A stretch of 64,000 bases of DNA, from NCBI RefSeq assembly GCF_011008565.1, contig NZ_JAAIWK010000003.1:95300-159299 (forward strand). The letters run 5' to 3'. The notes beneath the pieces are model-generated. The model saw nothing but the letters and a program-made list of their open reading frames with translations. It was not told the DNA's origin and did no database searches. The position numbers were made by a program, and so were the translations under genes. Positions 1-64,000 of the stretch are shown here, piece after piece (the first letter of the stretch is position 1; the number at the start of each line of letters is the position of its first letter). The stretch comes from Heyndrickxia ginsengihumi (GTDB lineage: Bacteria > Bacillota > Bacilli > Bacillales > Bacillaceae_C).

Positions 1-154
1 ATGCTTTTGAGTAAATGCCGCCGCCACAGCCCATATCCAGTACTTTTTTATCTTTAACCTCACAAATCTTCAATATTTTTTTAGTCCAGGAAATATCTGC
101 TTCTCGTGAAGAGTAGGTAGAACGATTGTCTTCATTGTGGAAATCAATTGGCAT
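1..154 (-). CDS. class I SAM-dependent methyltransferase (N-terminal part, runs off window)
   Basis: The minus strand encodes the first ~51 residues of a protein starting MPIDFHNEDNR. It includes VLDMGCGGGIYSKA, the glycine-rich motif I that binds S-adenosylmethionine in Rossmann-fold class I methyltransferases. The ATG is at 154-152 and a strong site, AAAGGGGGA, lies about 7 bases upstream, which fixes the start. The rest of the gene lies beyond base 1, so substrate and subfamily cannot be judged. Confidence 0.75.
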   Translation of the reverse strand, partial: MPIDFHNEDNRSTYSSREADISWTKKILKICEVKDKKVLDMGCGGGIYSKA

Positions 155-345
155 TTAACATTCCCCCTTTATTTAAATGATACTGCTGAGTTGCAGATAA
201 AAAAATATTATGTTTTTTATCATGTATAATAACTATTTCTTATGCAGTCGTATTAATTATGGCGACTATTTCCAATGTCTCTTCAAGAAAATAATGAAAC
301 TATCTTTCCAGATTAGACGTATATATAGAAAAAGGGTGGTGTAAA

Positions 346-2031
346 ATGGGATCTATTGTATTATTATCCATTATTATTGCAGTTGCGATAGCTTTGCTTG
401 TCGTACCATTTACGAAAAAGGGAGTCAAGGAACAGAAAGCGCTCGTCAATCATACGGCTATTTTGATTACGACAGCAATCTTCGTATTTATTATTTCAGT
501 CGTCTTTTTTTATCTTACAAAAGTTGACTTGAATTGGACGATTCTTTGGCCATTATTAATCATTGCGACGTTGCTTGGAAGCATCGCTGCAAGTGGAAAG
601 GAACAAATATTGAAGGGTAGCCTGTTTTTTATCAGTCTGGTCATCGGTATTTATATGCTTTCTGCTCCTTTATGGAATGCGAATGAAAAGTACCGTGGTG
701 CTAAAATGAACCAGAAAGTGGAAATTGAACCGTTTGATGAACATGAAACACCTGCGAGTGTCCCGCCGAAATTTGCGCGCAATAAAATGAAAAAAGCGTT
801 CGGGCAAGTGCCAAATACAAGTTATTACCAGCTGGGGAATTTACAAATTCAAAAAGTAAACGGTAAATATGTGTATATTGCCCCTGTTGAGTTTTCAGGA
901 TTTTTTAAATGGCTGAAAGGTAAAGTGACACCAGGATATTTTATAATGAGTGCAACAAATGCAGCAGATAATCCAAAGTTTATAAAACAAGAAATGACGT
1001 ATACACCTTCATCATATTTTCAGAAAAACTTAGAAAGGCATATCCGTCTAGCGAATCCGACGAAGATTTTTTACGGCGATCCACAGCTCGAAGTGAACGA
1101 TGACGGTAAACCGTACTATATTCGTACATACGGGACATTTGTTTCAGCCCGGAATGGCTTCAAAGCTTCGGGGATAGTAATGGTTGATCCGAAAACGGGT
1201 GCATCGAAAACTTATTCATTAAAGCATGTACCAGATTTTATCGATGGTGCCGTCTCGCCAGAAGCTGTTAGTTTACAAAATAGTTATTTTGGAAAATACA
1301 TTCATGGTTTTTGGAACAGTGTTTTTGGGAAAAGAGACGTGAAGTTACCTACTGATGAAGGAACGGAAGCAAATGTCAGTCCAATTTTTGATGATCATGG
1401 CAACATGTATTACTTCACGGATTTTACAAGTCCGAAAGCGGGCGTCGACTCAATGCTAGGCTATTCTTTAACGAATGGAAAGACAGGAAAGGCTACCTAC
1501 TACACTGGTAATTTACAAGAATCTTATATGGATTCCCAAGGAAACTTACAAATTGTTGAAAAGAAATTTATCGAGAAAAAATGGAAAGGATCAATGCCAA
1601 TTTTATATAATTTTTATGGTGAGGCAAGCTGGTTTACTCCTGTTCTCGATTCTAATGGATTTTTACAAACATACTTCATCGTTTCAGCTGCAAATCCTGA
1701 AATATCCGTTAATGCCGAAACTCCAAATGCAGCATTGAAGCTATATAAATTGGCACTTCAACGAGGTGACAGCAGCTTAAACCGTAGTTCAACATCATCA
1801 ATCAAAACAGTGAGTGGAACGGTTCTTCGTGTATATAAAGAAAAGGATGATGAGTATACGAGTGTTTCGTTTTTATTAAGCAATCACAAAAACTTTATTG
1901 TTAGCTCCGAAGTATCTCCGCTTGCGGTTTATTTAAAAGAGGGTGACAAAGTAATTGTTAAGTATTTAAATACAGGGGAACAATTTTTACCGGTTAAAGA
2001 TATGACAATAAAAGATCTCAATGTAAAATAA
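346..2031 (+). CDS. membrane-anchored protein of unknown function, 561 aa
   Basis: I do not recognise a named family. The first ~110 residues contain four hydrophobic segments (about 4-24, 36-56, 64-84 and 90-110). A long soluble region of ~450 residues follows, rich in Tyr, Lys and short beta-type stretches, probably on one face of the membrane. The last ~70 residues (VSGTVLRVYKEKDDEYTSV onward) look like a small beta-barrel of OB type; this is an impression only. AGGGTGG precedes the ATG by 4-5 bases. The gene is monocistronic and ends in a good intrinsic terminator. Function unknown. Confidence 0.8.
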   Translation: MGSIVLLSIIIAVAIALLVVPFTKKGVKEQKALVNHTAILITTAIFVFIISVVFFYLTKVDLNWTILWPLLIIATLLGSIAASGKEQILKGSLFFISLVIGIYMLSAPLWNANEKYRGAKMNQKVEIEPFDEHETPASVPPKFARNKMKKAFGQVPNTSYYQLGNLQIQKVNGKYVYIAPVEFSGFFKWLKGKVTPGYFIMSATNAADNPKFIKQEMTYTPSSYFQKNLERHIRLANPTKIFYGDPQLEVNDDGKPYYIRTYGTFVSARNGFKASGIVMVDPKTGASKTYSLKHVPDFIDGAVSPEAVSLQNSYFGKYIHGFWNSVFGKRDVKLPTDEGTEANVSPIFDDHGNMYYFTDFTSPKAGVDSMLGYSLTNGKTGKATYYTGNLQESYMDSQGNLQIVEKKFIEKKWKGSMPILYNFYGEASWFTPVLDSNGFLQTYFIVSAANPEISVNAETPNAALKLYKLALQRGDSSLNRSSTSSIKTVSGTVLRVYKEKDDEYTSVSFLLSNHKNFIVSSEVSPLAVYLKEGDKVIVKYLNTGEQFLPVKDMTIKDLNVK

Positions 2032-2041
2032 TTATCGAATA

Positions 2042-2091
2042 GCCTCTGTCTGACCCAGCTTTATAATGGGTTTAGGCAGAGGTTTTTTTTT
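2042..2091 (+). terminator. intrinsic terminator after the 561-aa gene
   Basis: A long stem starting GCCTCTG and closing CAGAGG, with inner GACCCA/TGGGTT pairing, is followed by eight or more T residues. It lies 10 bases after the stop codon. Confidence 0.85.
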
Positions 2092-2100
2092 ATATCATAC

Positions 2101-2126
2101 TTATTAATCAAACGTTTGATTAATAA
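2101..2126. promoter_or_regulatory. perfect 26-bp palindrome, candidate TetR-type operator
   Basis: The sequence is a perfect palindrome with half-site TTATTAATCAAAC centred on ACGT. Its size and symmetry fit operators of TetR-family repressors. It lies ~250 bases upstream of the MFS efflux gene, and a TetR regulator is encoded just after that gene. The link to that regulator is inference. No T-run follows, so it is not a terminator. Confidence 0.5.
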
Positions 2127-2372
2127 AGTTCCGGATCAAAGATAATAAGCGGTTTAATAGGAAAGTAAACTGGCTATTATTTTGAAGTAATTTTACAGAT
2201 TTGGAGGAATTACCATTAGATAATCATTCCAACTATTTAGGAGTAAGGAATGGTTTGAAGTTATTTAGGTTCACTAAGTAAATATTTTTGTTACAATAGT
2301 GAATATAAATAAAGGAGATCATTCATTTTTTTGAATGGTTGAATAAGATAAATTGTTAGAATGGGTGGTCAC

Positions 2373-3560
2373 ATGTACTGGAAGCGAACTTTATGGGTTC
2401 TATGGCCTGCGAATTTTTTACAAGCAGCTGGCATGAGCCTAATCATACCGTTTTTACCTCTATATATAGAAAAATTAGGGGTTCACCAAATGTCAGATGT
2501 TGAACGTTGGACTGGATGGATTTTTTCTGCGCAATTTATTACTTCTTTTTTGTTTCAGCCACTATGGGGATCTTTGGCCGATAAATACGGTCGTAAAGTA
2601 ATGTTAATTCGGTCATCTATTGGAATGGGGATTGTCACCATTTTGATGGGGATTGTCACGAGCCCGCTCCAATTATTAATATTACGATTAATTAATGGGC
2701 TCTTTTCTGGATTTATTTCGATGTCTATTTCTTTATTAGCTTCGGTTACACCTGATAAAGACTCAGGAAAAGCACTAGGAACATTACAAACAGGGCAAAT
2801 TGTTGGTACACTCATCGGTCCGCTCATTGGCGGAATTTTATCTGAATTGGTCGGCTATAATGGTGTATTTTTCCTTACAGGGAGTCTTATACTATTAGCT
2901 GGTGTAGTTGTTATGTTCTTCATTAAGGAAAATGTTCCTGAGAAAAAAGAAAGATCCAAAAAGCAAAAGGCGGATTGGAAAGCGTTGAAGCCACTATTGC
3001 CAGTCCTAATTGCCTCGACTGTTACACAATTGGCAATGATGACGATTCAACCGATCATTTCTTTGTATACAAAAACGCTATACCAAGGGAAACATTTGGC
3101 GCTTATCGTTGGACTTGTCAGTGCAGTAACAGGTATAGCAAATTTAATTGGTTCGCCAACACTGGGAAGAATAGGAGACAAGATTGGGCAAAGAAAAATT
3201 TTGATCATTTCTTTGACGATGTCCGCGCTCGCTTTTCTCCCGCAAGTATTAGCGCCAAATGTATTTGTTTTGTTAATAGGGCGTTTTTTATTAGGTCTAT
3301 TTATTGGTGGGATGATCCCATCACTCAACGTTCTCGTTAAAAAGTTAGCACCTGCAAATTTACAAGCTACAGCTTTTGGCTTTAGTTCATCTGCTCGTTT
3401 TCTTGGGAATTTAATAGGGCCGTTACTAGGGAGCTCAATTGCTGCTGCATATAACATAAAGGATATATTTTATGTAACGATGCTTTTCTTGCTAATGAAT
3501 ATGGTCATGATCTTTTTTAATAAAAATTTGGAGATCAACAAGAAAAAGGTACAGCAATAA
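2373..3560 (+). CDS. MFS drug efflux transporter (DHA1/MdtG-like)
   Basis: A ~395-residue major facilitator protein with about 12 hydrophobic helices. The MFS signature GSLADKYGRKVM lies in the loop between helices 2 and 3, with a second half-copy RIGDKIGQRKIL after helix 8. The N-terminus MYWKRTLWVLWPANFLQAAG resembles Bacillus YttB/MdtG-type multidrug pumps. I place the start at ATG 2373 because GGGTGG lies just upstream; an ATG four codons earlier has no ribosome site. Proton-driven export of drugs from the cytoplasmic membrane is the likely role; substrate unknown. It is convergent with the TetR gene. Confidence 0.85.
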   Translation: MYWKRTLWVLWPANFLQAAGMSLIIPFLPLYIEKLGVHQMSDVERWTGWIFSAQFITSFLFQPLWGSLADKYGRKVMLIRSSIGMGIVTILMGIVTSPLQLLILRLINGLFSGFISMSISLLASVTPDKDSGKALGTLQTGQIVGTLIGPLIGGILSELVGYNGVFFLTGSLILLAGVVVMFFIKENVPEKKERSKKQKADWKALKPLLPVLIASTVTQLAMMTIQPIISLYTKTLYQGKHLALIVGLVSAVTGIANLIGSPTLGRIGDKIGQRKILIISLTMSALAFLPQVLAPNVFVLLIGRFLLGLFIGGMIPSLNVLVKKLAPANLQATAFGFSSSARFLGNLIGPLLGSSIAAAYNIKDIFYVTMLFLLMNMVMIFFNKNLEINKKKVQQ

Positions 3561-3625
3561 CGATATGGAACAATGTTGTAAAAGATAGCATCAATGACTA
3601 TCATAAAAGGATTTAAATGTGAACT

Positions 3626-3661
3626 AGTAGGCGATGGAACTGTAAGCAAATCTCGCCTACT
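3626..3661. terminator. hairpin between convergent MFS and tetR genes
   Basis: Nine-base perfect arms, AGTAGGCGA at 3626-3634 and TCGCCTACT at 3653-3661, flank an 18-base loop. No clean U-run follows on either strand, so terminator function is likely but weak. The hairpin overlaps the end of the TetR gene. Confidence 0.4.
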
Positions 3662-4253
3662 CACGGAATCCTTTCGTTACTTGTGGTCTCACGAATTTCA
3701 CTAAATTAATAAAAAAATTAGCCATTTCCTCTGGGGGCTGTGGCATATCTTGTTCTAGCCAATGCTCGATTAGACCTAAGAAGGCAGAGGAAGCAAATGC
3801 AGGTATATATTCTTGAAGCATCGGATTACTGTTGCTAAAGGCTTTCTCTACGACGATATGTTTAAAAATATTTTTTAATTTGTTCCGGAAAATAGGATCC
3901 CCATTTGTACTTAATAATGCTTTTATCTTTCTATAATGTTTCTCTAAATATTTGAAAAATTCTATTATTGGTGGGTAAGGCTGCTGATTTAAATGAAACA
4001 TAATCCCATCTATCATATTAATTTGCGCCATAATCTCCTGTACGTCATCTATAATTTCCGCTTGTAACTGCTCCATCAAATCATATTTATCTTTGTAATG
4101 AAGATAAAAAGTTCCTCGATTTAATTTAGCGCTTGTCGTTAAATCTCGTATTGTTATTTTTTCAAATCCTTTTTCCTCCATTAATGAAATAAAAGCTTCT
4201 TTTAAAATTTTACGAGTCTCCATGACCATTTGCTCATGTATGTTTTCTTGCAA
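3657..4253 (-). CDS. TetR/AcrR family transcriptional regulator
   Basis: A 198-residue protein with an N-terminal TetR helix-turn-helix (about residues 10-60: KGFEKITIRDLTTSAKLNRG, then TFYLHYKDKYDLM, the family hallmark) and an all-alpha C-terminal ligand domain. The start is a TTG at 4253, supported by AGAGGGGGA seven bases upstream; the next in-frame ATG would remove residues before the HTH. It is divergent from the ABC exporter genes and convergent with the MFS pump, so it probably represses one or both. The ligand is unknown. Confidence 0.9.
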   Translation of the reverse strand: MQENIHEQMVMETRKILKEAFISLMEEKGFEKITIRDLTTSAKLNRGTFYLHYKDKYDLMEQLQAEIIDDVQEIMAQINMIDGIMFHLNQQPYPPIIEFFKYLEKHYRKIKALLSTNGDPIFRNKLKNIFKHIVVEKAFSNSNPMLQEYIPAFASSAFLGLIEHWLEQDMPQPPEEMANFFINLVKFVRPQVTKGFRE

Positions 4254-4270
4254 TCAATAATCCCCCTCTG

Positions 4271-4295
4271 TTGTTCATAAACAGATCCAATGAAC
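4271..4295. promoter_or_regulatory. inverted repeat in tetR/ABC divergent region, candidate operator
   Basis: TGTTCAT at 4271-4277 and ATGAACA at 4289-4295 form perfect 7-base arms around an 11-base spacer. They lie just upstream of the tetR start and face the ABC operon. The position suits autoregulation or control of the exporter. The half-site differs from the palindrome at 2101. Confidence 0.35.
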
Positions 4296-4407
4296 ACTTC
4301 TCGTTTAATTGTTTATTGTTTTTCATGTACCTCCATTTTATGATGAAGGCATAAGGTTATCAACACACTGTTTATTTTAATCAAGCTGCGTGCTGGAGGT
4401 ATTTTAT

Positions 4408-5151
4408 ATGGAAACAACCATTAAAGTGGAACACGTAAGTAAGAGCTATGGAAAAAGGATCGTGTTGAACGATATTAACACCGTGATGAAAAGGGGGCAA
4501 ATATATGGGTTAATTGGACCTTCAGGAGCGGGGAAGACGACATTGGTTAAAATGATCGTAGGAATGGAAAAAACTGATGAAGGAACAATTGAGGTATTTA
4601 ATCAGAGGATGCCAAATTTAGATATATTACAAGAAATTGGCTATATGGCACAATCAGACGCATTATATTCAGACTTAACTGGCGAAGAAAATTTAGCATT
4701 TTTTGCTTCGCTATATAAATTAGCAAAGAATGAGCGAAAGGAGCGCATTGCTTATACAACGCGTTTAGTTCATTTAGAGGACGATCTGAAGAAAAAAGTT
4801 TCTGCTTATTCCGGGGGAATGAAGCGCCGATTGTCCCTTGCGATCGCATTAATTCAAAACCCAAGTATTTTAATTTTAGATGAACCGACAGTTGGTATTG
4901 ATCCGGCATTACGTTTTTCCATTTGGGATGAGTTGGTGCGTTTGAAGAAGGAAGAGAAAAAAACCATTATTGTCACTACACATGTTATGGACGAAGCAAA
5001 TCGCTGTGATATTGTTTCGATGGTCCGGGATGGAAACATATTAACGAGCGGTTCCCCGGATGAGTTGAAAAGCCAATATAAAGTGGATACATTTGACGAA
5101 GTATTTTTAAAAGCGGGGGGTGACGGCTTTGAGAATAACCGCCATGATTAA
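4408..5151 (+). CDS. ABC transporter ATP-binding protein (ABC-2 type exporter)
   Basis: Contains Walker A GPSGAGKTTLVKM, signature YSGGMKRRLSLAIAL, Walker B ILILDEPTVGIDP and the switch His in VTTHVMDEA. This is the layout of the DrrA/CcmA-like class that powers ABC-2 exporters. The ATG at 4408 follows GGAGGT by 7 bases; an upstream in-frame start has no support. The permease gene overlaps its 3' end, so the two are translationally coupled. It probably exports a drug or lipid, and it faces the TetR gene. Confidence 0.92.
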   Translation: METTIKVEHVSKSYGKRIVLNDINTVMKRGQIYGLIGPSGAGKTTLVKMIVGMEKTDEGTIEVFNQRMPNLDILQEIGYMAQSDALYSDLTGEENLAFFASLYKLAKNERKERIAYTTRLVHLEDDLKKKVSAYSGGMKRRLSLAIALIQNPSILILDEPTVGIDPALRFSIWDELVRLKKEEKKTIIVTTHVMDEANRCDIVSMVRDGNILTSGSPDELKSQYKVDTFDEVFLKAGGDGFENNRHD

Positions 5152-6181
5152 AAGAATTGTTCAAGAAATGTTTCGGGATAAACGAACGCTCGCTTTACTG
5201 TTTTGTGCACCATTGCTCATTTTAAGTTTAATGTATTTCTTTTTTAATGGAAAAACAGTGGATCCATCTTTAGGAGTTGTTCATATTGATTCTCAACTTG
5301 TAAATACTTTAAAACATTCGGGTATTGATATAAAGCACTATGATCATGCTACGAGTGAAACAGTGAAAAAGGATAACTTAGATGGTGTTCTTAAAGTCGA
5401 TAAAGGAAAATGGACATTAATTCTCCAAAATAGTGATCCGAATAAAGCGAAGTCATTAGAAATGAAAGTAAAGCAGGCTGTGGCCTCGCAAGTGCAAATG
5501 ACCGTCAAGCAACATGTTATCAATGTAAAACAGCCAAAAATCGGAATGGAGACAAAGTATGTATACGGCAATAAAGACACGACATTTTTTGATGTGTTAA
5601 GTCCTGTTCTAGTTGGATTTTTTGTGTTCTTTTTTGTATTCCTTATTTCCGGAATCGGTATGTTAAAGGAGCGTACAAAAGGAACATTGGAGAAGGTGCT
5701 GTCGACACCGATTCGCAGACGGGAAATTGTTGTTTCTTATTTAGTAGGCTATGGGATCTTTGCATTAATTCAAACGATCATTGTCGTCCTGTTTTCAACA
5801 ACCGTATTAGATGTCGTATTAGTTGGGTCTATATGGAACGTCATACTCATTAATTTACTACTGGCATTGGTTGCCCTATCTTTAGGTACACTGTTATCGA
5901 CTTTTGCGTCTTCTGAATTCCAAATGTTGCAATTTATTCCGATCGTTGTTGTTCCGCAAGTATTTTTTTCAGGGATTTTCCCTTTAGACAGTATGGCGAA
6001 TTGGCTGCAACTATTAGGAAAAATCATGCCAATCTATTATGGGGCAGATGCATTAAAAGCGGTCATGTATAAAGGATTGTCCATTAGCGATGTAGGAGGA
6101 GATATAATCGCATTATTAGTGTTTGCCATTATTTTCATCCTTTTAAACATAGTAGCACTAAAGAGATACCGAGTATTATAG
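5120..6181 (+). CDS. ABC-2 type transporter permease
   Basis: About 350 residues: one N-terminal membrane helix (LALLFCAPLLILSLMYFFF), a large extracellular loop of ~140 residues, then five hydrophobic segments. The loop between contains LKERTKGTLEKVLSTPIRRREIV, typical of ABC-2 permeases. It overlaps the ATPase gene by 32 bases. The start is either GTG 5120 or TTG 5129; GGGGGG at 5114-5119 is better spaced for the TTG, giving MRITAMIKR. It forms the membrane half of the exporter with the preceding gene. Confidence 0.88.
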   Translation: MTALRITAMIKRIVQEMFRDKRTLALLFCAPLLILSLMYFFFNGKTVDPSLGVVHIDSQLVNTLKHSGIDIKHYDHATSETVKKDNLDGVLKVDKGKWTLILQNSDPNKAKSLEMKVKQAVASQVQMTVKQHVINVKQPKIGMETKYVYGNKDTTFFDVLSPVLVGFFVFFFVFLISGIGMLKERTKGTLEKVLSTPIRRREIVVSYLVGYGIFALIQTIIVVLFSTTVLDVVLVGSIWNVILINLLLALVALSLGTLLSTFASSEFQMLQFIPIVVVPQVFFSGIFPLDSMANWLQLLGKIMPIYYGADALKAVMYKGLSISDVGGDIIALLVFAIIFILLNIVALKRYRVL

Positions 6182-6255
6182 TGGTATTAAAAACTTCCCT
6201 CTATTCAAAGTATAATTATAAATGGGTTGAATACAATATAATAAAAAGTTTTTTC

Positions 6256-6284
6256 TTGAATGTTCAGATTTTGTAAAATATAAT
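6256..6284 (+). promoter_or_regulatory. sigma-A promoter of the T-box transcript
   Basis: TTGAAT at 6256-6261 and TATAAT at 6279-6284 are separated by exactly 17 bases. The expected start near 6291 is where the T-box leader begins. Confidence 0.75.
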
Positions 6285-6290
6285 GAATGT

Positions 6291-6594
6291 AATGTTTATA
6301 ACGATTGAAAAACGATGAAGAGGGAAAGTAAGATTATGCGATTTTCAAAGAGAGCTTCGGGAGCTGAAAAGAAGCAAAGTTGCTAATCTGAACAATGGCC
6401 TCAGAGTTTCGTGCTGAAAATGTTTAAACATGAGTAGGTTCCGACGGGATGGTATTCGTTACAATTACCGCAGTATAAAAGTAGTGTATACTTTGTACTG
6501 ATTTGAGGCTGTTTGCAAGGGCAAATGGTAAAGTAAGGTGGTACCACGTGAACTGAAACCACGTCCTTATCTTTGGATAAGGGCGTGGTTTTTT
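6291..6594 (+). promoter_or_regulatory. T-box leader, probable tRNA-Met sensor
   Basis: The T-box core AGGTGGTACCACG lies at 6536-6548. Stem I carries the loop-E pair AGTA (5' side) and GAA (6390-6392), with AGATT/AATCT above and GAGG/CCTC below. The right side of the specifier loop reads GAACAATGG, so the codon is AAT (6394-6396) or ATG (6395-6397). The bulge TGGT pairs with a tRNA ending in discriminator A: tRNA-Met has A73 whereas bacterial tRNA-Asn has G73. I therefore favour Met. A terminator at 6558-6594 completes the switch. Confidence 0.88.
6558..6594 (+). terminator. T-box regulated terminator
   Basis: The stem ACCACGTCCTTATC / GATAAGGGCGTGGT with a 4-base loop is followed by six T residues. 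Its 5' arm overlaps the antiterminator-forming sequence after the T-box core, as in T-box attenuation. Confidence 0.88.
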
Positions 6595-6631
6595 GTATGA
6601 AGGGACCAGCAAATAGGAGTATTGACAACTT

Positions 6632-7513
6632 ATGAAAAATGGGGGCGTGTTTATATTGAATAAACAATTAGTCATTCAAACAGATTTTGGAACTTGTGAT
6701 GGGGCAGTAAGTGCGATGTATGGAGTGGCTGTTTCGGTAGATCCAACTCTTCGCATTAGTGATTTAACGCATGAAATACCCCAATACAATATTTGGGAAG
6801 CATCTTACCGACTATATCAAACGATTTCTTATTGGCCAGAAGAGACAGTATTCGTCTCAGTCGTAGATCCTGGCGTTGGCTCTGAACGGAGAAGTATTGC
6901 TGTAAAAACAGCCACTAATCATTACATAATTACACCAGATAATGGAACGCTTACACATATTAAAGAAAGTGTAGGTATTATTGAAGCGAGAATCATCGAT
7001 GAGCATGAAAATTGCTTGCCGCAGACAGGCAATTCATATACTTTCTATGGCCGAGATTTATATGCGTATACGAGTGCACGACTGGCAGCAAACATTCTTT
7101 CCTTTGAAGAAATAGGTGCAACAGTTCCGGTAGAATCTATCGTAGAATTACCTAAAAAACGAGCTAGTTTACAAGATCAAACCGTTGTAGGCAATATTGA
7201 TATTTTAGACGTAAGATTTGGAAATTTATGGACGAATATTGATGAAGATCTATTTAAACAATTAGAAGTAACATATGGCGATCTTTGTGAGGTAACGATT
7301 GAAAACGATGCACGTCAAGTTTATAAACATGTTATGACATTCGGACGATCATTTGCAGATACCCATGTTGGGGAACCGTTGCTGTATATTAATTCTCTTT
7401 ATACAATTGGAGTCGCAATCAATCAAGGATCATTTGCGAAGGCGTATCATATCGGGGCAGGGGCCCAATGGAAAATTACGGTTCGAAAAGTGTCCCCTGG
7501 TATTTTGTCATAG
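6632..7513 (+). CDS. SAM hydroxide adenosyltransferase (DUF62/SAM hydrolase) family protein
   Basis: The family hydrolyses S-adenosylmethionine to adenosine and methionine; relatives are fluorinases and chlorinases. Seen here: IQTDFG near the N-terminus, VVDPGVGSERRSIAV (the Asp and Arg of the active site) and IITPDNGTL. The usual FHGRD is FYGRD (codon 7046-7048 is TAT), so the His of the known Asp-Arg-His triad is replaced by Tyr. Starts are ATG 6632 (AGGAG 12 bases upstream) or TTG 6656 (GGGGG 10 bases upstream), and the latter fits the family N-terminus better. It stands alone behind the T-box leader. Family assignment is firm; activity is uncertain. Confidence 0.85.
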   Translation: MKNGGVFILNKQLVIQTDFGTCDGAVSAMYGVAVSVDPTLRISDLTHEIPQYNIWEASYRLYQTISYWPEETVFVSVVDPGVGSERRSIAVKTATNHYIITPDNGTLTHIKESVGIIEARIIDEHENCLPQTGNSYTFYGRDLYAYTSARLAANILSFEEIGATVPVESIVELPKKRASLQDQTVVGNIDILDVRFGNLWTNIDEDLFKQLEVTYGDLCEVTIENDARQVYKHVMTFGRSFADTHVGEPLLYINSLYTIGVAINQGSFAKAYHIGAGAQWKITVRKVSPGILS

Positions 7514-7600
7514 ATTCAGCGTTATGCAGGAGAAATAGTTATTTACATTTATATTATAATTTTGTAAAGTTTCTTTTTTGAATTTTATCTGAATTTTGTG

Positions 7601-7629
7601 TTGACTCATGAAACAATTAGGTATAAAAT
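7601..7629 (+). promoter_or_regulatory. sigma-A promoter of the cysH operon leader
   Basis: TTGACT at 7601-7606 and TAAAAT at 7624-7629 with a 17-base spacer lie just upstream of the SAM riboswitch. Confidence 0.65.
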
Positions 7630-7650
7630 TTTCTTCAAGTGAATAATTTT

Positions 7651-7816
7651 TTTCTTATCCAGAGAGGTGGAGGGATAGGCCCTGTGAAACCTCGGCAACA
7701 GATTCGTAATGAAAACTGTGCCAATTCCTACAGGAGTACCTGAGAGATAAGAAGATACCGAATACTGTTTATAGTAAAGGACATCTTCTTACTGCAAGGT
7801 AGGAAGATTTTTTTAT
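7651..7816 (+). promoter_or_regulatory. SAM-I (S-box) riboswitch
   Basis: The canonical S-box pattern is present: TTCTTATC with AGAGAGGTGGAGGGA, GGCCCTGTGAAACCTCGGCA and GTGCCAATTCC, closing with GAGATAAGAAG. A terminator follows at 7782-7816. When SAM is abundant, it should terminate transcription of the sulfate-assimilation operon starting at cysH. Confidence 0.95.
7782..7816 (+). terminator. S-box expression-platform terminator
   Basis: The stem ATCTTCTTAC / GTAGGAAGAT is followed by a run of seven T residues. Its 5' arm can pair with the end of the aptamer region (GATAAGAAGAT), giving the alternative antiterminator. Confidence 0.85.
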
Positions 7817-8030
7817 TTACTCTATTTACATTTTTGTCGATTCACACATTTTTCTGATCGAACACACGAATGAATCAAGCAACAGAGTTAACAAAACCTT
7901 GAAAAATCTTATTTGCTGCAGGTCCACAATTACTAACAGTTGCATAGACATACAACACGCTATTGCTTGGCAGTATCGGTTTTTGTGGTTATTTCTGAGT
8001 AAACAAATACGAAAGAAGGGTGTTTGAAAA

Positions 8031-8756
8031 ATGGAAGCTGGTTTAATTACCTATGATAATTTTGTTGATGATCCATTTCAAACGTTACAGCCCGATGATG
8101 AAACAAAGGGTGCTTTAAACATTTTAAAATGGGCATATGACGCATATGGTGACTCGATTATATATGCATGCAGCTTTGGAGCAGAAGGCATTGTGTTAGT
8201 CGATCTTATTGCAAAAGTAAAACAAGATGCTGACATTGTATTTCTTGATACAGGTTTACATTTTCCTGAAACTTATGAATTGATTAATAAGGTTAAAGAG
8301 AAGTATCCGAGTTTGCGCATTCGTTTAAAAGAGCCGGATTTAACATTAGATGAACAAAGGGAAAAATATGGCTCAGCACTGTGGAAGCGTCAGCCAGATC
8401 AATGCTGCTATATTCGGAAGGTAAAACCATTGGAAGAAACATTGCAAGGTGCGGTTGCATGGCTCTCCGGACTCAGAAGAGAACAATCACCGACAAGAAG
8501 AAACACAAATTTTATTAATAAAGATGAGAGATTTCAATCTATTAAAATATGTCCGCTCATTTATTGGACTTGGGAAGATGTTTGGAATTATATCCGAGAA
8601 AACAACTTACCTTACAATGAGTTACATGACCAAGGATATCCAAGTATTGGATGTTTCCCATGCACAAGTCCAGTTAGCAAAGATGGTGATTCACGCGAAG
8701 GTAGATGGAGTGGATTAAATAAAACAGAATGCGGGCTACACACGACTGGAAAATAA
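8031..8756 (+). CDS. cysH: phosphoadenylyl/adenylyl-sulfate reductase
   Basis: A 241-residue cytoplasmic enzyme that reduces (P)APS to sulfite with thioredoxin in sulfate assimilation. Seen: YACSFGAEG near residue 46 (the nucleotide loop), Cys125-Cys126 and Cys208/Cys211 (four ligands of the [4Fe-4S] cluster of APS-reducing forms), and catalytic Cys234 in KTECGLH. The gene follows the SAM riboswitch and is followed 22 bases later by sat. The cluster cysteines suggest it can use APS, as known for Bacillus subtilis CysH. Confidence 0.95.
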
Positions 8757-8778
8757 TGACACTAAGGAGGCAATAAAA

Positions 8779-9936
8779 ATGGCTACAATTGAACCACATG
8801 GAGGTATTTTAGTTAACCAAGTAGAAGCAAGCACATATTGTCCGGAGACAACTTTAGAAATTGAATTGGACTCAATGGCATTGAGTGATTTGGAATTAAT
8901 TGCAAATGGGGCATACAGTCCTTTAAAAGGCTTTATGAACCAAGCTGATTATAATGCTGTCGTGGAAACAATGCATCTTTCATCAGGCGTGGCATGGAGT
9001 ATTCCAATTGCATTGCCAGTTGACGAAGCAAAGGCAAAAACATTAAAAGCGGGTGTGGCTGCTGCTCTTGTAAAAGATGGAACAATTTATGGTTATATTG
9101 AGGTTGAAGAAGTTTACAAACCCGACAAAGAAAAAGAAGCTGTCAATGTTTACTTAACTTCAGAAGCTGAGCATCCAGGTGTAAAAAAACTATTTAGCAG
9201 ACCTGAGTATTATGTTGGCGGTGAGATAAAATTAGTAAAACGTCCTAGTCGTGAACATAGCGCTGAATTTTTCCTTGATCCGAAAGAAACGCGGGCAAAA
9301 TTTGAAGAACTTGGCTGGAAAACAGTTGTCGGGTTCCAGACGCGTAATCCTGTTCATCGTGCACATGAATATATTCAAAAAACAGCACTTGAAACAGTTG
9401 ATGGCCTGTTTTTAAATCCGCTTGTCGGTGAGACGAAAAAAGACGATATTCCTGGTGATGTCCGCATGGAGAGCTACCAAGTGCTGTTGAAAAACTACTA
9501 TCCAAAGAATCGCGTCTTTTTAGCAGTGTTTAATGCAGCAATGCGATATGCCGGACCTCGAGAAGCAATCTTCCATGCTATTGTTCGTAAAAATTTTGGA
9601 TGTACACATTTTATTGTTGGTCGCGACCATGCTGGGGTTGGAAATTATTACGGAACGTATGATGCCCAAAAAATATTCAGCTGTTTTGAGCCAGAAGAAC
9701 TAGGCATTAAACCGTTATTTTTTGAGCATAGCTTTTATTGTAATGCTTGCGGTGGAATGGCTTCCTATAAAACTTGCCCGCACGATGATGATCAGCATGT
9801 TATTTTATCAGGTACAAAAGTGCGTGAATTATTAAGAAGCGGCACAAGACCACCTGGAACTTTTAGCCGTCCAGAAGTTGTAGATGTATTGATTGCTGGC
9901 CTAAGAAGAAAAGAAGAAGCGGAATTGATTAAATAA
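8779..9936 (+). CDS. sat: sulfate adenylyltransferase (ATP sulfurylase)
   Basis: A 385-residue enzyme that makes adenylylsulfate from ATP and sulfate. It contains the ATP-binding motifs [13 protein letters not shown] (near residue 195) and GRDHAGVG (near 288), plus a C-terminal metal-site-like cluster [26 protein letters not shown] precedes the ATG. It is the second gene of the S-box-controlled operon. The usual Bacillus neighbour cysP (sulfate permease) is absent between cysH and sat. Confidence 0.96.
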
Positions 9937-9964
9937 AGAGTTAACGTGGAGAGGGGGAGAAAGA

Positions 9965-10567
9965 GTGGCTTCAAATATTGTCTGGCATGACCAAACGATT
10001 ACAAAACAAGATTATCGGGAAAAAAATGGGCATTTTAGCGGTGTCATCTGGTTAACAGGACTTTCTGGTGCGGGGAAATCAACGATTGCTAATATTGTGA
10101 ACCAAAAACTATTTCAGGCTAATGTTCAATCGTATTTATTAGATGGGGATAACGTTCGTCACGGTTTAAATAAGGGGTTAGGTTTTAGTGAGGAAGATCG
10201 GCGTGAAAATATTCGCCGTGTAGGTGAAGTGGCAAAGTTGTTTGTTGATAGCGGAAAAATTGTAATTGTCGCTTTTATTTCACCGTTCAGAGCTGACCGC
10301 GATCGTGTAAGAGAATCACTGGAAAGCAACGAATTTTTAGAGGTGTTTGTAGATTGCCCAATTTCTGAATGTGAAGTTCGTGATCCAAAGGGCTTGTATC
10401 AAAAAGCACGACGCGGGGAAATTAAATCCTTTACAGGTATTGATTCCCCTTATGAAGAACCGCTATCTCCAGAGTTTGTTCTTCATTCTGATCAATACGA
10501 TGCAGAACAATGTGCAGATCAGCTAATTGAGTTGTTAAAAGAAAAACAGTGGATTCCAACTATATAG
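9965..10567 (+). CDS. cysC: adenylyl-sulfate kinase
   Basis: A 200-residue P-loop kinase that phosphorylates APS to PAPS. It has Walker A GLSGAGKST, then DGDNVRHGLN, the conserved FISPFRADRDRVR and the mobile lid region DPKGLYQKARRGEIKSFTG. The start is GTG at 9965, preceded by a purine-rich GAGAGGGGGAG. It is the last intact sulfur-activation gene before a ~550-base stretch of non-coding or decayed sequence. Confidence 0.96.
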   Translation: MASNIVWHDQTITKQDYREKNGHFSGVIWLTGLSGAGKSTIANIVNQKLFQANVQSYLLDGDNVRHGLNKGLGFSEEDRRENIRRVGEVAKLFVDSGKIVIVAFISPFRADRDRVRESLESNEFLEVFVDCPISECEVRDPKGLYQKARRGEIKSFTGIDSPYEEPLSPEFVLHSDQYDAEQCADQLIELLKEKQWIPTI

Positions 10568-11008
10568 AAAAGCAGATTTATATATGTTATTAGCATGTAT
10601 CAATTAGGTTATTGTGTCTATGTTGTCATTAGAAAGCAGCAAAGTGCTTTACTTTCTAAAAATACGAAACCGGTGAATTTCGCATACATTGTGATTTAAG
10701 AATATGTATTGTGAACGAGTTGCAGAACTTTTATTATTTAATATTTCCCAATCGTTTATAGTTCATTAATATGCAGCTTTTTGTGCAGAGATTGAATATT
10801 GTAATCTCGTTTTAGCAGAACCAAAGAAAAAACAGGTTGTATTGCTATATCATTTTAATAGAAAGAAAAAGCTTAGAGTACTAGAACGTTTATGAAAACT
10901 GTCTGCGGGTTATTGTTAAATCATGGCGATTTTAACAAGATATAAGGCGAAGAAGTGCTCGCAGACACATTGCCACAAGGTTTAAAAGAAATTATACTTT
11001 AATACAAA
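10568..11008 (+). other. gene-free, apparently decayed stretch between cysC and sumT
   Basis: No intact gene is present. Short open segments broken by stops are visible, such as EEVLADTLPQGLKEIIL ending near 11001, but I cannot identify a parent gene. In several Bacillus relatives a ferredoxin-type sulfite/nitrite reductase and a small DUF3906 gene sit here, so this may be deletion debris. Confidence 0.35.
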
Positions 11009-11119
11009 TCAAACTATTTGAAATATCCAAAAGTAAAAGAGATTACATTATTCAAAAAAACGTAAATGAAAAGTGAGGGTGCCGGTTTTGGTAGTTCATC
11101 CTCAAATGAGGTGAAATAG
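11009..11119 (+). pseudogene. remnant of a DUF3906-like small protein
   Basis: One frame reads SNYLKYPKVKEITLFKKT, then a TAA at 11063-11065, then MKSEGAGF and a short tail. From memory this resembles the C-terminal half of DUF3906 proteins (YL..P.VKEI.L..KK...GAGF), which neighbour siroheme and sulfite-reductase genes in bacilli. The front half is missing. The identification is by memory only. Confidence 0.4.
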
Positions 11120-11120
11120 A

Positions 11121-11888
11121 ATGAGGAAAGTATATTTAGTTGGTGCGGGCCCAGGAGATCCAGATTTAATTACTGTAAAAGGCTTAAAGGCAATCCAACA
11201 AGCAGATGTTATTCTATACGATCGACTTGTAAATGCTGAGCTATTAAACTATGCCAAAAAGGATGCTGAACTCGTATATTGTGGAAAACGTCCTGGACAT
11301 CATTCTTTTAATCAAGAAGCAATTAATCATTTGCTTTGTAAGTTTGCTAATCAAGGAAAAATCGTTACGAGGTTAAAAGGCGGAGATCCATTTATTTTTG
11401 GCAGAGGCGGAGAAGAGGCTGAGGCTCTCGCGAAAAAACAAATTCCATTTGAAATTGTGCCGGGTATTACATCCGGTGCCGCGGCACCAGCTTATGCCGG
11501 CATTCCGCTTACCCATCGTGATTACGGGTCTAACGTAGCTTTTGTTGCCGGAGTGACAAAGCGTGATGAAAATTTAGACGAATATTGGGCTAGATTTTCA
11601 AAAGTAGATACTTTATGTATTTACATGGGCGTGAAAAATCTACCAATTATTTGCGAGCAGCTAATCAAACACGGAAAAGATACCAGTACTCCAATTGCAT
11701 TGGTGCATTGGGGAACAACGGATAAGCAGCAAACAGTGACAGGAACATTGGCAACGATTTGCGAAAGAGCGTCGTCATTAGAAAATCCTTCACTCATAAT
11801 CGTTGGAGAAGTGGTACGGCTGCGAGAACAGTTACAGTGGTTTGAAAAGTTGAAAGTTTACAACGATGTAAATGCTATTACAGGATAG
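11121..11888 (+). CDS. sumT: uroporphyrinogen-III C-methyltransferase
   Basis: A 255-residue enzyme that uses two SAM to convert uroporphyrinogen III to precorrin-2, the first step to siroheme. It has VGAGPGDPDLITVKG at the N-terminus, RLKGGDPFIFGRGGEEAEAL near residue 85 and GITSGAAAPAYAGIPLTHRD. It is equivalent to B. subtilis YlnD. GAGGTGA lies 9 bases upstream of the ATG. With sirB and sirC it completes siroheme synthesis, the cofactor of sulfite reductase. Confidence 0.95.
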   Translation: MRKVYLVGAGPGDPDLITVKGLKAIQQADVILYDRLVNAELLNYAKKDAELVYCGKRPGHHSFNQEAINHLLCKFANQGKIVTRLKGGDPFIFGRGGEEAEALAKKQIPFEIVPGITSGAAAPAYAGIPLTHRDYGSNVAFVAGVTKRDENLDEYWARFSKVDTLCIYMGVKNLPIICEQLIKHGKDTSTPIALVHWGTTDKQQTVTGTLATICERASSLENPSLIIVGEVVRLREQLQWFEKLKVYNDVNAITG

Positions 11889-11900
11889 GATGAGGCATTG

Positions 11901-12659
11901 ATGAAGAACCAAGGCGTATTATATGTTAGCCACGGAAGCCGTATTGCACAGGCAACGGCAGAAGCATCTGAGTGTATTCAACAGGCTCAAAAGCAAGTCG
12001 ATGTTCGGCTTCAAGAAATTTGTTATTTAGAGATTGCAAAGCCGGATATTGCAGAAGGAATTGAAAGGCTTGTGCGCCGCGGTGCCTCGCATATTGCAAT
12101 TGTTCCTGTCCTATTATTAAGTGCTGGACATTATTATGAAGATATTCCTAAAGCTATTGTCCAAGCAAAAAAACGTTTCCCACAAATTATTTTTACGTAT
12201 GGAAAACCGCTCGGCGTCCAAGATCGGCTGGTAGATATTTTAGTAGAGCGTGTTATCGAAACAGGCATATTTAATAACTTAAGCACGAACATCTTACTAG
12301 TTGGGAGAGGAAGCCGCAATCCGGAAACAATTCACGATATTAATAGGATTGCAGAAAAACTTCAGAATAAATTACAAACCCATTCAATTAAAGTCTGTTT
12401 TCTAGCTGCTTGTAAGCCTTCATTTGACGACACATTAAAACAAATAGCAGAGAAAGAGCATGCACCAATCATTGTTCTTCCTTACTTATGGTTTACTGGT
12501 TTATTAATCAAGTCAATGAAAAAGAAAGTAGATTCATTGAATCAAGAGGGGAATCACGTTGTGTTAGCTGATTACCTCGGTTTACATCCTCATATTGTAC
12601 AGGCACTTGTTGAACGCGTAAATGAGGCGATTACTTCAGGATTTATATATAATGATTGA
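11901..12659 (+). CDS. sirB: sirohydrochlorin ferrochelatase
   Basis: About 252 residues of the CbiX/SirB class II chelatase family, which inserts iron into sirohydrochlorin. The N-terminal half has VLYVSHGSR with the metal-binding His, and ILLVGRGSRNP opens the second repeat. AGHYYEDIPKAI carries the second conserved His. I take ATG 11901; a TTG one codon earlier is closer to the ribosome site. It is equivalent to YlnE and sits between sumT and a ferredoxin gene. Confidence 0.92.
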   Translation: MKNQGVLYVSHGSRIAQATAEASECIQQAQKQVDVRLQEICYLEIAKPDIAEGIERLVRRGASHIAIVPVLLLSAGHYYEDIPKAIVQAKKRFPQIIFTYGKPLGVQDRLVDILVERVIETGIFNNLSTNILLVGRGSRNPETIHDINRIAEKLQNKLQTHSIKVCFLAACKPSFDDTLKQIAEKEHAPIIVLPYLWFTGLLIKSMKKKVDSLNQEGNHVVLADYLGLHPHIVQALVERVNEAITSGFIYND

Positions 12660-12673
12660 GAAGAGGGATTTAA

Positions 12674-12916
12674 ATGGCATTTGTCATTACATCACCATGT
12701 GAACATGAAAAAGCAGCAGAATGTGCTGATGTTTGCCCTGTTGATTGTATTGAAGAAGGGGAAAACATGTATTATATTAATCCAGATCTATGTATTGATT
12801 GTGGGGCATGTGAAGCAGTCTGTCCTGTTGAAGCTATTTATATTGAAGATGAGATTCCAGAAGATCAACAACATTATATTGAATTGAACAAAAAATTTTT
12901 CGAGAGCAGGGATTAA
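12674..12916 (+). CDS. seven-iron type ferredoxin
   Basis: An 80-residue acidic protein. Cys9-x7-Cys17-x3-Cys21-Pro matches the [3Fe-4S] half-motif of Bacillus seven-iron ferredoxins, and Cys40, Cys43, Cys46 and Cys50-Pro form the [4Fe-4S] motif. It starts MAFVITSPCE, much like the B. schlegelii ferredoxin as I recall it. Its position inside the siroheme cluster suggests it is the electron donor of a ferredoxin-dependent sulfite reductase, yet no reductase gene is in the window. Confidence 0.92.
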   Translation: MAFVITSPCEHEKAAECADVCPVDCIEEGENMYYINPDLCIDCGACEAVCPVEAIYIEDEIPEDQQHYIELNKKFFESRD

Positions 12917-12929
12917 GGAGTGAAGGTTC

Positions 12930-13541
12930 ATGGCCCCTATTCCAGTAATGCTAGATCTTTATGAAAAGCATGTTGTCATTATTGGCGGCGGGAAGGTAGC
13001 AAAAAGAAGAATACAAACATTATTGGAAACAGGTGCGCTTATAACCATTGTAAGTCCGACAATTGATCCTGATCTTCAATCTATGCATGATCAGCAATTA
13101 TTTAGATGGAAGCAGAAACGATTTGATCGTGCTGATATTCTCGATGCACATGTTATTATTGCTGCGACAAATGATTCAGTGGTGAATAATCAAGTTGTTG
13201 AAGAAGCGCCAAGTTCTGCTTGGATTAATGTTACAGAACAATCAGAGAGAGGGGATATTACATTCCCTGCTTATTTTAGGCGTGGAAAACTGGTGATCAG
13301 TATTTCAACGAGTGGGGCAAGCCCTATGCTAGCATCTAAAATTAGAAAATCGTTAGAGGAAACATTTGAGGAAACTTATGATCGATATGTTGACTTTTTA
13401 TCTTGTACGAGGCAGCTTATTAAACAGTCATTGTTAGCAAAAGAGGAAAAGTTATATTGGCTCAAGAAAGTTCTTGATGATGAGTATAAAGATGGTGAAA
13501 AGCAAAAAGAAATGATTGAATATTTAAAACAACTCCACTGA
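12930..13541 (+). CDS. sirC: precorrin-2 dehydrogenase
   Basis: A 203-residue NAD-dependent enzyme that oxidises precorrin-2 to sirohydrochlorin. It has the Rossmann motif VVIIGGGKVAKRRIQTLLETGA at residues ~12-33 and FPAYFRRGKLVISISTSGASP near 110, typical of the CysG N-terminal domain. It is equivalent to YlnF. It starts 13 bases after the ferredoxin gene, in the same operon. Confidence 0.93.
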   Translation: MAPIPVMLDLYEKHVVIIGGGKVAKRRIQTLLETGALITIVSPTIDPDLQSMHDQQLFRWKQKRFDRADILDAHVIIAATNDSVVNNQVVEEAPSSAWINVTEQSERGDITFPAYFRRGKLVISISTSGASPMLASKIRKSLEETFEETYDRYVDFLSCTRQLIKQSLLAKEEKLYWLKKVLDDEYKDGEKQKEMIEYLKQLH

Positions 13542-13558
13542 AAGGGGGAACTTCAGTC

Positions 13559-14368
13559 ATGAAAGGTCTGATCAATAAAAGGATAGGAATTGCAGCTGAG
13601 CGCCAAGCAGAAGCAATCTCAACGTTGATCACGAAACAGGGTGGCACAGCCGAAGTTTTTTCTATTCAAGGTGAATGGATACTAAATGACGATATTTGCG
13701 TTGAAAATGTTAAAAAGCTCATTCATGGTTCATTTCCTTGGGTTGTGTTAACGACAGGAATCGGAGCGAAGAGCTTAGAAGACGCTGCAATTAGAATTAA
13801 TGAGCGAGAGGCTTTTCTTCAAGCTCTAAGAAACACGAAGATAGCTATTCGAGGCAGTAAAACATTGAATTGGCTAAGACAGCATGATCTTAAACCGTTG
13901 TATGTTGCAGAAGATGGAACGATGGAAAATCTATTATCTTTTTTTCAAGATGGTGAAAAGCGTGAAGGACAGGAAAACATTTACATACAATTATATGACC
14001 AAGATGATCAAGTGCTACAAACGAGCTTTGAGCAATTAGGATTTGCTCCTTATTTATCTAAACCATATCATTATAAACATCCAGATACACAAGTATTGCA
14101 AGATTTAAAAGACAATATTCTTCAGTCGTCACTTGATGCTGTTGTTTTTACGAGTAAGACACAGGTTCGAAATTTATTTCAACAAACTGAGCAAAACGAG
14201 GCCCTTACACGTTCGTTTAATGAACATGTTTTAGCGGTGGCAGTTGGTAAAGTGACAGCAAGTGAACTAGAGAGGCAAGGTATCAAGAAGGTCATTCAGC
14301 CAGCAAATCAAAAAATGGGTGAAATGATTGTGAAGCTTAGTGAATACTACATAAGTAAGGAGTGGTAA
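13559..14368 (+). CDS. uroporphyrinogen-III synthase family protein (HemD-like)
   Basis: A 269-residue protein with the two-domain alpha/beta pattern of HemD, which closes hydroxymethylbilane to uroporphyrinogen III. Recognisable parts are VLTTGIGAKSLEDAA, IAIRGSKTLNWLR, VVFTSKTQVRNLFQ and VAVGKVTASELERQGI. HemD sequences diverge strongly, so the call rests on overall pattern and context next to sumT/sirC. It may be a second copy dedicated to siroheme supply. Confidence 0.75.
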   Translation: MKGLINKRIGIAAERQAEAISTLITKQGGTAEVFSIQGEWILNDDICVENVKKLIHGSFPWVVLTTGIGAKSLEDAAIRINEREAFLQALRNTKIAIRGSKTLNWLRQHDLKPLYVAEDGTMENLLSFFQDGEKREGQENIYIQLYDQDDQVLQTSFEQLGFAPYLSKPYHYKHPDTQVLQDLKDNILQSSLDAVVFTSKTQVRNLFQQTEQNEALTRSFNEHVLAVAVGKVTASELERQGIKKVIQPANQKMGEMIVKLSEYYISKEW

Positions 14369-14370
14369 CG

Positions 14371-14862
14371 GTGTCTCTTGCAAATGTCAAAAAGTATTTT
14401 CAGCAAAGGGGACGGGAGAACGATATTATTGAGCTTGAACTATCAAGTGCAACGGTAGAGCTTGCGGCAAAGGCTCTTCAGGTGGAACCAGAAAAAATTG
14501 CAAAAACACTTGCTTTTCGAGGTAGTGAACGTGAAGAAGCCATTATTGTTGTTGCTGCCGGAGATGCGAAAATTGATAATAAAAAGTTCAGACAAACCTT
14601 TGGTATTAAAGCGCGATTACTATCTCCGGATGAAACATTGGAACAGACTGGGCATGCGATCGGCGGTGTATGTCCGTTCGGCTTAATTAAAGACTTGCCT
14701 GTATATATTGACATCTCTGTTAAACGTTTTGATACAGTATTTCCTGCTTGTGGTAGTGCTAATTCGGCTATTGAATTGACGATAGAGGAACTGTATGAGT
14801 ATGGGAGAGCATTGGACTGGGTCGATGTATGTAAAGGATGGGATGGAGAGACAGTAGAATAG
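14371..14862 (+). CDS. YbaK/EbsC family aminoacyl-tRNA deacylase-like protein
   Basis: About 163 residues of the YbaK/ProX trans-editing fold, which hydrolyses mischarged aminoacyl-tRNA. Motifs: KTLAFRG, VVAAGDAKIDNKKF with the conserved Lys, GHAIGGVCPFGL and a final FPACGSANSAIELTIEEL. The GTG at 14371 is chosen because AAGGAG lies 8 bases upstream; an earlier GTG overlaps that site. It follows the hemD-like gene by two bases and closes the operon. Confidence 0.85.
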   Translation: MSLANVKKYFQQRGRENDIIELELSSATVELAAKALQVEPEKIAKTLAFRGSEREEAIIVVAAGDAKIDNKKFRQTFGIKARLLSPDETLEQTGHAIGGVCPFGLIKDLPVYIDISVKRFDTVFPACGSANSAIELTIEELYEYGRALDWVDVCKGWDGETVE

Positions 14863-14914
14863 CAGTCTTTGGCTTAATTAAAACTATACTACTACAAGAA
14901 ATCTTTCACTGAAC

Positions 14915-15330
14915 AAGAGGACAAGCATGCAACGTTTTTAACATTTTTAGATCCACAGATTTCAGAGATCAAAATAGGCAATCGTTACATATTAGGTATA
15001 GATGGGCTAGGCCACTCTGGCAAAACAGCTCTTTCGTTAGCACTCGGTCAGTCTCTCAAAGAACGAAATCCCCCTTTTATCTATTTCACCTAGATGATTT
15101 TATTGCTGAAAGAAAGCAGCAGTATCATACTGGCTATGAAGAGTGGATCGAGCATTACTACTTATAGTGGGATATTCAATGGCTGCGACATCATTTTTTT
15201 AGATTCTCTGCGAGAGCTTACAAGTACAACAACATATGAATAAATTTAGAAATAGATATTGGGAAGTTGAGGATTTTTACTTAAAAACTGAAAATCCTAT
15301 TAAACGTGCAAATTACACTTTACAAAACTA
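14915..15330 (+). pseudogene. broken uridine-kinase-like P-loop kinase
   Basis: One frame reads IGNRYILGIDGLGHSGKTAL (a P-loop), then SLALGQSLKERNPPFIYFT and a stop. The neighbouring frame continues with LDDFIAERKQQYHTGYEEWI, and a third segment gives NKFRNRYWEVEDFYLKTENP. This order matches small Bacillus kinases of the uridine kinase type. At least two frameshifts and several stops make it dead. The IS3-family element lies immediately downstream. Confidence 0.7.
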
Positions 15331-15393
15331 GCGGTATCAATGGTGATGAAGGACTACATTATGTGCTGAATCCTAAAAGTTAGACCAAAATAT

Positions 15394-15800
15394 TTATGCA
15401 GCTTGTTGACTGGTATAAAGACGGTATTCCACCGGGCTCATGCCAGTCAATTTTGCTTTTATCCGTTCATTGTTATAGTAAAAAATATAATCCGTTACTG
15501 CTTGTTTAAGCTCTTCAAATGACTTATAAACTCTACCGTAATACATTTCCTGTTTCATTATCCCAAAAAAATTTTCCATTGGTGAATTATCCAGACAGTT
15601 TCCCTTTCGGGACATACTTTGAAATATACCATTATCTTTTAGTTTCCTTACATATCTTTTCATTTGATAACCCCAACCTTGATCAGTGTGTATAGTCGTT
15701 CGATAGGGGCAATCTTTTGTTATTTTAATTGCTTCATCTAAAGCATCCATAATAGCTTGAGCGTTTGCCCGTTCTGAGAACCGAAAAGATAAAATATCCG
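15394..15800 (-). pseudogene. IS3-family transposase orfB, 3' half (integrase core)
   Basis: Encodes SDILSFRFSERANAQAIMDA, TTIHTDQGWGYQMKRYVRKL, SRKGNCLDNSPMENFFGIMK and YYNNERIKAKLTGMSPVEYR. These are the second Asp, the Glu and the tail of the DDE domain of rve-type IS3 transposases. It lacks the N-terminal half, which is found beyond the inserted Tn3 fragment. The upstream extension of the open frame is antisense tnpA sequence, not IS. Confidence 0.88.
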
Positions 15801-18504
15801 ACCGTCTCGGGTTACACGTAAATATCAACAAAAGATTCGAGAGTATTTTCAGGTCATACCGAACGGAAAAGAGACACGGCCCATCATGATTAACATCTTA
15901 ACTGAGGCTGCTAAGGTGAAAGATCATCCCCCTGATCTAATTAATATCGCTATTGAAGAACTTGTTAAAAGTCGATGCGAGTTACCGAGTTTTCGGGTTC
16001 TAGATGAGTTAACCGGGCAAATTCGTAGGGCTGTAAATAAAGAGCTGTTCCAACTGGTATTCAGTAGGCTGTCCAACGAACAAATACATTCTTTCAATGA
16101 ATTGCTCATAAAAAGCATAAACCAGCATTACAGCGACTACAATCGGTTTAAAACTCTTCCAAAAAAGCCAACTTTGAAAAATCTAAGGAATCATATCGAC
16201 TATTTTATATGGCTTCAGTCATACGGTGACATGACGCCATTTTTGGAGGGAATTGCATCATCCAAGATTAAATATTATGCAGCAGAAGCAAAATCACTAG
16301 ATGCAGCCGAATTAAAAGATTACTCCGAAACGAAGAGGATTACTCTTCTCATTTGTTTGATTCATCAAGCCCAAGTAAAAACCAAAGACCACCTGGCTGA
16401 AATGTATCAAAAACGGGTTGGAACTATACATAACTCAAGCAAAGAGGATCACAAAGAGATAAAGGAACAGAAGCAAAACGAACTAGAGAATTTGATTTCA
16501 ATCTTTAACGATGTTTTGCTTATCATGTCTAGTGATAATGATGATGCAGTTATTCATGAAAAAGTGAAAGAGACCATCGCCTCTTATGGAAGTGTCCAGA
16601 CATTGTTGGATAAATGTGAAGCAGTGGCTTCAACTAAAGGAAATAACTATTACCCTTTCATTCAGAAACATTATAAAAATAGTCGATCTATTCTTTTTAG
16701 ACTTGCTGATCTGTTACAGTTTACATCTACCTCTCAAGATCAATCCTTAATGTATGCGCTTGAATTTGTGAAGGAGAACAGGAACAAGCGCACGGAATGG
16801 CTACCTGATGAAGTGGATCTTTCGTTCGCATCTGAACAGTGGCGCAGAATGGTTCGCGTAAAACAAAAGGATGAAGGTTGGCTAATTCATCGCCGGCACT
16901 TGGAAGCCTGTGTCTTCTCTTGTATTGCAACAGAACTAAAATCTTGCGATATTTGTGTTCCAGGTTCCGAGTTTTATGCTGACTATCGAAAACAATTGCT
17001 ACCTTGGGAAGAGTGTGAACCTTTAATACCGGAATACTGTCGTGAATTAGGTTTCCCTGATAATGAGGTAGATTTTGTAAAAGGATTGAAATCATGGATG
17101 ATCGAGTCCTCGAAACAAGTTGACCAAGACTTTCCTGATAACGAGCACGTCAGCATCAACGAAGCCGGGGAGTTCATTTTGAAAAAAGTGACGAAACGCG
17201 AATACAAAAAGTCATTGAAAGAATTAGAAGTGTTGATTAAAGAGCGTCTTCCGGAAAGAAATTTGATTGATATCTTGTGCAATGTGGAACACTGGATCAA
17301 TTGGACACGTCATTTCGGGCCATCTTCCGGATCTGATCCAAAACTAAAAAATCCACGTGAGCGATACATTTTGACTACTTTTGCTTATGGCTGCAATTTA
17401 GGACCTGTTCAGGCAGCCCGTCATATGAGAGAGGATGTGACCGGGAATGTCCTGTCCTATACAAATCAAAGGCATGTCACGCCAAGAAAGATTGACCAAG
17501 CTTTGAAAGATATCATAAATCATTATCATCATGAGTTTGATTTACCTAAGCTTTGGGGAAAAGGTAAATCTGCTGCAGCTGATGGAACCAAATATGACAT
17601 TTATGAGGAAAACCTATTGGCAGAATACCATATTCGCTATGGAGGTTATGGTGGAATTGCGTACCACCACGTATCAGACAACTACATTGCTCTTTTCAGC
17701 CATTTCATCCCTTGCGGGGTATGGGAGGCCGTTTATATCCTAGATGGTTTGCTGAAAAACGAGTCAGATGTGCAACCAGACACAATTCATGCCGACACAC
17801 AAGGACAATCTACACCTGTATTTGGTTTATCTCATCTGCTGGGTATCAAACTGATGCCAAGAATTCGGAATTTCAAAAAGCTTACTTTCTACCTTCCTAG
17901 TTCCGAAATGAAATATAAGCACATTGATTCTCTTTTTAGTGATACAATCGACTGGGATTTAATCGAATTACATTGGAAGGACCTTTTACGTGTGGTTTTG
18001 TCCATTAAGCATGGGAAAATCTCTTCTGCTATGTTATTGAGAAAGCTGGGAAATTACAGCCAAAAAAACAAACTATATCAGGCATTTAGAGAGCTTGGAC
18101 GTGTTGTGCGTACAGTTTTTTTACTCCAATTCATTTCTGATATTGATTTGTGAAGGACAATCACTGCTACCACTAATAAAGTAGAGGCCTACAACGGATT
18201 TTCCAAATGGTTGTTCTTTGGTGGACATGGCATTATCGCTGACAATGATCCCGAGCAACAGGAAAAGTCCATTAAGTATGGAGACCTGATTGCAAACGCA
18301 GTTATTTTTCAAAATGTTGTGGATATGACCACGGCAATCCGTCAGTTAGGGAAAGAAGGACATTACGTAGACCTGGACGATTTAAGTGTACTAAGTCCCT
18401 ATCTTATGGAACATATCAAACGATTTGGCGATTACGTAATTGATTTAGAAGAACCACCTCAACCATTAGATGGAAAGCTGGGGTTAGAAGTTAAAACAGC
18501 TTAA
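15796..18504 (+). pseudogene. Tn3-family transposase TnpA, 5'-truncated with internal stop
   Basis: The frame runs from RPSRVTRKYQQKIREYF through HPPDLINIAIEELVKSRCEL to the catalytic region (AAADGTKYDIYEENL, HYHIRYGGYGG-like segment, TIHADTQGQSTPVFGLSHLL). At 18151-18153 a TGA stands where the family has Arg (expected ..DLRETITA..), so a single CGA to TGA change explains it. Downstream, the same frame continues with TTNKVEAYNGFSKWL to a stop at 18504. About 80-100 N-terminal residues are also missing compared with ~985-residue relatives. The protein is inactive. Confidence 0.88.
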
Positions 18505-18542
18505 ATGAAGGGCTTTTGAGCCCTATTTACATTTTTACCCAT

Positions 18543-18580
18543 CTATCATGCCGTTTTTGGACTTATCTCGGATTTACCCC
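18543..18580. repeat. Tn3-family terminal inverted repeat (right end)
   Basis: A 38-base segment ending TTACCCC, i.e. starting GGGGTAAATCCGAG on the other strand, sits 39 bases after the tnpA stop and exactly at the junction with IS3 sequence. Length and GGGG terminus fit the family. The partner repeat is missing. Confidence 0.65.
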
Positions 18581-19565
18581 TAGAAATGGATCTAAATAAG
18601 CCTTCTTAATGATTATCTTCCCATTAGAAGCGGTCGTATAGTATTTGAATTCAGATGTATCAGTTGTTAATTTTTGATGTGGAATGCTTGTATGGAATCT
18701 ATGGTTTACAAGGTTTTTCGATATCTTGCCTACAGTTCCTTTGTAAGTGCTGTATTTACGAGATTTACGTGTGAATGATGTACAAGTAATACCAAGTTTA
18801 TTGGTAATCCGTAGGATTTTTTTGTGATTTACGTTTTGTGATTTACGATATAACCTCTCTTACGTAATTCCATATCAATTCGACGATAGCCATAATTTCC
18901 ATTATGTTTGTTTACAATCTCTTGGATAATCTTTTCAATCTCTTCATCTGGATTGGAGTCATCAAATCGTTTTTGCCCCACATATAAGTTGCCTTTGGAA
19001 AACCTGTTGCTTCAAGGATAACAGCTAATTTGAATTCTTTTCTGAGTTCGTAGATGACCCTGGATTCTGTTTTAGCAGTCGGCTCGGAATATTTATCCCT
19101 GAAGCTCGGAGCTTTTTTAAATAGGCATTCTCCGCACGTAGTAATTCTATTTCTTTTAATAATTGTTCTTCCTTCGTCATTTTTATTCTTCTTCGGCTTG
19201 TTGGACATTGATGGACGCCCCTTTGATTTAGAGAGCCCTTCAATACCTTCATTTTGCCATTTTCTCAACCAATTAAGAATCATAGGTGGTTCAGTAATGC
19301 CAAATTTTCTAGCAACTTCTTCAAGGGAATCTCCTGTTCTTACCTTATAGTTTAAGACATCTAATTTAAATTGAACAGGATAATTCGTAATTGCTTTTTT
19401 AGGAGCCAAACCTTGTTTGCCAAATTGTTGGAACACACTGACCCATTTTCTTATATTGGTTTTACTTCGAATTCCAAATCTGATAGCTAAGGAAGCATAT
19501 CCACCTTCACCTGCTAAATAAGCGTCAACTACTTTTTGCTTAAATCCTTCATCATATTTGACCAC
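18581..19565 (-). pseudogene. IS3-family orfA and 5' half of orfB, frameshifted
   Basis: The minus strand starts with GTG 19565 (MVKYDEGFKQKVVDAYLAGE), then a helix-turn-helix protein ending KGRPSMSNKPKK. The frame then shifts near 19200 to MTKEEQLLKEIELLRAENAY, the leucine-zipper end of OrfA. OrfB starts with ELRKEFKLAVILEATGFPKA, shifts frame again near 18975 (RFDDSNPDEEIEKIIQEIVN) and continues through NHKKILRITNKLGIT to AYLDPFL at the Tn3 junction. The two shifts besides the normal programmed one mean it is dead. Confidence 0.8.
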
Positions 19566-19639
19566 AAAAAACACCCCAAGAGTTAGAATTGTTCGTCTAA
19601 CTTTTGGGGTGCACATCATTATAAGTGGTCTTTTTTATT

Positions 19640-19667
19640 TTGCAAAAAACTATAAACACTATATATT
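19640..19667 (+). promoter_or_regulatory. putative nrdGD promoter
   Basis: TTGCAA at 19640-19645 and TATATT at 19662-19667 have a 16-base spacer. The -10 lies inside the first NrdR box. The promoter begins only 24 bases from the end of the IS3 element. Confidence 0.5.
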
Positions 19668-19671
19668 GTGT
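19656..19671. promoter_or_regulatory. NrdR box 1
   Basis: ACACTATATATTGTGT matches the NrdR consensus acaCwAtATaTwGtgt at all positions. NrdR represses ribonucleotide reductase operons when dATP is high, and the next genes are nrdG and nrdD. Confidence 0.85.
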
Positions 19672-19688
19672 AGTGTTTGTGAACATAC

Positions 19689-19704
19689 ATACAAAATATT
19701 GATT
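19689..19704. promoter_or_regulatory. NrdR box 2 (weaker)
   Basis: ATACAAAATATTGATT matches 12 of 16 NrdR consensus positions. It starts 33 bases after box 1, about three helical turns, as is usual for paired NrdR sites. Confidence 0.6.
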
Positions 19705-19767
19705 TTTATAGTGGCGATGTAGTACGCTCAAATTGTAAAAAGATTATATGGGGAGTTAGAAAACATT

Positions 19768-20271
19768 ATGAAGCAACAAATCTATTTATCTACTAAAAAT
19801 GGTATAGAGGACGCTGTAATTGAAAGTCTTGCAGATGGTGAAGGAGTTCGTTTAGTTCTTTTTATGTGCGGATGCCCTCATCATTGTACAGGATGCCATA
19901 ATCAACAAACATGGTCAATTAGAAATGGAACTCCCTTTTATATTGAGGATGTTAGTGATTATTTGTACAAAAGAATGTCGGCATTTCCTTATAATGGATT
20001 GACAATTTCAGGCGGCGATCCTTTTCTGCAAAGAAAGGCTTTATTTAGCCTAGTTCAAAAACTTAAGGGGAAAAATGATCTTTTGAATCTATGGGTCTAT
20101 ACGGGCTATCGCTATGAGGAGATTGAAAATGAACCCGCCTTACTGTACGTTGACACTCTTATCGATGGGAAGTTTGAGATTCATAATCGTCGTATTAAAA
20201 AGAAATTCAGGGGCTCAGCTAATCAACGGATGATTCACTTACATAATGGAAGGCCGATATTTATTGAATAA
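19768..20271 (+). CDS. nrdG: anaerobic ribonucleoside-triphosphate reductase activating protein
   Basis: A 167-residue radical SAM enzyme that installs the glycyl radical on NrdD. CPHHCTGC (CxxxCxxC) near residue 46 binds the [4Fe-4S] cluster, and GLTISGGDPFLQ near residue 78 is the SAM-contacting GGE-like motif. GGGGAG precedes the ATG. It comes before nrdD, the reverse of the E. coli order, and is separated from it by about 15 bases. It implies growth without oxygen. Confidence 0.94.
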   Translation: MKQQIYLSTKNGIEDAVIESLADGEGVRLVLFMCGCPHHCTGCHNQQTWSIRNGTPFYIEDVSDYLYKRMSAFPYNGLTISGGDPFLQRKALFSLVQKLKGKNDLLNLWVYTGYRYEEIENEPALLYVDTLIDGKFEIHNRRIKKKFRGSANQRMIHLHNGRPIFIE

Positions 20272-20286
20272 AGAGGAGTGGTAAAA

Positions 20287-22452
20287 ATGATAAAGGAAAA
20301 GCATGATGTTAATCTTTCAGAACAACAGACCCTTTATAATCAAATTAAGCAAATTTCAATGAAGACGGATCGTGAAAATGCCAATGTTGGCAATAGTCCT
20401 TCTGCAAAAATGCTGCAGATCGCAGAAGCAGCAAGTGTAGCATACGCCAATCAGCATTTGCTTACCCCGGAAGCTGCACAAGCTCATCAAAAGACGATCT
20501 ATATCCATGATTGGTCATGGGGAACAACTGGAACGCTAACTTGTTGCTTTATTCCATTTGGAAAATTATTAAAAGAGGGATTTGAAACGGAAAAGGGGTT
20601 TATTAGATCACCAAAAAGAATTGGAACCGCAGCTGATTTAGTAGCTATTATCTTCCAGTCGAATCAAAACAATCAACATGGCGGACAAGCGGCAGGATGG
20701 CTTGACCGGGATCTTGCTCCTTATGTGGAGTTAGAATATCAATGGCAGTGGATTGATATATTAGAAGACACATTATTAAATGAAAAAAATAAATGGCCGG
20801 CATATGTTCATCAATTATTTTTACAAATCGTAAGTAAACGCAAGCACCCATTGGAATGCCCCGACGGATTATCAGAGCAGGATCTTTACGAGCAAGTTCA
20901 AGGATGTGTTCAAGCTTTTCCACTATCGGTTCAGTTTTCCATTCAAAGTAATTTGCAGGGAATAAGTCAACGTGCATGGCAAAAAACAGAAAGAGCAACT
21001 TATCAAGCAATGGAGGGGCTTGTGTTTAATTTAAATACGATGCATTCTCGCGGCGGCGGTCAAGTACCTTTTACGTCTGTAAATATTGGAACTGACCCAT
21101 CGAAAGAAGCACGGTTAATTGTTCATTGTTTACTGGAAGTTTATAAAAGAGGGCTTGGAAAAGGAGAACAACCTTTTTTCCCTAATATCATTTTCAAAGT
21201 GAAGAAAGGCATTAATTATGATGAGGAAGATTTAAAGGTAGCTATTCAACAGTATAATCGGGCACGTAATGGGGAGATTCCATTTCATGCTCCAAACTTT
21301 GATTTATTGTTAGAAGCAATAGAATGTGCAGCTTTACGCCTATTTCCTACTTTCAATTTCCAAGATTGCGAGTTGAATCGGACATTTACCGAACATTATG
21401 GAGATGTCCCGAGCATGGGCTGCAGAACAAGAGTATCGTGGGACCGCCATCTTTCTGAAAAAGAGCAAACTTGTGAAGGGCGGGGAAACTGTTCTTTTAC
21501 AACTATTAATCTTCCTGGTTTGGCTCTTAAAGCAAAGCATAGTAAAGAAGATGTAGATACTATGTTCTCTACAATAGAGTCTTATTATCAAATTACTTTG
21601 CCGTTAAATGTAAAAAATGATCAAGTTATTAAAACGTTTTTCGTATTGCTGAATGAAACGGAGGATATCGCAATCCGGCAATTGCACGATCGCTTGAAAT
21701 ATCAAGGAAAATTTACAGTTGCGGACTTTCCTTTTTTAATGAATGGTGTGTGGAAGGATTCAGAATTACTGCAAGAAGAGGATTCTATTTTTAAGGTAAT
21801 TCAGCATGGAACGTTAGCAGTAGGGTTTATCGGACTAGCTGAAGCACTTACTTGTCTTATAGGGAAACATCATGGTGAGAGTGAAGAAGCGCTAGCGTTA
21901 GGATTAACGATTATCAAATTCATGAGGCAAAAAACGGATGAGGCGAGCGAAATCTTCAACTTAAATTATAGTTTAATTGCTACCCCAGCTGAAGGATTAT
22001 CAGGAAAGTTTACGAGTCATGATCGGCATATATATGGTGCCGTTCCTGGTGTGACTGATAAGGAGTGGTATACGAATTCTTGTCACGTTCCTGTTGAATA
22101 TGAAATTTCCGCCTTTAAAAAAATTGAAATTGAGGGGAAATTTGTTCAGTATTGTAATGGTGGGAATATTACGTACATTGAATGCCGCGAAGCCTTAAAA
22201 GAAAATCCGCAAGCCATGCTGCAATTACTTGCATACATGGAACAGCACCAAGTAGCTTTAGGAGCATTTAATTTTCCGTGCGATCGTTGTAACGATTGCG
22301 GTGAAGCAGGATATTTTCAGGATGATCATTGCTATGTATGTGGAAGCTCAAATATTTCTAAAACACGGAGAATTACTGGATATTTAGCAAGTTTAAACCA
22401 ATTTAACATTGCGAAGCATGCTGAAGAACAAGCGAGGAAGAAGCATTTTTAA
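20287..22452 (+). CDS. nrdD: anaerobic ribonucleoside-triphosphate reductase (class III)
   Basis: About 721 residues; reduces NTPs to dNTPs under anaerobiosis with a glycyl radical. The radical Gly is in RRITGYLASLNQF near the C-terminus, preceded by a four-Cys zinc site (CDRCNDCG and CYVCG). FNLNTMHSRGGGQVPFTSVN in the middle is a conserved barrel segment. I choose ATG 20287 because GAGGAG ends 8 bases upstream; the GTG at 20278 overlaps that site. It is cotranscribed with nrdG under the NrdR boxes. Confidence 0.95.
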   Translation: MIKEKHDVNLSEQQTLYNQIKQISMKTDRENANVGNSPSAKMLQIAEAASVAYANQHLLTPEAAQAHQKTIYIHDWSWGTTGTLTCCFIPFGKLLKEGFETEKGFIRSPKRIGTAADLVAIIFQSNQNNQHGGQAAGWLDRDLAPYVELEYQWQWIDILEDTLLNEKNKWPAYVHQLFLQIVSKRKHPLECPDGLSEQDLYEQVQGCVQAFPLSVQFSIQSNLQGISQRAWQKTERATYQAMEGLVFNLNTMHSRGGGQVPFTSVNIGTDPSKEARLIVHCLLEVYKRGLGKGEQPFFPNIIFKVKKGINYDEEDLKVAIQQYNRARNGEIPFHAPNFDLLLEAIECAALRLFPTFNFQDCELNRTFTEHYGDVPSMGCRTRVSWDRHLSEKEQTCEGRGNCSFTTINLPGLALKAKHSKEDVDTMFSTIESYYQITLPLNVKNDQVIKTFFVLLNETEDIAIRQLHDRLKYQGKFTVADFPFLMNGVWKDSELLQEEDSIFKVIQHGTLAVGFIGLAEALTCLIGKHHGESEEALALGLTIIKFMRQKTDEASEIFNLNYSLIATPAEGLSGKFTSHDRHIYGAVPGVTDKEWYTNSCHVPVEYEISAFKKIEIEGKFVQYCNGGNITYIECREALKENPQAMLQLLAYMEQHQVALGAFNFPCDRCNDCGEAGYFQDDHCYVCGSSNISKTRRITGYLASLNQFNIAKHAEEQARKKHF

Positions 22453-22582
22453 ATATGATGTATCACTTTACTGCAACTTTCATTGGCATATATTGATTAA
22501 TTTTTAAAAAAATATAAACATTATGTTTATTTATGCTAATTAATCATATAAAATAAATAGTGTACTACTCAATATGATTAAC

Positions 22583-22672
22583 TAGGGGTGTCCATTAGCT
22601 GGGCTGAGAGAGAAACGCGCTTGAAGTTTCTTAACCCTTTGGACCTGATCTGGTTCATACCAGCGTGGGGAA
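22583..22672 (+). promoter_or_regulatory. TPP (thi-box) riboswitch
   Basis: The pattern GGGGTGTCC, GGGCTGAGAGAGAAA, CCCTTTGGACCTGATCTGG and CAGCGTGGGGA is the classic thi box. It lies upstream of thiC, followed by a terminator. Thiamine pyrophosphate should switch thiC off. Confidence 0.96.
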
Positions 22673-22706
22673 AGTTAGTTCAGTTAAGATTGAACACTGC
22701 CTTCTT

Positions 22707-24598
<1,892 letters not shown>

Positions 24599-24635
24599 CA
24601 TCTACTCTAGAAAGAAGCATTGTTTAATAGCATTG

Positions 24636-24674
24636 ACACTACATTTCTGTTTTGAACAGGAATGTAGTGTTTTA
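24636..24674 (+). terminator. intrinsic terminator after thiC
   Basis: Arms ACACTACATT and AATGTAGTGT, extended by CTGT/ACAG, are followed by TTTTAAT. Confidence 0.75.
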
Positions 24675-24754
24675 ATCAAGTTATATTAAATAGAAATATA
24701 GCATATTCTCTTCTATAGGCTTGTTGTAAATATGATGATTTAGAAAAATAATAC

Positions 24755-24783
24755 TTGTCTTTTTCACACTAAACTATTATAAT
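24755..24783 (+). promoter_or_regulatory. sigma-A promoter of the zinc-starvation rpmG transcript
   Basis: TTGTCT at 24755-24760, a 17-base spacer and TATAAT at 24778-24783. The Zur box follows immediately, at the expected transcription start. Confidence 0.7.
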
Positions 24784-24785
24784 CT

Positions 24786-24806
24786 AAATCGTAATGTTTA
24801 CGATTT
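24786..24806. promoter_or_regulatory. Zur box 1
   Basis: AAATCGTAA, three bases, then TTACGATTT: perfect 9-base arms matching the Bacillus Zur operator. Zn-loaded Zur would cover the start site of the rpmG transcript. Confidence 0.88.
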
Positions 24807-24807
24807 G

Positions 24808-24995
24808 AATTCGGTTTATTGAGGTAAATAGGTAAAATCAAGCAGGAACTAAAGGAAAAGAACGATGATGAATGATACATAAACTGTTTCGTCATTTTTC
24901 ACAAGTGTAGCATCGTTCTCATAGGTTCATACGGACATTGAGCCTGCCCTGTATGACTTCCAGAAGTTAAAAAAACAAAAGAAAGGAAGATTTTT
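24808..24995 (+). promoter_or_regulatory. long untranslated leader of rpmG with hairpin potential
   Basis: About 190 bases separate the Zur-controlled start from the rpmG ATG. GAACGATG (near 24862) can pair with CATCGTTC (near 24910), and further complementary segments lie inside. AAAGGA followed by a five-codon frame (MMNDT) occurs at its centre. I know no described RNA element of this kind here. It may be only an untranslated region or remains of a lost gene. Confidence 0.35.
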
Positions 24996-25145
24996 ATGCG
25001 AGTAAAAATCACATTAGCATGTACAGAGACAGGGGATCGTAATTATATCACAACGAAGAACAAGCGGACTCATCCTGAGCGGCTAGAATTAATGAAATAC
25101 TGCCCAAGATTGAAACGTCGTACTTTACATCGTGAAACAAGATAA
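24996..25145 (+). CDS. rpmG: 50S ribosomal protein L33, cysteine-poor (zinc-independent) paralogue
   Basis: A 49-residue ribosomal protein, [20 protein letters not shown] onward. Zinc-binding L33 has two CxxC pairs; here each pair keeps only one Cys (ACTETG and YCPRLK), so zinc cannot be bound by four Cys. Such C-minus paralogues replace the zinc form when zinc is scarce. Zur boxes on both sides and the znu genes fit this role. AAAGGAAG precedes the ATG. It is followed 66 bases later by znuA. Confidence 0.93.
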
Positions 25146-25163
25146 TGATATTTTTTTAGAATA

Positions 25164-25186
25164 TAAATCGTAATATTTACGATTTA
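25164..25186. promoter_or_regulatory. Zur box 2
   Basis: TAAATCGTAA, three bases, TTACGATTTA: a perfect palindrome with 10-base arms. It sits 26 bases upstream of znuA, between rpmG and znuA, so Zur can control znuA separately. Confidence 0.9.
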
Positions 25187-25211
25187 ATGCGAAAAGGGAG
25201 GATATTGGAAG

Positions 25212-26132
25212 ATGAAAAAATATAAGGGAAAACGGATCATTGCGGCTTTAGGAATTTCTGCATTATTAGGCGGTGCATTGGCAGGTTGTGGCAATCATAC
25301 GAATAAAACAGCATCGCCTTCTAATAAAAGCATCCAGATCGTTGCTGCGGAAGATTTTTATGGGGAAGTCGCTAAAGCAGTTCTTGGAAACCACGGAACA
25401 GTGACATCAATTATTAATAAGCCAAGTATGGACCCGCATGATTTTGAGGCGACAACTGGAACAGCTAAGACAGTTAATAAGGCAGATATTGTCATTTATA
25501 ATGGCATTGGCTATGATGGCTGGATGAAAAAACTGACTCAATCTAGCAAAAATGATGATCAAAAAGTGATTGCAGTTGGAGAAGATGTAATGAACAAACA
25601 AGAGGGAGATAATGAACATCTTTGGTACAATCCAACAACTGTTCCAAAACTAGCAGATAAAATTGCTGATGAATTAAGTGCATTAGATTCTAAACATAAG
25701 AAAGATTACGAGGCAAATGCGGCAGCCTATAAGAAAGATATTCAAGCCATTCAAGATGAAATCAATAAACTTAAAAAGAATTCAAATGGTGCAAAGGTAA
25801 ATGTATCTGAACCAGTTTTTGACTATGCATTGCAGGCAATGGGATATAAAGAAGGCAATGAACATTTCTCTAAGGCAGTTGAAGACGGAAATGACCCTTC
25901 ACCATCAGATATTGCCCAAATGCAAGAAGACGTAAAAAAACATAGAATTGCTTTTTTTGTTGATAACATTCAAGCAACAGATTCGACTGTAAAAAATATT
26001 GTAAATCTTTGTAAAAAATATAATGTACCGGTTGTGAAAGTCACAGAGACATTGCCAACTGGAAAAGACTATAAGACATGGATGCTTGACCAATATAAAC
26101 AAGTTGAAAATATCCAATCATCACAAAAGTAA
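25212..26132 (+). CDS. znuA: zinc ABC transporter substrate-binding lipoprotein
   Basis: A 306-residue extracytoplasmic lipoprotein of the cluster A-I metal-binding family (AdcA/ZnuA). The signal peptide ends in the lipobox LAGC at residues 23-26. Metal-ligand segments seen: SMDPHDFEAT (His), NEHLWYNP (His), a later EHFSKAVEDGNDPSP region and FVDNIQAT. The usual His-rich loop is very short or absent. GGGAGG precedes the ATG. It is first in the znuA-znuC-znuB operon under Zur box 2. Confidence 0.93.
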   Translation: MKKYKGKRIIAALGISALLGGALAGCGNHTNKTASPSNKSIQIVAAEDFYGEVAKAVLGNHGTVTSIINKPSMDPHDFEATTGTAKTVNKADIVIYNGIGYDGWMKKLTQSSKNDDQKVIAVGEDVMNKQEGDNEHLWYNPTTVPKLADKIADELSALDSKHKKDYEANAAAYKKDIQAIQDEINKLKKNSNGAKVNVSEPVFDYALQAMGYKEGNEHFSKAVEDGNDPSPSDIAQMQEDVKKHRIAFFVDNIQATDSTVKNIVNLCKKYNVPVVKVTETLPTGKDYKTWMLDQYKQVENIQSSQK

Positions 26133-26150
26133 TGGGAAAGGGAATTTCTT

Positions 26151-26884
26151 ATGATTAAAACATTCGAGGTTTCTCATTTACAAGTTCATTTCAATGGTGA
26201 AAAGATATTAAATGATTTATCCTTTAAAGTTACACCTGGTACATCTCTGGGGATCATCGGCCCAAATGGTGCAGGTAAATCTACTTTATTAAAGGTGATT
26301 CTTGGCCTGATAAAACCGAATAATGGAACAGTAATGATAGAACATGAACATCAACAAAAAGTAAAAATCGGTTATGTTCCCCAATCACGTACACTTGATG
26401 AAGAAACTCCGGTTCAAACGAAAGATTTTGTTGCGTTAGGATTGCATGATACATTTAGACCGTGGCTTTCTGTCCATGAGCGCCAACTTGTGAGACGTGT
26501 GATGGAATGGACGGATACATGGAGATTTGCTAAAAAATCGATTGGTAAACTATCGGGTGGAGAAAACAGCGGGCTTTTTTAGCGCAAGCTTTAGTGAAAA
26601 ATCCGGATGTTTTGTTGTTAGATGAATCGACTGCAAATTTAGATCCTGGTGCACAACAGCAAGTGATGGAACTTGTAGAAAGCATTGCGCGGTCAGCAAA
26701 AATTACTGTTATCTGTGTTAGTCACGATTTAGCGATGGTTAAACAATTTACAGAACAAGTTCTTTATATGACACGCAATCATTATGAATTTGGAAACACA
26801 AAAGAGATGCTGACAGACCAAAAAATAGCTGAATATTATACTTGTCAACATGTGCCGGAGGTGGAAATGTGTGCTACAGTATAG
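26151..26884 (+). pseudogene. znuC: zinc ABC transporter ATPase, split by a one-base frameshift
   Basis: The first frame (26151-26582) has Walker A GPNGAGKSTLLKV and ends KLSGGENSGLF. The second frame (to 26884) resumes after the lost reading with LVKNPDVLLLDESTANLDP (Walker B) and the switch His in VCVSHDLAMV. Restoring one A in the AAAA run at 26563-26566 would give SGGEKQRAFLAQALVKNP, the expected signature. So one base is missing, by mutation or by sequencing error in a homopolymer. Zn import would need another ATPase if the shift is real. Confidence 0.85.
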
Positions 26885-27671
26885 CTTTATGCAGCATGCC
26901 TTTTTAGCCGGTACGATTGTTGCAATTATGTGTGGAGTGATTGGTGTTTTCGTAATGGCCCGCGGGCTTTCATTCATCTCCCATACATTTTCACATATTG
27001 GTTTTGCAGGTGCGGCTTTTTCCATTTTTATGGGATGGGATCCGCTAATTGGTTTGCTATTGTTTACAATTTTAAGCGGTGTAACTATTGGACAAATGGG
27101 TGTGCAAGTTTTTCGTCGCGATGCTTCTGTAAGTGTCATGCTAAGTGTATTTCTCGGATTAGGGATATTGTTCTTATCGTTATCTCTAAAGCAAGCTAAT
27201 TTTGCCACATCTATATTATTTGGCAGTGTTGTCGGTATCAGCATGAATGAGGTATGGCGAATTATCATTATGACGATAATTGTTTTATTCTTTATTACGC
27301 TTGGCTACCGTTGGCTGAAATTTGATTCATTCGATCCAATTGGTTCAAAGGCCGCTGGCTTGCCAGTGCATTTTATATCCGTTTTCTTTTTAGTATTATT
27401 AGCTATTAGTGTAAGTGTCACGGTGCAAATTATTGGTGCTTTGCTTGTATTTGCATTGCTAACAGTGCCGGCATCAGCTGCCCGTTACTATACACAATCT
27501 ATTTTTGGCATGATTTTATTATCCGTTTTATTTGCTATTGTTGGTGTATGGGGCGGACTTATACTAAGCTATTATACTAATTGGCCAGTAAGCTTTTTCA
27601 TTACAGTCATTGAGGCGCTCCTTTATTTTATAGGACTAACAAAAAGGTGCCTGACCCTTTCTGTGCATTAA
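26871..27671 (+). CDS. znuB: zinc ABC transporter permease
   Basis: About 266 residues with seven or more membrane helices of the ABC-3 metal permease family; GLSFISHTFSHIGFAGAA near residue 30 and the later VTVQIIGALLVFALLTVPA are typical. Start GTG 26871 (MLQYSFMQHAF) has GGAGGT 8 bases upstream and overlaps znuC by 14 bases. The last ~11 residues (TKRCLTLSVH) are encoded by one arm of a palindromic repeat, so the natural C-terminus has been altered. Confidence 0.9.
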   Translation: MLQYSFMQHAFLAGTIVAIMCGVIGVFVMARGLSFISHTFSHIGFAGAAFSIFMGWDPLIGLLLFTILSGVTIGQMGVQVFRRDASVSVMLSVFLGLGILFLSLSLKQANFATSILFGSVVGISMNEVWRIIIMTIIVLFFITLGYRWLKFDSFDPIGSKAAGLPVHFISVFFLVLLAISVSVTVQIIGALLVFALLTVPASAARYYTQSIFGMILLSVLFAIVGVWGGLILSYYTNWPVSFFITVIEALLYFIGLTKRCLTLSVH

Positions 27672-27696
27672 AGCACGAAAGGGGTCAGGCACCTTT
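27643..27696. repeat. GGTGCCTGACCC palindromic repeat, copy 1 (bidirectional terminator)
   Basis: A near-perfect inverted repeat with 24-base arms beginning AAAGGTGCCTGACC, one arm inside the znuB 3' end, ending in a run of T residues on the plus strand. On the minus strand the AAAAAGG side also supplies a T-run. It separates the convergent znuB and the ABC permease gene. A second, perfect copy lies at 32804-32853. Confidence 0.9.
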
Positions 27697-27698
27697 TT

Positions 27699-28844
27699 TT
27701 AGACGAAGTTTCTTGCGTTGTTATTTCTGCTAAAACGATAGATCGCTATAAGCAGGAAGGCGGCAGCGAAGCTAAATAAGATGATAAGATTCATATATAG
27801 GCTGCTGAACGTATGACCTTCTTGAAGCTTTGTTAATGTTTCTAATACCCAGCGCTGCGGTAGAAAGTCAGCTATTTTTTGCAGTGGTTTTGGCATAATT
27901 TCTGCTGGCCAGTAGCAGCCCGCAATCATACATGTTGGAACATAAATTAAAGTTTGTAAGGAACTCGCTGATGCTCTGCTTGATGAGAAAGCAACAACCA
28001 TTAAAGAAATTGCAATTGCGATTAAGGCGAATAAAAATAGGATTATTAGCGCCTCCCAAGCAGGGATATTCATTGTAATATGGAATATTTTCGTCATCAT
28101 CAGCAATGTTAATAAAACTTGTATAATCATGATGATTAAGTTCACGATCGTATTAGATAGAATATACATTCTTGCATTGATTGGAGCAGAAAGCAATCTA
28201 AGGTAAGTTCGATTTTCTTTCTCGGATAGAATCATCTCAGACATGTTACCGGCAGAAATTAACATGATTAATAATAAAAATCCGATCGATTGGTAACTCA
28301 TATTATTATTTTTAGAAGTGTCTGCCAATGAATGTGTATTTAACTTAAAGTTAGCATCTGTAAAGTGTTGATACATAATAGAAAATTTGTGCTGATCACC
28401 GTTTGCAACTTTGCTAAGTGATACGATATTATCAATAAATTGGTACAAGTTAGCTTTAACAAATGTGGTAACATCGGCTCCCCGGATCGAAATGATTTTG
28501 ATATTGCCTGGATTCCCATTGAGCACGCTGCTTGAGAAGCCTTTATCTAATTTCACAACACAATCTAATGATCCGGAAGTAATTTTTCCATGTACTTGGG
28601 AATCGTGAATTTCAGTTACTTTGACATTTTTTGTTTGTTGCAAAAACTGAACTGTATCAGCCGCAATCTTCCCATGATCATCATTAACAATGCCGATATG
28701 AAGCACACTCTTTTGGTCTCCTCCATAGGCGAGGAATGCAATAAAAATTCCAACTAGCGGCATGATTAAAAAGAAAATAATATTTTTCTTTTTTTTAAAG
28801 AAAATGCGTAAAGTATTCTGTACTAGCCAGAGGACTTCTCTCAT
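27699..28844 (-). CDS. ABC-2 type permease, LnrN-like
   Basis: A 381-residue membrane protein: an N-terminal helix (NIIFFLIMPLVGIFIAFLAY), a ~150-residue external loop, then five or six helices with SEKENRTYLRLLSAPINARM between. This is the fold of ABC-2 exporters. It overlaps its partner permease at 28844. The set of ATPase, two permeases, histidine kinase and NarL-type regulator matches the B. subtilis linearmycin-resistance system LnrJK-LnrLMN (YfiJ-N), which exports amphipathic polyene-like antibiotics. The substrate here is inferred. Confidence 0.85.
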   Translation of the reverse strand: MREVLWLVQNTLRIFFKKKKNIIFFLIMPLVGIFIAFLAYGGDQKSVLHIGIVNDDHGKIAADTVQFLQQTKNVKVTEIHDSQVHGKITSGSLDCVVKLDKGFSSSVLNGNPGNIKIISIRGADVTTFVKANLYQFIDNIVSLSKVANGDQHKFSIMYQHFTDANFKLNTHSLADTSKNNNMSYQSIGFLLLIMLISAGNMSEMILSEKENRTYLRLLSAPINARMYILSNTIVNLIIMIIQVLLTLLMMTKIFHITMNIPAWEALIILFLFALIAIAISLMVVAFSSSRASASSLQTLIYVPTCMIAGCYWPAEIMPKPLQKIADFLPQRWVLETLTKLQEGHTFSSLYMNLIILFSFAAAFLLIAIYRFSRNNNARNFV

Positions 28845-29962
28845 TATAATCCCTCCCGTCGTTGTAAAGAGATGACCGAAATCAGCAAGAATAAAATAGA
28901 AATACCGATATTAAGAGACATTGCAGAAATTGCTGATGTGTAATGATGCTCATAAATAATGTCCGTGATTGCATGATTTACCCATGTTAAAGGAGAAAGA
29001 TCTGTTATGAACTTTAAAATTCCTCCAGGGTTATCAATTTTGAAGTATGCTCCGCCAAAGAATGATGATAGTTGAATAAATAGCATTGTGATCGTAGCTG
29101 GAGCAGTATTAGATTTGGACAAAAAGCTAATACCGATTCCGACGCTGACAGCGAGTAACACTTCAGTCAGTATGATAAGAAATATGAGCCCAAGGTGATC
29201 TCCCCAATTTGACTTGAAAAACAGCTTACTAAATGCAATCACAAGGGAGACGCATAATGTATTAATAATAATATTTCCAAGCACCTTGCCGATGAAAATT
29301 TCACTTTTTCTTACAGGGGAAGCGACTAATCGATCTCCTGTTTTCCGTGCTCTCTCACCTTGAACGGATTGAATGGCCGTTCTTGCCCCATATAAGGCAA
29401 TCATCGTTGTCATAACAATTGCATAATAATCCATTGAACTAGGTTGTTTATGTGGAAGGAGGGATGTTTCTTGAATATAATGATCGCCTTGATTTGCGAA
29501 AACCGTCCCAATTTGCGCAGGGGCTACTTTTATAACTTCTGAAGCTAGATTGTATTTGTCTACAAATGATTTAAACATTCCTTGTAAAATACTGCCTTCA
29601 ATACTATTGCTATCGTTCAGATACAGCTGAACTCCATTTTTGTTAAGCTCTACGTAGCCATCATAGTTGTTTTGCTTAACTTCTTTTTTGCCGTCCGTTG
29701 CATCTGTAGCTTTTTTAAAATCAATGCCTGATTTTTTTGCTGCCTTTATAAACTGATTAAATGGTTGGCTAAGACTACTATCAGCAGTTTGTTTGTATAA
29801 TACCTTTACATTATCGATAGAATTTGTCGTTTTAAATGCATTTGTTAATGCTGAGCCAAGCACTAGCATTAGCACAAGCGGGAAAGCTAACAAAAAGATA
29901 AAGGTTTTCACATCTCGCAAGTCTTTGATGATTTCCTTTTTGGCAATATGAATAATGTTCAT
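28844..29962 (-). CDS. ABC-2 type permease, LnrM-like
   Basis: A 372-residue permease with an N-terminal helix (FIFLLAFPLVLMLVLGSALT), an external loop to about residue 170, then five or six helices; GERARKTGDRLVASPVRKSE marks the cytoplasmic loop. Its stop and the next gene's start overlap, so the two permeases are made together. AGGAGG-like sites precede its ATG. It pairs with the LnrN-like protein to form the membrane channel. Confidence 0.85.
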   Translation of the reverse strand: MNIIHIAKKEIIKDLRDVKTFIFLLAFPLVLMLVLGSALTNAFKTTNSIDNVKVLYKQTADSSLSQPFNQFIKAAKKSGIDFKKATDATDGKKEVKQNNYDGYVELNKNGVQLYLNDSNSIEGSILQGMFKSFVDKYNLASEVIKVAPAQIGTVFANQGDHYIQETSLLPHKQPSSMDYYAIVMTTMIALYGARTAIQSVQGERARKTGDRLVASPVRKSEIFIGKVLGNIIINTLCVSLVIAFSKLFFKSNWGDHLGLIFLIILTEVLLAVSVGIGISFLSKSNTAPATITMLFIQLSSFFGGAYFKIDNPGGILKFITDLSPLTWVNHAITDIIYEHHYTSAISAMSLNIGISILFLLISVISLQRREGL

Positions 29963-29983
29963 AAAGAAGGACCTCCTTTCTCG

Positions 29984-30919
29984 TTAATCTCGTAATGTTC
30001 TACCAGTTAATGTTAAGAAGACAGTTTCTAAATTTGGTGCTTTTTCTTCTAAAGATCTAATTTCTATATGCTGGTTGATAAAATGCTCAATGATCGTATT
30101 TAAATTATTGACACTTGTATCAGAATTGATTTTTACAATGTTTTCGTCTATTTGCACAGATTCTACGCCTTTAATCTCTTTAATGGCGTCAACACGAATG
30201 GGCTCCAATGATTTCACTTCAATCCAAACGTCCTTCGTATTCGTAATAATGGATTTAAGCTGCTCTTTCGTACCATCTGCTATCACCTTTCCATGATCAA
30301 TAATGGCAATTCGCGAACAAATTTCTTCAACCTCTTCCATGTAATGGCTCGTATAGATAATGGTACATCCCATTTCATTTAGTTTTCGTACAGATGTAAG
30401 AATATAATTTCGAGATTGCGGATCAATCCCGACAGTTGGTTCATCCATAATAATTAGTTTTGGCTGATGAGCAATGGCACAAGCAATATTAAGCCGTCTC
30501 TTCATACCGCCTGAGAAGTTTTTTGGATAGCTTTTATGTTGATCCTGTAATCCTACGAATTCCAATGCTTCTTCAACTTTTTCTTTCAATTCAGCTCCCC
30601 GTAGCCCGTAAAGCCCAGCAAAAAAATTCACATTTTCATATGCAGTTAGATCTTCATATATTGCTAAATCTTGAGGAACCATCCCTAAATTCATCTTGGA
30701 AAAACGTTTATGCTTTGAAACGTCCTTTCCAAGAATATGAATGGATCCTTGATCAATACGCAGTAATCCTGCGATCATGTTGATTGTTGTACTTTTCCCA
30801 GCACCATTAGAACCGAGAAAACCAAAAATTTCTCCTTCTTTTACTTGCAGGGACATATTGTCTACAGCGATAAAATCTCCAAACCTTTTTGTTAAGTTAT
30901 TTATTTCTAACACGTTCAT
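29984..30919 (-). CDS. ABC transporter ATP-binding protein, LnrL-like
   Basis: About 311 residues with Walker A GSNGAGKSTTINM, Q-loop MVPQDLAIYEDL, signature FSGGMKRRLNIACAI, Walker B LIIMDEPTVGIDP and switch His TSHYMEE. A ~70-residue C-terminal extension is usual in DrrA-type exporters. ATGATG occurs at 30922-30917; AGAGGTGA suits the second ATG (30919). The longer upstream frame crosses a terminator hairpin and is not real. It powers the two following permeases. Confidence 0.93.
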   Translation of the reverse strand: MNVLEINNLTKRFGDFIAVDNMSLQVKEGEIFGFLGSNGAGKSTTINMIAGLLRIDQGSIHILGKDVSKHKRFSKMNLGMVPQDLAIYEDLTAYENVNFFAGLYGLRGAELKEKVEEALEFVGLQDQHKSYPKNFSGGMKRRLNIACAIAHQPKLIIMDEPTVGIDPQSRNYILTSVRKLNEMGCTIIYTSHYMEEVEEICSRIAIIDHGKVIADGTKEQLKSIITNTKDVWIEVKSLEPIRVDAIKEIKGVESVQIDENIVKINSDTSVNNLNTIIEHFINQHIEIRSLEEKAPNLETVFLTLTGRTLRD

Positions 30920-30960
30920 CATTTTTTCACCTCTATGCCGTTTGTATGATGTAAGTATAA

Positions 30961-30998
30961 AAAAAAGAATGAACGAATTTAAGTGCAATCGTTCATTC
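30961..30998 (-). terminator. terminator between the sensor kinase and the ABC genes; possible regulator site
   Basis: On the minus strand GAATGAACGA, a 12-base loop and TCGTTCATTC form a perfect 10-base stem followed by eight T residues, 40 bases after the kinase stop. A TATACT (-10) lies ~20 bases downstream, so the same inverted repeat would be centred near -37 of the exporter promoter, where a response-regulator activator would bind. Confidence 0.75.
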
Positions 30999-31038
30999 AT
31001 TTCATATGAAAATCTTCATGTTTTTTATATGAATTATT

Positions 31039-32145
31039 TCATGATTGTATTGGAAGCAATGTTGTAACGGAAAATCCATGTGTGCCATCGACAATGATTT
31101 TTCCGTGAATAGACGCTGTCCGTTCCTCCATGCCTAAAATGCCTAGACCTTTTTTTATTTTTGCAGCACCTTTGCCATTATCTTTTACTTCAACCTTAAT
31201 CACTTTATTTAAAACGGTAATATCGACGTATACACGATTTGCATCTGAATACTTTCGGGCATTCGTTAACGCTTCAGTTACGTTCTCGTGGATGATTTTC
31301 CATTGTATAGGGGAGATGATGTCTATATTGTTACCATGTGTTAATGTTGTTTCTAAATCATTCTTTGTCGAGAATTCATCGATAAACAGTTTAAGTCTAT
31401 GAATGCCCACTTGTTCTGTAGGAGGCTTCATGTTTTTTAATGTTAGCCGAATACTTTCTATTCCATCTTTGGAAATTTGAATGGCGTTTTCAAGTAGTTC
31501 TGTTGCTTTATTTTGATCGATATTCATAAGTCGTTTAGCCGCTTCCATTTGAATTAATGCCCCAGTCATTGAGTGACCAATTCGATCATGTATTTCTTGT
31601 GAGATACGATTCCGTTCCTCTAACTTGAAAGTGTACTCTGATTGCTTTATGTACTCATCATTTTCATTTAAACTTTTTGTTAACGTTTGTATCGACTTCC
31701 TCATCTGATCGATCTTGTTTTCGCTTTTTATCATACGTTGATTGAAAAATGTTACGATTGTAAACATGATCATACAAAGACAAGCAACAAGGCTATAGAT
31801 GGGCTGAACTTCCGGTTGAATGTATATAATCGGAAGAAATGAAATGATCAGTATTGTCCATTTGTTTTCTGTTACAGTCGAAAGAATCTCAATAAGCGCC
31901 AGTGGCATAAGAACAATAAAGATTGTTTGTATGTATAGATAGGAAACGATTGATATCGCGATGGAAATGAGGAGAAGTCCTCTTTTTATCATGCTATTAT
32001 GAAAAAGATATATAGAAATATTAATACAGAAGTACAACAGGATTGCAAAAACAATGAAAGAAATATGTTTGGCATCTGCTCGTATACAACTAAAAGCGAT
32101 AAAAAAGATGAGTGCTAATTTGCACAAAATAACCCTGAATTCCAT
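31039..32145 (-). CDS. sensor histidine kinase (HisKA_3/NarL type), LnrJ-like
   Basis: A 368-residue membrane kinase. The first ~135 residues form about six hydrophobic segments with almost no external domain (an intramembrane-sensing type). A coiled-coil linker leads to LEERNRISQEIHDRIGHSMT, with the phospho-accepting His in the HisKA_3 box, and a HATPase with NALTNARKYSDANRV-type N-box and KDNGKGAAKIKKGLGILGM. It is adjacent to its response regulator (one base apart) and upstream of the exporter, which it probably controls in response to membrane-active antibiotics. Confidence 0.92.
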   Translation of the reverse strand: MEFRVILCKLALIFFIAFSCIRADAKHISFIVFAILLYFCINISIYLFHNSMIKRGLLLISIAISIVSYLYIQTIFIVLMPLALIEILSTVTENKWTILIISFLPIIYIQPEVQPIYSLVACLCMIMFTIVTFFNQRMIKSENKIDQMRKSIQTLTKSLNENDEYIKQSEYTFKLEERNRISQEIHDRIGHSMTGALIQMEAAKRLMNIDQNKATELLENAIQISKDGIESIRLTLKNMKPPTEQVGIHRLKLFIDEFSTKNDLETTLTHGNNIDIISPIQWKIIHENVTEALTNARKYSDANRVYVDITVLNKVIKVEVKDNGKGAAKIKKGLGILGMEERTASIHGKIIVDGTHGFSVTTLLPIQS

Positions 32146-32793
32146 TTAGTTTACTTTCCCCGTTAAATAGTATATTGCGATTTGGGTACGATGCTCGAGC
32201 CCTGTTTTACCTAATATAGAAGAAATATAATTCGCTACTGTCCCGTCAGAAATAAATAGTTGCTTTGATATTTCTTTATTTGAGTATCCTTTGGCAATTA
32301 AGGCCATAATATCCCGTTCTCTTTCAGTAAACTTACTTGTATCGATTTTTGTTTTCACTTCTTCTTTTTCCTGAAGATTGCCCTTAATTTTTTCAAGAAT
32401 GATATCTTGAAGAATACTATTCCCATTATAGACACTTTTAATCGCATCTCGAATACGTTCAGGATCGTTATTTTTTAATAAATAACCTTTTGCCCCATTT
32501 TTGACAGCGTCAACGATATATTCATCATCATCAAATGTCGTTAAAATAATCGGTTTCGTGTTTGTCTGTTCAGTAATGAGTTTTGTTGCCTCAACCCCAT
32601 TTAAATTTGGCATACGTACATCAAGTAATGCAATATCGACATCATGATCCGTGCAATATTCAACAGCTTCTTGACCGTCATTGACAGTATCCAGAACTTC
32701 AAATTCATCATAAGAAGTTAAAATAATCTTTAGTCCCTCACGAATAAATGAATTATCATCTGCAATAATTAACTTAATACTCAAAAGTCCCAC
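32146..32793 (-). CDS. NarL/LuxR-type response regulator, LnrK-like
   Basis: A 215-residue regulator. The receiver domain contains the DD pair in IIADDN, the phospho-Asp in ALLDVRMPNLNG and the Lys in KGYLLKNN. The LuxR HTH contains FTERERDIMALIAKGYSNKE and LFISDGTVANYISSIL. The start is GTG 32793 or TTG 32784; the latter gives MSIKLIIADD, the usual N-terminus. It precedes the kinase here, whereas the B. subtilis order is kinase then regulator. It probably activates the exporter operon. Confidence 0.93.
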   Translation of the reverse strand: MGLLSIKLIIADDNSFIREGLKIILTSYDEFEVLDTVNDGQEAVEYCTDHDVDIALLDVRMPNLNGVEATKLITEQTNTKPIILTTFDDDEYIVDAVKNGAKGYLLKNNDPERIRDAIKSVYNGNSILQDIILEKIKGNLQEKEEVKTKIDTSKFTERERDIMALIAKGYSNKEISKQLFISDGTVANYISSILGKTGLEHRTQIAIYYLTGKVN

Positions 32794-32803
32794 CCCGTTT
32801 TTG

Positions 32804-32853
32804 AGGTGCCTGACCCCTTCATTGCACTAGTGCAATGAAGGGGTCAGGCACCT
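32804..32853. repeat. GGTGCCTGACCCC palindromic repeat, copy 2 (perfect 50-bp palindrome)
   Basis: Two perfect 25-base arms, starting AGGTGCCTGACCCC and meeting at CACTAGTG. It shares the outer GGTGCCTGACCC(C)TT segment with copy 1 but has a different inner sequence. It lies in the divergent promoter region, only about 10 bases upstream of the response-regulator GTG, so it is not an ordinary end-of-gene terminator. Confidence 0.92.
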
Positions 32854-32955
32854 TTTATAATTATTATGCATGAGTTTTATGCAAATTTACAATTAGAAGT
32901 TATATGAAATGTGGCGTATGATAAGAATAGAATAACACAATAAAGCATCCGAGGT

Positions 32956-33834
32956 ATGAAGATGGAATGGCATCAAATTCAATATTTTCAAATGGTAGCA
33001 AAGACACAGCATATAACAAGAGCAGCAGAACAGCTATCAATTTCTCAGCCGGCCCTTAGCCGGTCAATTGCAAAGCTTGAAGAAGAATTAGGTGTTCAGC
33101 TTTTTGATCGGAAGGGGAGGAATATTTATTTAAATCGTTATGGAGAAATGTTTTTAAATAGAGTCGAACAATCAATTAAGCAAATTGAAATTGGAAAACA
33201 AGAAATACGTGATGAAATCCACCCTGATCATGGAACGATTTCATTAGCATTTCTGCCATCACTTGGCATGAGTATCGTTCCTGAAATTGTTAGCTCCTAT
33301 CAAAATCAGTATTTCAATGTAAAGTTTCATTTAACCCAAGACTCTACTAAGCAAGTAATGGAACAACTAAAATCTGGAAATGTTGACCTTGCTTTAATTG
33401 CACTTCTTCACGATGATAAAGATATCGTATGGGAACCGCTTTTAACAGAGGAACTATTTTTGATTGTTTCAGTGGACCATTGGTTAGCAAGCTATGATGA
33501 AGTTGACCTGAAAATGATTGCAAAAGAGCCGTTTATATCTTTTAAAGATGGATATGGTTTACGGACCATTATTCACCATTTATGCAATGAAGCGGGTTTC
33601 TCTCCGAATATTGTATTTGAAGGGGAAGAAATAGGTACAGTTTCCGGATTCGTTGGCGCCAAATTAGGAGTATCATTAGTTCCTGATCTACAAGTGCTGG
33701 ATAAAAATAAGGTGAAACTCATACATTTGAAGCATCCAAGATGTAAAAGGGATGTAGGAGTTGCATGGCTAAAGGATAGCTATTTATCACCTGTTACAAA
33801 AAGATTTATTCAGTATGTTAAACATTTATTCTAA
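32956..33834 (+). CDS. LysR-family transcriptional regulator (YybE-like)
   Basis: A 292-residue regulator with an N-terminal winged HTH (HITRAAEQLSISQPALSRSI, then LEEELGVQLFDRKGR) and a periplasmic-binding-type effector domain (SGNVDLALIALL, GLRTIIHHLCNEAGF, VSGFVGAKLGVSLVP). It is followed 28 bases later by an MFS transporter in the same direction, the arrangement of B. subtilis yybE-yybF. It probably controls that transporter, though it is not divergent from it. Confidence 0.9.
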   Translation: MKMEWHQIQYFQMVAKTQHITRAAEQLSISQPALSRSIAKLEEELGVQLFDRKGRNIYLNRYGEMFLNRVEQSIKQIEIGKQEIRDEIHPDHGTISLAFLPSLGMSIVPEIVSSYQNQYFNVKFHLTQDSTKQVMEQLKSGNVDLALIALLHDDKDIVWEPLLTEELFLIVSVDHWLASYDEVDLKMIAKEPFISFKDGYGLRTIIHHLCNEAGFSPNIVFEGEEIGTVSGFVGAKLGVSLVPDLQVLDKNKVKLIHLKHPRCKRDVGVAWLKDSYLSPVTKRFIQYVKHLF

Positions 33835-33862
33835 GTAGCAAACAAAGGAGTAATAATGAGGA

Positions 33863-35074
33863 ATGAGTTATATACAGCGCGGAACACGCACTTTTCGCAT
33901 GGCAAATTTAGCTTTATTTGCAGGTGGTTTTAATACATTTGCAATTCTTTGGGGGACGCAGCCGCTACTGCCGGATATTGCAAAAGAATTTCATATATCT
34001 CCGGCTGTCTCAAGTTTAAGTTTATCATCTACTACGATCGCTTTAGCAATTAGTATGCTGATTGCTGGTTCTTTATCGGAAGTATTTGGACGTAAGCCAG
34101 TCATGACAATTTCATTAGTGGCTTCTTCGATTTTAGCCATTTTGACAGCGTACAGTCCTACTTTTCATCTATTAATTTTCTTTAGAATTTTACAAGGGGT
34201 TGTATTAGCAGGGCTTCCAGCGGTGGCGATGGCTTATTTAGGCGAGGAAATTGAACCACCAAGTTTAGGAATGGCAATGGGATTATACATTAGTGGAAAT
34301 TCCATTGGAGGAATGGGCGGCAGAATCATAAGTGGTATTTTAACGGATTATTTTAACTGGCATGTTGCTCTCATAGGTATTGGAATCATTAGTTTGCTTG
34401 CAAGTTTAGTATTTTGGGCTATTTTACCGAAATCAAATCATTTCACAGCACGGAAATTTGAACTGCACTCGCTAGTAAAATCTTTGTTCAGCCAGTTTAA
34501 AGAGCCGGGTCTTATTTATTTATTTGCAATTGGCTTTTTACTAATGGGAAGTTTCGTATCATTATATAACTATATTGGTTTTCAGCTTATTGCACCACCG
34601 TATTCATTAAGCCAAACATTAGTTGGATTTATTTTTATCGTGTATATCGTTGGTACATTCAGCTCTACATGGATGGGGATGCTAGCTGATCAACATGGAC
34701 GAAGAAAAATTTTGCAGGTTTCATTGTTTATTTTATTAATAGGTGCTTGTATTACTTTAAATACAAATCTATGGATTAAAATTATTGGCATTGCTATTTT
34801 CACGTATGGTTTTTTTGCTGGTCATTCAATTGCGAGCGGATGGATAGGACAATTGGCTACACATGATAAAGCGCAGGCCTCATCACTATATTTATTTTTT
34901 TATTATGTCGGTTCAAGCATCGGAGGGACGACAGGTGGAGCTTTCTACAGCGGTTATGGATGGTTCGGCGTCGTCGCAATGATTGTAGTACTTACGATCA
35001 TTGGCATTTTGTTATCTATTCGTTTAGGCTTCGTTGCAAAAAAAAGAATGAAGCTCTCATCCCATAGTATTTAA
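33863..35074 (+). CDS. MFS transporter (YybF/YnfM-like)
   Basis: A 403-residue 12-helix major facilitator. GSLSEVFGRKPVMTISLVAS lies between helices 2 and 3 and GMLADQHGRRKILQVSLF after helix 8. FRILQGVVLAGLPAVAMAYL in helices 4-5 is drug-antiporter-like. AAAGGAGTAATAATGAGGA precedes the ATG. Probably an efflux pump under the LysR regulator; substrate unknown. It ends just before a large hairpin. Confidence 0.88.
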   Translation: MSYIQRGTRTFRMANLALFAGGFNTFAILWGTQPLLPDIAKEFHISPAVSSLSLSSTTIALAISMLIAGSLSEVFGRKPVMTISLVASSILAILTAYSPTFHLLIFFRILQGVVLAGLPAVAMAYLGEEIEPPSLGMAMGLYISGNSIGGMGGRIISGILTDYFNWHVALIGIGIISLLASLVFWAILPKSNHFTARKFELHSLVKSLFSQFKEPGLIYLFAIGFLLMGSFVSLYNYIGFQLIAPPYSLSQTLVGFIFIVYIVGTFSSTWMGMLADQHGRRKILQVSLFILLIGACITLNTNLWIKIIGIAIFTYGFFAGHSIASGWIGQLATHDKAQASSLYLFFYYVGSSIGGTTGGAFYSGYGWFGVVAMIVVLTIIGILLSIRLGFVAKKRMKLSSHSI

Positions 35075-35083
35075 CGGATTAGG

Positions 35084-35215
35084 AGGCTGGGACAAAAAGC
35101 ATGTAACGAAAGAAACCACGAATATTGCTCTAACCCAGCTCCGGAAGTATACTTCCGGAGCTGGGTTATCCAATGTTCGTCTTTAGCTAACTACTTTTGA
35201 GTTTTGTCCCAGCCT
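35084..35215. repeat. GGCTGGGACAAAA nested inverted repeat, ~132 nt hairpin
   Basis: The outer arms AGGCTGGGACAAAA (35084-35097) and TTTTGTCCCAGCCT (35202-35215) are perfect. Inside, CGAATATTG pairs with CAATGTTCG, and a perfect 36-bp palindrome starting AACCCAGCTCCGGAAG lies at 35132-35167. A T-rich segment follows. It can act as a terminator for the MFS gene; the GGCTGGGACAAAA ends look like a dispersed repeat family of Firmicutes. Confidence 0.88.
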
Positions 35216-35408
35216 TAATTTTTTTGAAATAACTGTTGAAAGGAATTATAAAATAGCTGAAATAGCCCGTTGTCACGGGCTGCTTCCGAATGATTTTCAG
35301 TTAATAAGCATATGATAATGTCGAATAACCTCCTTTTATATATTCATTGTAACCTCTGTACATCTCCATATATTTACGTTTAGTCCAAAAGTTTGTAAGA
35401 AAATCGTA

Positions 35409-35437
35409 TTGACAGTGAGATAGGAATGAAATAAAAT
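35409..35437 (+). promoter_or_regulatory. sigma-A promoter of the siderophore-uptake operon
   Basis: TTGACA at 35409-35414, a 17-base spacer and TAAAAT at 35432-35437. The Fur box begins 8 bases downstream, over the expected start point. Confidence 0.75.
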
Positions 35438-35444
35438 TGTAAAT

Positions 35445-35463
35445 GAAAATAATAATCATTTAC
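35445..35463. promoter_or_regulatory. Fur box 1
   Basis: GAAAATAATAATCATTTAC matches 15 of 19 positions of the Fur consensus GATAATGATAATCATTATC. It lies within a larger inverted repeat, TTGTAAATGA ... TCATTTACAA (35437-35465). Iron-loaded Fur would block the operon. Confidence 0.8.
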
Positions 35464-35516
35464 AATTAGTTTCCGGCATTTTATCTGAAATTTTTAAATA
35501 TATAGGAGGGGTATGT

Positions 35517-36335
35517 ATGTCTAGGCTTTCAGCAAAAAATTTGAAAATTGCCTATGGAGAGACTGAAATTATTCGCGATTTAAGCGTAGAGATTCCAGAT
35601 GGGAAAATTACGAGCATTATCGGTCCTAACGGTTGCGGAAAATCTACATTATTAAAAACATTGTCGCGCATTCTTTTTCCACATAATGGTGCGGTTTACT
35701 TAGATGGTAAAGAAATAGCAAAAGAGGCTACGAAAAAAATTGCCCAAAAGATGGCGATTTTACCACAGTCACCTGATGCCCCAGAGGGATTAACCGTTGC
35801 AGAACTTGTTTCGTATGGGAGATATCCTTATCAAAAAGGATTCGGGAAATTAAAAGCGGATGATTGGAAAGCAATTGATTGGGCATTACAAGTAACTGGT
35901 GTAGATGCATTCAGAAATAGACCAATTGATGCACTTTCAGGAGGACAAAGGCAGCGTGTATGGATTGCCATGGCATTGGCTCAAGAAACCGATATCATTT
36001 TGCTTGATGAACCAACGACTTATTTGGATTTATCCCATCAACTTGAAGTATTAGAGCTACTACAATATTTGAATCGTGTAGAGCATCGTACGATTGTTAT
36101 GGTTATTCATGATTTGAATCAGGCAGCTCGTTTTGCTCATCATATTGTAGCAATGAAAGATGGGGAAATTCAGAAACAAGGCAGTGCTGACGATGTTATG
36201 ACTTGTGAAGTTTTACGAAATGTATTTAATATCGATGCAGAAATTGTAACAGATCCTAGAACAAGAAAGCCGGTTTGTCTCTGTTATGACTTAGTAACCT
36301 CCTATAATAATGCAGCAGATAAAATTGCTCAGTAA
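35517..36335 (+). CDS. iron-siderophore ABC transporter ATP-binding protein
   Basis: A 272-residue FecE/FhuC-type ATPase: Walker A GPNGCGKSTLLKT, signature LSGGQRQRVWIAMAL, Walker B IILLDEPTTYLDLSHQ, switch His VIHDLNQAARF. The DEPTTYLDLSHQ segment is specific to siderophore/B12 importers. AGGAGGGG lies upstream of the ATG. It heads a Fur-controlled operon with a binding protein, two permeases and a reductase. Confidence 0.94.
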   Translation: MSRLSAKNLKIAYGETEIIRDLSVEIPDGKITSIIGPNGCGKSTLLKTLSRILFPHNGAVYLDGKEIAKEATKKIAQKMAILPQSPDAPEGLTVAELVSYGRYPYQKGFGKLKADDWKAIDWALQVTGVDAFRNRPIDALSGGQRQRVWIAMALAQETDIILLDEPTTYLDLSHQLEVLELLQYLNRVEHRTIVMVIHDLNQAARFAHHIVAMKDGEIQKQGSADDVMTCEVLRNVFNIDAEIVTDPRTRKPVCLCYDLVTSYNNAADKIAQ

Positions 36336-36351
36336 ATGATTTTTTACGATA

Positions 36352-36370
36352 CTAATTGATAATGATTTTC
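36352..36370. promoter_or_regulatory. candidate Fur box 2 between ATPase and binding-protein genes
   Basis: CTAATTGATAATGATTTTC matches about 13 of 19 Fur consensus positions, with GATAATGATTTTC the strong part. It lies 29 bases before the lipoprotein gene and may give that gene separate iron control. Confidence 0.5.
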
Positions 36371-36398
36371 AACAAGAGATTAAAGTGGGGGTAAAAGA

Positions 36399-37328
36399 AT
36401 GAAAAGACAGAAATCATTCATTATAACAGTTTTATCGATATGTTGCCTGCTAGTATTGGCTGCTTGCGGAAATGATAAAGCATCTACGAAAAAGGATGCA
36501 GAGCCAAAAACAAAAGTTTATCATGCTGATAATGGAAATGTAAAAGTTCCGACTCATCCATTAAGAGTTGTTGATGTAACGTCTACCTATACAGGATGTT
36601 TGTTAAAGTTAGGAATTACACCTGTAGGGGTTACCCAATATTCGAAAAATAATTCATTTTTTGGTCATAAATTAGATAAGGCAAAAGTTGTAACATCTGA
36701 TTCTCTTGATAAGATTATGGCCTTGAAACCGGATTTAATTATTGATTATACCAATGACAAAAACATTAAAAAGCTATCAAAGATTGCCCCAACAGTTGTA
36801 TATACATATGAAAAGAGAGATTATCTCCAACAATTTATTGAAATTGGTAAATTGGTGGGGAAAGAAAAACAAGCAAAAAATTGGGTTGATCAATGGAATG
36901 CAAAAACAAAAGCTGAAAGTGCAAAAGTGAAAAAGGTCATCGGTAAAGATGCAACGGCTACTGTTTTGGAAAGTTATGGTAAACAAATGTATATTTTCGG
37001 CGATAACTGGGGACGCGGCTCAGAAGTTATCTATCAAGCACTTGGAATCAAGATGCCGGAAAAGGTTAAAAAAGATACAAAACCTGGATATAAAGCAATA
37101 TCTACAGAGGTGATTCCAAAATATGCAGGTGATTATATGTTTGTTTCAAGCTGGGGAGACACATCAAACAATTCATTTATGAAAACAGATGTGTGGAAAT
37201 CATTACCTGCATATAAAAATCATCATGTTATTACAGTGAATGCCAATGATTTCTATTTCAATGACCCGATTTCATTAGAAAATGAATTGAAAATTATTGT
37301 GAATGATTTAGTAGCAGCTAATAAATAA
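36399..37328 (+). CDS. iron-siderophore substrate-binding lipoprotein
   Basis: A 309-residue lipoprotein with signal peptide and lipobox LAAC near residue 23, followed by the FhuD/FeuA-like periplasmic-binding fold: VPTHPLRVVDVTSTYTGCLL, GITPVGVTQYSK, IMALKPDLIIDYT, IGKLVG, and TVNANDFYFNDPISLENEL at the end. It captures a ferric siderophore outside the membrane; hydroxamate type is likely but not proven. GGGGGTAAA precedes the ATG. Confidence 0.9.
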   Translation: MKRQKSFIITVLSICCLLVLAACGNDKASTKKDAEPKTKVYHADNGNVKVPTHPLRVVDVTSTYTGCLLKLGITPVGVTQYSKNNSFFGHKLDKAKVVTSDSLDKIMALKPDLIIDYTNDKNIKKLSKIAPTVVYTYEKRDYLQQFIEIGKLVGKEKQAKNWVDQWNAKTKAESAKVKKVIGKDATATVLESYGKQMYIFGDNWGRGSEVIYQALGIKMPEKVKKDTKPGYKAISTEVIPKYAGDYMFVSSWGDTSNNSFMKTDVWKSLPAYKNHHVITVNANDFYFNDPISLENELKIIVNDLVAANK

Positions 37329-37349
37329 TGAGGTCAAGGGAAGATATAG

Positions 37350-38387
37350 ATGGCACGCATGAATACGGATGAAAAAGGATATTCGATTAAGTCACGTCCA
37401 GCAGTTGGCACAATTGTGTTAACTGCTGGAATTATAATACTTGTTGGTAGCCTAGTCTTAGCGATTTCAGTAGGTGCTGCAAATATTAAATTTTTAACAG
37501 TATGGCAAGCAGTCTTTCAATATGATCCAAGTAAAGAGACTAATAAAATTATTATGAGCTTGCGGATGCCTAGGGAGATTGGAGCTGCTGTTGTCGGAGC
37601 TGCCCTTGCTGTCAGTGGTGCTATTATGCAAGGAATGACACGGAATCCGTTAGCTGATCCTGGTTTACTTGGGCTCAATGCAGGTGCAAGTTTTGCACTA
37701 GCTTGTATTTTTGCGTTTAATCCGCACGTTTCTTTTATGATGATGATGTGTTTTTCATTTTTAGGAGCTGCACTTGGTGCGAGTATGGTGTTTGGGCTCA
37801 GTTCAATGCGAAAAGGAGGACTTTCTCCTTTACGACTTACTTTGGCAGGAGCAGCAGTCTCAGCATTGCTCACATCTTTAGGTGAGGGGATTGCCCTTTA
37901 TTTTAAACTGTCCCAAGACTTAGCTTTTTGGACAGCAGGTGGAGTATCTGGAACGACATGGCTGCAGTTGGAAATTGTTATCCCAATTGTTGTTATTGGT
38001 ATTTTAATTGCGATTATGATGTCAAAAGGATTAACGATTCTAAGTTTTGGTGAAGAAATAGCAAAAGGGTTAGGGCAAAGAACGTTTCTAATGAAATTAA
38101 TTTTAATGCTCATTGTCCTTATTTTAGCGGGTGTTGCCGTATCGCTTGTTGGATCGATCGCATTTGTAGGGTTAATGGTGCCGCAAATAGTACGCTTTGT
38201 GGTAGGAACAGATTATCGTTGGATTATTCCTTGTTCAGCTGTTTTTGGCAGTATTTTAATGGTGTTGGCTGATACGGTTGCACGTACGATTAATGCTCCT
38301 TATGAAACACCGATTGGAGCAGTTGTTTCCTTGATTGGCGTTCCTTTCTTCCTTTATCTTGCGCGAAAAGGAGGAAAGATTAAATGA
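37350..38387 (+). CDS. FecCD-family siderophore permease 1
   Basis: A 345-residue membrane protein of about nine to ten helices. It has the FecCD hallmarks SLRMPREIGAAVVGAALAVS, GAIMQGMTRNPLADPGLLGL and VGSIAFVGLMVPQIVRFVVG, plus the end APYETPIGAVVSLIGVPFFL. It overlaps the next permease by 4 bases (ATGA type). Together they form the heterodimeric channel. Confidence 0.94.
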   Translation: MARMNTDEKGYSIKSRPAVGTIVLTAGIIILVGSLVLAISVGAANIKFLTVWQAVFQYDPSKETNKIIMSLRMPREIGAAVVGAALAVSGAIMQGMTRNPLADPGLLGLNAGASFALACIFAFNPHVSFMMMMCFSFLGAALGASMVFGLSSMRKGGLSPLRLTLAGAAVSALLTSLGEGIALYFKLSQDLAFWTAGGVSGTTWLQLEIVIPIVVIGILIAIMMSKGLTILSFGEEIAKGLGQRTFLMKLILMLIVLILAGVAVSLVGSIAFVGLMVPQIVRFVVGTDYRWIIPCSAVFGSILMVLADTVARTINAPYETPIGAVVSLIGVPFFLYLARKGGKIK

Positions 38388-39391
38388 GGAATACGAATCA
38401 ACAAAAAAGGTTTCGGATAACATTACTCATTTCGCTCATTGTATTAATTACTGTATTAGTTATTAGTCTCGCTACAGGATACATCTCTTTAACTCCTACC
38501 CAGTTATTGCAGATCATAATTGGACAAGGAACAAGTAATGAGAATTTAATTTTTTTCCAGTTTCGACTGCCGCGATTATTAGTTGGGATTTTTGCCGGAA
38601 TGGGATTAGCAGTTTCGGGTGCTATTTTGCAAAGCATAACGCGCAATCCTCTTTCAGATCCAGGAATTTTAGGGATTAATTACGGAGCAGGACTCATGGT
38701 TGTGATTTATATTTCTTATTTTACAGCCGATTCATCTAAGTTCTTATATATATTGCCTTTATTTGCATTAATAGGGGGAATAGCAACAGCCTTTTTGATC
38801 TATCTGTTTTCTTATAAAAAGGGAGAGAGAATGGAGACAACAAGGATTGTTCTCGTTGGTGTTGGTTTGTCAGCGGCCTTTTCTGGAGCAATCATTACAC
38901 TAACGTCCCATTTTAACCGTGATCAATATACTTTTATTGCGAGCTGGCTGGCCGGCACAGTTTGGGGAGATGACTGGAACTTTGTAGTGGCATTACTCCC
39001 TTGGATTGTCTTCTTAATCCCAATTGTATTATTGAAGTCAAATGTCTTAAATACTTTATATTTGCATGAAAATGTTTCTGTTGGACTAGGCGTCCATGTA
39101 GAGCGAGAAAGAATCCTTCTTATTTTGATTGCCGTTGCATTAGCTTCTGCATCTGTTTCTGTAAGTGGAGGAATTGCCTTTATTGGTTTAATGGCTCCGC
39201 ATATTGCACGTTCATTAGTCGGTTCGAGCCATCAATTGTTTGTCCCAATTGCGGCGATGATTGGAGCAATATTATTGATTACTGCTGATACTATCGGGCG
39301 TGTGATTTTAGATCCGAGCGGTATCCCAGCAGGAATTATTGTGACGTTGATTGGAGCGCCATATTTTATGTACTTAATGGCAAAAAAATGA
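38384..39391 (+). CDS. FecCD-family siderophore permease 2
   Basis: A 335-residue permease, partner of the previous one. FRLPRLLVGIFAGMGLAVSG, AILQSITRNPLSDPGILGIN, SGGIAFIGLMAPHIARSLVG and GIPAGIIVTLIGAPYFMYLM are family signatures. It is translationally coupled to the first permease. The reductase gene follows 20 bases later. Confidence 0.94.
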   Translation: MRNTNQQKRFRITLLISLIVLITVLVISLATGYISLTPTQLLQIIIGQGTSNENLIFFQFRLPRLLVGIFAGMGLAVSGAILQSITRNPLSDPGILGINYGAGLMVVIYISYFTADSSKFLYILPLFALIGGIATAFLIYLFSYKKGERMETTRIVLVGVGLSAAFSGAIITLTSHFNRDQYTFIASWLAGTVWGDDWNFVVALLPWIVFLIPIVLLKSNVLNTLYLHENVSVGLGVHVERERILLILIAVALASASVSVSGGIAFIGLMAPHIARSLVGSSHQLFVPIAAMIGAILLITADTIGRVILDPSGIPAGIIVTLIGAPYFMYLMAKK

Positions 39392-39411
39392 TGTATAGGG
39401 AGAGAGTATAA

Positions 39412-40431
39412 ATGGTTAAAGATTTATATGACGTAACGGTTATTGGTGGAGGTCCGATTGGCTTATTTACTACTTTTTATAGCGGCATGCGTAATTTAAA
39501 AACAAAGTTGATTGAATGTACATCTGAATTAGGCGGGAAAATTACGATGTTCTATCCAGAAAAAACATTAAGAGACATTGGTGGAATTACTGGCATTAAA
39601 GGCGGAAATTTAGTTGAACAACTCATTCAACAAGCAAAAACCTTCAATCCAACAATTTGCTTTAATCAACGTATATCTGACCTTGAGAGACTTTCAAATG
39701 GTACTTTTTTGTTAAGAAGTGAAGCAGGAGAAATTCATTATACTCGTACAGTTATTTTAACGGTCGGAGCGGGAATTTTTAAACCAATTAAATTAGATTT
39801 GCCTTATTCAGAACGTTATGAACAATATAATCTCCACTATTCAGTTGATGAACTTGAGCGTTTCCGAAATCAGCGCGTCCTTATTTCAGGCGGTGGAAAT
39901 TCAGCGGTAGACTGGGCAAATGAGCTAGTATCAATTGCGAAAAGTGTGATGGTTGTTCACAGAAACAATGATTTTCGTGGCCATGAACGTCACGTCAGCG
40001 AAATGAGAGAAAAAACAGAAATACTAACTCCCTATACATTAAAACAGTTGCATGGTGATGGCGATTTTATTCAGTCTGTCACAATCGAGCATACTGAAAC
40101 TGGGTTGACAAAGCATATCGAAATAGATGCTCTTGTCGTAAATCATGGTATTCAAGGCGATTATGGAAAAATGGCTCATTGGGGTCTCGAGATGCGTGAA
40201 GAGCGTTTTGTTGTCAACCATGCAATGGAAACGAATATCCCAGGTGTTTTTGCTGCTGGAGATGCGGTCACATATCCTCATAAGTTGAAATTAATAGCAG
40301 GAGGGTTTACAGAAGGGCCGATTGCATTAAATAGCGCTGTACGCTATATGAATCCAAATGCTGAGTCGATGGCCATGTACTCGACCCATCATGAAGCATT
40401 ATTAGAAATGAACCATGAAACATTATATTAA
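39412..40431 (+). CDS. thioredoxin-reductase-like ferredoxin-NADP reductase, probable ferric-siderophore reductase
   Basis: A 339-residue flavoprotein of the YumC/YcgT group. FAD motif VTVIGGGPIGLFTTFYSG at residues ~8-25, NADPH motif RVLISGGGNSAVDWANEL near 158, and GVFAAGDAV near 280. No CxxC redox pair is present, unlike true thioredoxin reductase. Being the last gene of a siderophore operon, it probably reduces the imported ferric complex to release iron; homologues have been linked to this role in bacilli. A terminator follows directly. Confidence 0.88.
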   Translation: MVKDLYDVTVIGGGPIGLFTTFYSGMRNLKTKLIECTSELGGKITMFYPEKTLRDIGGITGIKGGNLVEQLIQQAKTFNPTICFNQRISDLERLSNGTFLLRSEAGEIHYTRTVILTVGAGIFKPIKLDLPYSERYEQYNLHYSVDELERFRNQRVLISGGGNSAVDWANELVSIAKSVMVVHRNNDFRGHERHVSEMREKTEILTPYTLKQLHGDGDFIQSVTIEHTETGLTKHIEIDALVVNHGIQGDYGKMAHWGLEMREERFVVNHAMETNIPGVFAAGDAVTYPHKLKLIAGGFTEGPIALNSAVRYMNPNAESMAMYSTHHEALLEMNHETLY

Positions 40432-40476
40432 AAAAAAGTCTAATTCCGATTGATGGCAGGAATTAGACTTTTTTCT
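40432..40476 (+). terminator. terminator of the siderophore operon
   Basis: AAAGTCTAATTCC and GGAATTAGACTTT form a perfect stem, followed by T residues. A-rich on the left side, so it also works toward the minus strand. Confidence 0.88.
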
Positions 40477-40514
40477 TTATAGCTAAGAGTTATGCATTGT
40501 ATGGAAGTGTCCTT

Positions 40515-41948
40515 TTAATTCAATACAATTGTTTTGCTTGCAATCTTTGTATTGTATCCAGATTTTGAAACGGTTGTTGTAATCAAATATTGTCCTTTAT
40601 AAAAGTGAGAATTGGTTGTTAACTTATAAGTGATGGTACCCTTTGAATTTGTTTTGGTTGTTGTATTCTTAACAACACCTTTAATTGTCGTAATAACGAT
40701 TTTAACATTCGCATCGCTTACGGGTTTTTTAGAATTAGCGTTTAACACATTTTCAGTAATCTGTACAGTATTTCCTCGTTTATAGGTTGATTGGTTTGTT
40801 TTGAGTGAAGTGGAAAAGGAACTTTTTATATACGGAGCTTGAACGAAACCATATCCGTAATAATGATCTTTTCCCTTTGCTCCAAGATCAATGGTCGACG
40901 TATATAATTTTGCAATCAATGCTTGATTACTTAAATGCGGATATTCTTGTTTTAATAAGGCTAATGCACCTGTAACAAACGGCGTGGCCATTGAAGTACC
41001 ATCCATCCAAGCATATTGATTCCCGATATAAGTACTTAAAATATCAACGGCAGGGGCAGTAAATTCAATTTCTTTCCCGATGGATGAAAAAGATGCTTTC
41101 TTTAAATTTTTGCCAACACCACCGACGGCGACTGTTGAAGAAAGCCGTGCAGGATAGTCGATATTATCCGTCTTAGATGATGTTTTTGAATTGCTGTGGT
41201 TGCCGGCAGCTGCGACGACAAGAATTCCATTACGACTTGCTTTATCTACTTCCTTTTTTAGTGCCTCTGAATAGTCTAAAGTACCGAAACTCATATTGAT
41301 AATATTCATGTGATGCTTAATGGACCATTCGATACCTGAAATGACATCAGATATATAACCATCTCCGTCCGACTTTAGTACTTTGACGGCATATATTTGT
41401 GCGTCTGGTGCAACTCCTACAACACCGATCTTGTTATTCTTTGCTGCAATAATACCAGCCACATGTGTGCCGTGGCCATCAGTATCATTGTAAGATTTTG
41501 ATACCATAGAAACGCCGCCGGCAATGGATAAATCCGGATGCTTTGCAATGCCAGTATCTAAAACGGCAATTTTAACTCCTTTTCCTGTAAAATGGGAGCT
41601 CCAAGCTCTAGGGGCCTGAACCTTGCTGACGCCCCAATCACGAATTTGTCCGCTTACTCGCACTTTTTGATCAGGTTCTATTTTAGCAATTTGATCATTT
41701 GCTTGTAACTTTGAAATTGCAGATTGCGGTACTTCACCAGCAATGGCTGAAATGGAATGGAATGAATGTTTTACCTTTCCATCTAATTGTGTAATGGTGT
41801 TTTTCTCTATGTTGTTTTTAAAAATAATGATGACATGTTTTTTTGAAGCGCTGTTCTTTCCATAGGTGATATTCTGTGTGCATGGAACGATGAGGATGGA
41901 ACAAAGAAAGATAAAAAATACTCTATACACATGTTTTCCATATTTCAT
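40515..41948 (-). CDS. secreted subtilisin-like serine protease (S8) with Ig-like tail
   Basis: About 477 residues. A signal peptide covers ~1-30, an I9-type propeptide ~35-105, and the catalytic domain ~110-375. The triad is Asp in VKIAVLDTGIAKHPDL, His in DGHGTHVAGI and Ser in DGTSMATPF; the oxyanion Asn is in AAAGNHSNS. A ~100-residue C-terminal beta-rich, Ser/Thr/Lys-rich domain follows, perhaps for wall contact. ATG 41948 has AGGGGGGA 8 bases upstream, better than the TTG one codon before. It is monocistronic, and convergent with the siderophore operon. Confidence 0.93.
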   Translation of the reverse strand: MKYGKHVYRVFFIFLCSILIVPCTQNITYGKNSASKKHVIIIFKNNIEKNTITQLDGKVKHSFHSISAIAGEVPQSAISKLQANDQIAKIEPDQKVRVSGQIRDWGVSKVQAPRAWSSHFTGKGVKIAVLDTGIAKHPDLSIAGGVSMVSKSYNDTDGHGTHVAGIIAAKNNKIGVVGVAPDAQIYAVKVLKSDGDGYISDVISGIEWSIKHHMNIINMSFGTLDYSEALKKEVDKASRNGILVVAAAGNHSNSKTSSKTDNIDYPARLSSTVAVGGVGKNLKKASFSSIGKEIEFTAPAVDILSTYIGNQYAWMDGTSMATPFVTGALALLKQEYPHLSNQALIAKLYTSTIDLGAKGKDHYYGYGFVQAPYIKSSFSTSLKTNQSTYKRGNTVQITENVLNANSKKPVSDANVKIVITTIKGVVKNTTTKTNSKGTITYKLTTNSHFYKGQYLITTTVSKSGYNTKIASKTIVLN

Positions 41949-42098
41949 CAAGTATGTCCCCCCTTCATGATTTAAACAGTTACTAGAATTATATCAGAAT
42001 CACTCATAACAGAAAGGATAAATTTTATCTGATATTAAAATTTTTAAAAAATAATAAAAGGTTGGATACAGACAAGATTAACATTCCCAAAACATAAG

Positions 42099-42142
42099 AA
42101 AGCATGCTCTAGAGAAGAAGCTTCACTAGAGCATGCTTTTTT
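42099..42142. terminator. hairpin between the CDF gene and the protease gene
   Basis: AAGCATGCTCTAG and CTAGAGCATGCTT are perfect arms. Six T residues follow on the plus strand, and the minus strand has CTTTCTTA. It probably ends the CDF transcript. Confidence 0.7.
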
Positions 42143-42148
42143 GAATTC

Positions 42149-43078
42149 TCACTGCATTTGCGCTTGATGAATGTAATCTGCATGATCGTTAATGGCAGGA
42201 TTTTCAGTTTGAATGGTGGAGTGAATAATGCCATATTTACTTTTTAGCATCTGGTTAATTGTTTTAATAATGGTTAACGGTTCATCGTTCTTCTTTATAA
42301 AAACATGGGCAGTGAGCGAATATTGATCAGTAGCGATATTCCATAGATGCATTTCGTGTACATCTTCTATGCCCTCTAAATGGCGGATATCTGAACGAAT
42401 CTTTTCCAGATCTAATTCCTTTGGTACTGCATCCATTAAAATTAAATAAGATTCATGAACGATTTTAGCTCCGCCAGTAAAAATAACAAAGCCGATGATC
42501 ATACTAATAAGTGGGTCAAAAAAGTATAGGCCTGTAAAATAAATAATGATTGCCGATACGATGACTCCAACGGAATTTAACAGATCCCCGAAGAAATGCC
42601 ATAACGCACTTTTTACATTTAAATTATGCTCTTCTTTAGTGCTTCTATAAAGTATGATTGTCAAGATAATGTTCACGATTAAACCGATTGACGCAATGAT
42701 CATCATCCACTGAAAATCAATTTTTTCGGGATGAATAAATCTTTTAATTCCTTCAATAAAAATTCCAATGGAAATGATGATAAGTGTTAGTCCATTTAAA
42801 AATGATGCAATAATTTCAAATCGCAAATAACCGAATGTATAGTGTTTGTTAGGTGGTCTTGATGCTAAATAAAGAGCAATCATACTAAAGCATAGCGCAA
42901 TGACATCAGAGGCCATATGGGCAGAGTCGGAAAGTAAAGCAAGTGAGTGCGAAATAAGGCCTCCAATAATTTCTACGATTGTAAAAAACAAAGTTAGGAT
43001 GAGTGTCGTCCAAAGTGTTTTTTTAGATTTTTTTTGTATTTTCATATGAGGGAGATGATGGTAATCATAATTTTCCAT
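42149..43078 (-). CDS. cation diffusion facilitator family metal exporter (CzcD-like)
   Basis: A 309-residue protein with six helices and a C-terminal cytoplasmic domain. Metal-site motifs are in helix 2 (LLSDSAHMASDV) and helix 5 (HFFGDLLNSVGV, an HxxxD). The C-terminal domain has EGIEDVHEMHLWNIATDQYS, the usual CDF ferredoxin-like dimer domain. The N-terminal His cluster (YDYHHLPHMK) is short. It exports Zn or related divalent cations by proton exchange. A Fur-box-like site lies ~130 bases upstream. Confidence 0.92.
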   Translation of the reverse strand: MENYDYHHLPHMKIQKKSKKTLWTTLILTLFFTIVEIIGGLISHSLALLSDSAHMASDVIALCFSMIALYLASRPPNKHYTFGYLRFEIIASFLNGLTLIIISIGIFIEGIKRFIHPEKIDFQWMMIIASIGLIVNIILTIILYRSTKEEHNLNVKSALWHFFGDLLNSVGVIVSAIIIYFTGLYFFDPLISMIIGFVIFTGGAKIVHESYLILMDAVPKELDLEKIRSDIRHLEGIEDVHEMHLWNIATDQYSLTAHVFIKKNDEPLTIIKTINQMLKSKYGIIHSTIQTENPAINDHADYIHQAQMQ

Positions 43079-43175
43079 AACATATCACACCTTCTTATTA
43101 ATTTAAAATAAATTTAATTTAATACTTAATATAATACATGTATTCTAACATATTATTTGCGTTATTAATAGTATT

Positions 43176-43215
43176 ATTCTCAATTAGATGTGAAAATTTA
43201 ATTCTAATTGAGAAT
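43176..43215. repeat. 13-bp inverted repeat upstream of the CDF gene
   Basis: ATTCTCAATTAGA at 43176-43188 and TCTAATTGAGAAT at 43203-43215 are perfect arms 14 bases apart. The right arm overlaps the Fur-like site. It may be a paired regulator site; no T-run follows. Confidence 0.5.
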
Positions 43216-43228
43216 GCTAATCAATATC
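43210..43228. promoter_or_regulatory. Fur-box-like site without an adjacent iron gene
   Basis: GAGAATGCTAATCAATATC matches 16 of 19 Fur consensus positions. The only nearby promoter it could serve is that of the CDF exporter on the minus strand, 132 bases away. No plus-strand gene follows; the rest of 43229-43403 shows no coding sequence. Confidence 0.55.
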
Positions 43229-43403
43229 AACTTAGATAAATTCCTCTCAAATAATATGAAGTAAGTGAAGAATGTGTGTTGAAGGGGAAAAGAATAATGT
43301 GATGTTGGTGTTTTTTGTGAGATGGATAGGGGATGCAAGCTTCGCTTTGGGGTTCAGCAAGTATCCTAAAACTGCAATCAATTTGAGTAGGCGTTAGAAA
43401 GAT

Positions 43404-43446
43404 CACTAAAAAAACATTCTAGAGCAATCCAGAATGTTTTTTAGTG
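43404..43446 (-). terminator. terminator of glmS
   Basis: On the minus strand AACATTCT, a 10-base loop and AGAATGTT form the stem, continued by A/T pairs, followed by seven T residues. It starts next to the glmS stop codon. Confidence 0.85.
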
Positions 43447-45282
43447 TTATTCTACTGTTAAACTTTTTGCTAAGTTTCGAGGACGGTCAACATTATATCC
43501 GCGGACACAGCCAGCATAATAGGCTAATAGCTGTAAAGGAATAGCTGCCAAGATTGGCATAAGAAGAGGGTGTGCTTCAGGAATGTACATAACCTCATCA
43601 ACGACACTGCTTATTGAGTCATCACCAATCGTTGTAATCCCTACAACATAGGCATCACGGGCTTTCATTTCTTTAATATTGTTAACAGTTTTCTCACGTA
43701 AATGGTGCTGTGTAGCAAGAGCAATTACTGGTATTCCTGGAGTAATCAATGCCATCGTTCCGTGCTTCATTTCACCAGCAGCATATGCATCGGCATGAAT
43801 GTACGCTACTTCTTGAAGCTTAAGAGCACCTTCTAATGCAAGGACATAGTCACTTCCACGGCCAACAATAAATATTTTTTCCTGATCATTTGTAATTTGT
43901 GCAAATTGGTCAATGGCGTCTTGCGTCATAATGAGACACTTCTCCACATCCTCAGAAAGTGAATGTAGAGCATCTAAAAGAACAGGGATTTGCTCAACTC
44001 CACGCCCATTCATTTGCTTTGCTAATACAATTGCCAGTAGGACAAGGCCAGTAATTTGAGATGTATAGGCTTTTGTTGCTGCAACAGCTAATTCTTGCCC
44101 TTCATAAGTATAAATTGTGCAATCGGCTTGGCGTGAAAGTGTGCTTTTCCAATGATTTGTAATTGCAATGGTTGGGGTTCCATATTTTTTTGCCTCTTTT
44201 AGAGCAGATAATGTATCTGCTGTTTCACCAGATTGACTCACGACGATGACAAGATGCTTGTCAGTCAACGTACTATGTTCACAACTAAATTCGGAAGCAA
44301 TCGCCACTTCAACTGGAATTTCAATTAATGAATCAAGTATCTTTTTCCCGATTATTCCCGAATGATAAGAGGTACCACTACCAACGATCATAATCTTTTC
44401 GAATGATTGCAAATTTCGTGAATGCAAAAAACCTTCAAGCTCGGGTATAGCAACACCATCTTCTGTTAAACGTCCTTTTAGTGTACGTTTAATTGCCTCT
44501 GGTTGTTCCATAATTTCTTTTAACATATAATGCTCGTATTGTTGTAATTCAAGCTCCTCGTGGTTCCATTGAATATGAACCCGTTTAGGAGTCACTTTGT
44601 CACCGCTCAATGTCTTCACTTCTACAGCGGTCTGTGTTAATACCGCTAATTCACCATTTTTAATTGGATATATATCCTTCGTGTATGGGAGTAGAGCTGG
44701 GATATCAGAAGATAAATATGCTTCATCTTGCCCAAAACCAATGATTAGCGGATTGTTTTGCGAAAGAGCAATCATTTGATTAGGATCATTTTTTGACAGG
44801 ATTGCTAATGCAAATGTTCCTTTCAAAAGAGGGATTACTTCTCGCACAGTTTCTTCAAAATGGCCGGTATCATAGTGAGCTAAAAGATGTGGAATGACTT
44901 CAGTATCCGTATCGGTATGAAAATGATATCCCTCTTCCAGGAGGAACTTTTTTAATTGCTGATAATTTTCGATGATTCCATTATGCACGACAAAAAAGCG
45001 CTCTTCCTCATCGCATAAAGGATGTGAGTTGGAGATAGTTGGAGTACCGTGAGAGGCCCATCTTGTATGTCCAATACCAAGATTGCCATTGATAATAGGC
45101 TCTAATTGAAGAGATGCTTCTAAATCTTCAACGCGTCCTTTTTCCTTTCGAAGTTGAATTTCATGAAAATTTGAAATGGCAATTCCGGCTGAGTCATAAC
45201 CCCGGTAATCCAATCTCCGCAAACAGTCAATTAGGATGGATTGTGCTGAATGCTTGCCAATATAGCCTACGATTCCACTCAT
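43447..45282 (-). CDS. glmS: glutamine-fructose-6-phosphate transaminase family protein with Ser in place of catalytic Cys
   Basis: About 611 residues. GlmS makes glucosamine-6-phosphate from fructose-6-phosphate and glutamine. The glutaminase domain has HTRWASHGTPTISNSHP and HNGIIENY; the isomerase part has two SIS domains (GSGTSYHSGIIGKK, SQSGETADT, GRGSDYVLALEGALKLQEV) and the C-terminal DRPRNLAKSLTVE. The start ATG at 45282 has GAGGTGA upstream, but the next codon is AGT (Ser), whereas the family begins MCGIVGYIG, its Cys being the nucleophile. No glmS ribozyme is seen upstream and glmM is not adjacent, so this may be a second copy. Confidence 0.9.
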   Translation of the reverse strand: MSGIVGYIGKHSAQSILIDCLRRLDYRGYDSAGIAISNFHEIQLRKEKGRVEDLEASLQLEPIINGNLGIGHTRWASHGTPTISNSHPLCDEEERFFVVHNGIIENYQQLKKFLLEEGYHFHTDTDTEVIPHLLAHYDTGHFEETVREVIPLLKGTFALAILSKNDPNQMIALSQNNPLIIGFGQDEAYLSSDIPALLPYTKDIYPIKNGELAVLTQTAVEVKTLSGDKVTPKRVHIQWNHEELELQQYEHYMLKEIMEQPEAIKRTLKGRLTEDGVAIPELEGFLHSRNLQSFEKIMIVGSGTSYHSGIIGKKILDSLIEIPVEVAIASEFSCEHSTLTDKHLVIVVSQSGETADTLSALKEAKKYGTPTIAITNHWKSTLSRQADCTIYTYEGQELAVAATKAYTSQITGLVLLAIVLAKQMNGRGVEQIPVLLDALHSLSEDVEKCLIMTQDAIDQFAQITNDQEKIFIVGRGSDYVLALEGALKLQEVAYIHADAYAAGEMKHGTMALITPGIPVIALATQHHLREKTVNNIKEMKARDAYVVGITTIGDDSISSVVDEVMYIPEAHPLLMPILAAIPLQLLAYYAGCVRGYNVDRPRNLAKSLTVE

Positions 45283-45360
45283 TATGTTCACCTCACAAAT
45301 GAAAAGCTTTCTATAAAATATATGCTATCATGAAACGAAAGGATGTTGTAGAAATAAATA

Positions 45361-45396
45361 AAAAACTTATAGAGATCATTCTCTACAAGTTTTTAT
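45361..45396. terminator. hairpin upstream of glmS
   Basis: AAAAACTTATAGAG and CTCTACAAGTTTTT form a near-perfect stem with a 6-base loop and A/T tails on both sides. It lies between the end of the aldo-keto reductase transcript and glmS, so it could be a back-up terminator or part of the glmS leader. Confidence 0.5.
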
Positions 45397-45463
45397 TTTA
45401 GATAGGTAAGCTTAAAAAATGGCAAACTGGATATGGAAGAAATCGTATCCAGTTTGAACATGA

Positions 45464-45499
45464 GATAAAAACAGCCCCTCATTGATTTAATGGGGGCTG
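45464..45499 (-). terminator. terminator of the YvgN-like gene
   Basis: On the minus strand CAGCCCCCATT, five bases and AATGAGGGGCTG form the stem, followed by TTTTTATC, about 40 bases after the gene's stop codon. Confidence 0.85.
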
Positions 45500-45538
45500 C
45501 ACTCTGATTGTACAGAGTGAATCTATCAAAAAAGATTT

Positions 45539-46369
45539 TTAGAAATTGAAATTATCTGGATCCGCACCAGTTCTTTCATTTTTATTTAGACTATTAATAG
45601 TTTGAATATCTTCAGGGGACAATTCGAAATCAAAGATATTTGCATTTTCGATAATACGATGTTCTTTCGTTGATTTTGGAATGGTAATGATGTCATTTTG
45701 TACATCCCAGCGTAAAATGACTTGGGCAACAGTTTTGTTATATTTTTCGCCAATTTCTTTTAATACCGGGTTGTCTAATAGTTTACCATTGCCTAATGGA
45801 GACCAAGCTTCTACTTTAATATTTTTTGATTGGCAATATTCTCTTAAAGGCTCTTGGGAAAGAAGCGGATGTAATTCTATTTGGTTCACCATCGGAGTAA
45901 TTTCAGCATCTACTAATAAATTTTCTAAATGATGTTGATGGAAATTGCTGACGCCAATCGCACGTACTTTGCCGTCTTTATAAAGCTTTTCGAATGCTCT
46001 CCATGTGTCTTTATATTTGCCAGCAACAGGCCAATGGATCAAATACAAATCTACATAATCAAGTCCTAGTTTTTCAAGACTCGTTTCAAAGGCAGCTAAG
46101 GCAGATTCATATCCTTGATCTGCATTCCAGCATTTTGTTGTAATAAACAAATCTTCGCGGGGCACACCTGCTTCTTTAATTGCTTGGCCTACACCTTCTT
46201 CATTCTTATATACTGCTGCTGTATCGATTGCTTTGTAACCAGCCTTTAAGGCATATTTTACAGAATTGACAACTTCATCACCATCTTGAACTTGCCATAC
46301 GCCAAGACCAAAGCCGGGCATTTTTACTCCATTATGTAGAGTGACTATATCTTGTAAATTTTTGATCAT
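45539..46369 (-). CDS. yvgN: aldo/keto reductase, methylglyoxal reductase type
   Basis: A 276-residue NADPH-dependent (beta/alpha)8 enzyme closely like B. subtilis YvgN (glyoxal/methylglyoxal reductase). The tetrad is visible: Asp and Tyr in [15 protein letters not shown], Lys in FITTKCW, His in YLIHWP. The cofactor loop [19 protein letters not shown] near residue 235 is typical of AKR5 enzymes. It is monocistronic with its own terminator; it detoxifies aldehydes in the cytoplasm. Confidence 0.92.
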
Positions 46370-46595
46370 TCATTATTCCCCCAATCCTTAGTATGGAAAA
46401 ATTTTCGCAAAATTAAATGAGTTTGTAAAGTAATTTGATTTTATATGTAGTACATAAAGGATACGAAACATTAAACATAGTATGTTATTTTTGAAAAGCT
46501 TATTCACGATTAGCTTACTAGATGTTCATTTTATTTGCTTTAAAACGGTTCATTTGGAATGATAATAGGTAACAGGTAGGAAAGGGGAGAAAGTC

Positions 46596-47240
46596 ATGAA
46601 AGTACTTGTGATTGGGGCAAACGGGCAGATTGGAAAGAAAATTGTAGGTCTGTTACGGGCAAGCAACCAGCATCAAGCGCGTGCAATGGTAAGAACAAAA
46701 GAACAGGTGGAACTGTTTCGTCATTTAGGTGTAGAAACAGTTTACGCTAATCTAGAGGGAACAGTTAATGAAATTGCTGAAGCGGCAAACGGCTGTGATG
46801 CCCTTGTGTTTACAGCAGGTTCTGGAGGAAAGACAGGCGCTGATAAAACATTGCTAGTTGACCTAGATGGAGCAGTTAAAGCAATAGAGGCTGCTGAAAA
46901 AGTCGGTATTCAACGTTTTATACTTGTAAGTGCATTACAAGCACATCATCGTGAAAATTGGAATGAGGCAATCAAGCCGTATTATGTAGCAAAGCATTAT
47001 GCGGATCGTATACTTGAAGCAAGTGCTTTAAACTATACCATAATTCGCCCAGGAGGACTTACAAATGAACAAGGTACAGGGAGGGTGTCTGCAGCAGAAA
47101 ACTTGAAACGCGGCACGATTCCTCGCGAGGATGTTGCCGAAGTAATAATTGCTTCGTTGACTGAAGAAAAAACATATAAACGGGCATTTGATATCATTTC
47201 AGGCGATACACCTATTAAGGAAGCATTAAGCTTATTATAA
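46596..47240 (+). CDS. NAD(P)-binding atypical SDR oxidoreductase (YhfK-like)
   Basis: A 214-residue Rossmann protein: VLVIGANGQIGKKIVGLL at the N-terminus (GxxGxxG), FTAGSGGKTGADKTLLVDLD, ILVSALQAHH, YYVAKHYADRIL (Tyr-x3-Lys) and YTIIRPGGLTNEQGTG. This matches the small NmrA-like SDRs such as YhfK. Its substrate is unknown. GGAAAGGGGAG precedes the ATG. It is monocistronic. Confidence 0.88.
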   Translation: MKVLVIGANGQIGKKIVGLLRASNQHQARAMVRTKEQVELFRHLGVETVYANLEGTVNEIAEAANGCDALVFTAGSGGKTGADKTLLVDLDGAVKAIEAAEKVGIQRFILVSALQAHHRENWNEAIKPYYVAKHYADRILEASALNYTIIRPGGLTNEQGTGRVSAAENLKRGTIPREDVAEVIIASLTEEKTYKRAFDIISGDTPIKEALSLL

Positions 47241-47350
47241 ACATGCATAAGAGCGTCTTTGATTGTCTATAAAATTTGTTTAGCTTTCCTCGCAATAAGA
47301 AACTAGAATATAAAGCAACCCCGATGGAAGATAAATCTTCCTGTGAAGTG

Positions 47351-47393
47351 CCCCCTTGAGTTGGACTATAATCCAACTCAAGGGGGTTTTTAT
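47351..47393. terminator. bidirectional terminator between yhfK-like and C-S lyase genes
   Basis: CCCCCTTGAGTTGGA and TCCAACTCAAGGGGG are perfect 15-base arms with a 6-base loop, followed by TTTTTATT on the plus strand. Confidence 0.9.
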
Positions 47394-47410
47394 TCTAAAG
47401 GTGCATTTGC

Positions 47411-48580
47411 TTATATCAACGCTTGTTTCAGTCGATTTAGTCCATCTTTTAAAATATCTCTCGGACAAGCTATGTTCATGCGAACGAACCCTTCTCCACC
47501 AGGACCATATTTATTTCCGCTTTCAAGCCCCAGTTTTCCTCTATTAATAAGTAGCTTTCTTATCTCTGAGTCGCCTAAATGGAGTTTTCGTAAATTTAGC
47601 CACAGTAAATAGGTACCTTCCGGCTGCATGACTTCTATTGAAGGAAGGTTGTCATGGATAAAAGCTGTTGCTTCATCGACATTTCTTTGTAAATAAGCAA
47701 GCAACGCATCTAGCCAGCTACTTCCATAACGATAAGCAGCTTCCATGCCAACAATTCCAAAAGTGTTAATCGCTGAAGTGCCATTTAATGCTTGAACATC
47801 TTGGAAAGATTGCCGTAGTTTCCGATTCGAAATAATAACTGCTGAGGCTTTCAAACCAGCAAGATTAAATGTTTTTGTCGGCGCGATACATGTAATGATC
47901 ATATCCTGATATTTACTTCCAAGTTTGGCAACAGGGATATGAACATGAGGAGCATAAATAAGGTCAGAGTGTATTTCATCTGATAAAAACAAACAGTTAT
48001 ATTGATAACAAAGATCCGCCATCTTCGTTAACTCTTCTTTTGTCCATACTCTGCCTCCCGGATTATGGGGGCTGCAGTTAATAAAAAGTTTCACGCCTTC
48101 TTTTAGTTTGGCCTCAAATTGTTCAAAATTGATTTCATAATGATTATTTACTAGTAATAACGGCGAATTGACAACAGTACGATGATTTTTCTCGATCATT
48201 TTAAAAAATGGATCGTAAACAGGAGATTGGACTAGCACTTTATCACCTGGTTCTGTAAATGCTTGGATAGCTGTACTGATTGCTGGAACAATACCAGTTG
48301 CATAAGAAATCCATGAAGTATCGATGTCCCAGTCATGCCGTTTTTTTAGCCAATGCTGAATTGATTCACCGGTGGAAGGCGGTACGAAAGTATAGCCGAT
48401 AATTTCATGTTCCAATCTTTTCCGAATCGCAGCTGCTACTTCATGAGGAGGTTCGAAATCCATATCTGCAACCCACATCGGCAGCACATCTTCTGTTCCA
48501 AATACTTTTTTCAATTGTTCCCATTTAATTGAGGCTGTATTTGTACGATTGATCACTTTATCAAAATTGTATGTACTCAC
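47411..48580 (-). CDS. MalY/PatB family pyridoxal-phosphate C-S lyase (cystathionine beta-lyase type)
   Basis: About 389 residues, fold-type I PLP enzyme. PLP Lys is in IAPTKTFNLAGLK near residue 230; VLPMWVADMDFEPPHEVAAA, NCSPHNPGGRVWTKEEL and SDEIHSDLIYAPHVHIP are MalY/PatB signatures. The start is GTG 48580, with TAGGAGG 5-6 bases upstream; the longer frame runs through that site. It probably splits cystathionine or cysteine to homocysteine or sulfide plus pyruvate and ammonia. Confidence 0.9.
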   Translation of the reverse strand: MSTYNFDKVINRTNTASIKWEQLKKVFGTEDVLPMWVADMDFEPPHEVAAAIRKRLEHEIIGYTFVPPSTGESIQHWLKKRHDWDIDTSWISYATGIVPAISTAIQAFTEPGDKVLVQSPVYDPFFKMIEKNHRTVVNSPLLLVNNHYEINFEQFEAKLKEGVKLFINCSPHNPGGRVWTKEELTKMADLCYQYNCLFLSDEIHSDLIYAPHVHIPVAKLGSKYQDMIITCIAPTKTFNLAGLKASAVIISNRKLRQSFQDVQALNGTSAINTFGIVGMEAAYRYGSSWLDALLAYLQRNVDEATAFIHDNLPSIEVMQPEGTYLLWLNLRKLHLGDSEIRKLLINRGKLGLESGNKYGPGGEGFVRMNIACPRDILKDGLNRLKQALI

Positions 48581-48897
48581 AGGCGTTCCTCCTAACAATC
48601 CTTTTTCAACATATTATCATAAACAGAAAAATAAATTATAAATTTAAGTTTGCAGCATATTTGTAGGGCTGTTTTTATATGCAGGCTCAAATCTATTATT
48701 TATAATGATCATGATTAAGAGTTATACGAGGATGAAGTTATTTTTTTAATATGAATTTGTATGTTAAAAAATGGGATAGATGTAAAAATGTTGTTTACAA
48801 AATAAAGAGCAATTAGCAAAATGATGATAGACATTCAAGTGAAAATTTGTGATAGTGTAAATAGGAAATTTTAATCAACGAGGAGTGAACGATCAAT

Positions 48898-49167
48898 ATG
48901 AAAGCTATTTTAACTGTTATTGGTAAGGATCGCGTGGGAATTATTGCAGGTGTTAGTAACCAGCTAGCCGAATTAGAGATTAATATTTTAGATGTAAGTC
49001 AGACGATTATGAATGGATACTTTACGATGATGATGATGCTTGACCTTTCACAAGCAACAGAAACATTTGAAAATATAAAAACAGCATTGGCTACAAAAGG
49101 TAAATCGTTGAATGTCCAAATTAAAATTCAACGTGAAGAAATTTTTAACTCAATGCACACACTTTAA
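48898..49167 (+). CDS. ACT domain protein (UPF0237)
   Basis: An 89-residue single ACT-domain protein: VIGKDRVGIIAGVSNQLAEL at the N-terminus, then NILDVSQTIMNGYFTMMMML. It is of the GcvR-like UPF0237 type, expected to bind an amino acid. GAGGAGTG lies upstream of the ATG. The UPF0210 gene follows after 64 bases; this pair is conserved in many Firmicutes, so the two probably act together. The 299 bases upstream (48599-48897) show nothing recognisable except a weak promoter. Confidence 0.9.
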   Translation: MKAILTVIGKDRVGIIAGVSNQLAELEINILDVSQTIMNGYFTMMMMLDLSQATETFENIKTALATKGKSLNVQIKIQREEIFNSMHTL

Positions 49168-49231
49168 TAGATTAGAGGAGGGGAATCCAACGTCAACTTT
49201 TGGCGATTGCCAATTTTGACGAGGACAAGCA

Positions 49232-50587
49232 ATGGAAACGACACAAATATTAGAAACAATTCGTATGATAGAGGAAGAAAAATTAGATATTCGTACTATT
49301 ACAATGGGAATCTCTTTACTAGACTGTATTGATTCAGATGGTTCAAAAGCCCGGCAAAAAATATATGATAAAATCACCTCTTTAGCTGAAAATCTTGTTA
49401 AAGTTGGCGAAGATATTGAATCAGAGTATGGGATTCCAATTATCCATAAACGAATTTCAGTAACGCCAATTTCCTTAATTGCTGGCGCAACAGACGAAAA
49501 AAATTATGTGGAATTTGCGAAAACATTAGATGCGGCGGCTAAACAAGTCGGTGTGAATTTTATCGGTGGATTTTCAGCTCTTGTACAAAAAGGCTATCAT
49601 AAAGGTGACAAAATTTTAATTGAATCCATTCCTGAAGCACTTGCGGTTACAGAAAGAGTCTGTGCATCTGTTAATATTGGTTCTACACGTTCTGGGATTA
49701 ATATGGATGCTGCGAAGGATATGGGGGAAATTGTTAAGAAAACAGCAGAGTTAACAGCAGATACGAAAGGTTTAGGATGTGCTAAATTAGTTGTGTTTGC
49801 AAATGCAGTTGAGGATAATCCGTTTATGGCGGGTGCATTTCATGGTGTCGGTGAAAATGATGTTGTTATTAACGTTGGTGTAAGTGGCCCTGGTGTCGTA
49901 AAACGTGCTTTAGAAAAGGTTAAAGGCCAAAGCTTTGACGTCGTAGCAGAGACAGTTAAGAAAACTGCATTCAAAATTACAAGAATGGGGCAGTTAGTTG
50001 GACTTGAAGCGTCCAAACGCTTAAATGTTCCTTTCGGTATTGTTGATTTATCCCTTGCTCCAACACCTGCTGTCGGGGATTCAGTTGCACACATATTAGA
50101 AGAAATGGGCTTAGAAACAGTCGGTACACATGGTACAACAGCAGCACTTGCGTTATTAAACGATGCAGTAAAAAAAGGCGGAGTAATGGCTTGTGGACAT
50201 GTTGGCGGTTTAAGCGGTGCTTTCATTCCTGTCTCTGAAGATGCTGGCATGATAGACGCTGTAAATAAAGGAACATTGAATTTAGAAAAGCTAGAAGCAA
50301 TGACAGCTATTTGTTCGGTTGGTCTCGATATGATTGCTGTTCCGGGAGAAACTTCAGCTGAAACAATTGCGGCAATGATTGCTGATGAAGCAGCTATCGG
50401 AGTTATTAACAATAAAACAACCGCTGTGCGTATTATTCCAGCACCTAACACAAAAGTAGGAGACATGGTTGAATTTGGCGGATTACTAGGACAGGCTCCT
50501 GTAATGGCCGTTCATGATGAATCCTCAGCAGAATTTATAGCTCGAGGAGGCAGAATTCCAGCCCCTATTCACTCATTCAAAAATTAA
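49232..50587 (+). CDS. UPF0210/PFL-like family protein (DUF711)
   Basis: A 451-residue protein of a family structurally related to pyruvate formate-lyase but of unknown function. Typical parts: [80 protein letters not shown] and [13 protein letters not shown] at the end. No glycyl-radical loop is evident. It is paired with the upstream ACT protein, which may regulate it. Confidence 0.92.
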
Positions 50588-50680
50588 TAGTTGTATAAAG
50601 TTCGTTATTGATCTTGTTTTATTTATGTGAAGTTTAGTTTTCATATACCTTTCTGCAAATCCAAAAGTAATTTTATAATA

Positions 50681-50727
50681 AAAGGAGCTGGTGAAAATCA
50701 GGATAACTGATTTTTGCCAGCTCTTTT
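50681..50727 (+). terminator. terminator after the ACT/UPF0210 pair
   Basis: GAGCTGGTGAAAATCAG, five bases, then CTGATTTTTGCCAGCTC and TTTT. A long stem with one mismatch, ~95 bases after the gene. Confidence 0.85.
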
Positions 50728-50885
50728 AGTAATGATCAAAAACTGTACGTTATTTTCATTTAGTTGCGGAGGCTCTTGCAGGAAAGGTGGGACAAAAATT
50801 CTGAAGAAGTCTTTATTTTTTAGATTATAAAAAGGAATTTTTCAAAATATCTCGAATGCAATTAACAAGGAAATCGTAAAGGTCG

Positions 50886-52040
50886 GTGATCCAGTTGATT
50901 AACAAATTTGTCATGCCTGAAGTCATATTTGGCAGAGGATCACTCAAACATGTAGGTGAAAGCTGTTTACGGCTAGGAGCGCAAAAAGTTTTAATTGTGA
51001 CAGATAACGGGGTAATTGAGGCTGGATGGCTAGAACATGTAGTGGAGAGCTGCCGTGATGCTGGCTTGAATTATGCTTGTTTTTATGATGTGACGGTGAA
51101 TCCTAAAGACATTGAAACAGAAAAGGGTGCGACTTTTTATAAAGAACATGAATGTGATGCAATAATCGGGGTCGGTGGCGGCAGTGTCATTGATACTGCG
51201 AAAGCGATTGCGATTTTAGTGACAAATGGCGGAAAAATCTCTGACTACGAAGGGGTTGATCGTATTGAAATCCCATTGCCTCCGCTTGTAATGGCAGCAA
51301 CAACAGCGGGTTCGGGATCGGAAGTATCGCAATTTTCAGTAATTGTGGATACAACAAAAAAGAAAAAAATGACGATCATCTCTAAATCACTTGTACCAGA
51401 TATTGCGATTATTGATCCGCAGACGCTTTCAACGAAAAGCGCCAGATTAACTGCCTCAACAGGACTGGATGTATTGACACATGCAATTGAATCTTATCTA
51501 AGTATTGCTGCAACACCGATGACAGATGTTTATGCTAAAAACGCGCTGAAGCTTGTGTCACAGAATTTACGACCATCTGTTGCTTCAAAATTTAATAAAG
51601 ACGCGAAAGAGCAAATGGCAATGGCTAGCCTTCAGGCAGGCCTCGCTTTTTCTAATGCAATATTAGGTGCAGTTCATGCCTTATCACATGCAATTGGCGG
51701 CAGATATCCGATGCTTCATGGTGATGTAAATGCTGTCTTGCTGCCGTATGTGATGGAGTTTAATTTGTTGGCAGCACCGCAAAAATTTAAGGAAGTTGCT
51801 GAACTGCTTGGCGAGAAAGTCTCAGGACTGACGATGATTGAAGCAGGAGAAAAGGCGATTCATCATGTGAAAAAACTATCGGAGGATATTGGTGCACCCC
51901 AACGGCTGTCTGAAATGGGATTTGAAGAGGAAATGATTCATGAGATAAGTAAGCTTTCTTTGGATGATGCTTGCATGATCACTAACCCTAGAGATGTTAC
52001 TTTTCTTGATGTAGAACAATTATTAAAGAAAGCATTTTAG
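50886..52040 (+). CDS. iron-containing (group III) alcohol dehydrogenase
   Basis: About 384 residues, NAD(P)-dependent metal ADH. The cofactor motif is IIGVGGGSVIDTAKAIAI near residue 95. The metal ligands appear in LDVLTHAIESYLSIAATPMT and in VHALSHAIGGRYPMLHGDVN (His residues). Start is GTG 50886 or TTG 50895; AAAGG lies just before the former. Twelve bases separate it from a sensor kinase gene, so enzyme and regulators appear to be cotranscribed. It interconverts an alcohol and aldehyde; substrate unknown. Confidence 0.92.
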   Translation: MIQLINKFVMPEVIFGRGSLKHVGESCLRLGAQKVLIVTDNGVIEAGWLEHVVESCRDAGLNYACFYDVTVNPKDIETEKGATFYKEHECDAIIGVGGGSVIDTAKAIAILVTNGGKISDYEGVDRIEIPLPPLVMAATTAGSGSEVSQFSVIVDTTKKKKMTIISKSLVPDIAIIDPQTLSTKSARLTASTGLDVLTHAIESYLSIAATPMTDVYAKNALKLVSQNLRPSVASKFNKDAKEQMAMASLQAGLAFSNAILGAVHALSHAIGGRYPMLHGDVNAVLLPYVMEFNLLAAPQKFKEVAELLGEKVSGLTMIEAGEKAIHHVKKLSEDIGAPQRLSEMGFEEEMIHEISKLSLDDACMITNPRDVTFLDVEQLLKKAF

Positions 52041-52052
52041 GAGGGAGTATGG

Positions 52053-53687
52053 ATGGAAAATAGGGGGGAAATGATCGAACTATTAACAGGGGTACAATCG
52101 TCACGGAGAACTTATTATGCCGAGTTAAAAAAGACAGTCAATGAATTACAAAAGAAAAACATTCAATTAGAGATTATCAATGATGTGATGAAGGGTTTTA
52201 ACATCGAAATGACAATGGACGATATGTTGAAAAATGTAATGGAAAAATTAAAAACAATATTTCCGCTTGAAAGGATTAGTATCGCTCTCGGAAATGACAA
52301 AGAACTAACACTTTCAAATGTTTACCCTCAACATTTATTCCATATGATGCTTGGATTGCCTCTCCCTAAAGAAGAATCATTATACTGGCACGTATTTCAT
52401 TCAGGAAAGCCATATGTTTTCATAACAAATTCTACACAAAATGAGCGAGTCTGGGTTGAGGAAGAATCATTTAGAAAGCTAGGACTAGTAAGTATTTTTC
52501 TATTTCCACTCACGATTAAAGGAACTGTAACAGGCATACTGACATTAGGAAGCAAAGAAATGATGGGAGATTGCGCTGCTGATCTTGCCTTTTTTCAGCA
52601 ACTATCTGACCAGCTTGCAGTTTGTATAGAGAATACTCGTCTTTATAATGAAGTGCTGAAAACAAAAAAACAATGGGAGGAGACTTTTCTATCTGTATCA
52701 GACGCAATTTTTATTGCTGATTTGCACGGAAGTATTCTCCAAGCGAACGAGGCTGCAAAAAAGTATTTTCCCAAAGAAGAGAAACAAAAGCATCTTAATG
52801 TAGAACACTTGCTGTTTAAGCAGGCAATTGCCTCTTTTAAGAAAGCGTTATCAATGAGTGAAACTTCTGGAGGTGAATTGCATTTTGCGGAAAAGACATG
52901 TGAGTGGTATAGCTTTCCGATTTTAGATACTTCAAATGAACTGCATGCGACTATTTTTTATATAAAAGATGTTACGGCTAAAAGAAAAATGGAAGCGCAG
53001 CTCGTCCATTCTGGAAAATTGGCTGCAATTGGGGAAATGGCTGCTGGTGTTGCTCATGAATTAAATAATCCACTTACTGCTATTATGGGAAATGCCCAAC
53101 TGTTACTGCGCAAGCAGCATTTTGACGATAAATTATTAGAAGGCATCTATGAGTGTGGAAAGCGCAGTAAAAATATCATTCGTAATCTTTTAACTTTTTC
53201 ACGCCAAGAGGAATTCTTTTTTGAAAAATTTTCTGTTAACGAAGCAATTTTGCTGGCTTTAAGTCTTGTCGGAAATCAAATACAGAAGCAAGCAATTGAT
53301 ATTGAAACAAAGCTTGATGAATCTTTGCCGTTAATTGAAGGCAGCTGTCAGCAAATCGGACAAATTATTTTAAATTTGCTTTTAAATGCGAAAGATGCAC
53401 TTGAAGATTGTGGGCGTTCTAATAAAAAAATTGTTATTCAAACGTCCATAGAGAAAATAAATGGGGCAGATGCTATTGCCGTCATGGTTCAAGATAATGG
53501 AAGTGGGATAAAGGAGGCTGTATTAACGGAAATTTTCCACCCGTTTTTTACAACGAAAAATGCTGCAACAGGAACGGGATTAGGCCTATCTGTAAGTCTT
53601 GGCATCGCAGAGGCACATGGTGGAACTTTGAAGGCGGACAGTGTATTTGGCAAAGGGAGCACCTTCAAACTCATTTTACCGGTTTAA
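52053..53687 (+). CDS. cytoplasmic sensor histidine kinase (GAF-PAS-HisKA-HATPase)
   Basis: A 544-residue soluble kinase with no membrane helix. Coiled coil ~15-45, a GAF-like domain ~50-195, a short PAS domain ~205-310 (SVSDAIFIADLHGSILQAN), HisKA with HELNNPLTAIMGNAQLLL near residue 330, and HATPase with NLLLNAKDAL, VQDNGSGIKE and TGTGLGLSVSLGIAEAHGG. It therefore senses an internal signal, perhaps an aldehyde, alcohol or redox state. It lies between the ADH and a sigma-54 activator, its likely partner. Confidence 0.92.
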   Translation: MENRGEMIELLTGVQSSRRTYYAELKKTVNELQKKNIQLEIINDVMKGFNIEMTMDDMLKNVMEKLKTIFPLERISIALGNDKELTLSNVYPQHLFHMMLGLPLPKEESLYWHVFHSGKPYVFITNSTQNERVWVEEESFRKLGLVSIFLFPLTIKGTVTGILTLGSKEMMGDCAADLAFFQQLSDQLAVCIENTRLYNEVLKTKKQWEETFLSVSDAIFIADLHGSILQANEAAKKYFPKEEKQKHLNVEHLLFKQAIASFKKALSMSETSGGELHFAEKTCEWYSFPILDTSNELHATIFYIKDVTAKRKMEAQLVHSGKLAAIGEMAAGVAHELNNPLTAIMGNAQLLLRKQHFDDKLLEGIYECGKRSKNIIRNLLTFSRQEEFFFEKFSVNEAILLALSLVGNQIQKQAIDIETKLDESLPLIEGSCQQIGQIILNLLLNAKDALEDCGRSNKKIVIQTSIEKINGADAIAVMVQDNGSGIKEAVLTEIFHPFFTTKNAATGTGLGLSVSLGIAEAHGGTLKADSVFGKGSTFKLILPV

Positions 53688-53921
53688 TGGATTTCCTTTA
53701 TGTAGTGTCTAAACTTTATCGTTTTTTCATCAAAGATAACAGATATCATCTTGCTAAAGTTTCATAATGAAGTTGATTAGTGTGGAAGGTGCGAGACTTA
53801 TGCGGAAAGCGAGCATCTTGAAACGGAAATCAACTCCTTATAAACAACAATCTACTAGAAAAGAGTCTCTAAAATGCAGGACTTTTCTCCGGTGAATTCG
53901 TTATACAAAAGGAGTGATATG

Positions 53922-55373
53922 ATGTCTAATATTTTAATAGTTGATGATGAAATTGAGCTTTGCCATTTCCTTAACTATCTGTTATGCGATTTAGGGCATG
54001 CAGTTACAGTTTGTACAAGTGGAGAGGATTTTGATAGGGCAATTATGGAAAAAGAGTTTGAACTGGCGTTTCTCGATATTAGGCTTCCAGACAGAAATGG
54101 ATTAGATATTTTACAACATTTGAAGCAGCGGCAGCCACTGTGCAAAGTCGTTGTGATGACAGGATATGGGACTATTAAAACAGCAGTTTCAGCTATTAAA
54201 TTTGGGGCGGATGATTTTATTGAAAAACCATTCGATAATATTGAGGATATTGAACTTTTAACAGAACAATTATTGGTGAAGGGCAGTGCACCTGCAGATC
54301 ATGAGGCGCTTGAACTTGCTAGCCGTCTGAATTGTTTTATTGGAAAAAATGAAGAGATGAATCAGCTTTATAAATTAGCATATAAGTTTGCGAAAAAGAA
54401 TGTAACGGTTCTCATAGAAGGAGAAACAGGGACGGGGAAGGAAGTGCTTGCCCATTTCATTCATCATGCAAGCAAACGTGCAGGATCTCCATTTATTGGA
54501 GTAAACTGTGGAGCGATCCAAGAAAATCTCCTTGAGAGTGAATTGTTCGGGCATACAAAAGGGGCTTTTACAGGAGCTGCAAAGGAAAAAAAGGGGTATT
54601 TTGAACAAGCAGGGAAAGGGACGTTATTTCTTGACGAAATTGGTGAAGCATCACTTGCCACACAAGTAAAGCTCCTAAGAGTTCTTGAAACAGGTGAATT
54701 TATAAAAGTTGGCGGGGAGACGATCAAAAAAAATCAAGCAAGGCTGATTGCTGCGTCACATGTTAATTTAGAGGAAGCGGTAGAAAACGGGACTTTTCGA
54801 GAAGATCTATTGTACCGTATTGATGTGGTGAAACTGACAATCCCTCCTTTACGGAAACGAGTTGAGGATATTCCGCAACTTGTTGATTACTATCTTAAAC
54901 AGCATGAGTTGGGACTTTCCTTTACACCAGATACGATTGAATGTCTGTGCAAGTATAATTGGCCAGGAAATATGCGAGAATTCGTTAATATGATTAAGAG
55001 AGTAGCAGCACTGGCAGAAGGAGAAACGGCAATCATTACACCTCATTATCTTCCTAGTAAGTTAATGAGCAATTCTAAGTATCTAGCAAGTGCAAATGTT
55101 CCAACAGCAGTTCATCAATCTATTCCGGCTATTGAAATGAACTTTGCGGATTATTTAAGAGAATGGTGTCAACAAATGATAGATACATGGGAAGATGACG
55201 ATGTTGTTGATTTACACCATGTTCTACAAATGATTAAGTCAATGGAAGTCGAAACGTTACAAGCTATTATAAAAAAGGCTTTAAAAAGAACCGTTGGGGA
55301 TCGCAAACAAGCAGCAGAACAATTGGGGATATCATTGAGAACATTAAGATATTACTTGAATGAGAAAAAATAA
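53922..55373 (+). CDS. NtrC-family sigma-54-dependent response regulator
   Basis: About 483 residues. Receiver domain 1-120 with ILIVDDE and phospho-Asp52 in AFLDIRLPDRNG. AAA+ domain ~140-375 with Walker A GETGTGKEVLAHF, the sigma-54 contact loop GAFTGA, Walker B GTLFLDEIGE and arginine-finger region FREDLLYRIDVVKL. Fis-type HTH at the end: DRKQAAEQLGISLRTLRYYL. Start ATG 53922 has AAAGGAG 7 bases upstream. It should activate a SigL promoter, and one lies before the zinc ADH gene next door. Confidence 0.94.
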   Translation: MSNILIVDDEIELCHFLNYLLCDLGHAVTVCTSGEDFDRAIMEKEFELAFLDIRLPDRNGLDILQHLKQRQPLCKVVVMTGYGTIKTAVSAIKFGADDFIEKPFDNIEDIELLTEQLLVKGSAPADHEALELASRLNCFIGKNEEMNQLYKLAYKFAKKNVTVLIEGETGTGKEVLAHFIHHASKRAGSPFIGVNCGAIQENLLESELFGHTKGAFTGAAKEKKGYFEQAGKGTLFLDEIGEASLATQVKLLRVLETGEFIKVGGETIKKNQARLIAASHVNLEEAVENGTFREDLLYRIDVVKLTIPPLRKRVEDIPQLVDYYLKQHELGLSFTPDTIECLCKYNWPGNMREFVNMIKRVAALAEGETAIITPHYLPSKLMSNSKYLASANVPTAVHQSIPAIEMNFADYLREWCQQMIDTWEDDDVVDLHHVLQMIKSMEVETLQAIIKKALKRTVGDRKQAAEQLGISLRTLRYYLNEKK

Positions 55374-55497
55374 CCAATGTTGCAAGGTACGGAAAAGGGA
55401 TATTTTCTATTATAAAAAAGGTTAGTAGGGCATGCTGATTTCTTTTTATCTGTGAATCAGTCACCCAAAAAATTGAAAATTAACCTGAGCTTTTTTA

Positions 55498-55542
55498 TAC
55501 AAAAACAGGGAGCATATTGCATCATGCTCCTTGTTTTTGTAT
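55498..55542. terminator. bidirectional terminator between the regulator and zinc ADH genes
   Basis: AAACAGGGAGCAT and ATGCTCCTTGTTT form the stem around an 8-base loop, with A-rich and T-rich flanks that serve both convergent genes. Confidence 0.85.
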
Positions 55543-55580
55543 GAAAGATTAGATTAATTGTAAAGCGTTTTCAAAATAAC

Positions 55581-56606
55581 TTATTTGTCCATTGTTAATA
55601 CAATACGTCCATTGATTTTGCCGGATTCCATTTTTTCAAATACATCGTTAATAGCCTCGAGAGGAGCTGTTTCGATTTGGGCACGGACTTTTCCACGTGC
55701 AGCAAAATCGAGCGCTTCTTGCATATCCTTTCTTGTACCGACAATGGATCCTTTTATAGCGACCCCATTTAGAACAGTATCAAAAATTGGAATTGGTAAT
55801 TCTTCATGTGGAAGACCGACAACAACCAATGTTCCACCACGTTTTACAGATTGATAGGCCTGTTCAAATGCCTTGCTTGTAACAGCAACACTGACCGCCG
55901 CTTGAACTCCGTCGACTTTCTCTTGAATCGCAGCGACTGGATCGACTTTCATGCTATTAATTGTAATGTCTGCTCCAAGCTGTTTTGCTAAGTCTAATTT
56001 TTCGTCATGAATATCAACACCAATGACGTTAAGCCCCATTGCTTTTGCATATTGAAGGGCGATGTGTCCAAGACCGCCGATTCCATAAATTGCCACCCAT
56101 TCTCCAGGTTTTGCTTCAGATACTTTCAATGCCTTATATGTTGTAACGCCAGCACAAAGTATAGGAGCGATTTCAACAGGATCTAATCCAGCTGGTATTT
56201 TTGCTACGTAATCTGCAGGCGCTTTACAGTACTCTGCGTAGCCTCCATCTACTGAGTAGCCACCATTCAACTGGTTAGGACAAAGCGTTTCCCGACCGCT
56301 CAGACAATATTCACATTCGCCACAAGCTGAATATAGCCATGGAATTCCTACACGATCGCCAACTTTGAGAGATTTAACCCCATCGCCGATTTCTTCAATA
56401 ATCCCTACCCCTTCATGTCCGGGAATTAAGGGGAGCTTTGGTTTTACTGGCCAGTCTCCATGTGCGGCATGAAGATCTGTGTGGCATACACCACAAGCCT
56501 CAATTTTAACGAGTACTTCCCCATATTCCAAAACAGGTTTTTCCACTTCTTTAATTTCCAACTGCTTTTTAAATTCATTCACAACTGCTGCCTTCATTGT
56601 TCCCAT
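55581..56606 (-). CDS. adhP: zinc-dependent alcohol dehydrogenase (AdhP/AdhA type)
   Basis: A 341-residue medium-chain ADH. Catalytic zinc ligands: Cys in [18 protein letters not shown] and His in [17 protein letters not shown]. Structural zinc Cys: [18 protein letters not shown] motif [20 protein letters not shown] near residue 172. This is the ethanol/propanol-preferring bacterial type. GGGGGAATGGG precedes the ATG. A sigma-54 promoter and upstream half-sites lie before it, so it is very probably a target of the neighbouring NtrC-type regulator. Confidence 0.94.
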
Positions 56607-56638
56607 TCCCCCTTGTTCTCTTCATTCAATATTATTTA

Positions 56639-56656
56639 ATGCAATTACTATGCCAA
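56639..56656 (-). promoter_or_regulatory. sigma-54 (SigL) -24/-12 promoter of the zinc ADH gene
   Basis: On the minus strand TTGGCATAGTAATTGCAT has GG and GC exactly 10 bases apart, and matches TTGGCA-N6-TTGCA(T) of sigma-54 promoters almost perfectly. It lies 33 bases upstream of the start codon. The neighbouring response regulator carries the GAFTGA sigma-54 contact motif. Confidence 0.85.
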
Positions 56657-56707
56657 CTTTAAAATTCTATAAAAATATGAGAATCATACAAAATGAACAT
56701 GCTAACG

Positions 56708-56755
56708 GCCAAAATTTCGGCAATGAAGGTCAAATGTTCGGCTAAATCTGCCGAA
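56708..56755 (-). promoter_or_regulatory. candidate enhancer (UAS) for the sigma-54 activator
   Basis: TTCGGC-N7-GCCGAA occupies 56737-56755. A further TTCGGC lies at 56716-56721, 21 bases (two helical turns) from the first, with an imperfect partner GCCAAA at 56708. The palindrome centre is ~93 bases upstream of the -24 element, a usual distance for NtrC-type enhancers. Confidence 0.6.
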
Positions 56756-56914
56756 AAACTTGCCAGCCTCCATTTGAAAGCAGCTAATACATTCTTTCCC
56801 GCCATAGCTATACACATCAAAATGAAGCGGACTTGTCCCATATGCTAGATTATTCAAAGAATGAAAAGAATGTTGGAGAATCAATCATGACAATCAATTA
56901 TGCCAGCGAGTCTG

Positions 56915-56966
56915 AAAATAAAGAGAGAATCTCATCAAGGAATTAAATCTTTGACGAAATTCTCTC
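56915..56966 (-). terminator. terminator of the coat protein gene
   Basis: On the minus strand GAGAGAAT ... ATTCTCTC with inner TCGTCAAAG/CTTGATGA pairing, followed by TTTATTTTC. It lies ~33 bases after the gene. The region between it and the enhancer sites (56756-56914) shows nothing else. Confidence 0.65.
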
Positions 56967-56998
56967 ATTAAGTATTCCTTTAAAATTGAAAAGGTACA

Positions 56999-57487
56999 TT
57001 AATATTTCATTTTTAAAGCTTTATTCGCATTTTTTACATCATTACTGAGAAGCTGGCTTAGATTATAAGCAGGATATTGACCATTTTGATACATATAATT
57101 GAACACGCGTGTATGCCAATCAATTGCCCCGTTTAGATGGCGGGTAAGTAAGGTTTTTAATGCTGGTGTAGCTGTTTCGGTAATAGCGGCTGCATAGTTT
57201 TTAATTGCTGATTTTGAAGAGCTTAGTAGTTCGCCAGCAAAATAGCCAGTGTCTACTTCTCTAATTTCCTCTACCTCATCTTCTTCAAGACGGGGAGCGG
57301 ATTTATAAAAAGGCAGCAGTTCGCGAATATTATTCTCAAGAGTCTGAATAGAGAAAGTGTAAAGCTCTTTTAATTGCGCATCTTTTAAGTTCTTGAAAGA
57401 TGCTTTACATTTTGTTAGACAATTCGTTTGCGATGCAACGAGTTCGTGAATTTCTAATGTTTCATGCCAGCCTAATGTTTTGGGCAT
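56999..57487 (-). CDS. spore coat protein CotF-family (ferritin-like helical protein)
   Basis: A 162-residue mostly helical protein. WHETLEIHELVASQTNCLTK at residues ~7-26 and the tail YMYQNGQYPAYNLSQLLSND match coat-F domain proteins of bacilli. The conserved Glu/His pattern suggests the ferritin-like bundle of that family. It is probably made in the mother cell during sporulation and placed in the coat. GGAGGAAAC precedes the ATG. It is monocistronic. Confidence 0.82.
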   Translation of the reverse strand: MPKTLGWHETLEIHELVASQTNCLTKCKASFKNLKDAQLKELYTFSIQTLENNIRELLPFYKSAPRLEEDEVEEIREVDTGYFAGELLSSSKSAIKNYAAAITETATPALKTLLTRHLNGAIDWHTRVFNYMYQNGQYPAYNLSQLLSNDVKNANKALKMKY

Positions 57488-57654
57488 ACGAGTTTCCTCC
57501 TTTTATTCTTTACACTAACCCATTATTATTCTTTATTCTCTTCACGGTGCATGTTTGTTGCTTTTAAAAACTTAATGAATAAGCCTAAATATTTTCACAA
57601 ATGAATCATATTTGCTATGATATGGTTGAATCTTATACGGAGGAGTGGATATAG

Positions 57655-58587
57655 ATGTCGGAACAAAAGAGACTTGGAAAAACAGATCTTTATGTAAATC
57701 CAATTGGACTTGGTACCAATGCGGTAGGGGGACATAACATTTATCCAAACTTAAATGAAGAAACGGGAAAAGATGTTGTTCGCACTGCCTTAGATCATGG
57801 TATGAACTTTTTAGATACTGCCTTTATATATGGGCCAGAAAGATCGGAAGAATTAATTGGCGAAGTGTTAAAAGAAAAAGGCAACCGTGATAAAGTGGTA
57901 CTTGCAACAAAAGGTGCTCATAAATTTGAAGGAAATAATATTGTATTCGATAACTCCCCGGCTTTTTTGAAAGATGCCGTTGAAGGCAGCTTAAGACGTT
58001 TGCAAACTGATTATATTGACTTATTTTATATTCACTTTCCCGATGAACAAACACCAAAGGATGAAGCTGTCGGTGCCTTACAACGTTTGAAGGATGAAGG
58101 GAAGATTCGCGCAATTGGTGTTTCAAATTTTTCAATTGATCAGTTAAAAGAAGCTAATAAAGATGGCTATGTGGATGTATTACAGTCTGAATATAATTTG
58201 TTTAAACGTGAAGCAGAAAAAGAATTACTACCGTATACTGCAGAACACCAAATTTCTTTTATTCCGTACTTCCCACTTGCAGCAGGTTTATTAGCAGGAA
58301 AGTATACGAAAGATACAACATTTGAAGGTGGACGGGCAAATAATCCTTTATACAAAGGAGAAACTTTCATCCGTAATCTAGAGAAGGTTGAACAACTGCG
58401 TACCATTGCAAATGCCAAAAACGCAGAGGTTGCTCATGTTGTCCTTGCCTGGTATCTTACTCGTGAATCAATTGATGCAGTTATCCCAGGTGCAAAAAAA
58501 CCAGAGCAAGTTGTAAATAATCTCGAAACATTAAAAGTTCAATTAACACCAGATGAAGTCCAAAAAATCAGCGATATTTTTCAGTAA
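57655..58587 (+). CDS. aldo/keto reductase (YccK/IolS-like)
   Basis: A 310-residue NADPH-dependent oxidoreductase. Tetrad: Asp and Tyr in [16 protein letters not shown], Lys in VVLATKGAH, His in DLFYIHFPD. The C-terminal [17 protein letters not shown] binds the cofactor phosphate. It is of the AKR11/13-like group that includes YccK and IolS; substrate not known. GGAGGAGTGG lies upstream of the ATG. Monocistronic. Confidence 0.9.
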
Positions 58588-58694
58588 AACTCATATTATT
58601 GCATTCATAAAGTAGAAACTGTGCTTTGCCATTGAAGTACGATTTTTCATAGCATATACTTGTCTTATATGACAGATGTTAAGGAGTGGAAAAA

Positions 58695-59261
58695 ATGGGT
58701 GTTTTAGATTTAATTAAATCTCGCAGATCTATTGGTGTTGTCGATGAAAGAGATGTGCCGGATGAAGTCATTCATACATTATTAGAGGCAGCTACTTGGG
58801 CGCCAAACCATAAAAAAACTGAGCCATGGAAGTTTCGTGTGATCAAGGGAGAAGGCCGCGCAAAGCTTGGTGAAGAAATGGGACGGATCATGAAATTAAA
58901 GACAGCGGATTTAAGTGAAGAAGAAGCTGCAAAAAAAGTCGAAAAGGCAGCAAAAGGCCCGCTAAGAGCACCGGTTATTATTGCGGTTTGTGTGAGTCCA
59001 TCTGGAAAAGTGCCAGAAGTAGAGGAAGTTGTTGCAGCGGGTTGTGCTCTGCAAAATCTACTATTAACAGCTACTGAAAAAGGTTTAGCGACTATTTGTA
59101 GAACAGGGGATATCGTCTATCAGCCTGAGTTGAAGCAATACTTGCAATTAGAAGAAAATGACCAAATTATAGGGCTCGTTTATGTAGGTTATCCGAAGAA
59201 AGAATTAGACATTAAAGCACAACGTACACCAATTGAAGAAAAAACGATCTGGTATCAATAA
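58695..59261 (+). CDS. yfhC: nitroreductase family protein
   Basis: About 188 residues, an FMN-dependent NAD(P)H oxidoreductase of the small nitroreductase class, resembling B. subtilis YfhC. Markers: KSRRSIGVVDERDVPDEVI, LLEAATWAPNHKKTEPWKF (FMN phosphate and ring contacts) and GCALQNLLLTATEKGLATIC. AAGGAG sits 8 bases before ATG 58695; an earlier GTG overlaps that site. The physiological substrate is unknown. Confidence 0.88.
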   Translation: MGVLDLIKSRRSIGVVDERDVPDEVIHTLLEAATWAPNHKKTEPWKFRVIKGEGRAKLGEEMGRIMKLKTADLSEEEAAKKVEKAAKGPLRAPVIIAVCVSPSGKVPEVEEVVAAGCALQNLLLTATEKGLATICRTGDIVYQPELKQYLQLEENDQIIGLVYVGYPKKELDIKAQRTPIEEKTIWYQ

Positions 59262-59269
59262 TGAGTTTG

Positions 59270-59304
59270 AGCCGATTCCTTTATAAGGGCGGCTTTCTTT
59301 TTTT
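59270..59304 (+). terminator. terminator after yfhC
   Basis: AGCCG and CGGCT arms with inner TCCTT/AAGG pairing, followed by TTTCTTTTTTT. Confidence 0.7.
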
Positions 59305-59418
59305 AATGCAGAAAAAATACTAATAAATTGAAAGAATAAATACATAGAAAATTATGATATAATTTTATTGTAAGCCTTTTCTATAATATTTACATCATTT
59401 CGAATAAGGAGAGAATTT

Positions 59419-60798
59419 ATGGTGGAACTACCGAAACAAAAAACATTGGAACGTGGACTTAAAAATCGTCATATCCAATTGATTGCGATAGGTGGAGCAA
59501 TTGGAACAGGGCTTTTTCTTGGAGCTGGTAAATCCATTCATTTTGCAGGTCCTTCTATTATGCTCGTATACTTAATTATTGGACTTGCACTGTTTTTTAT
59601 GATGAGGGCTCTAGGAGAATTGTTACTTTACAAACCGACAACTGGTTCTTTTACGGAGTTTGCTGATGCGTTCATTGGCCCTTGGGCTGGCTTTATTACA
59701 GGCTGGACTTATTGGTTCTGTTGGATCGCAACAGGGATTGCTGAAATTACAGCAGTAGGAATGTATGTCAAGTTTTGGATTCCGGATTGTCCTCAATGGA
59801 TTCCAGCACTTATTTGTGTCGTCGTGCTATTTTTTATTAATGTTGCAACAGTTAAAGCTTTTGGTGAAATTGAATTTTGGTTTGCAATTATTAAAGTTAT
59901 TACAATTATTGCCCTAATTGTTGTGGGGCTTGCTCTAGTATTTATTGGCTTTAAAAGCCATGGTGGAGGAACACATGCATCATTTGCCAATCTTTGGGAC
60001 TATGGTGGCTTTTTCCCAAATGGCACTTCAGGATTCCTTCTTGCGTTTGAGATGGCTGTATTCTCTTTCGTAGGAATAGAGCTTGTTGGTGTCACTGCTG
60101 GGGAGGCAGAAAATCCAAATGAAACTTTGCCAAAGGCAATTAATAATATTCCAATTCGTATTTTAATTTTCTACATTGGTGCATTGTTTGTGATCATGTC
60201 CATTTATCCTTGGAGTCATATTGATCCTGCGGCAAGCCCGTTTGTTAAAGTATTTTCCGATATTGGAATTCCAGCTGCGGCAGGAATTATCAATTTTGTT
60301 GTATTAACATCTGCTGCCTCCTCTTGTAATAGTGGAATTTTTAGTACAAGCAGGATGTTGTATACCCTAGCAGAGGAAGGGAAGGCGCCGAAAGTATTTA
60401 GGACGTTAAATAACCGTAAAGTCCCTGCCCCTGCTTTACTTGGCTCTACGGCAGTTCTCCTCCTTGGAGTTGTATTAAACTATTTTCTTAAAGAAGAAGT
60501 GTTCACGCTTGTGACAAGTATTGCAACGATATGCTTTATTTGGATATGGGCGATTATATTGATTGCTCATTTACGTTTTCGTAAAACAATGCCGGAGGAA
60601 GCAGCAAAAAATCCATTTAAAATGCCGTTAGCACCATATATTAATTGGATTGTTCTTATTTTCTTTGCATTTATACTCGTTGTACTTGGTTTTGCAGAAG
60701 ATACAAGAGTCGCTTTATTTGTAACACCAATATGGTTCATCATCTTAATCATTGCATATTTAATATTGAAAAGAAAACAATCTACGAAAAACATATGA
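59419..60798 (+). CDS. amino acid permease (APC family, AapA/YbxG-like)
   Basis: A 459-residue transporter with 12 predicted helices. The amino-acid permease signature starts at LERGLKNRHIQLIAIGGAIG and continues TGLFLGAGKSIHFAGPS; GELLLYKPTTGSFTEFA follows, and EIEFWFAIIKVITI in helix 5. AAGGAGAGAATTT precedes the ATG. Proton-coupled import of a neutral amino acid is likely; exact substrate not deducible. A terminator follows. Confidence 0.9.
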   Translation: MVELPKQKTLERGLKNRHIQLIAIGGAIGTGLFLGAGKSIHFAGPSIMLVYLIIGLALFFMMRALGELLLYKPTTGSFTEFADAFIGPWAGFITGWTYWFCWIATGIAEITAVGMYVKFWIPDCPQWIPALICVVVLFFINVATVKAFGEIEFWFAIIKVITIIALIVVGLALVFIGFKSHGGGTHASFANLWDYGGFFPNGTSGFLLAFEMAVFSFVGIELVGVTAGEAENPNETLPKAINNIPIRILIFYIGALFVIMSIYPWSHIDPAASPFVKVFSDIGIPAAAGIINFVVLTSAASSCNSGIFSTSRMLYTLAEEGKAPKVFRTLNNRKVPAPALLGSTAVLLLGVVLNYFLKEEVFTLVTSIATICFIWIWAIILIAHLRFRKTMPEEAAKNPFKMPLAPYINWIVLIFFAFILVVLGFAEDTRVALFVTPIWFIILIIAYLILKRKQSTKNI

Positions 60799-60857
60799 GA
60801 GTCTAGATGAATTTATTTATATACGATGAAGAAGGCTGAGAAGAAGCTTTCAAATTG

Positions 60858-60904
60858 CAGACATGCCCATTGAATCTACTATTTGATGGATGTGTCTGTT
60901 TTTT
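60858..60904 (+). terminator. terminator after the amino acid permease
   Basis: CAGACA and TGTCTG arms with inner CCAT/ATGG pairing, then TTTTTTG. Confidence 0.7.
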
Positions 60905-60997
60905 GTTAAGCGGGATATCGTTTCTAGTTTGGCAAGTTCTTTAAGTTCACGGCAACAAAAGCAAGCTCAGAGAGTCACCACACCATTTACTTAGATA

Positions 60998-61036
60998 TAA
61001 AAACAGCTGTCCCAATTAGGAACAGCTGTTTTTTTA
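60998..61036. terminator. bidirectional terminator before dtpT end
   Basis: AAACAGCTGT and ACAGCTGTTT arms with an 11-base loop (CCCAATTAGGA), flanked by AAAA and TTTTTTT. It serves the minus-strand peptide transporter gene and the plus-strand permease. Confidence 0.85.
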
Positions 61037-61039
61037 AAA

Positions 61040-62527
61040 TTAATGAACACCGCGCATTAATTTTTTAATCATTGGTGAAAGAGCAATTAATAGAATACCT
61101 AAAATAACAGATACGATTCCGACACCGCCAAAATAGGCAACTTCATGATGATCAAATAGTTTGATAATTTGTGCGTTAATCGTTTGTGCAGAAGCATCTG
61201 ATAAATTCCATAAGCTAATCATTTGTGCAGAGAATGCAGCTGGTGCTAATTTAGTTGATACAGAAAGACCAACAGGAGATAAACATAATTCCCCGATTAC
61301 CACTAAGAAATAGCTTAATACAAGCCATAACGGACTCACAAGAGTATTTGTGTCATTAATATAGGCAGGTATCATCATCACAATAAATGATAAACCAGCA
61401 AAAATAAGTCCGAATGAAAATTTAATTGGTGTTGACGGTTGTTTCTTGCCTAATTTCACCCATAACCATGCTAAGATTGGAGCAATGATGACAATAAATA
61501 ATGGGTTTAACGTTTGGAACCAAGAAGGAAGTATTTTTATACCTGCATAGTGTAATTGTGTGCGTTTGTCAGCGTAAATCGCAAGCAATGTAGCTCCTTG
61601 TTCTTCAATCGCCCAGAAAACAACTGCACCAATAAATAGTGGGATATAAGCAAGTATACGTGCACGCTCTTCTGCTGATGTCTTTTTACTGAAATACATC
61701 ATAATGAAATACCATAACGGAATTACGATACCTAAAACCGTAATAATCATGATAAAACGATTAAGTGTTAAAATATGCGTTGGAATTGTAATAGCTAATA
61801 GAATAATTAAAATAGCAGTGGAAATTCCAATTCTTGTGAAAACTTTTACTTTTTCATCCCCACTTAATGGATTTGGTGCGTATACGCCTGCTAAGCCGAG
61901 AGCTTTCTTTTTAGTAGCTACAAACATAACTAGTCCAAAGAACATTCCAACTGCTGCGATACTAAAACCAAGATGATAGTTATACGTTTGTCCAACTGTT
62001 CCGACAACTAATGGTGCAACAAGTGCTCCGAAGTTAACAGCCATATAATAAATACTGAAACCTGAATCACGGCGTTCATCGTTAGCGCTATATAATTCCC
62101 CAACCGTTGTTGCTGCGCTAGGTTTTAATAATGCTGTACCTGCTACGATAAGTATCATAGAGATGATTAAAGTTGTCATTCCTCCTGGAATTGCAAGTGC
62201 AATATGTCCAAGCATGATCAGGACTCCACCGTAAAATACAGTTCTAGCGGAACCAAGTATACGGTCTGAGATCCATCCGCCAATAATTCCGGACATATAA
62301 ACGAGGGCTCCGTAAATCGATGCGATAGAGGCAGCGGTATCAGTATCTAATCCAAGCCCGCCATTTTTTAACTGGTCATACATGTAGTAAATTAGTAGAC
62401 CTTTCATTCCGTAATATGAGAATCTCTCCCAAAATTCTGTGAAGAAAAGTGTGAATAACCCTCTAGGGTGACCAAAGAATCCCTTTTGCGGCACACTTTC
62501 TAGAATTTTCTGTCTATCAAGTGACAT
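61040..62527 (-). CDS. dtpT: proton-dependent di/tripeptide transporter (POT family)
   Basis: A 495-residue membrane symporter with 14 predicted helices. FFTEFWERFSYYGMKGLLIY (helix 1 ExxER-type motif) and the family signature FSIYYMAVNFGALVAPLV are present, with GGWISDRILGSARTVFYGG after helix 2. It imports short peptides with protons, like Lactococcus DtpT and B. subtilis YclF. GGAGGAAAC lies upstream of the ATG. Confidence 0.95.
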   Translation of the reverse strand: MSLDRQKILESVPQKGFFGHPRGLFTLFFTEFWERFSYYGMKGLLIYYMYDQLKNGGLGLDTDTAASIASIYGALVYMSGIIGGWISDRILGSARTVFYGGVLIMLGHIALAIPGGMTTLIISMILIVAGTALLKPSAATTVGELYSANDERRDSGFSIYYMAVNFGALVAPLVVGTVGQTYNYHLGFSIAAVGMFFGLVMFVATKKKALGLAGVYAPNPLSGDEKVKVFTRIGISTAILIILLAITIPTHILTLNRFIMIITVLGIVIPLWYFIMMYFSKKTSAEERARILAYIPLFIGAVVFWAIEEQGATLLAIYADKRTQLHYAGIKILPSWFQTLNPLFIVIIAPILAWLWVKLGKKQPSTPIKFSFGLIFAGLSFIVMMIPAYINDTNTLVSPLWLVLSYFLVVIGELCLSPVGLSVSTKLAPAAFSAQMISLWNLSDASAQTINAQIIKLFDHHEVAYFGGVGIVSVILGILLIALSPMIKKLMRGVH

Positions 62528-62845
62528 CTTGTTTCCTCCTCTTAATTTTTTACAAAATCATAGGTGAATCTTTTTTAAAAAAAGTATATTAGTATAATTT
62601 GGCGAATTAACAAAAAATTCACTCTAGAATATAAATAGAAACACCAATAGGTCACAGTAAAAACTATAATATCGTAAAATCGTTAAAAAATAAAGCTAAA
62701 AATTTACCAATTCTTATATTTTACGTGTATTTTCTACAAAAAACGACAAAATTTTAATTTTTTTATTTTACAGAATGTATTAAATTAAAACAAAAAAACA
62801 CTTTATTTGTATAATATCTAAAAATAACGAACAATTTGAAAAAAC
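62528..62845. other. AT-rich intergenic region between dtpT and the next permease
   Basis: About 320 very AT-rich bases upstream of dtpT. No open frame, repeat or known RNA is seen. It presumably holds the dtpT promoter; no single -35/-10 pair stands out. Confidence 0.6.
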
Positions 62846-62886
62846 AAAAAGCCAGACATTACACATTTGAATACGTAATGTCTGAC
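62846..62886 (-). terminator. terminator of the LysP-like permease
   Basis: On the minus strand CAGACATTAC, a 12-base loop and GTAATGTCTG form a perfect 10-base stem followed by GCTTTTTGTTTTTTC. Confidence 0.88.
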
Positions 62887-62899
62887 AGTTATAAGGGAT

Positions 62900-64000
62900 T
62901 TACTCTTTATTAAAATGACAATCTTCCAAACGGACAACTTTAGTCTTTTTAACAATTTTGTATCCTAACCAAAAGATAATAAAAATTGGTAAACCAATAT
63001 AAGAAACTAAGGCACCTTTCCAGTCAATTGAATCCCCGGTAAAAGCAGAGTAGTTTTGTCCAAGTATGACAATGGCACAAAGGATAAAGGCGAAAATTGG
63101 ACCGAATGGGAACCATTTTGCCCGATAAGGGAGATCTTTTAAATCCTTTCCTTGAGCAACATAAGCTTTTCTAAAGCGGTAGTGGCTAATGGCGATTCCT
63201 AGCCAAGCGATAAAACCGGACATTCCTGATGCATTTAATAGCCAATTATATACAGCACCATCACCGAACAGAGAAGCAAGAAAGGCAACCGTTCCAATGA
63301 GTGCAGTTACAATTAGGGCATTAACGGGAACACCGCGTTTATCTAATTTTCCTAAAAATTTCGGTGCTTTTCCATCACGGGCTAAATCCCAGAGCATCCT
63401 TGTTGATGCATACATTCCTGAATTTCCTGCAGATAGTACGGCTGTCAAAATAATAGCATTCATTACTGAAGCAGCAAATGCAATACCTGCGCGCTGAAAT
63501 ACGATTGTAAATGGACTAACCGTAATATCATCCGCTGTTAATTTGGCATCTGTAAAAGGAATCAACAAACCAATTACAAAAATTGCAAGAATATAGAATA
63601 ATAGAATCCGCCAAAATACCGATTTAATTGCACGCGGAATTGTTTTTTCAGGACTTTCACTTTCCCCAGCTGCAACGCCGAGAAGTTCAGTACCTTGGAA
63701 AGAGAAACCGGCAGCCATAAAAATACCAAGTACAGCTAAAAATCCTCCATGAATAGGACCATCACTGATCATGAAATTACTGAAACCTATTGCTTTTCCA
63801 CCCATAATACCAAAAATCATTAATCCACCAATAATGATAAAGGCAATCACTGTTACTACTTTAATAATGGAAAACCAATATTCACCTTCTCCAAAGCCTT
63901 TAACCGATAGATAGTTTAATAGGAACATGATAACGAGAGCAATCGCACTCCAAATAATAGAAGGTGTATGTGGGAACCAAAACTTCATAATAATGGTTGC
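62900..64000 (-). CDS. amino acid permease (APC family, LysP-like), C-terminal part
   Basis: The open frame runs off the right edge; about 366 codons are visible, covering helices ~4-12. GFSFQGTELLGVAAGESESPEKTIPRAI, split around helix 6, and LSAGNSGMYASTRMLWDLAR are typical of the LysP/AnsP amino acid permeases. The GESE..KTIPRAI region and overall similarity favour a basic amino acid (lysine) permease, though this is not certain. A terminator follows the gene. Confidence 0.88.
   Translation of the reverse strand, partial: ATIIMKFWFPHTPSIIWSAIALVIMFLLNYLSVKGFGEGEYWFSIIKVVTVIAFIIIGGLMIFGIMGGKAIGFSNFMISDGPIHGGFLAVLGIFMAAGFSFQGTELLGVAAGESESPEKTIPRAIKSVFWRILLFYILAIFVIGLLIPFTDAKLTADDITVSPFTIVFQRAGIAFAASVMNAIILTAVLSAGNSGMYASTRMLWDLARDGKAPKFLGKLDKRGVPVNALIVTALIGTVAFLASLFGDGAVYNWLLNASGMSGFIAWLGIAISHYRFRKAYVAQGKDLKDLPYRAKWFPFGPIFAFILCAIVILGQNYSAFTGDSIDWKGALVSYIGLPIFIIFWLGYKIVKKTKVVRLEDCHFNKE

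Follow-up and report, generated by a model that had tools for sequence, protein, structure and literature searches.

Sequence analysis of an ancient GlmS-like paralogue subfamily of Bacilli with serine at the position of the catalytic cysteine

The class II glutamine amidotransferases (GATases) are defined by a catalytic N-terminal cysteine (Cys1), and we know of no Ser-type enzyme in this class. In Ser-type Ntn hydrolases, for example penicillin G acylase, the nucleophile is an N-terminal serine and its alpha-amino group serves as the base, a chemistry well established among Ntn enzymes; these hydrolases are not glutamine amidotransferases. Laboratory replacement of Cys1 with Ser abolishes the use of glutamine in PurF and AsnB; the altered PurF can still work with ammonia (PMC3261824). 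Class II GATase paralogues that lack the N-terminal Cys and occur beside an intact copy have been described as the crenarchaeal PurF' and as Mlab_0150 of Methanocorpusculum labreanum; Mlab_0150, a single recent duplicate, has Ser at this position, and the dead nucleophile site of archaeal PurF' drifts to Ala or Val (PMC3261824). These represent another enzyme, and many PurF' have Ala or Val, whereas the Ser of the GlmS-like proteins is invariant across many genera. The SIS-only deaminases GlmD, NagB-II and FrlB, whose SIS domains are homologous to those of the protein studied here, handle amino-sugar phosphates without the help of a glutaminase and have no GATase domain; our protein gave weak NCBIfam matches to them, far below their cut-offs. 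It is a full-length two-domain homologue of GlmS (glutamine--fructose-6-phosphate transaminase (isomerizing), TIGR01135; E. coli GlmS, PDB 1jxa and 2j6h). No description of a Ser-type GlmS or of a second Bacillus glmS was found in the open-access literature searched.

The window (the whole stretch of DNA analysed, 64 kb) comes from a genome of 3.74 Mb in 63 contigs. The gene (43447..45282, reverse strand) was assigned from its open reading frame and a profile match, and encodes a protein of 611 aa with a glutaminase domain (Ntn, class II GATase; residues about 1-240) and two SIS (isomerase) domains (residues about 249-611). The protein matched TIGR01135 over its full length (residues 3-611) with 718 bits (cut-off, 418) and is about 38% identical to E. 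coli GlmS. Its AlphaFold2 model (pLDDT 85.9, C-terminal tail of low confidence), which was used for fold matching only, matched E. coli GlmS 1jxa (TM 0.88) and human GFAT-1. The reading frame begins with ATG AGT GGA ATC GTA (N-terminus, M-S-G-I-V-G-Y-I-G). The start codon lies at 45280..45282 (reverse strand), where the orthologues also start, and is followed immediately by AGT (45277..45279, reverse strand), which places Ser at the position of the Cys1 nucleophile in the sequence and in the clade alignment; this Ser would be N-terminal once Met is removed. A Shine-Dalgarno-like GAGGTG (45289..45294, reverse strand) stands 6 nt before the ATG, and such a motif was present upstream in 38/38 orthologues. 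The sole in-frame start further upstream, a GTG at 45291, would add only MNI and overlaps the Shine-Dalgarno sequence. We looked for an overlooked start that might bring a Cys to the N-terminus of the window protein; none was usable, and no Cys codon precedes the Ser downstream of a usable start. Further upstream, a hairpin followed by a T-rich stretch (45361..45394, reverse strand; pattern match only) is a possible terminator between the Ser-type gene and an aldo/keto reductase gene, and the Ser-type gene is apparently transcribed on its own. No convincing sigma-70 promoter match was found upstream of the window gene; among the orthologues, an exact TATAAT was present upstream in 24/38 (2.9 expected). 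A search of the window found no glmS ribozyme (RF00234). The window also holds a T-box leader (6306-6571), a SAM riboswitch (7652-7753) and a TPP riboswitch (22574-22689), all above their gathering scores.

Homologues were collected in genus, family, order, class and phylum samples drawn from species-level genome sets, and the best three candidates per genome were scored in the order, class and phylum samples. They split cleanly: all those with at least 58% identity had Ser, and all those with at most 51% identity had Cys. In a tree of Ser- and Cys-type GlmS built without the first two residues, the Ser-type proteins (n = 39) formed one clade (SH-aLRT 100) on a stem of 1.08 changes per site. 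Residue 1 was Ser in 39/39 clade members and Cys in 81/81 other GlmS compared; over a Ser-clade tree length of about 11.6 substitutions per site the Ser was unchanged, never Cys, Ala, Gly or Thr, and AGT is one base away from TGT (Cys). The Ser codon was AGT in 31 members and AGC in 8, and the DNA pattern (start)-Ser-GIVGY, with which the named genomes were scanned, sees AGY codons only. The start codon, at the same place throughout, was ATG in 29, GTG in 5 and TTG in 5. The clade includes Heyndrickxia, Weizmannia, Salinibacillus, Salirhabdus, Fictibacillus, Pullulanibacillus, Ammoniphilus and Aneurinibacillus, together with some uncultured Bacillota; its distribution is sporadic (7 of the 135 genera sampled in the order). 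No conserved gene neighbourhood beyond the genus was found in the 21 regions compared. Judged from these sequences, the Ser type is an ancient conserved GlmS-like paralogue subfamily of Bacilli with Ser at the nucleophile position.

The initial annotation of this DNA had proposed that Ser replaces the catalytic Cys, and had also considered an error in sequencing and a copy in decay. The replacement stands, with the MSGIV reading frame, the Shine-Dalgarno sequence in place and Ser in every orthologue. An error is excluded, as the Ser codon is common to all 39 sequences, including independently assembled named genomes, and decay is ruled out by intact reading frames and by purifying selection in the clade (dN/dS well below 1; see below). 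Beyond the single-base difference between TGT and AGT nothing is left for an artefact, whether an error, a misannotated start or a pseudogene, and its probability is negligible; the unrelated Ser1 GlmS with signs of decay (L048 and L050) differ at other active-site residues too. L041, L048 and L050 come from Puniceicoccales, Syntrophomonadaceae and Patescibacteria, respectively; all three lie outside the Bacilli clade on long branches with uncertain placement, and have changes at other conserved active-site residues, such as W74L in L048 and N98K with H504K in L050. Ser1 was also seen in stand-alone 237-aa GlmS-like glutaminases of Streptomyces aidingensis and Streptomyces sp. YIM 98790 (L033 and L038), which have a GTG start, changed pocket motifs (HTRRATRG and VVQSG in L033) and no SIS domain in the reading frame, and Ser was at the nucleophile position of an 885-aa asparagine-synthase-like protein of a Patescibacteria MAG (L037).

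A second full-length GlmS is encoded in the source genome (L002, C41:248-2047). It starts with MCGIVGYIG, is 42% identical to the Ser protein, and has the sole glmS ribozyme of the genome just upstream (RF00234, 131.6 bits). Thus, the Cys copy with a ribozyme leader and the Ser clade of relatives, both predicted by the initial annotation, exist, as does the absence of the ribozyme from the window that it had reported. The pairing of a Ser copy with a full Cys-type GlmS was found in 35/37 Ser-type genomes, and exactly one glmS ribozyme in 35/37, adjoining the Cys copy and never the Ser copy. The two genomes without the pair are G002 and G837. G002 carries a 147-aa C-terminal fragment of a Cys-type GlmS on a contig other than that of the Ser copy, and its lack of a full Cys copy is probably an assembly gap. 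In G837, a 99%-complete genome, the Ser type is the only full GlmS (G837:C8:638983-640812; L138) and no Cys-type fragment was found. This Ser-only genome fits an active synthase, but it is a single assembly and carries nagA, through which it could salvage amino sugars. G837 also has two PurF-like genes, one of them about 5 kb from the Ser-type gene. Three GlmS, the Ser type and two others, were found in each of G929 and G959. In 30 two-copy genomes, the Ser-copy distances tracked the Cys-copy distances (Mantel r 0.85; 0/2000 permutations), so inheritance of the Ser copy has been mainly vertical. Horizontal transfer or a plasmid origin was considered and rejected, since the distances follow the Cys copy and the best plasmid match was 48% identical. 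An old, mostly vertically inherited subfamily, the further fixed changes at the isomerase site, the altered interdomain linker, and a genome with the Ser type alone go beyond what the initial annotation held.

Residues were numbered by a sequence that we take to be that of E. coli GlmS, and that agrees with PDB 4amv and 1jxa in the aligned stretches. On the glutaminase side, R26, G27, H71, R73, W74, H86, H97, N98, G99 and D123 were kept in 39/39 clade members, and on the SIS side S347, Q348, S349, E481, K485, E488, K503, H504, A602 and K603 were likewise kept in 39/39, these including the isomerase catalytic residues E488, H504 and K603 with K485; H77 and T352 were kept in 38/39. The C-tail is retained as well. 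The window protein has the complete glutamine pocket and oxyanion hole (R73, H77, N98, G99 and D123) and the W74 gate, so that, compared with E. coli GlmS, the known pocket and isomerase catalytic residues are retained except for Cys1. T76 is Ser in 21 members of the clade, and S401 is Ala in 24. The Ser and Cys groups differ by C1S, H88L (one Ile), S120T, S176N, E/D208N, K487Q, S490A (one Ser) and V605L; H88L, K487Q and S490A are fixed or nearly so in the Ser clade, and the latter two lie next to the catalytic E488. The interdomain linker (240-248) has a mean pairwise identity of 0.36 in the Ser clade versus 0.98 in the Cys paralogues. The Ser type is therefore unlike GlmS in Ser1, H88L, K487Q, S490A, the unconserved linker, the missing ribozyme and its place as a second copy beside a normal one. 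For close pairs within the clade, dN/dS ranged from 0.035 to 0.068 over the glutaminase half and from 0.018 to 0.13 over the SIS half, which bears out the earlier suggestion that selection maintains the gene; saturation affected several other pairs. Set against the Cys paralogues of the same set of genomes, the glutaminase half showed no greater relaxation than the SIS half (entropy ratios, 1.34 and 1.63). Between L012 and L013, both of the genus of the window, the synonymous divergence of the Ser gene was 0.10 over the glutaminase half but reached 0.46 over the SIS half, which suggests recombination within the gene.

Judged by homology, length, predicted fold and family score, the Ser type belongs with GlmS. 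Because the defining Cys1 is absent, we did not file it as a glutamine-dependent GlcN6P synthase, but as a GlmS-like paralogue, possibly with the same way of working. Our preferred reading, with a probability of roughly 0.45, is that the protein is a working two-domain amidotransferase, a separately expressed Ser-Ntn isoform. The gene would be expressed as its own unit and, carrying no glmS ribozyme, would escape the feedback by GlcN6P to which the normal copy is subject. Methionine aminopeptidase would expose Ser1, whose hydroxyl could, in the manner of Ser-type Ntn hydrolases, be activated by the alpha-amino group of the same residue and would then attack glutamine held by the R73/H77/D123 pocket and the N98/G99 oxyanion hole. 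The ammonia from this putative hydrolysis would pass the Trp74 gate to the SIS site, where fructose-6-phosphate or a close sugar phosphate would be aminated. Consistent with a Ser nucleophile are the fixed Ser, the kept pocket and SIS residues, purifying selection and the Cys1 partner with its ribozyme in nearly all genomes, and also the mostly shared inheritance of the two copies, the Ser-only G837, the TATAAT box and the missing ribozyme. A strict Ser, neither Cys nor Ala, with an intact glutamine pocket argues that the site is in use; as a dead site is expected to drift, as in PurF', the invariance itself counts for a working one. Against it stand the loss of glutamine use in Cys1-to-Ser PurF and AsnB, the changed linker, K487Q with S490A, and nagA in G837.

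The same observations lend some weight to a dead glutaminase that still binds glutamine, a credible second possibility over which we favour the working Ser nucleophile. Ser1 would hold the amide uncut and the unhydrolysed glutamine would act as an allosteric signal, the protein being an isomerase that senses glutamine, a GlcN6P synthase dependent on ammonia or a GlcN6P deaminase run in reverse. The retention of ammonia use by the PurF mutant agrees with this, as does the isomerase activity of GFAT (Fru6P to Glc6P), which proceeds without glutamine (PMC7948480). The glutamine-binding residues are kept and the linker, which may have lost its coupling of the domains, is changed; K487Q and S490A beside E488, together with the loose linker, keep alive the reading of a glutamine signal with other sugar-phosphate chemistry, and the sugar reaction may differ. 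However, all 39 clade members have the oxyanion pair (N98 and G99) and the Trp74 gate, and binding alone does not obviously need a strict Ser. As for ammonia, GlcN6P synthase, unlike other amidotransferases, cannot use it (review, PMC9272926).

A possible role, combinable with either mechanism, is that of a back-up isoform resisting thiol-directed glutamine analogues. Anticapsin, the warhead of the Bacillus product bacilysin, alkylates Cys1 of GlcN6P synthase (PMC9272926); an isoform without the thiol would not be alkylated and would sustain the synthesis of cell-wall precursors. Having no ribozyme, it would be spared shutdown by GlcN6P, and the sporadic distribution would suit an optional trait. 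On the other hand, no antibiotic cluster or exporter was found as a conserved neighbour of the Ser gene, and mostly vertical inheritance and the lack of a close match on plasmids are unlike typical resistance genes, which makes this role unlikely.

Annotation that relies on the family score alone labels these proteins glmS, so they are probably handled as ordinary members in annotated genomes and metabolic models. Tentatively, and at less than even odds, the subfamily could be the first class II glutamine amidotransferase family in nature with a Cys-to-Ser nucleophile that still hydrolyses glutamine, giving its hosts a feedback-free second GlcN6P synthase insensitive to thiol inhibitors, or a different amino sugar. 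With a whole subfamily keeping Ser and an intact pocket at a position where the laboratory exchange kills glutamine use in PurF and AsnB, evolution has either found a way to make a Ser nucleophile work or converted a glutaminase to the sensing of glutamine. Each of these outcomes would be new, and the subfamily raises the testable question of whether an enzyme of the GlmS kind can run on serine.
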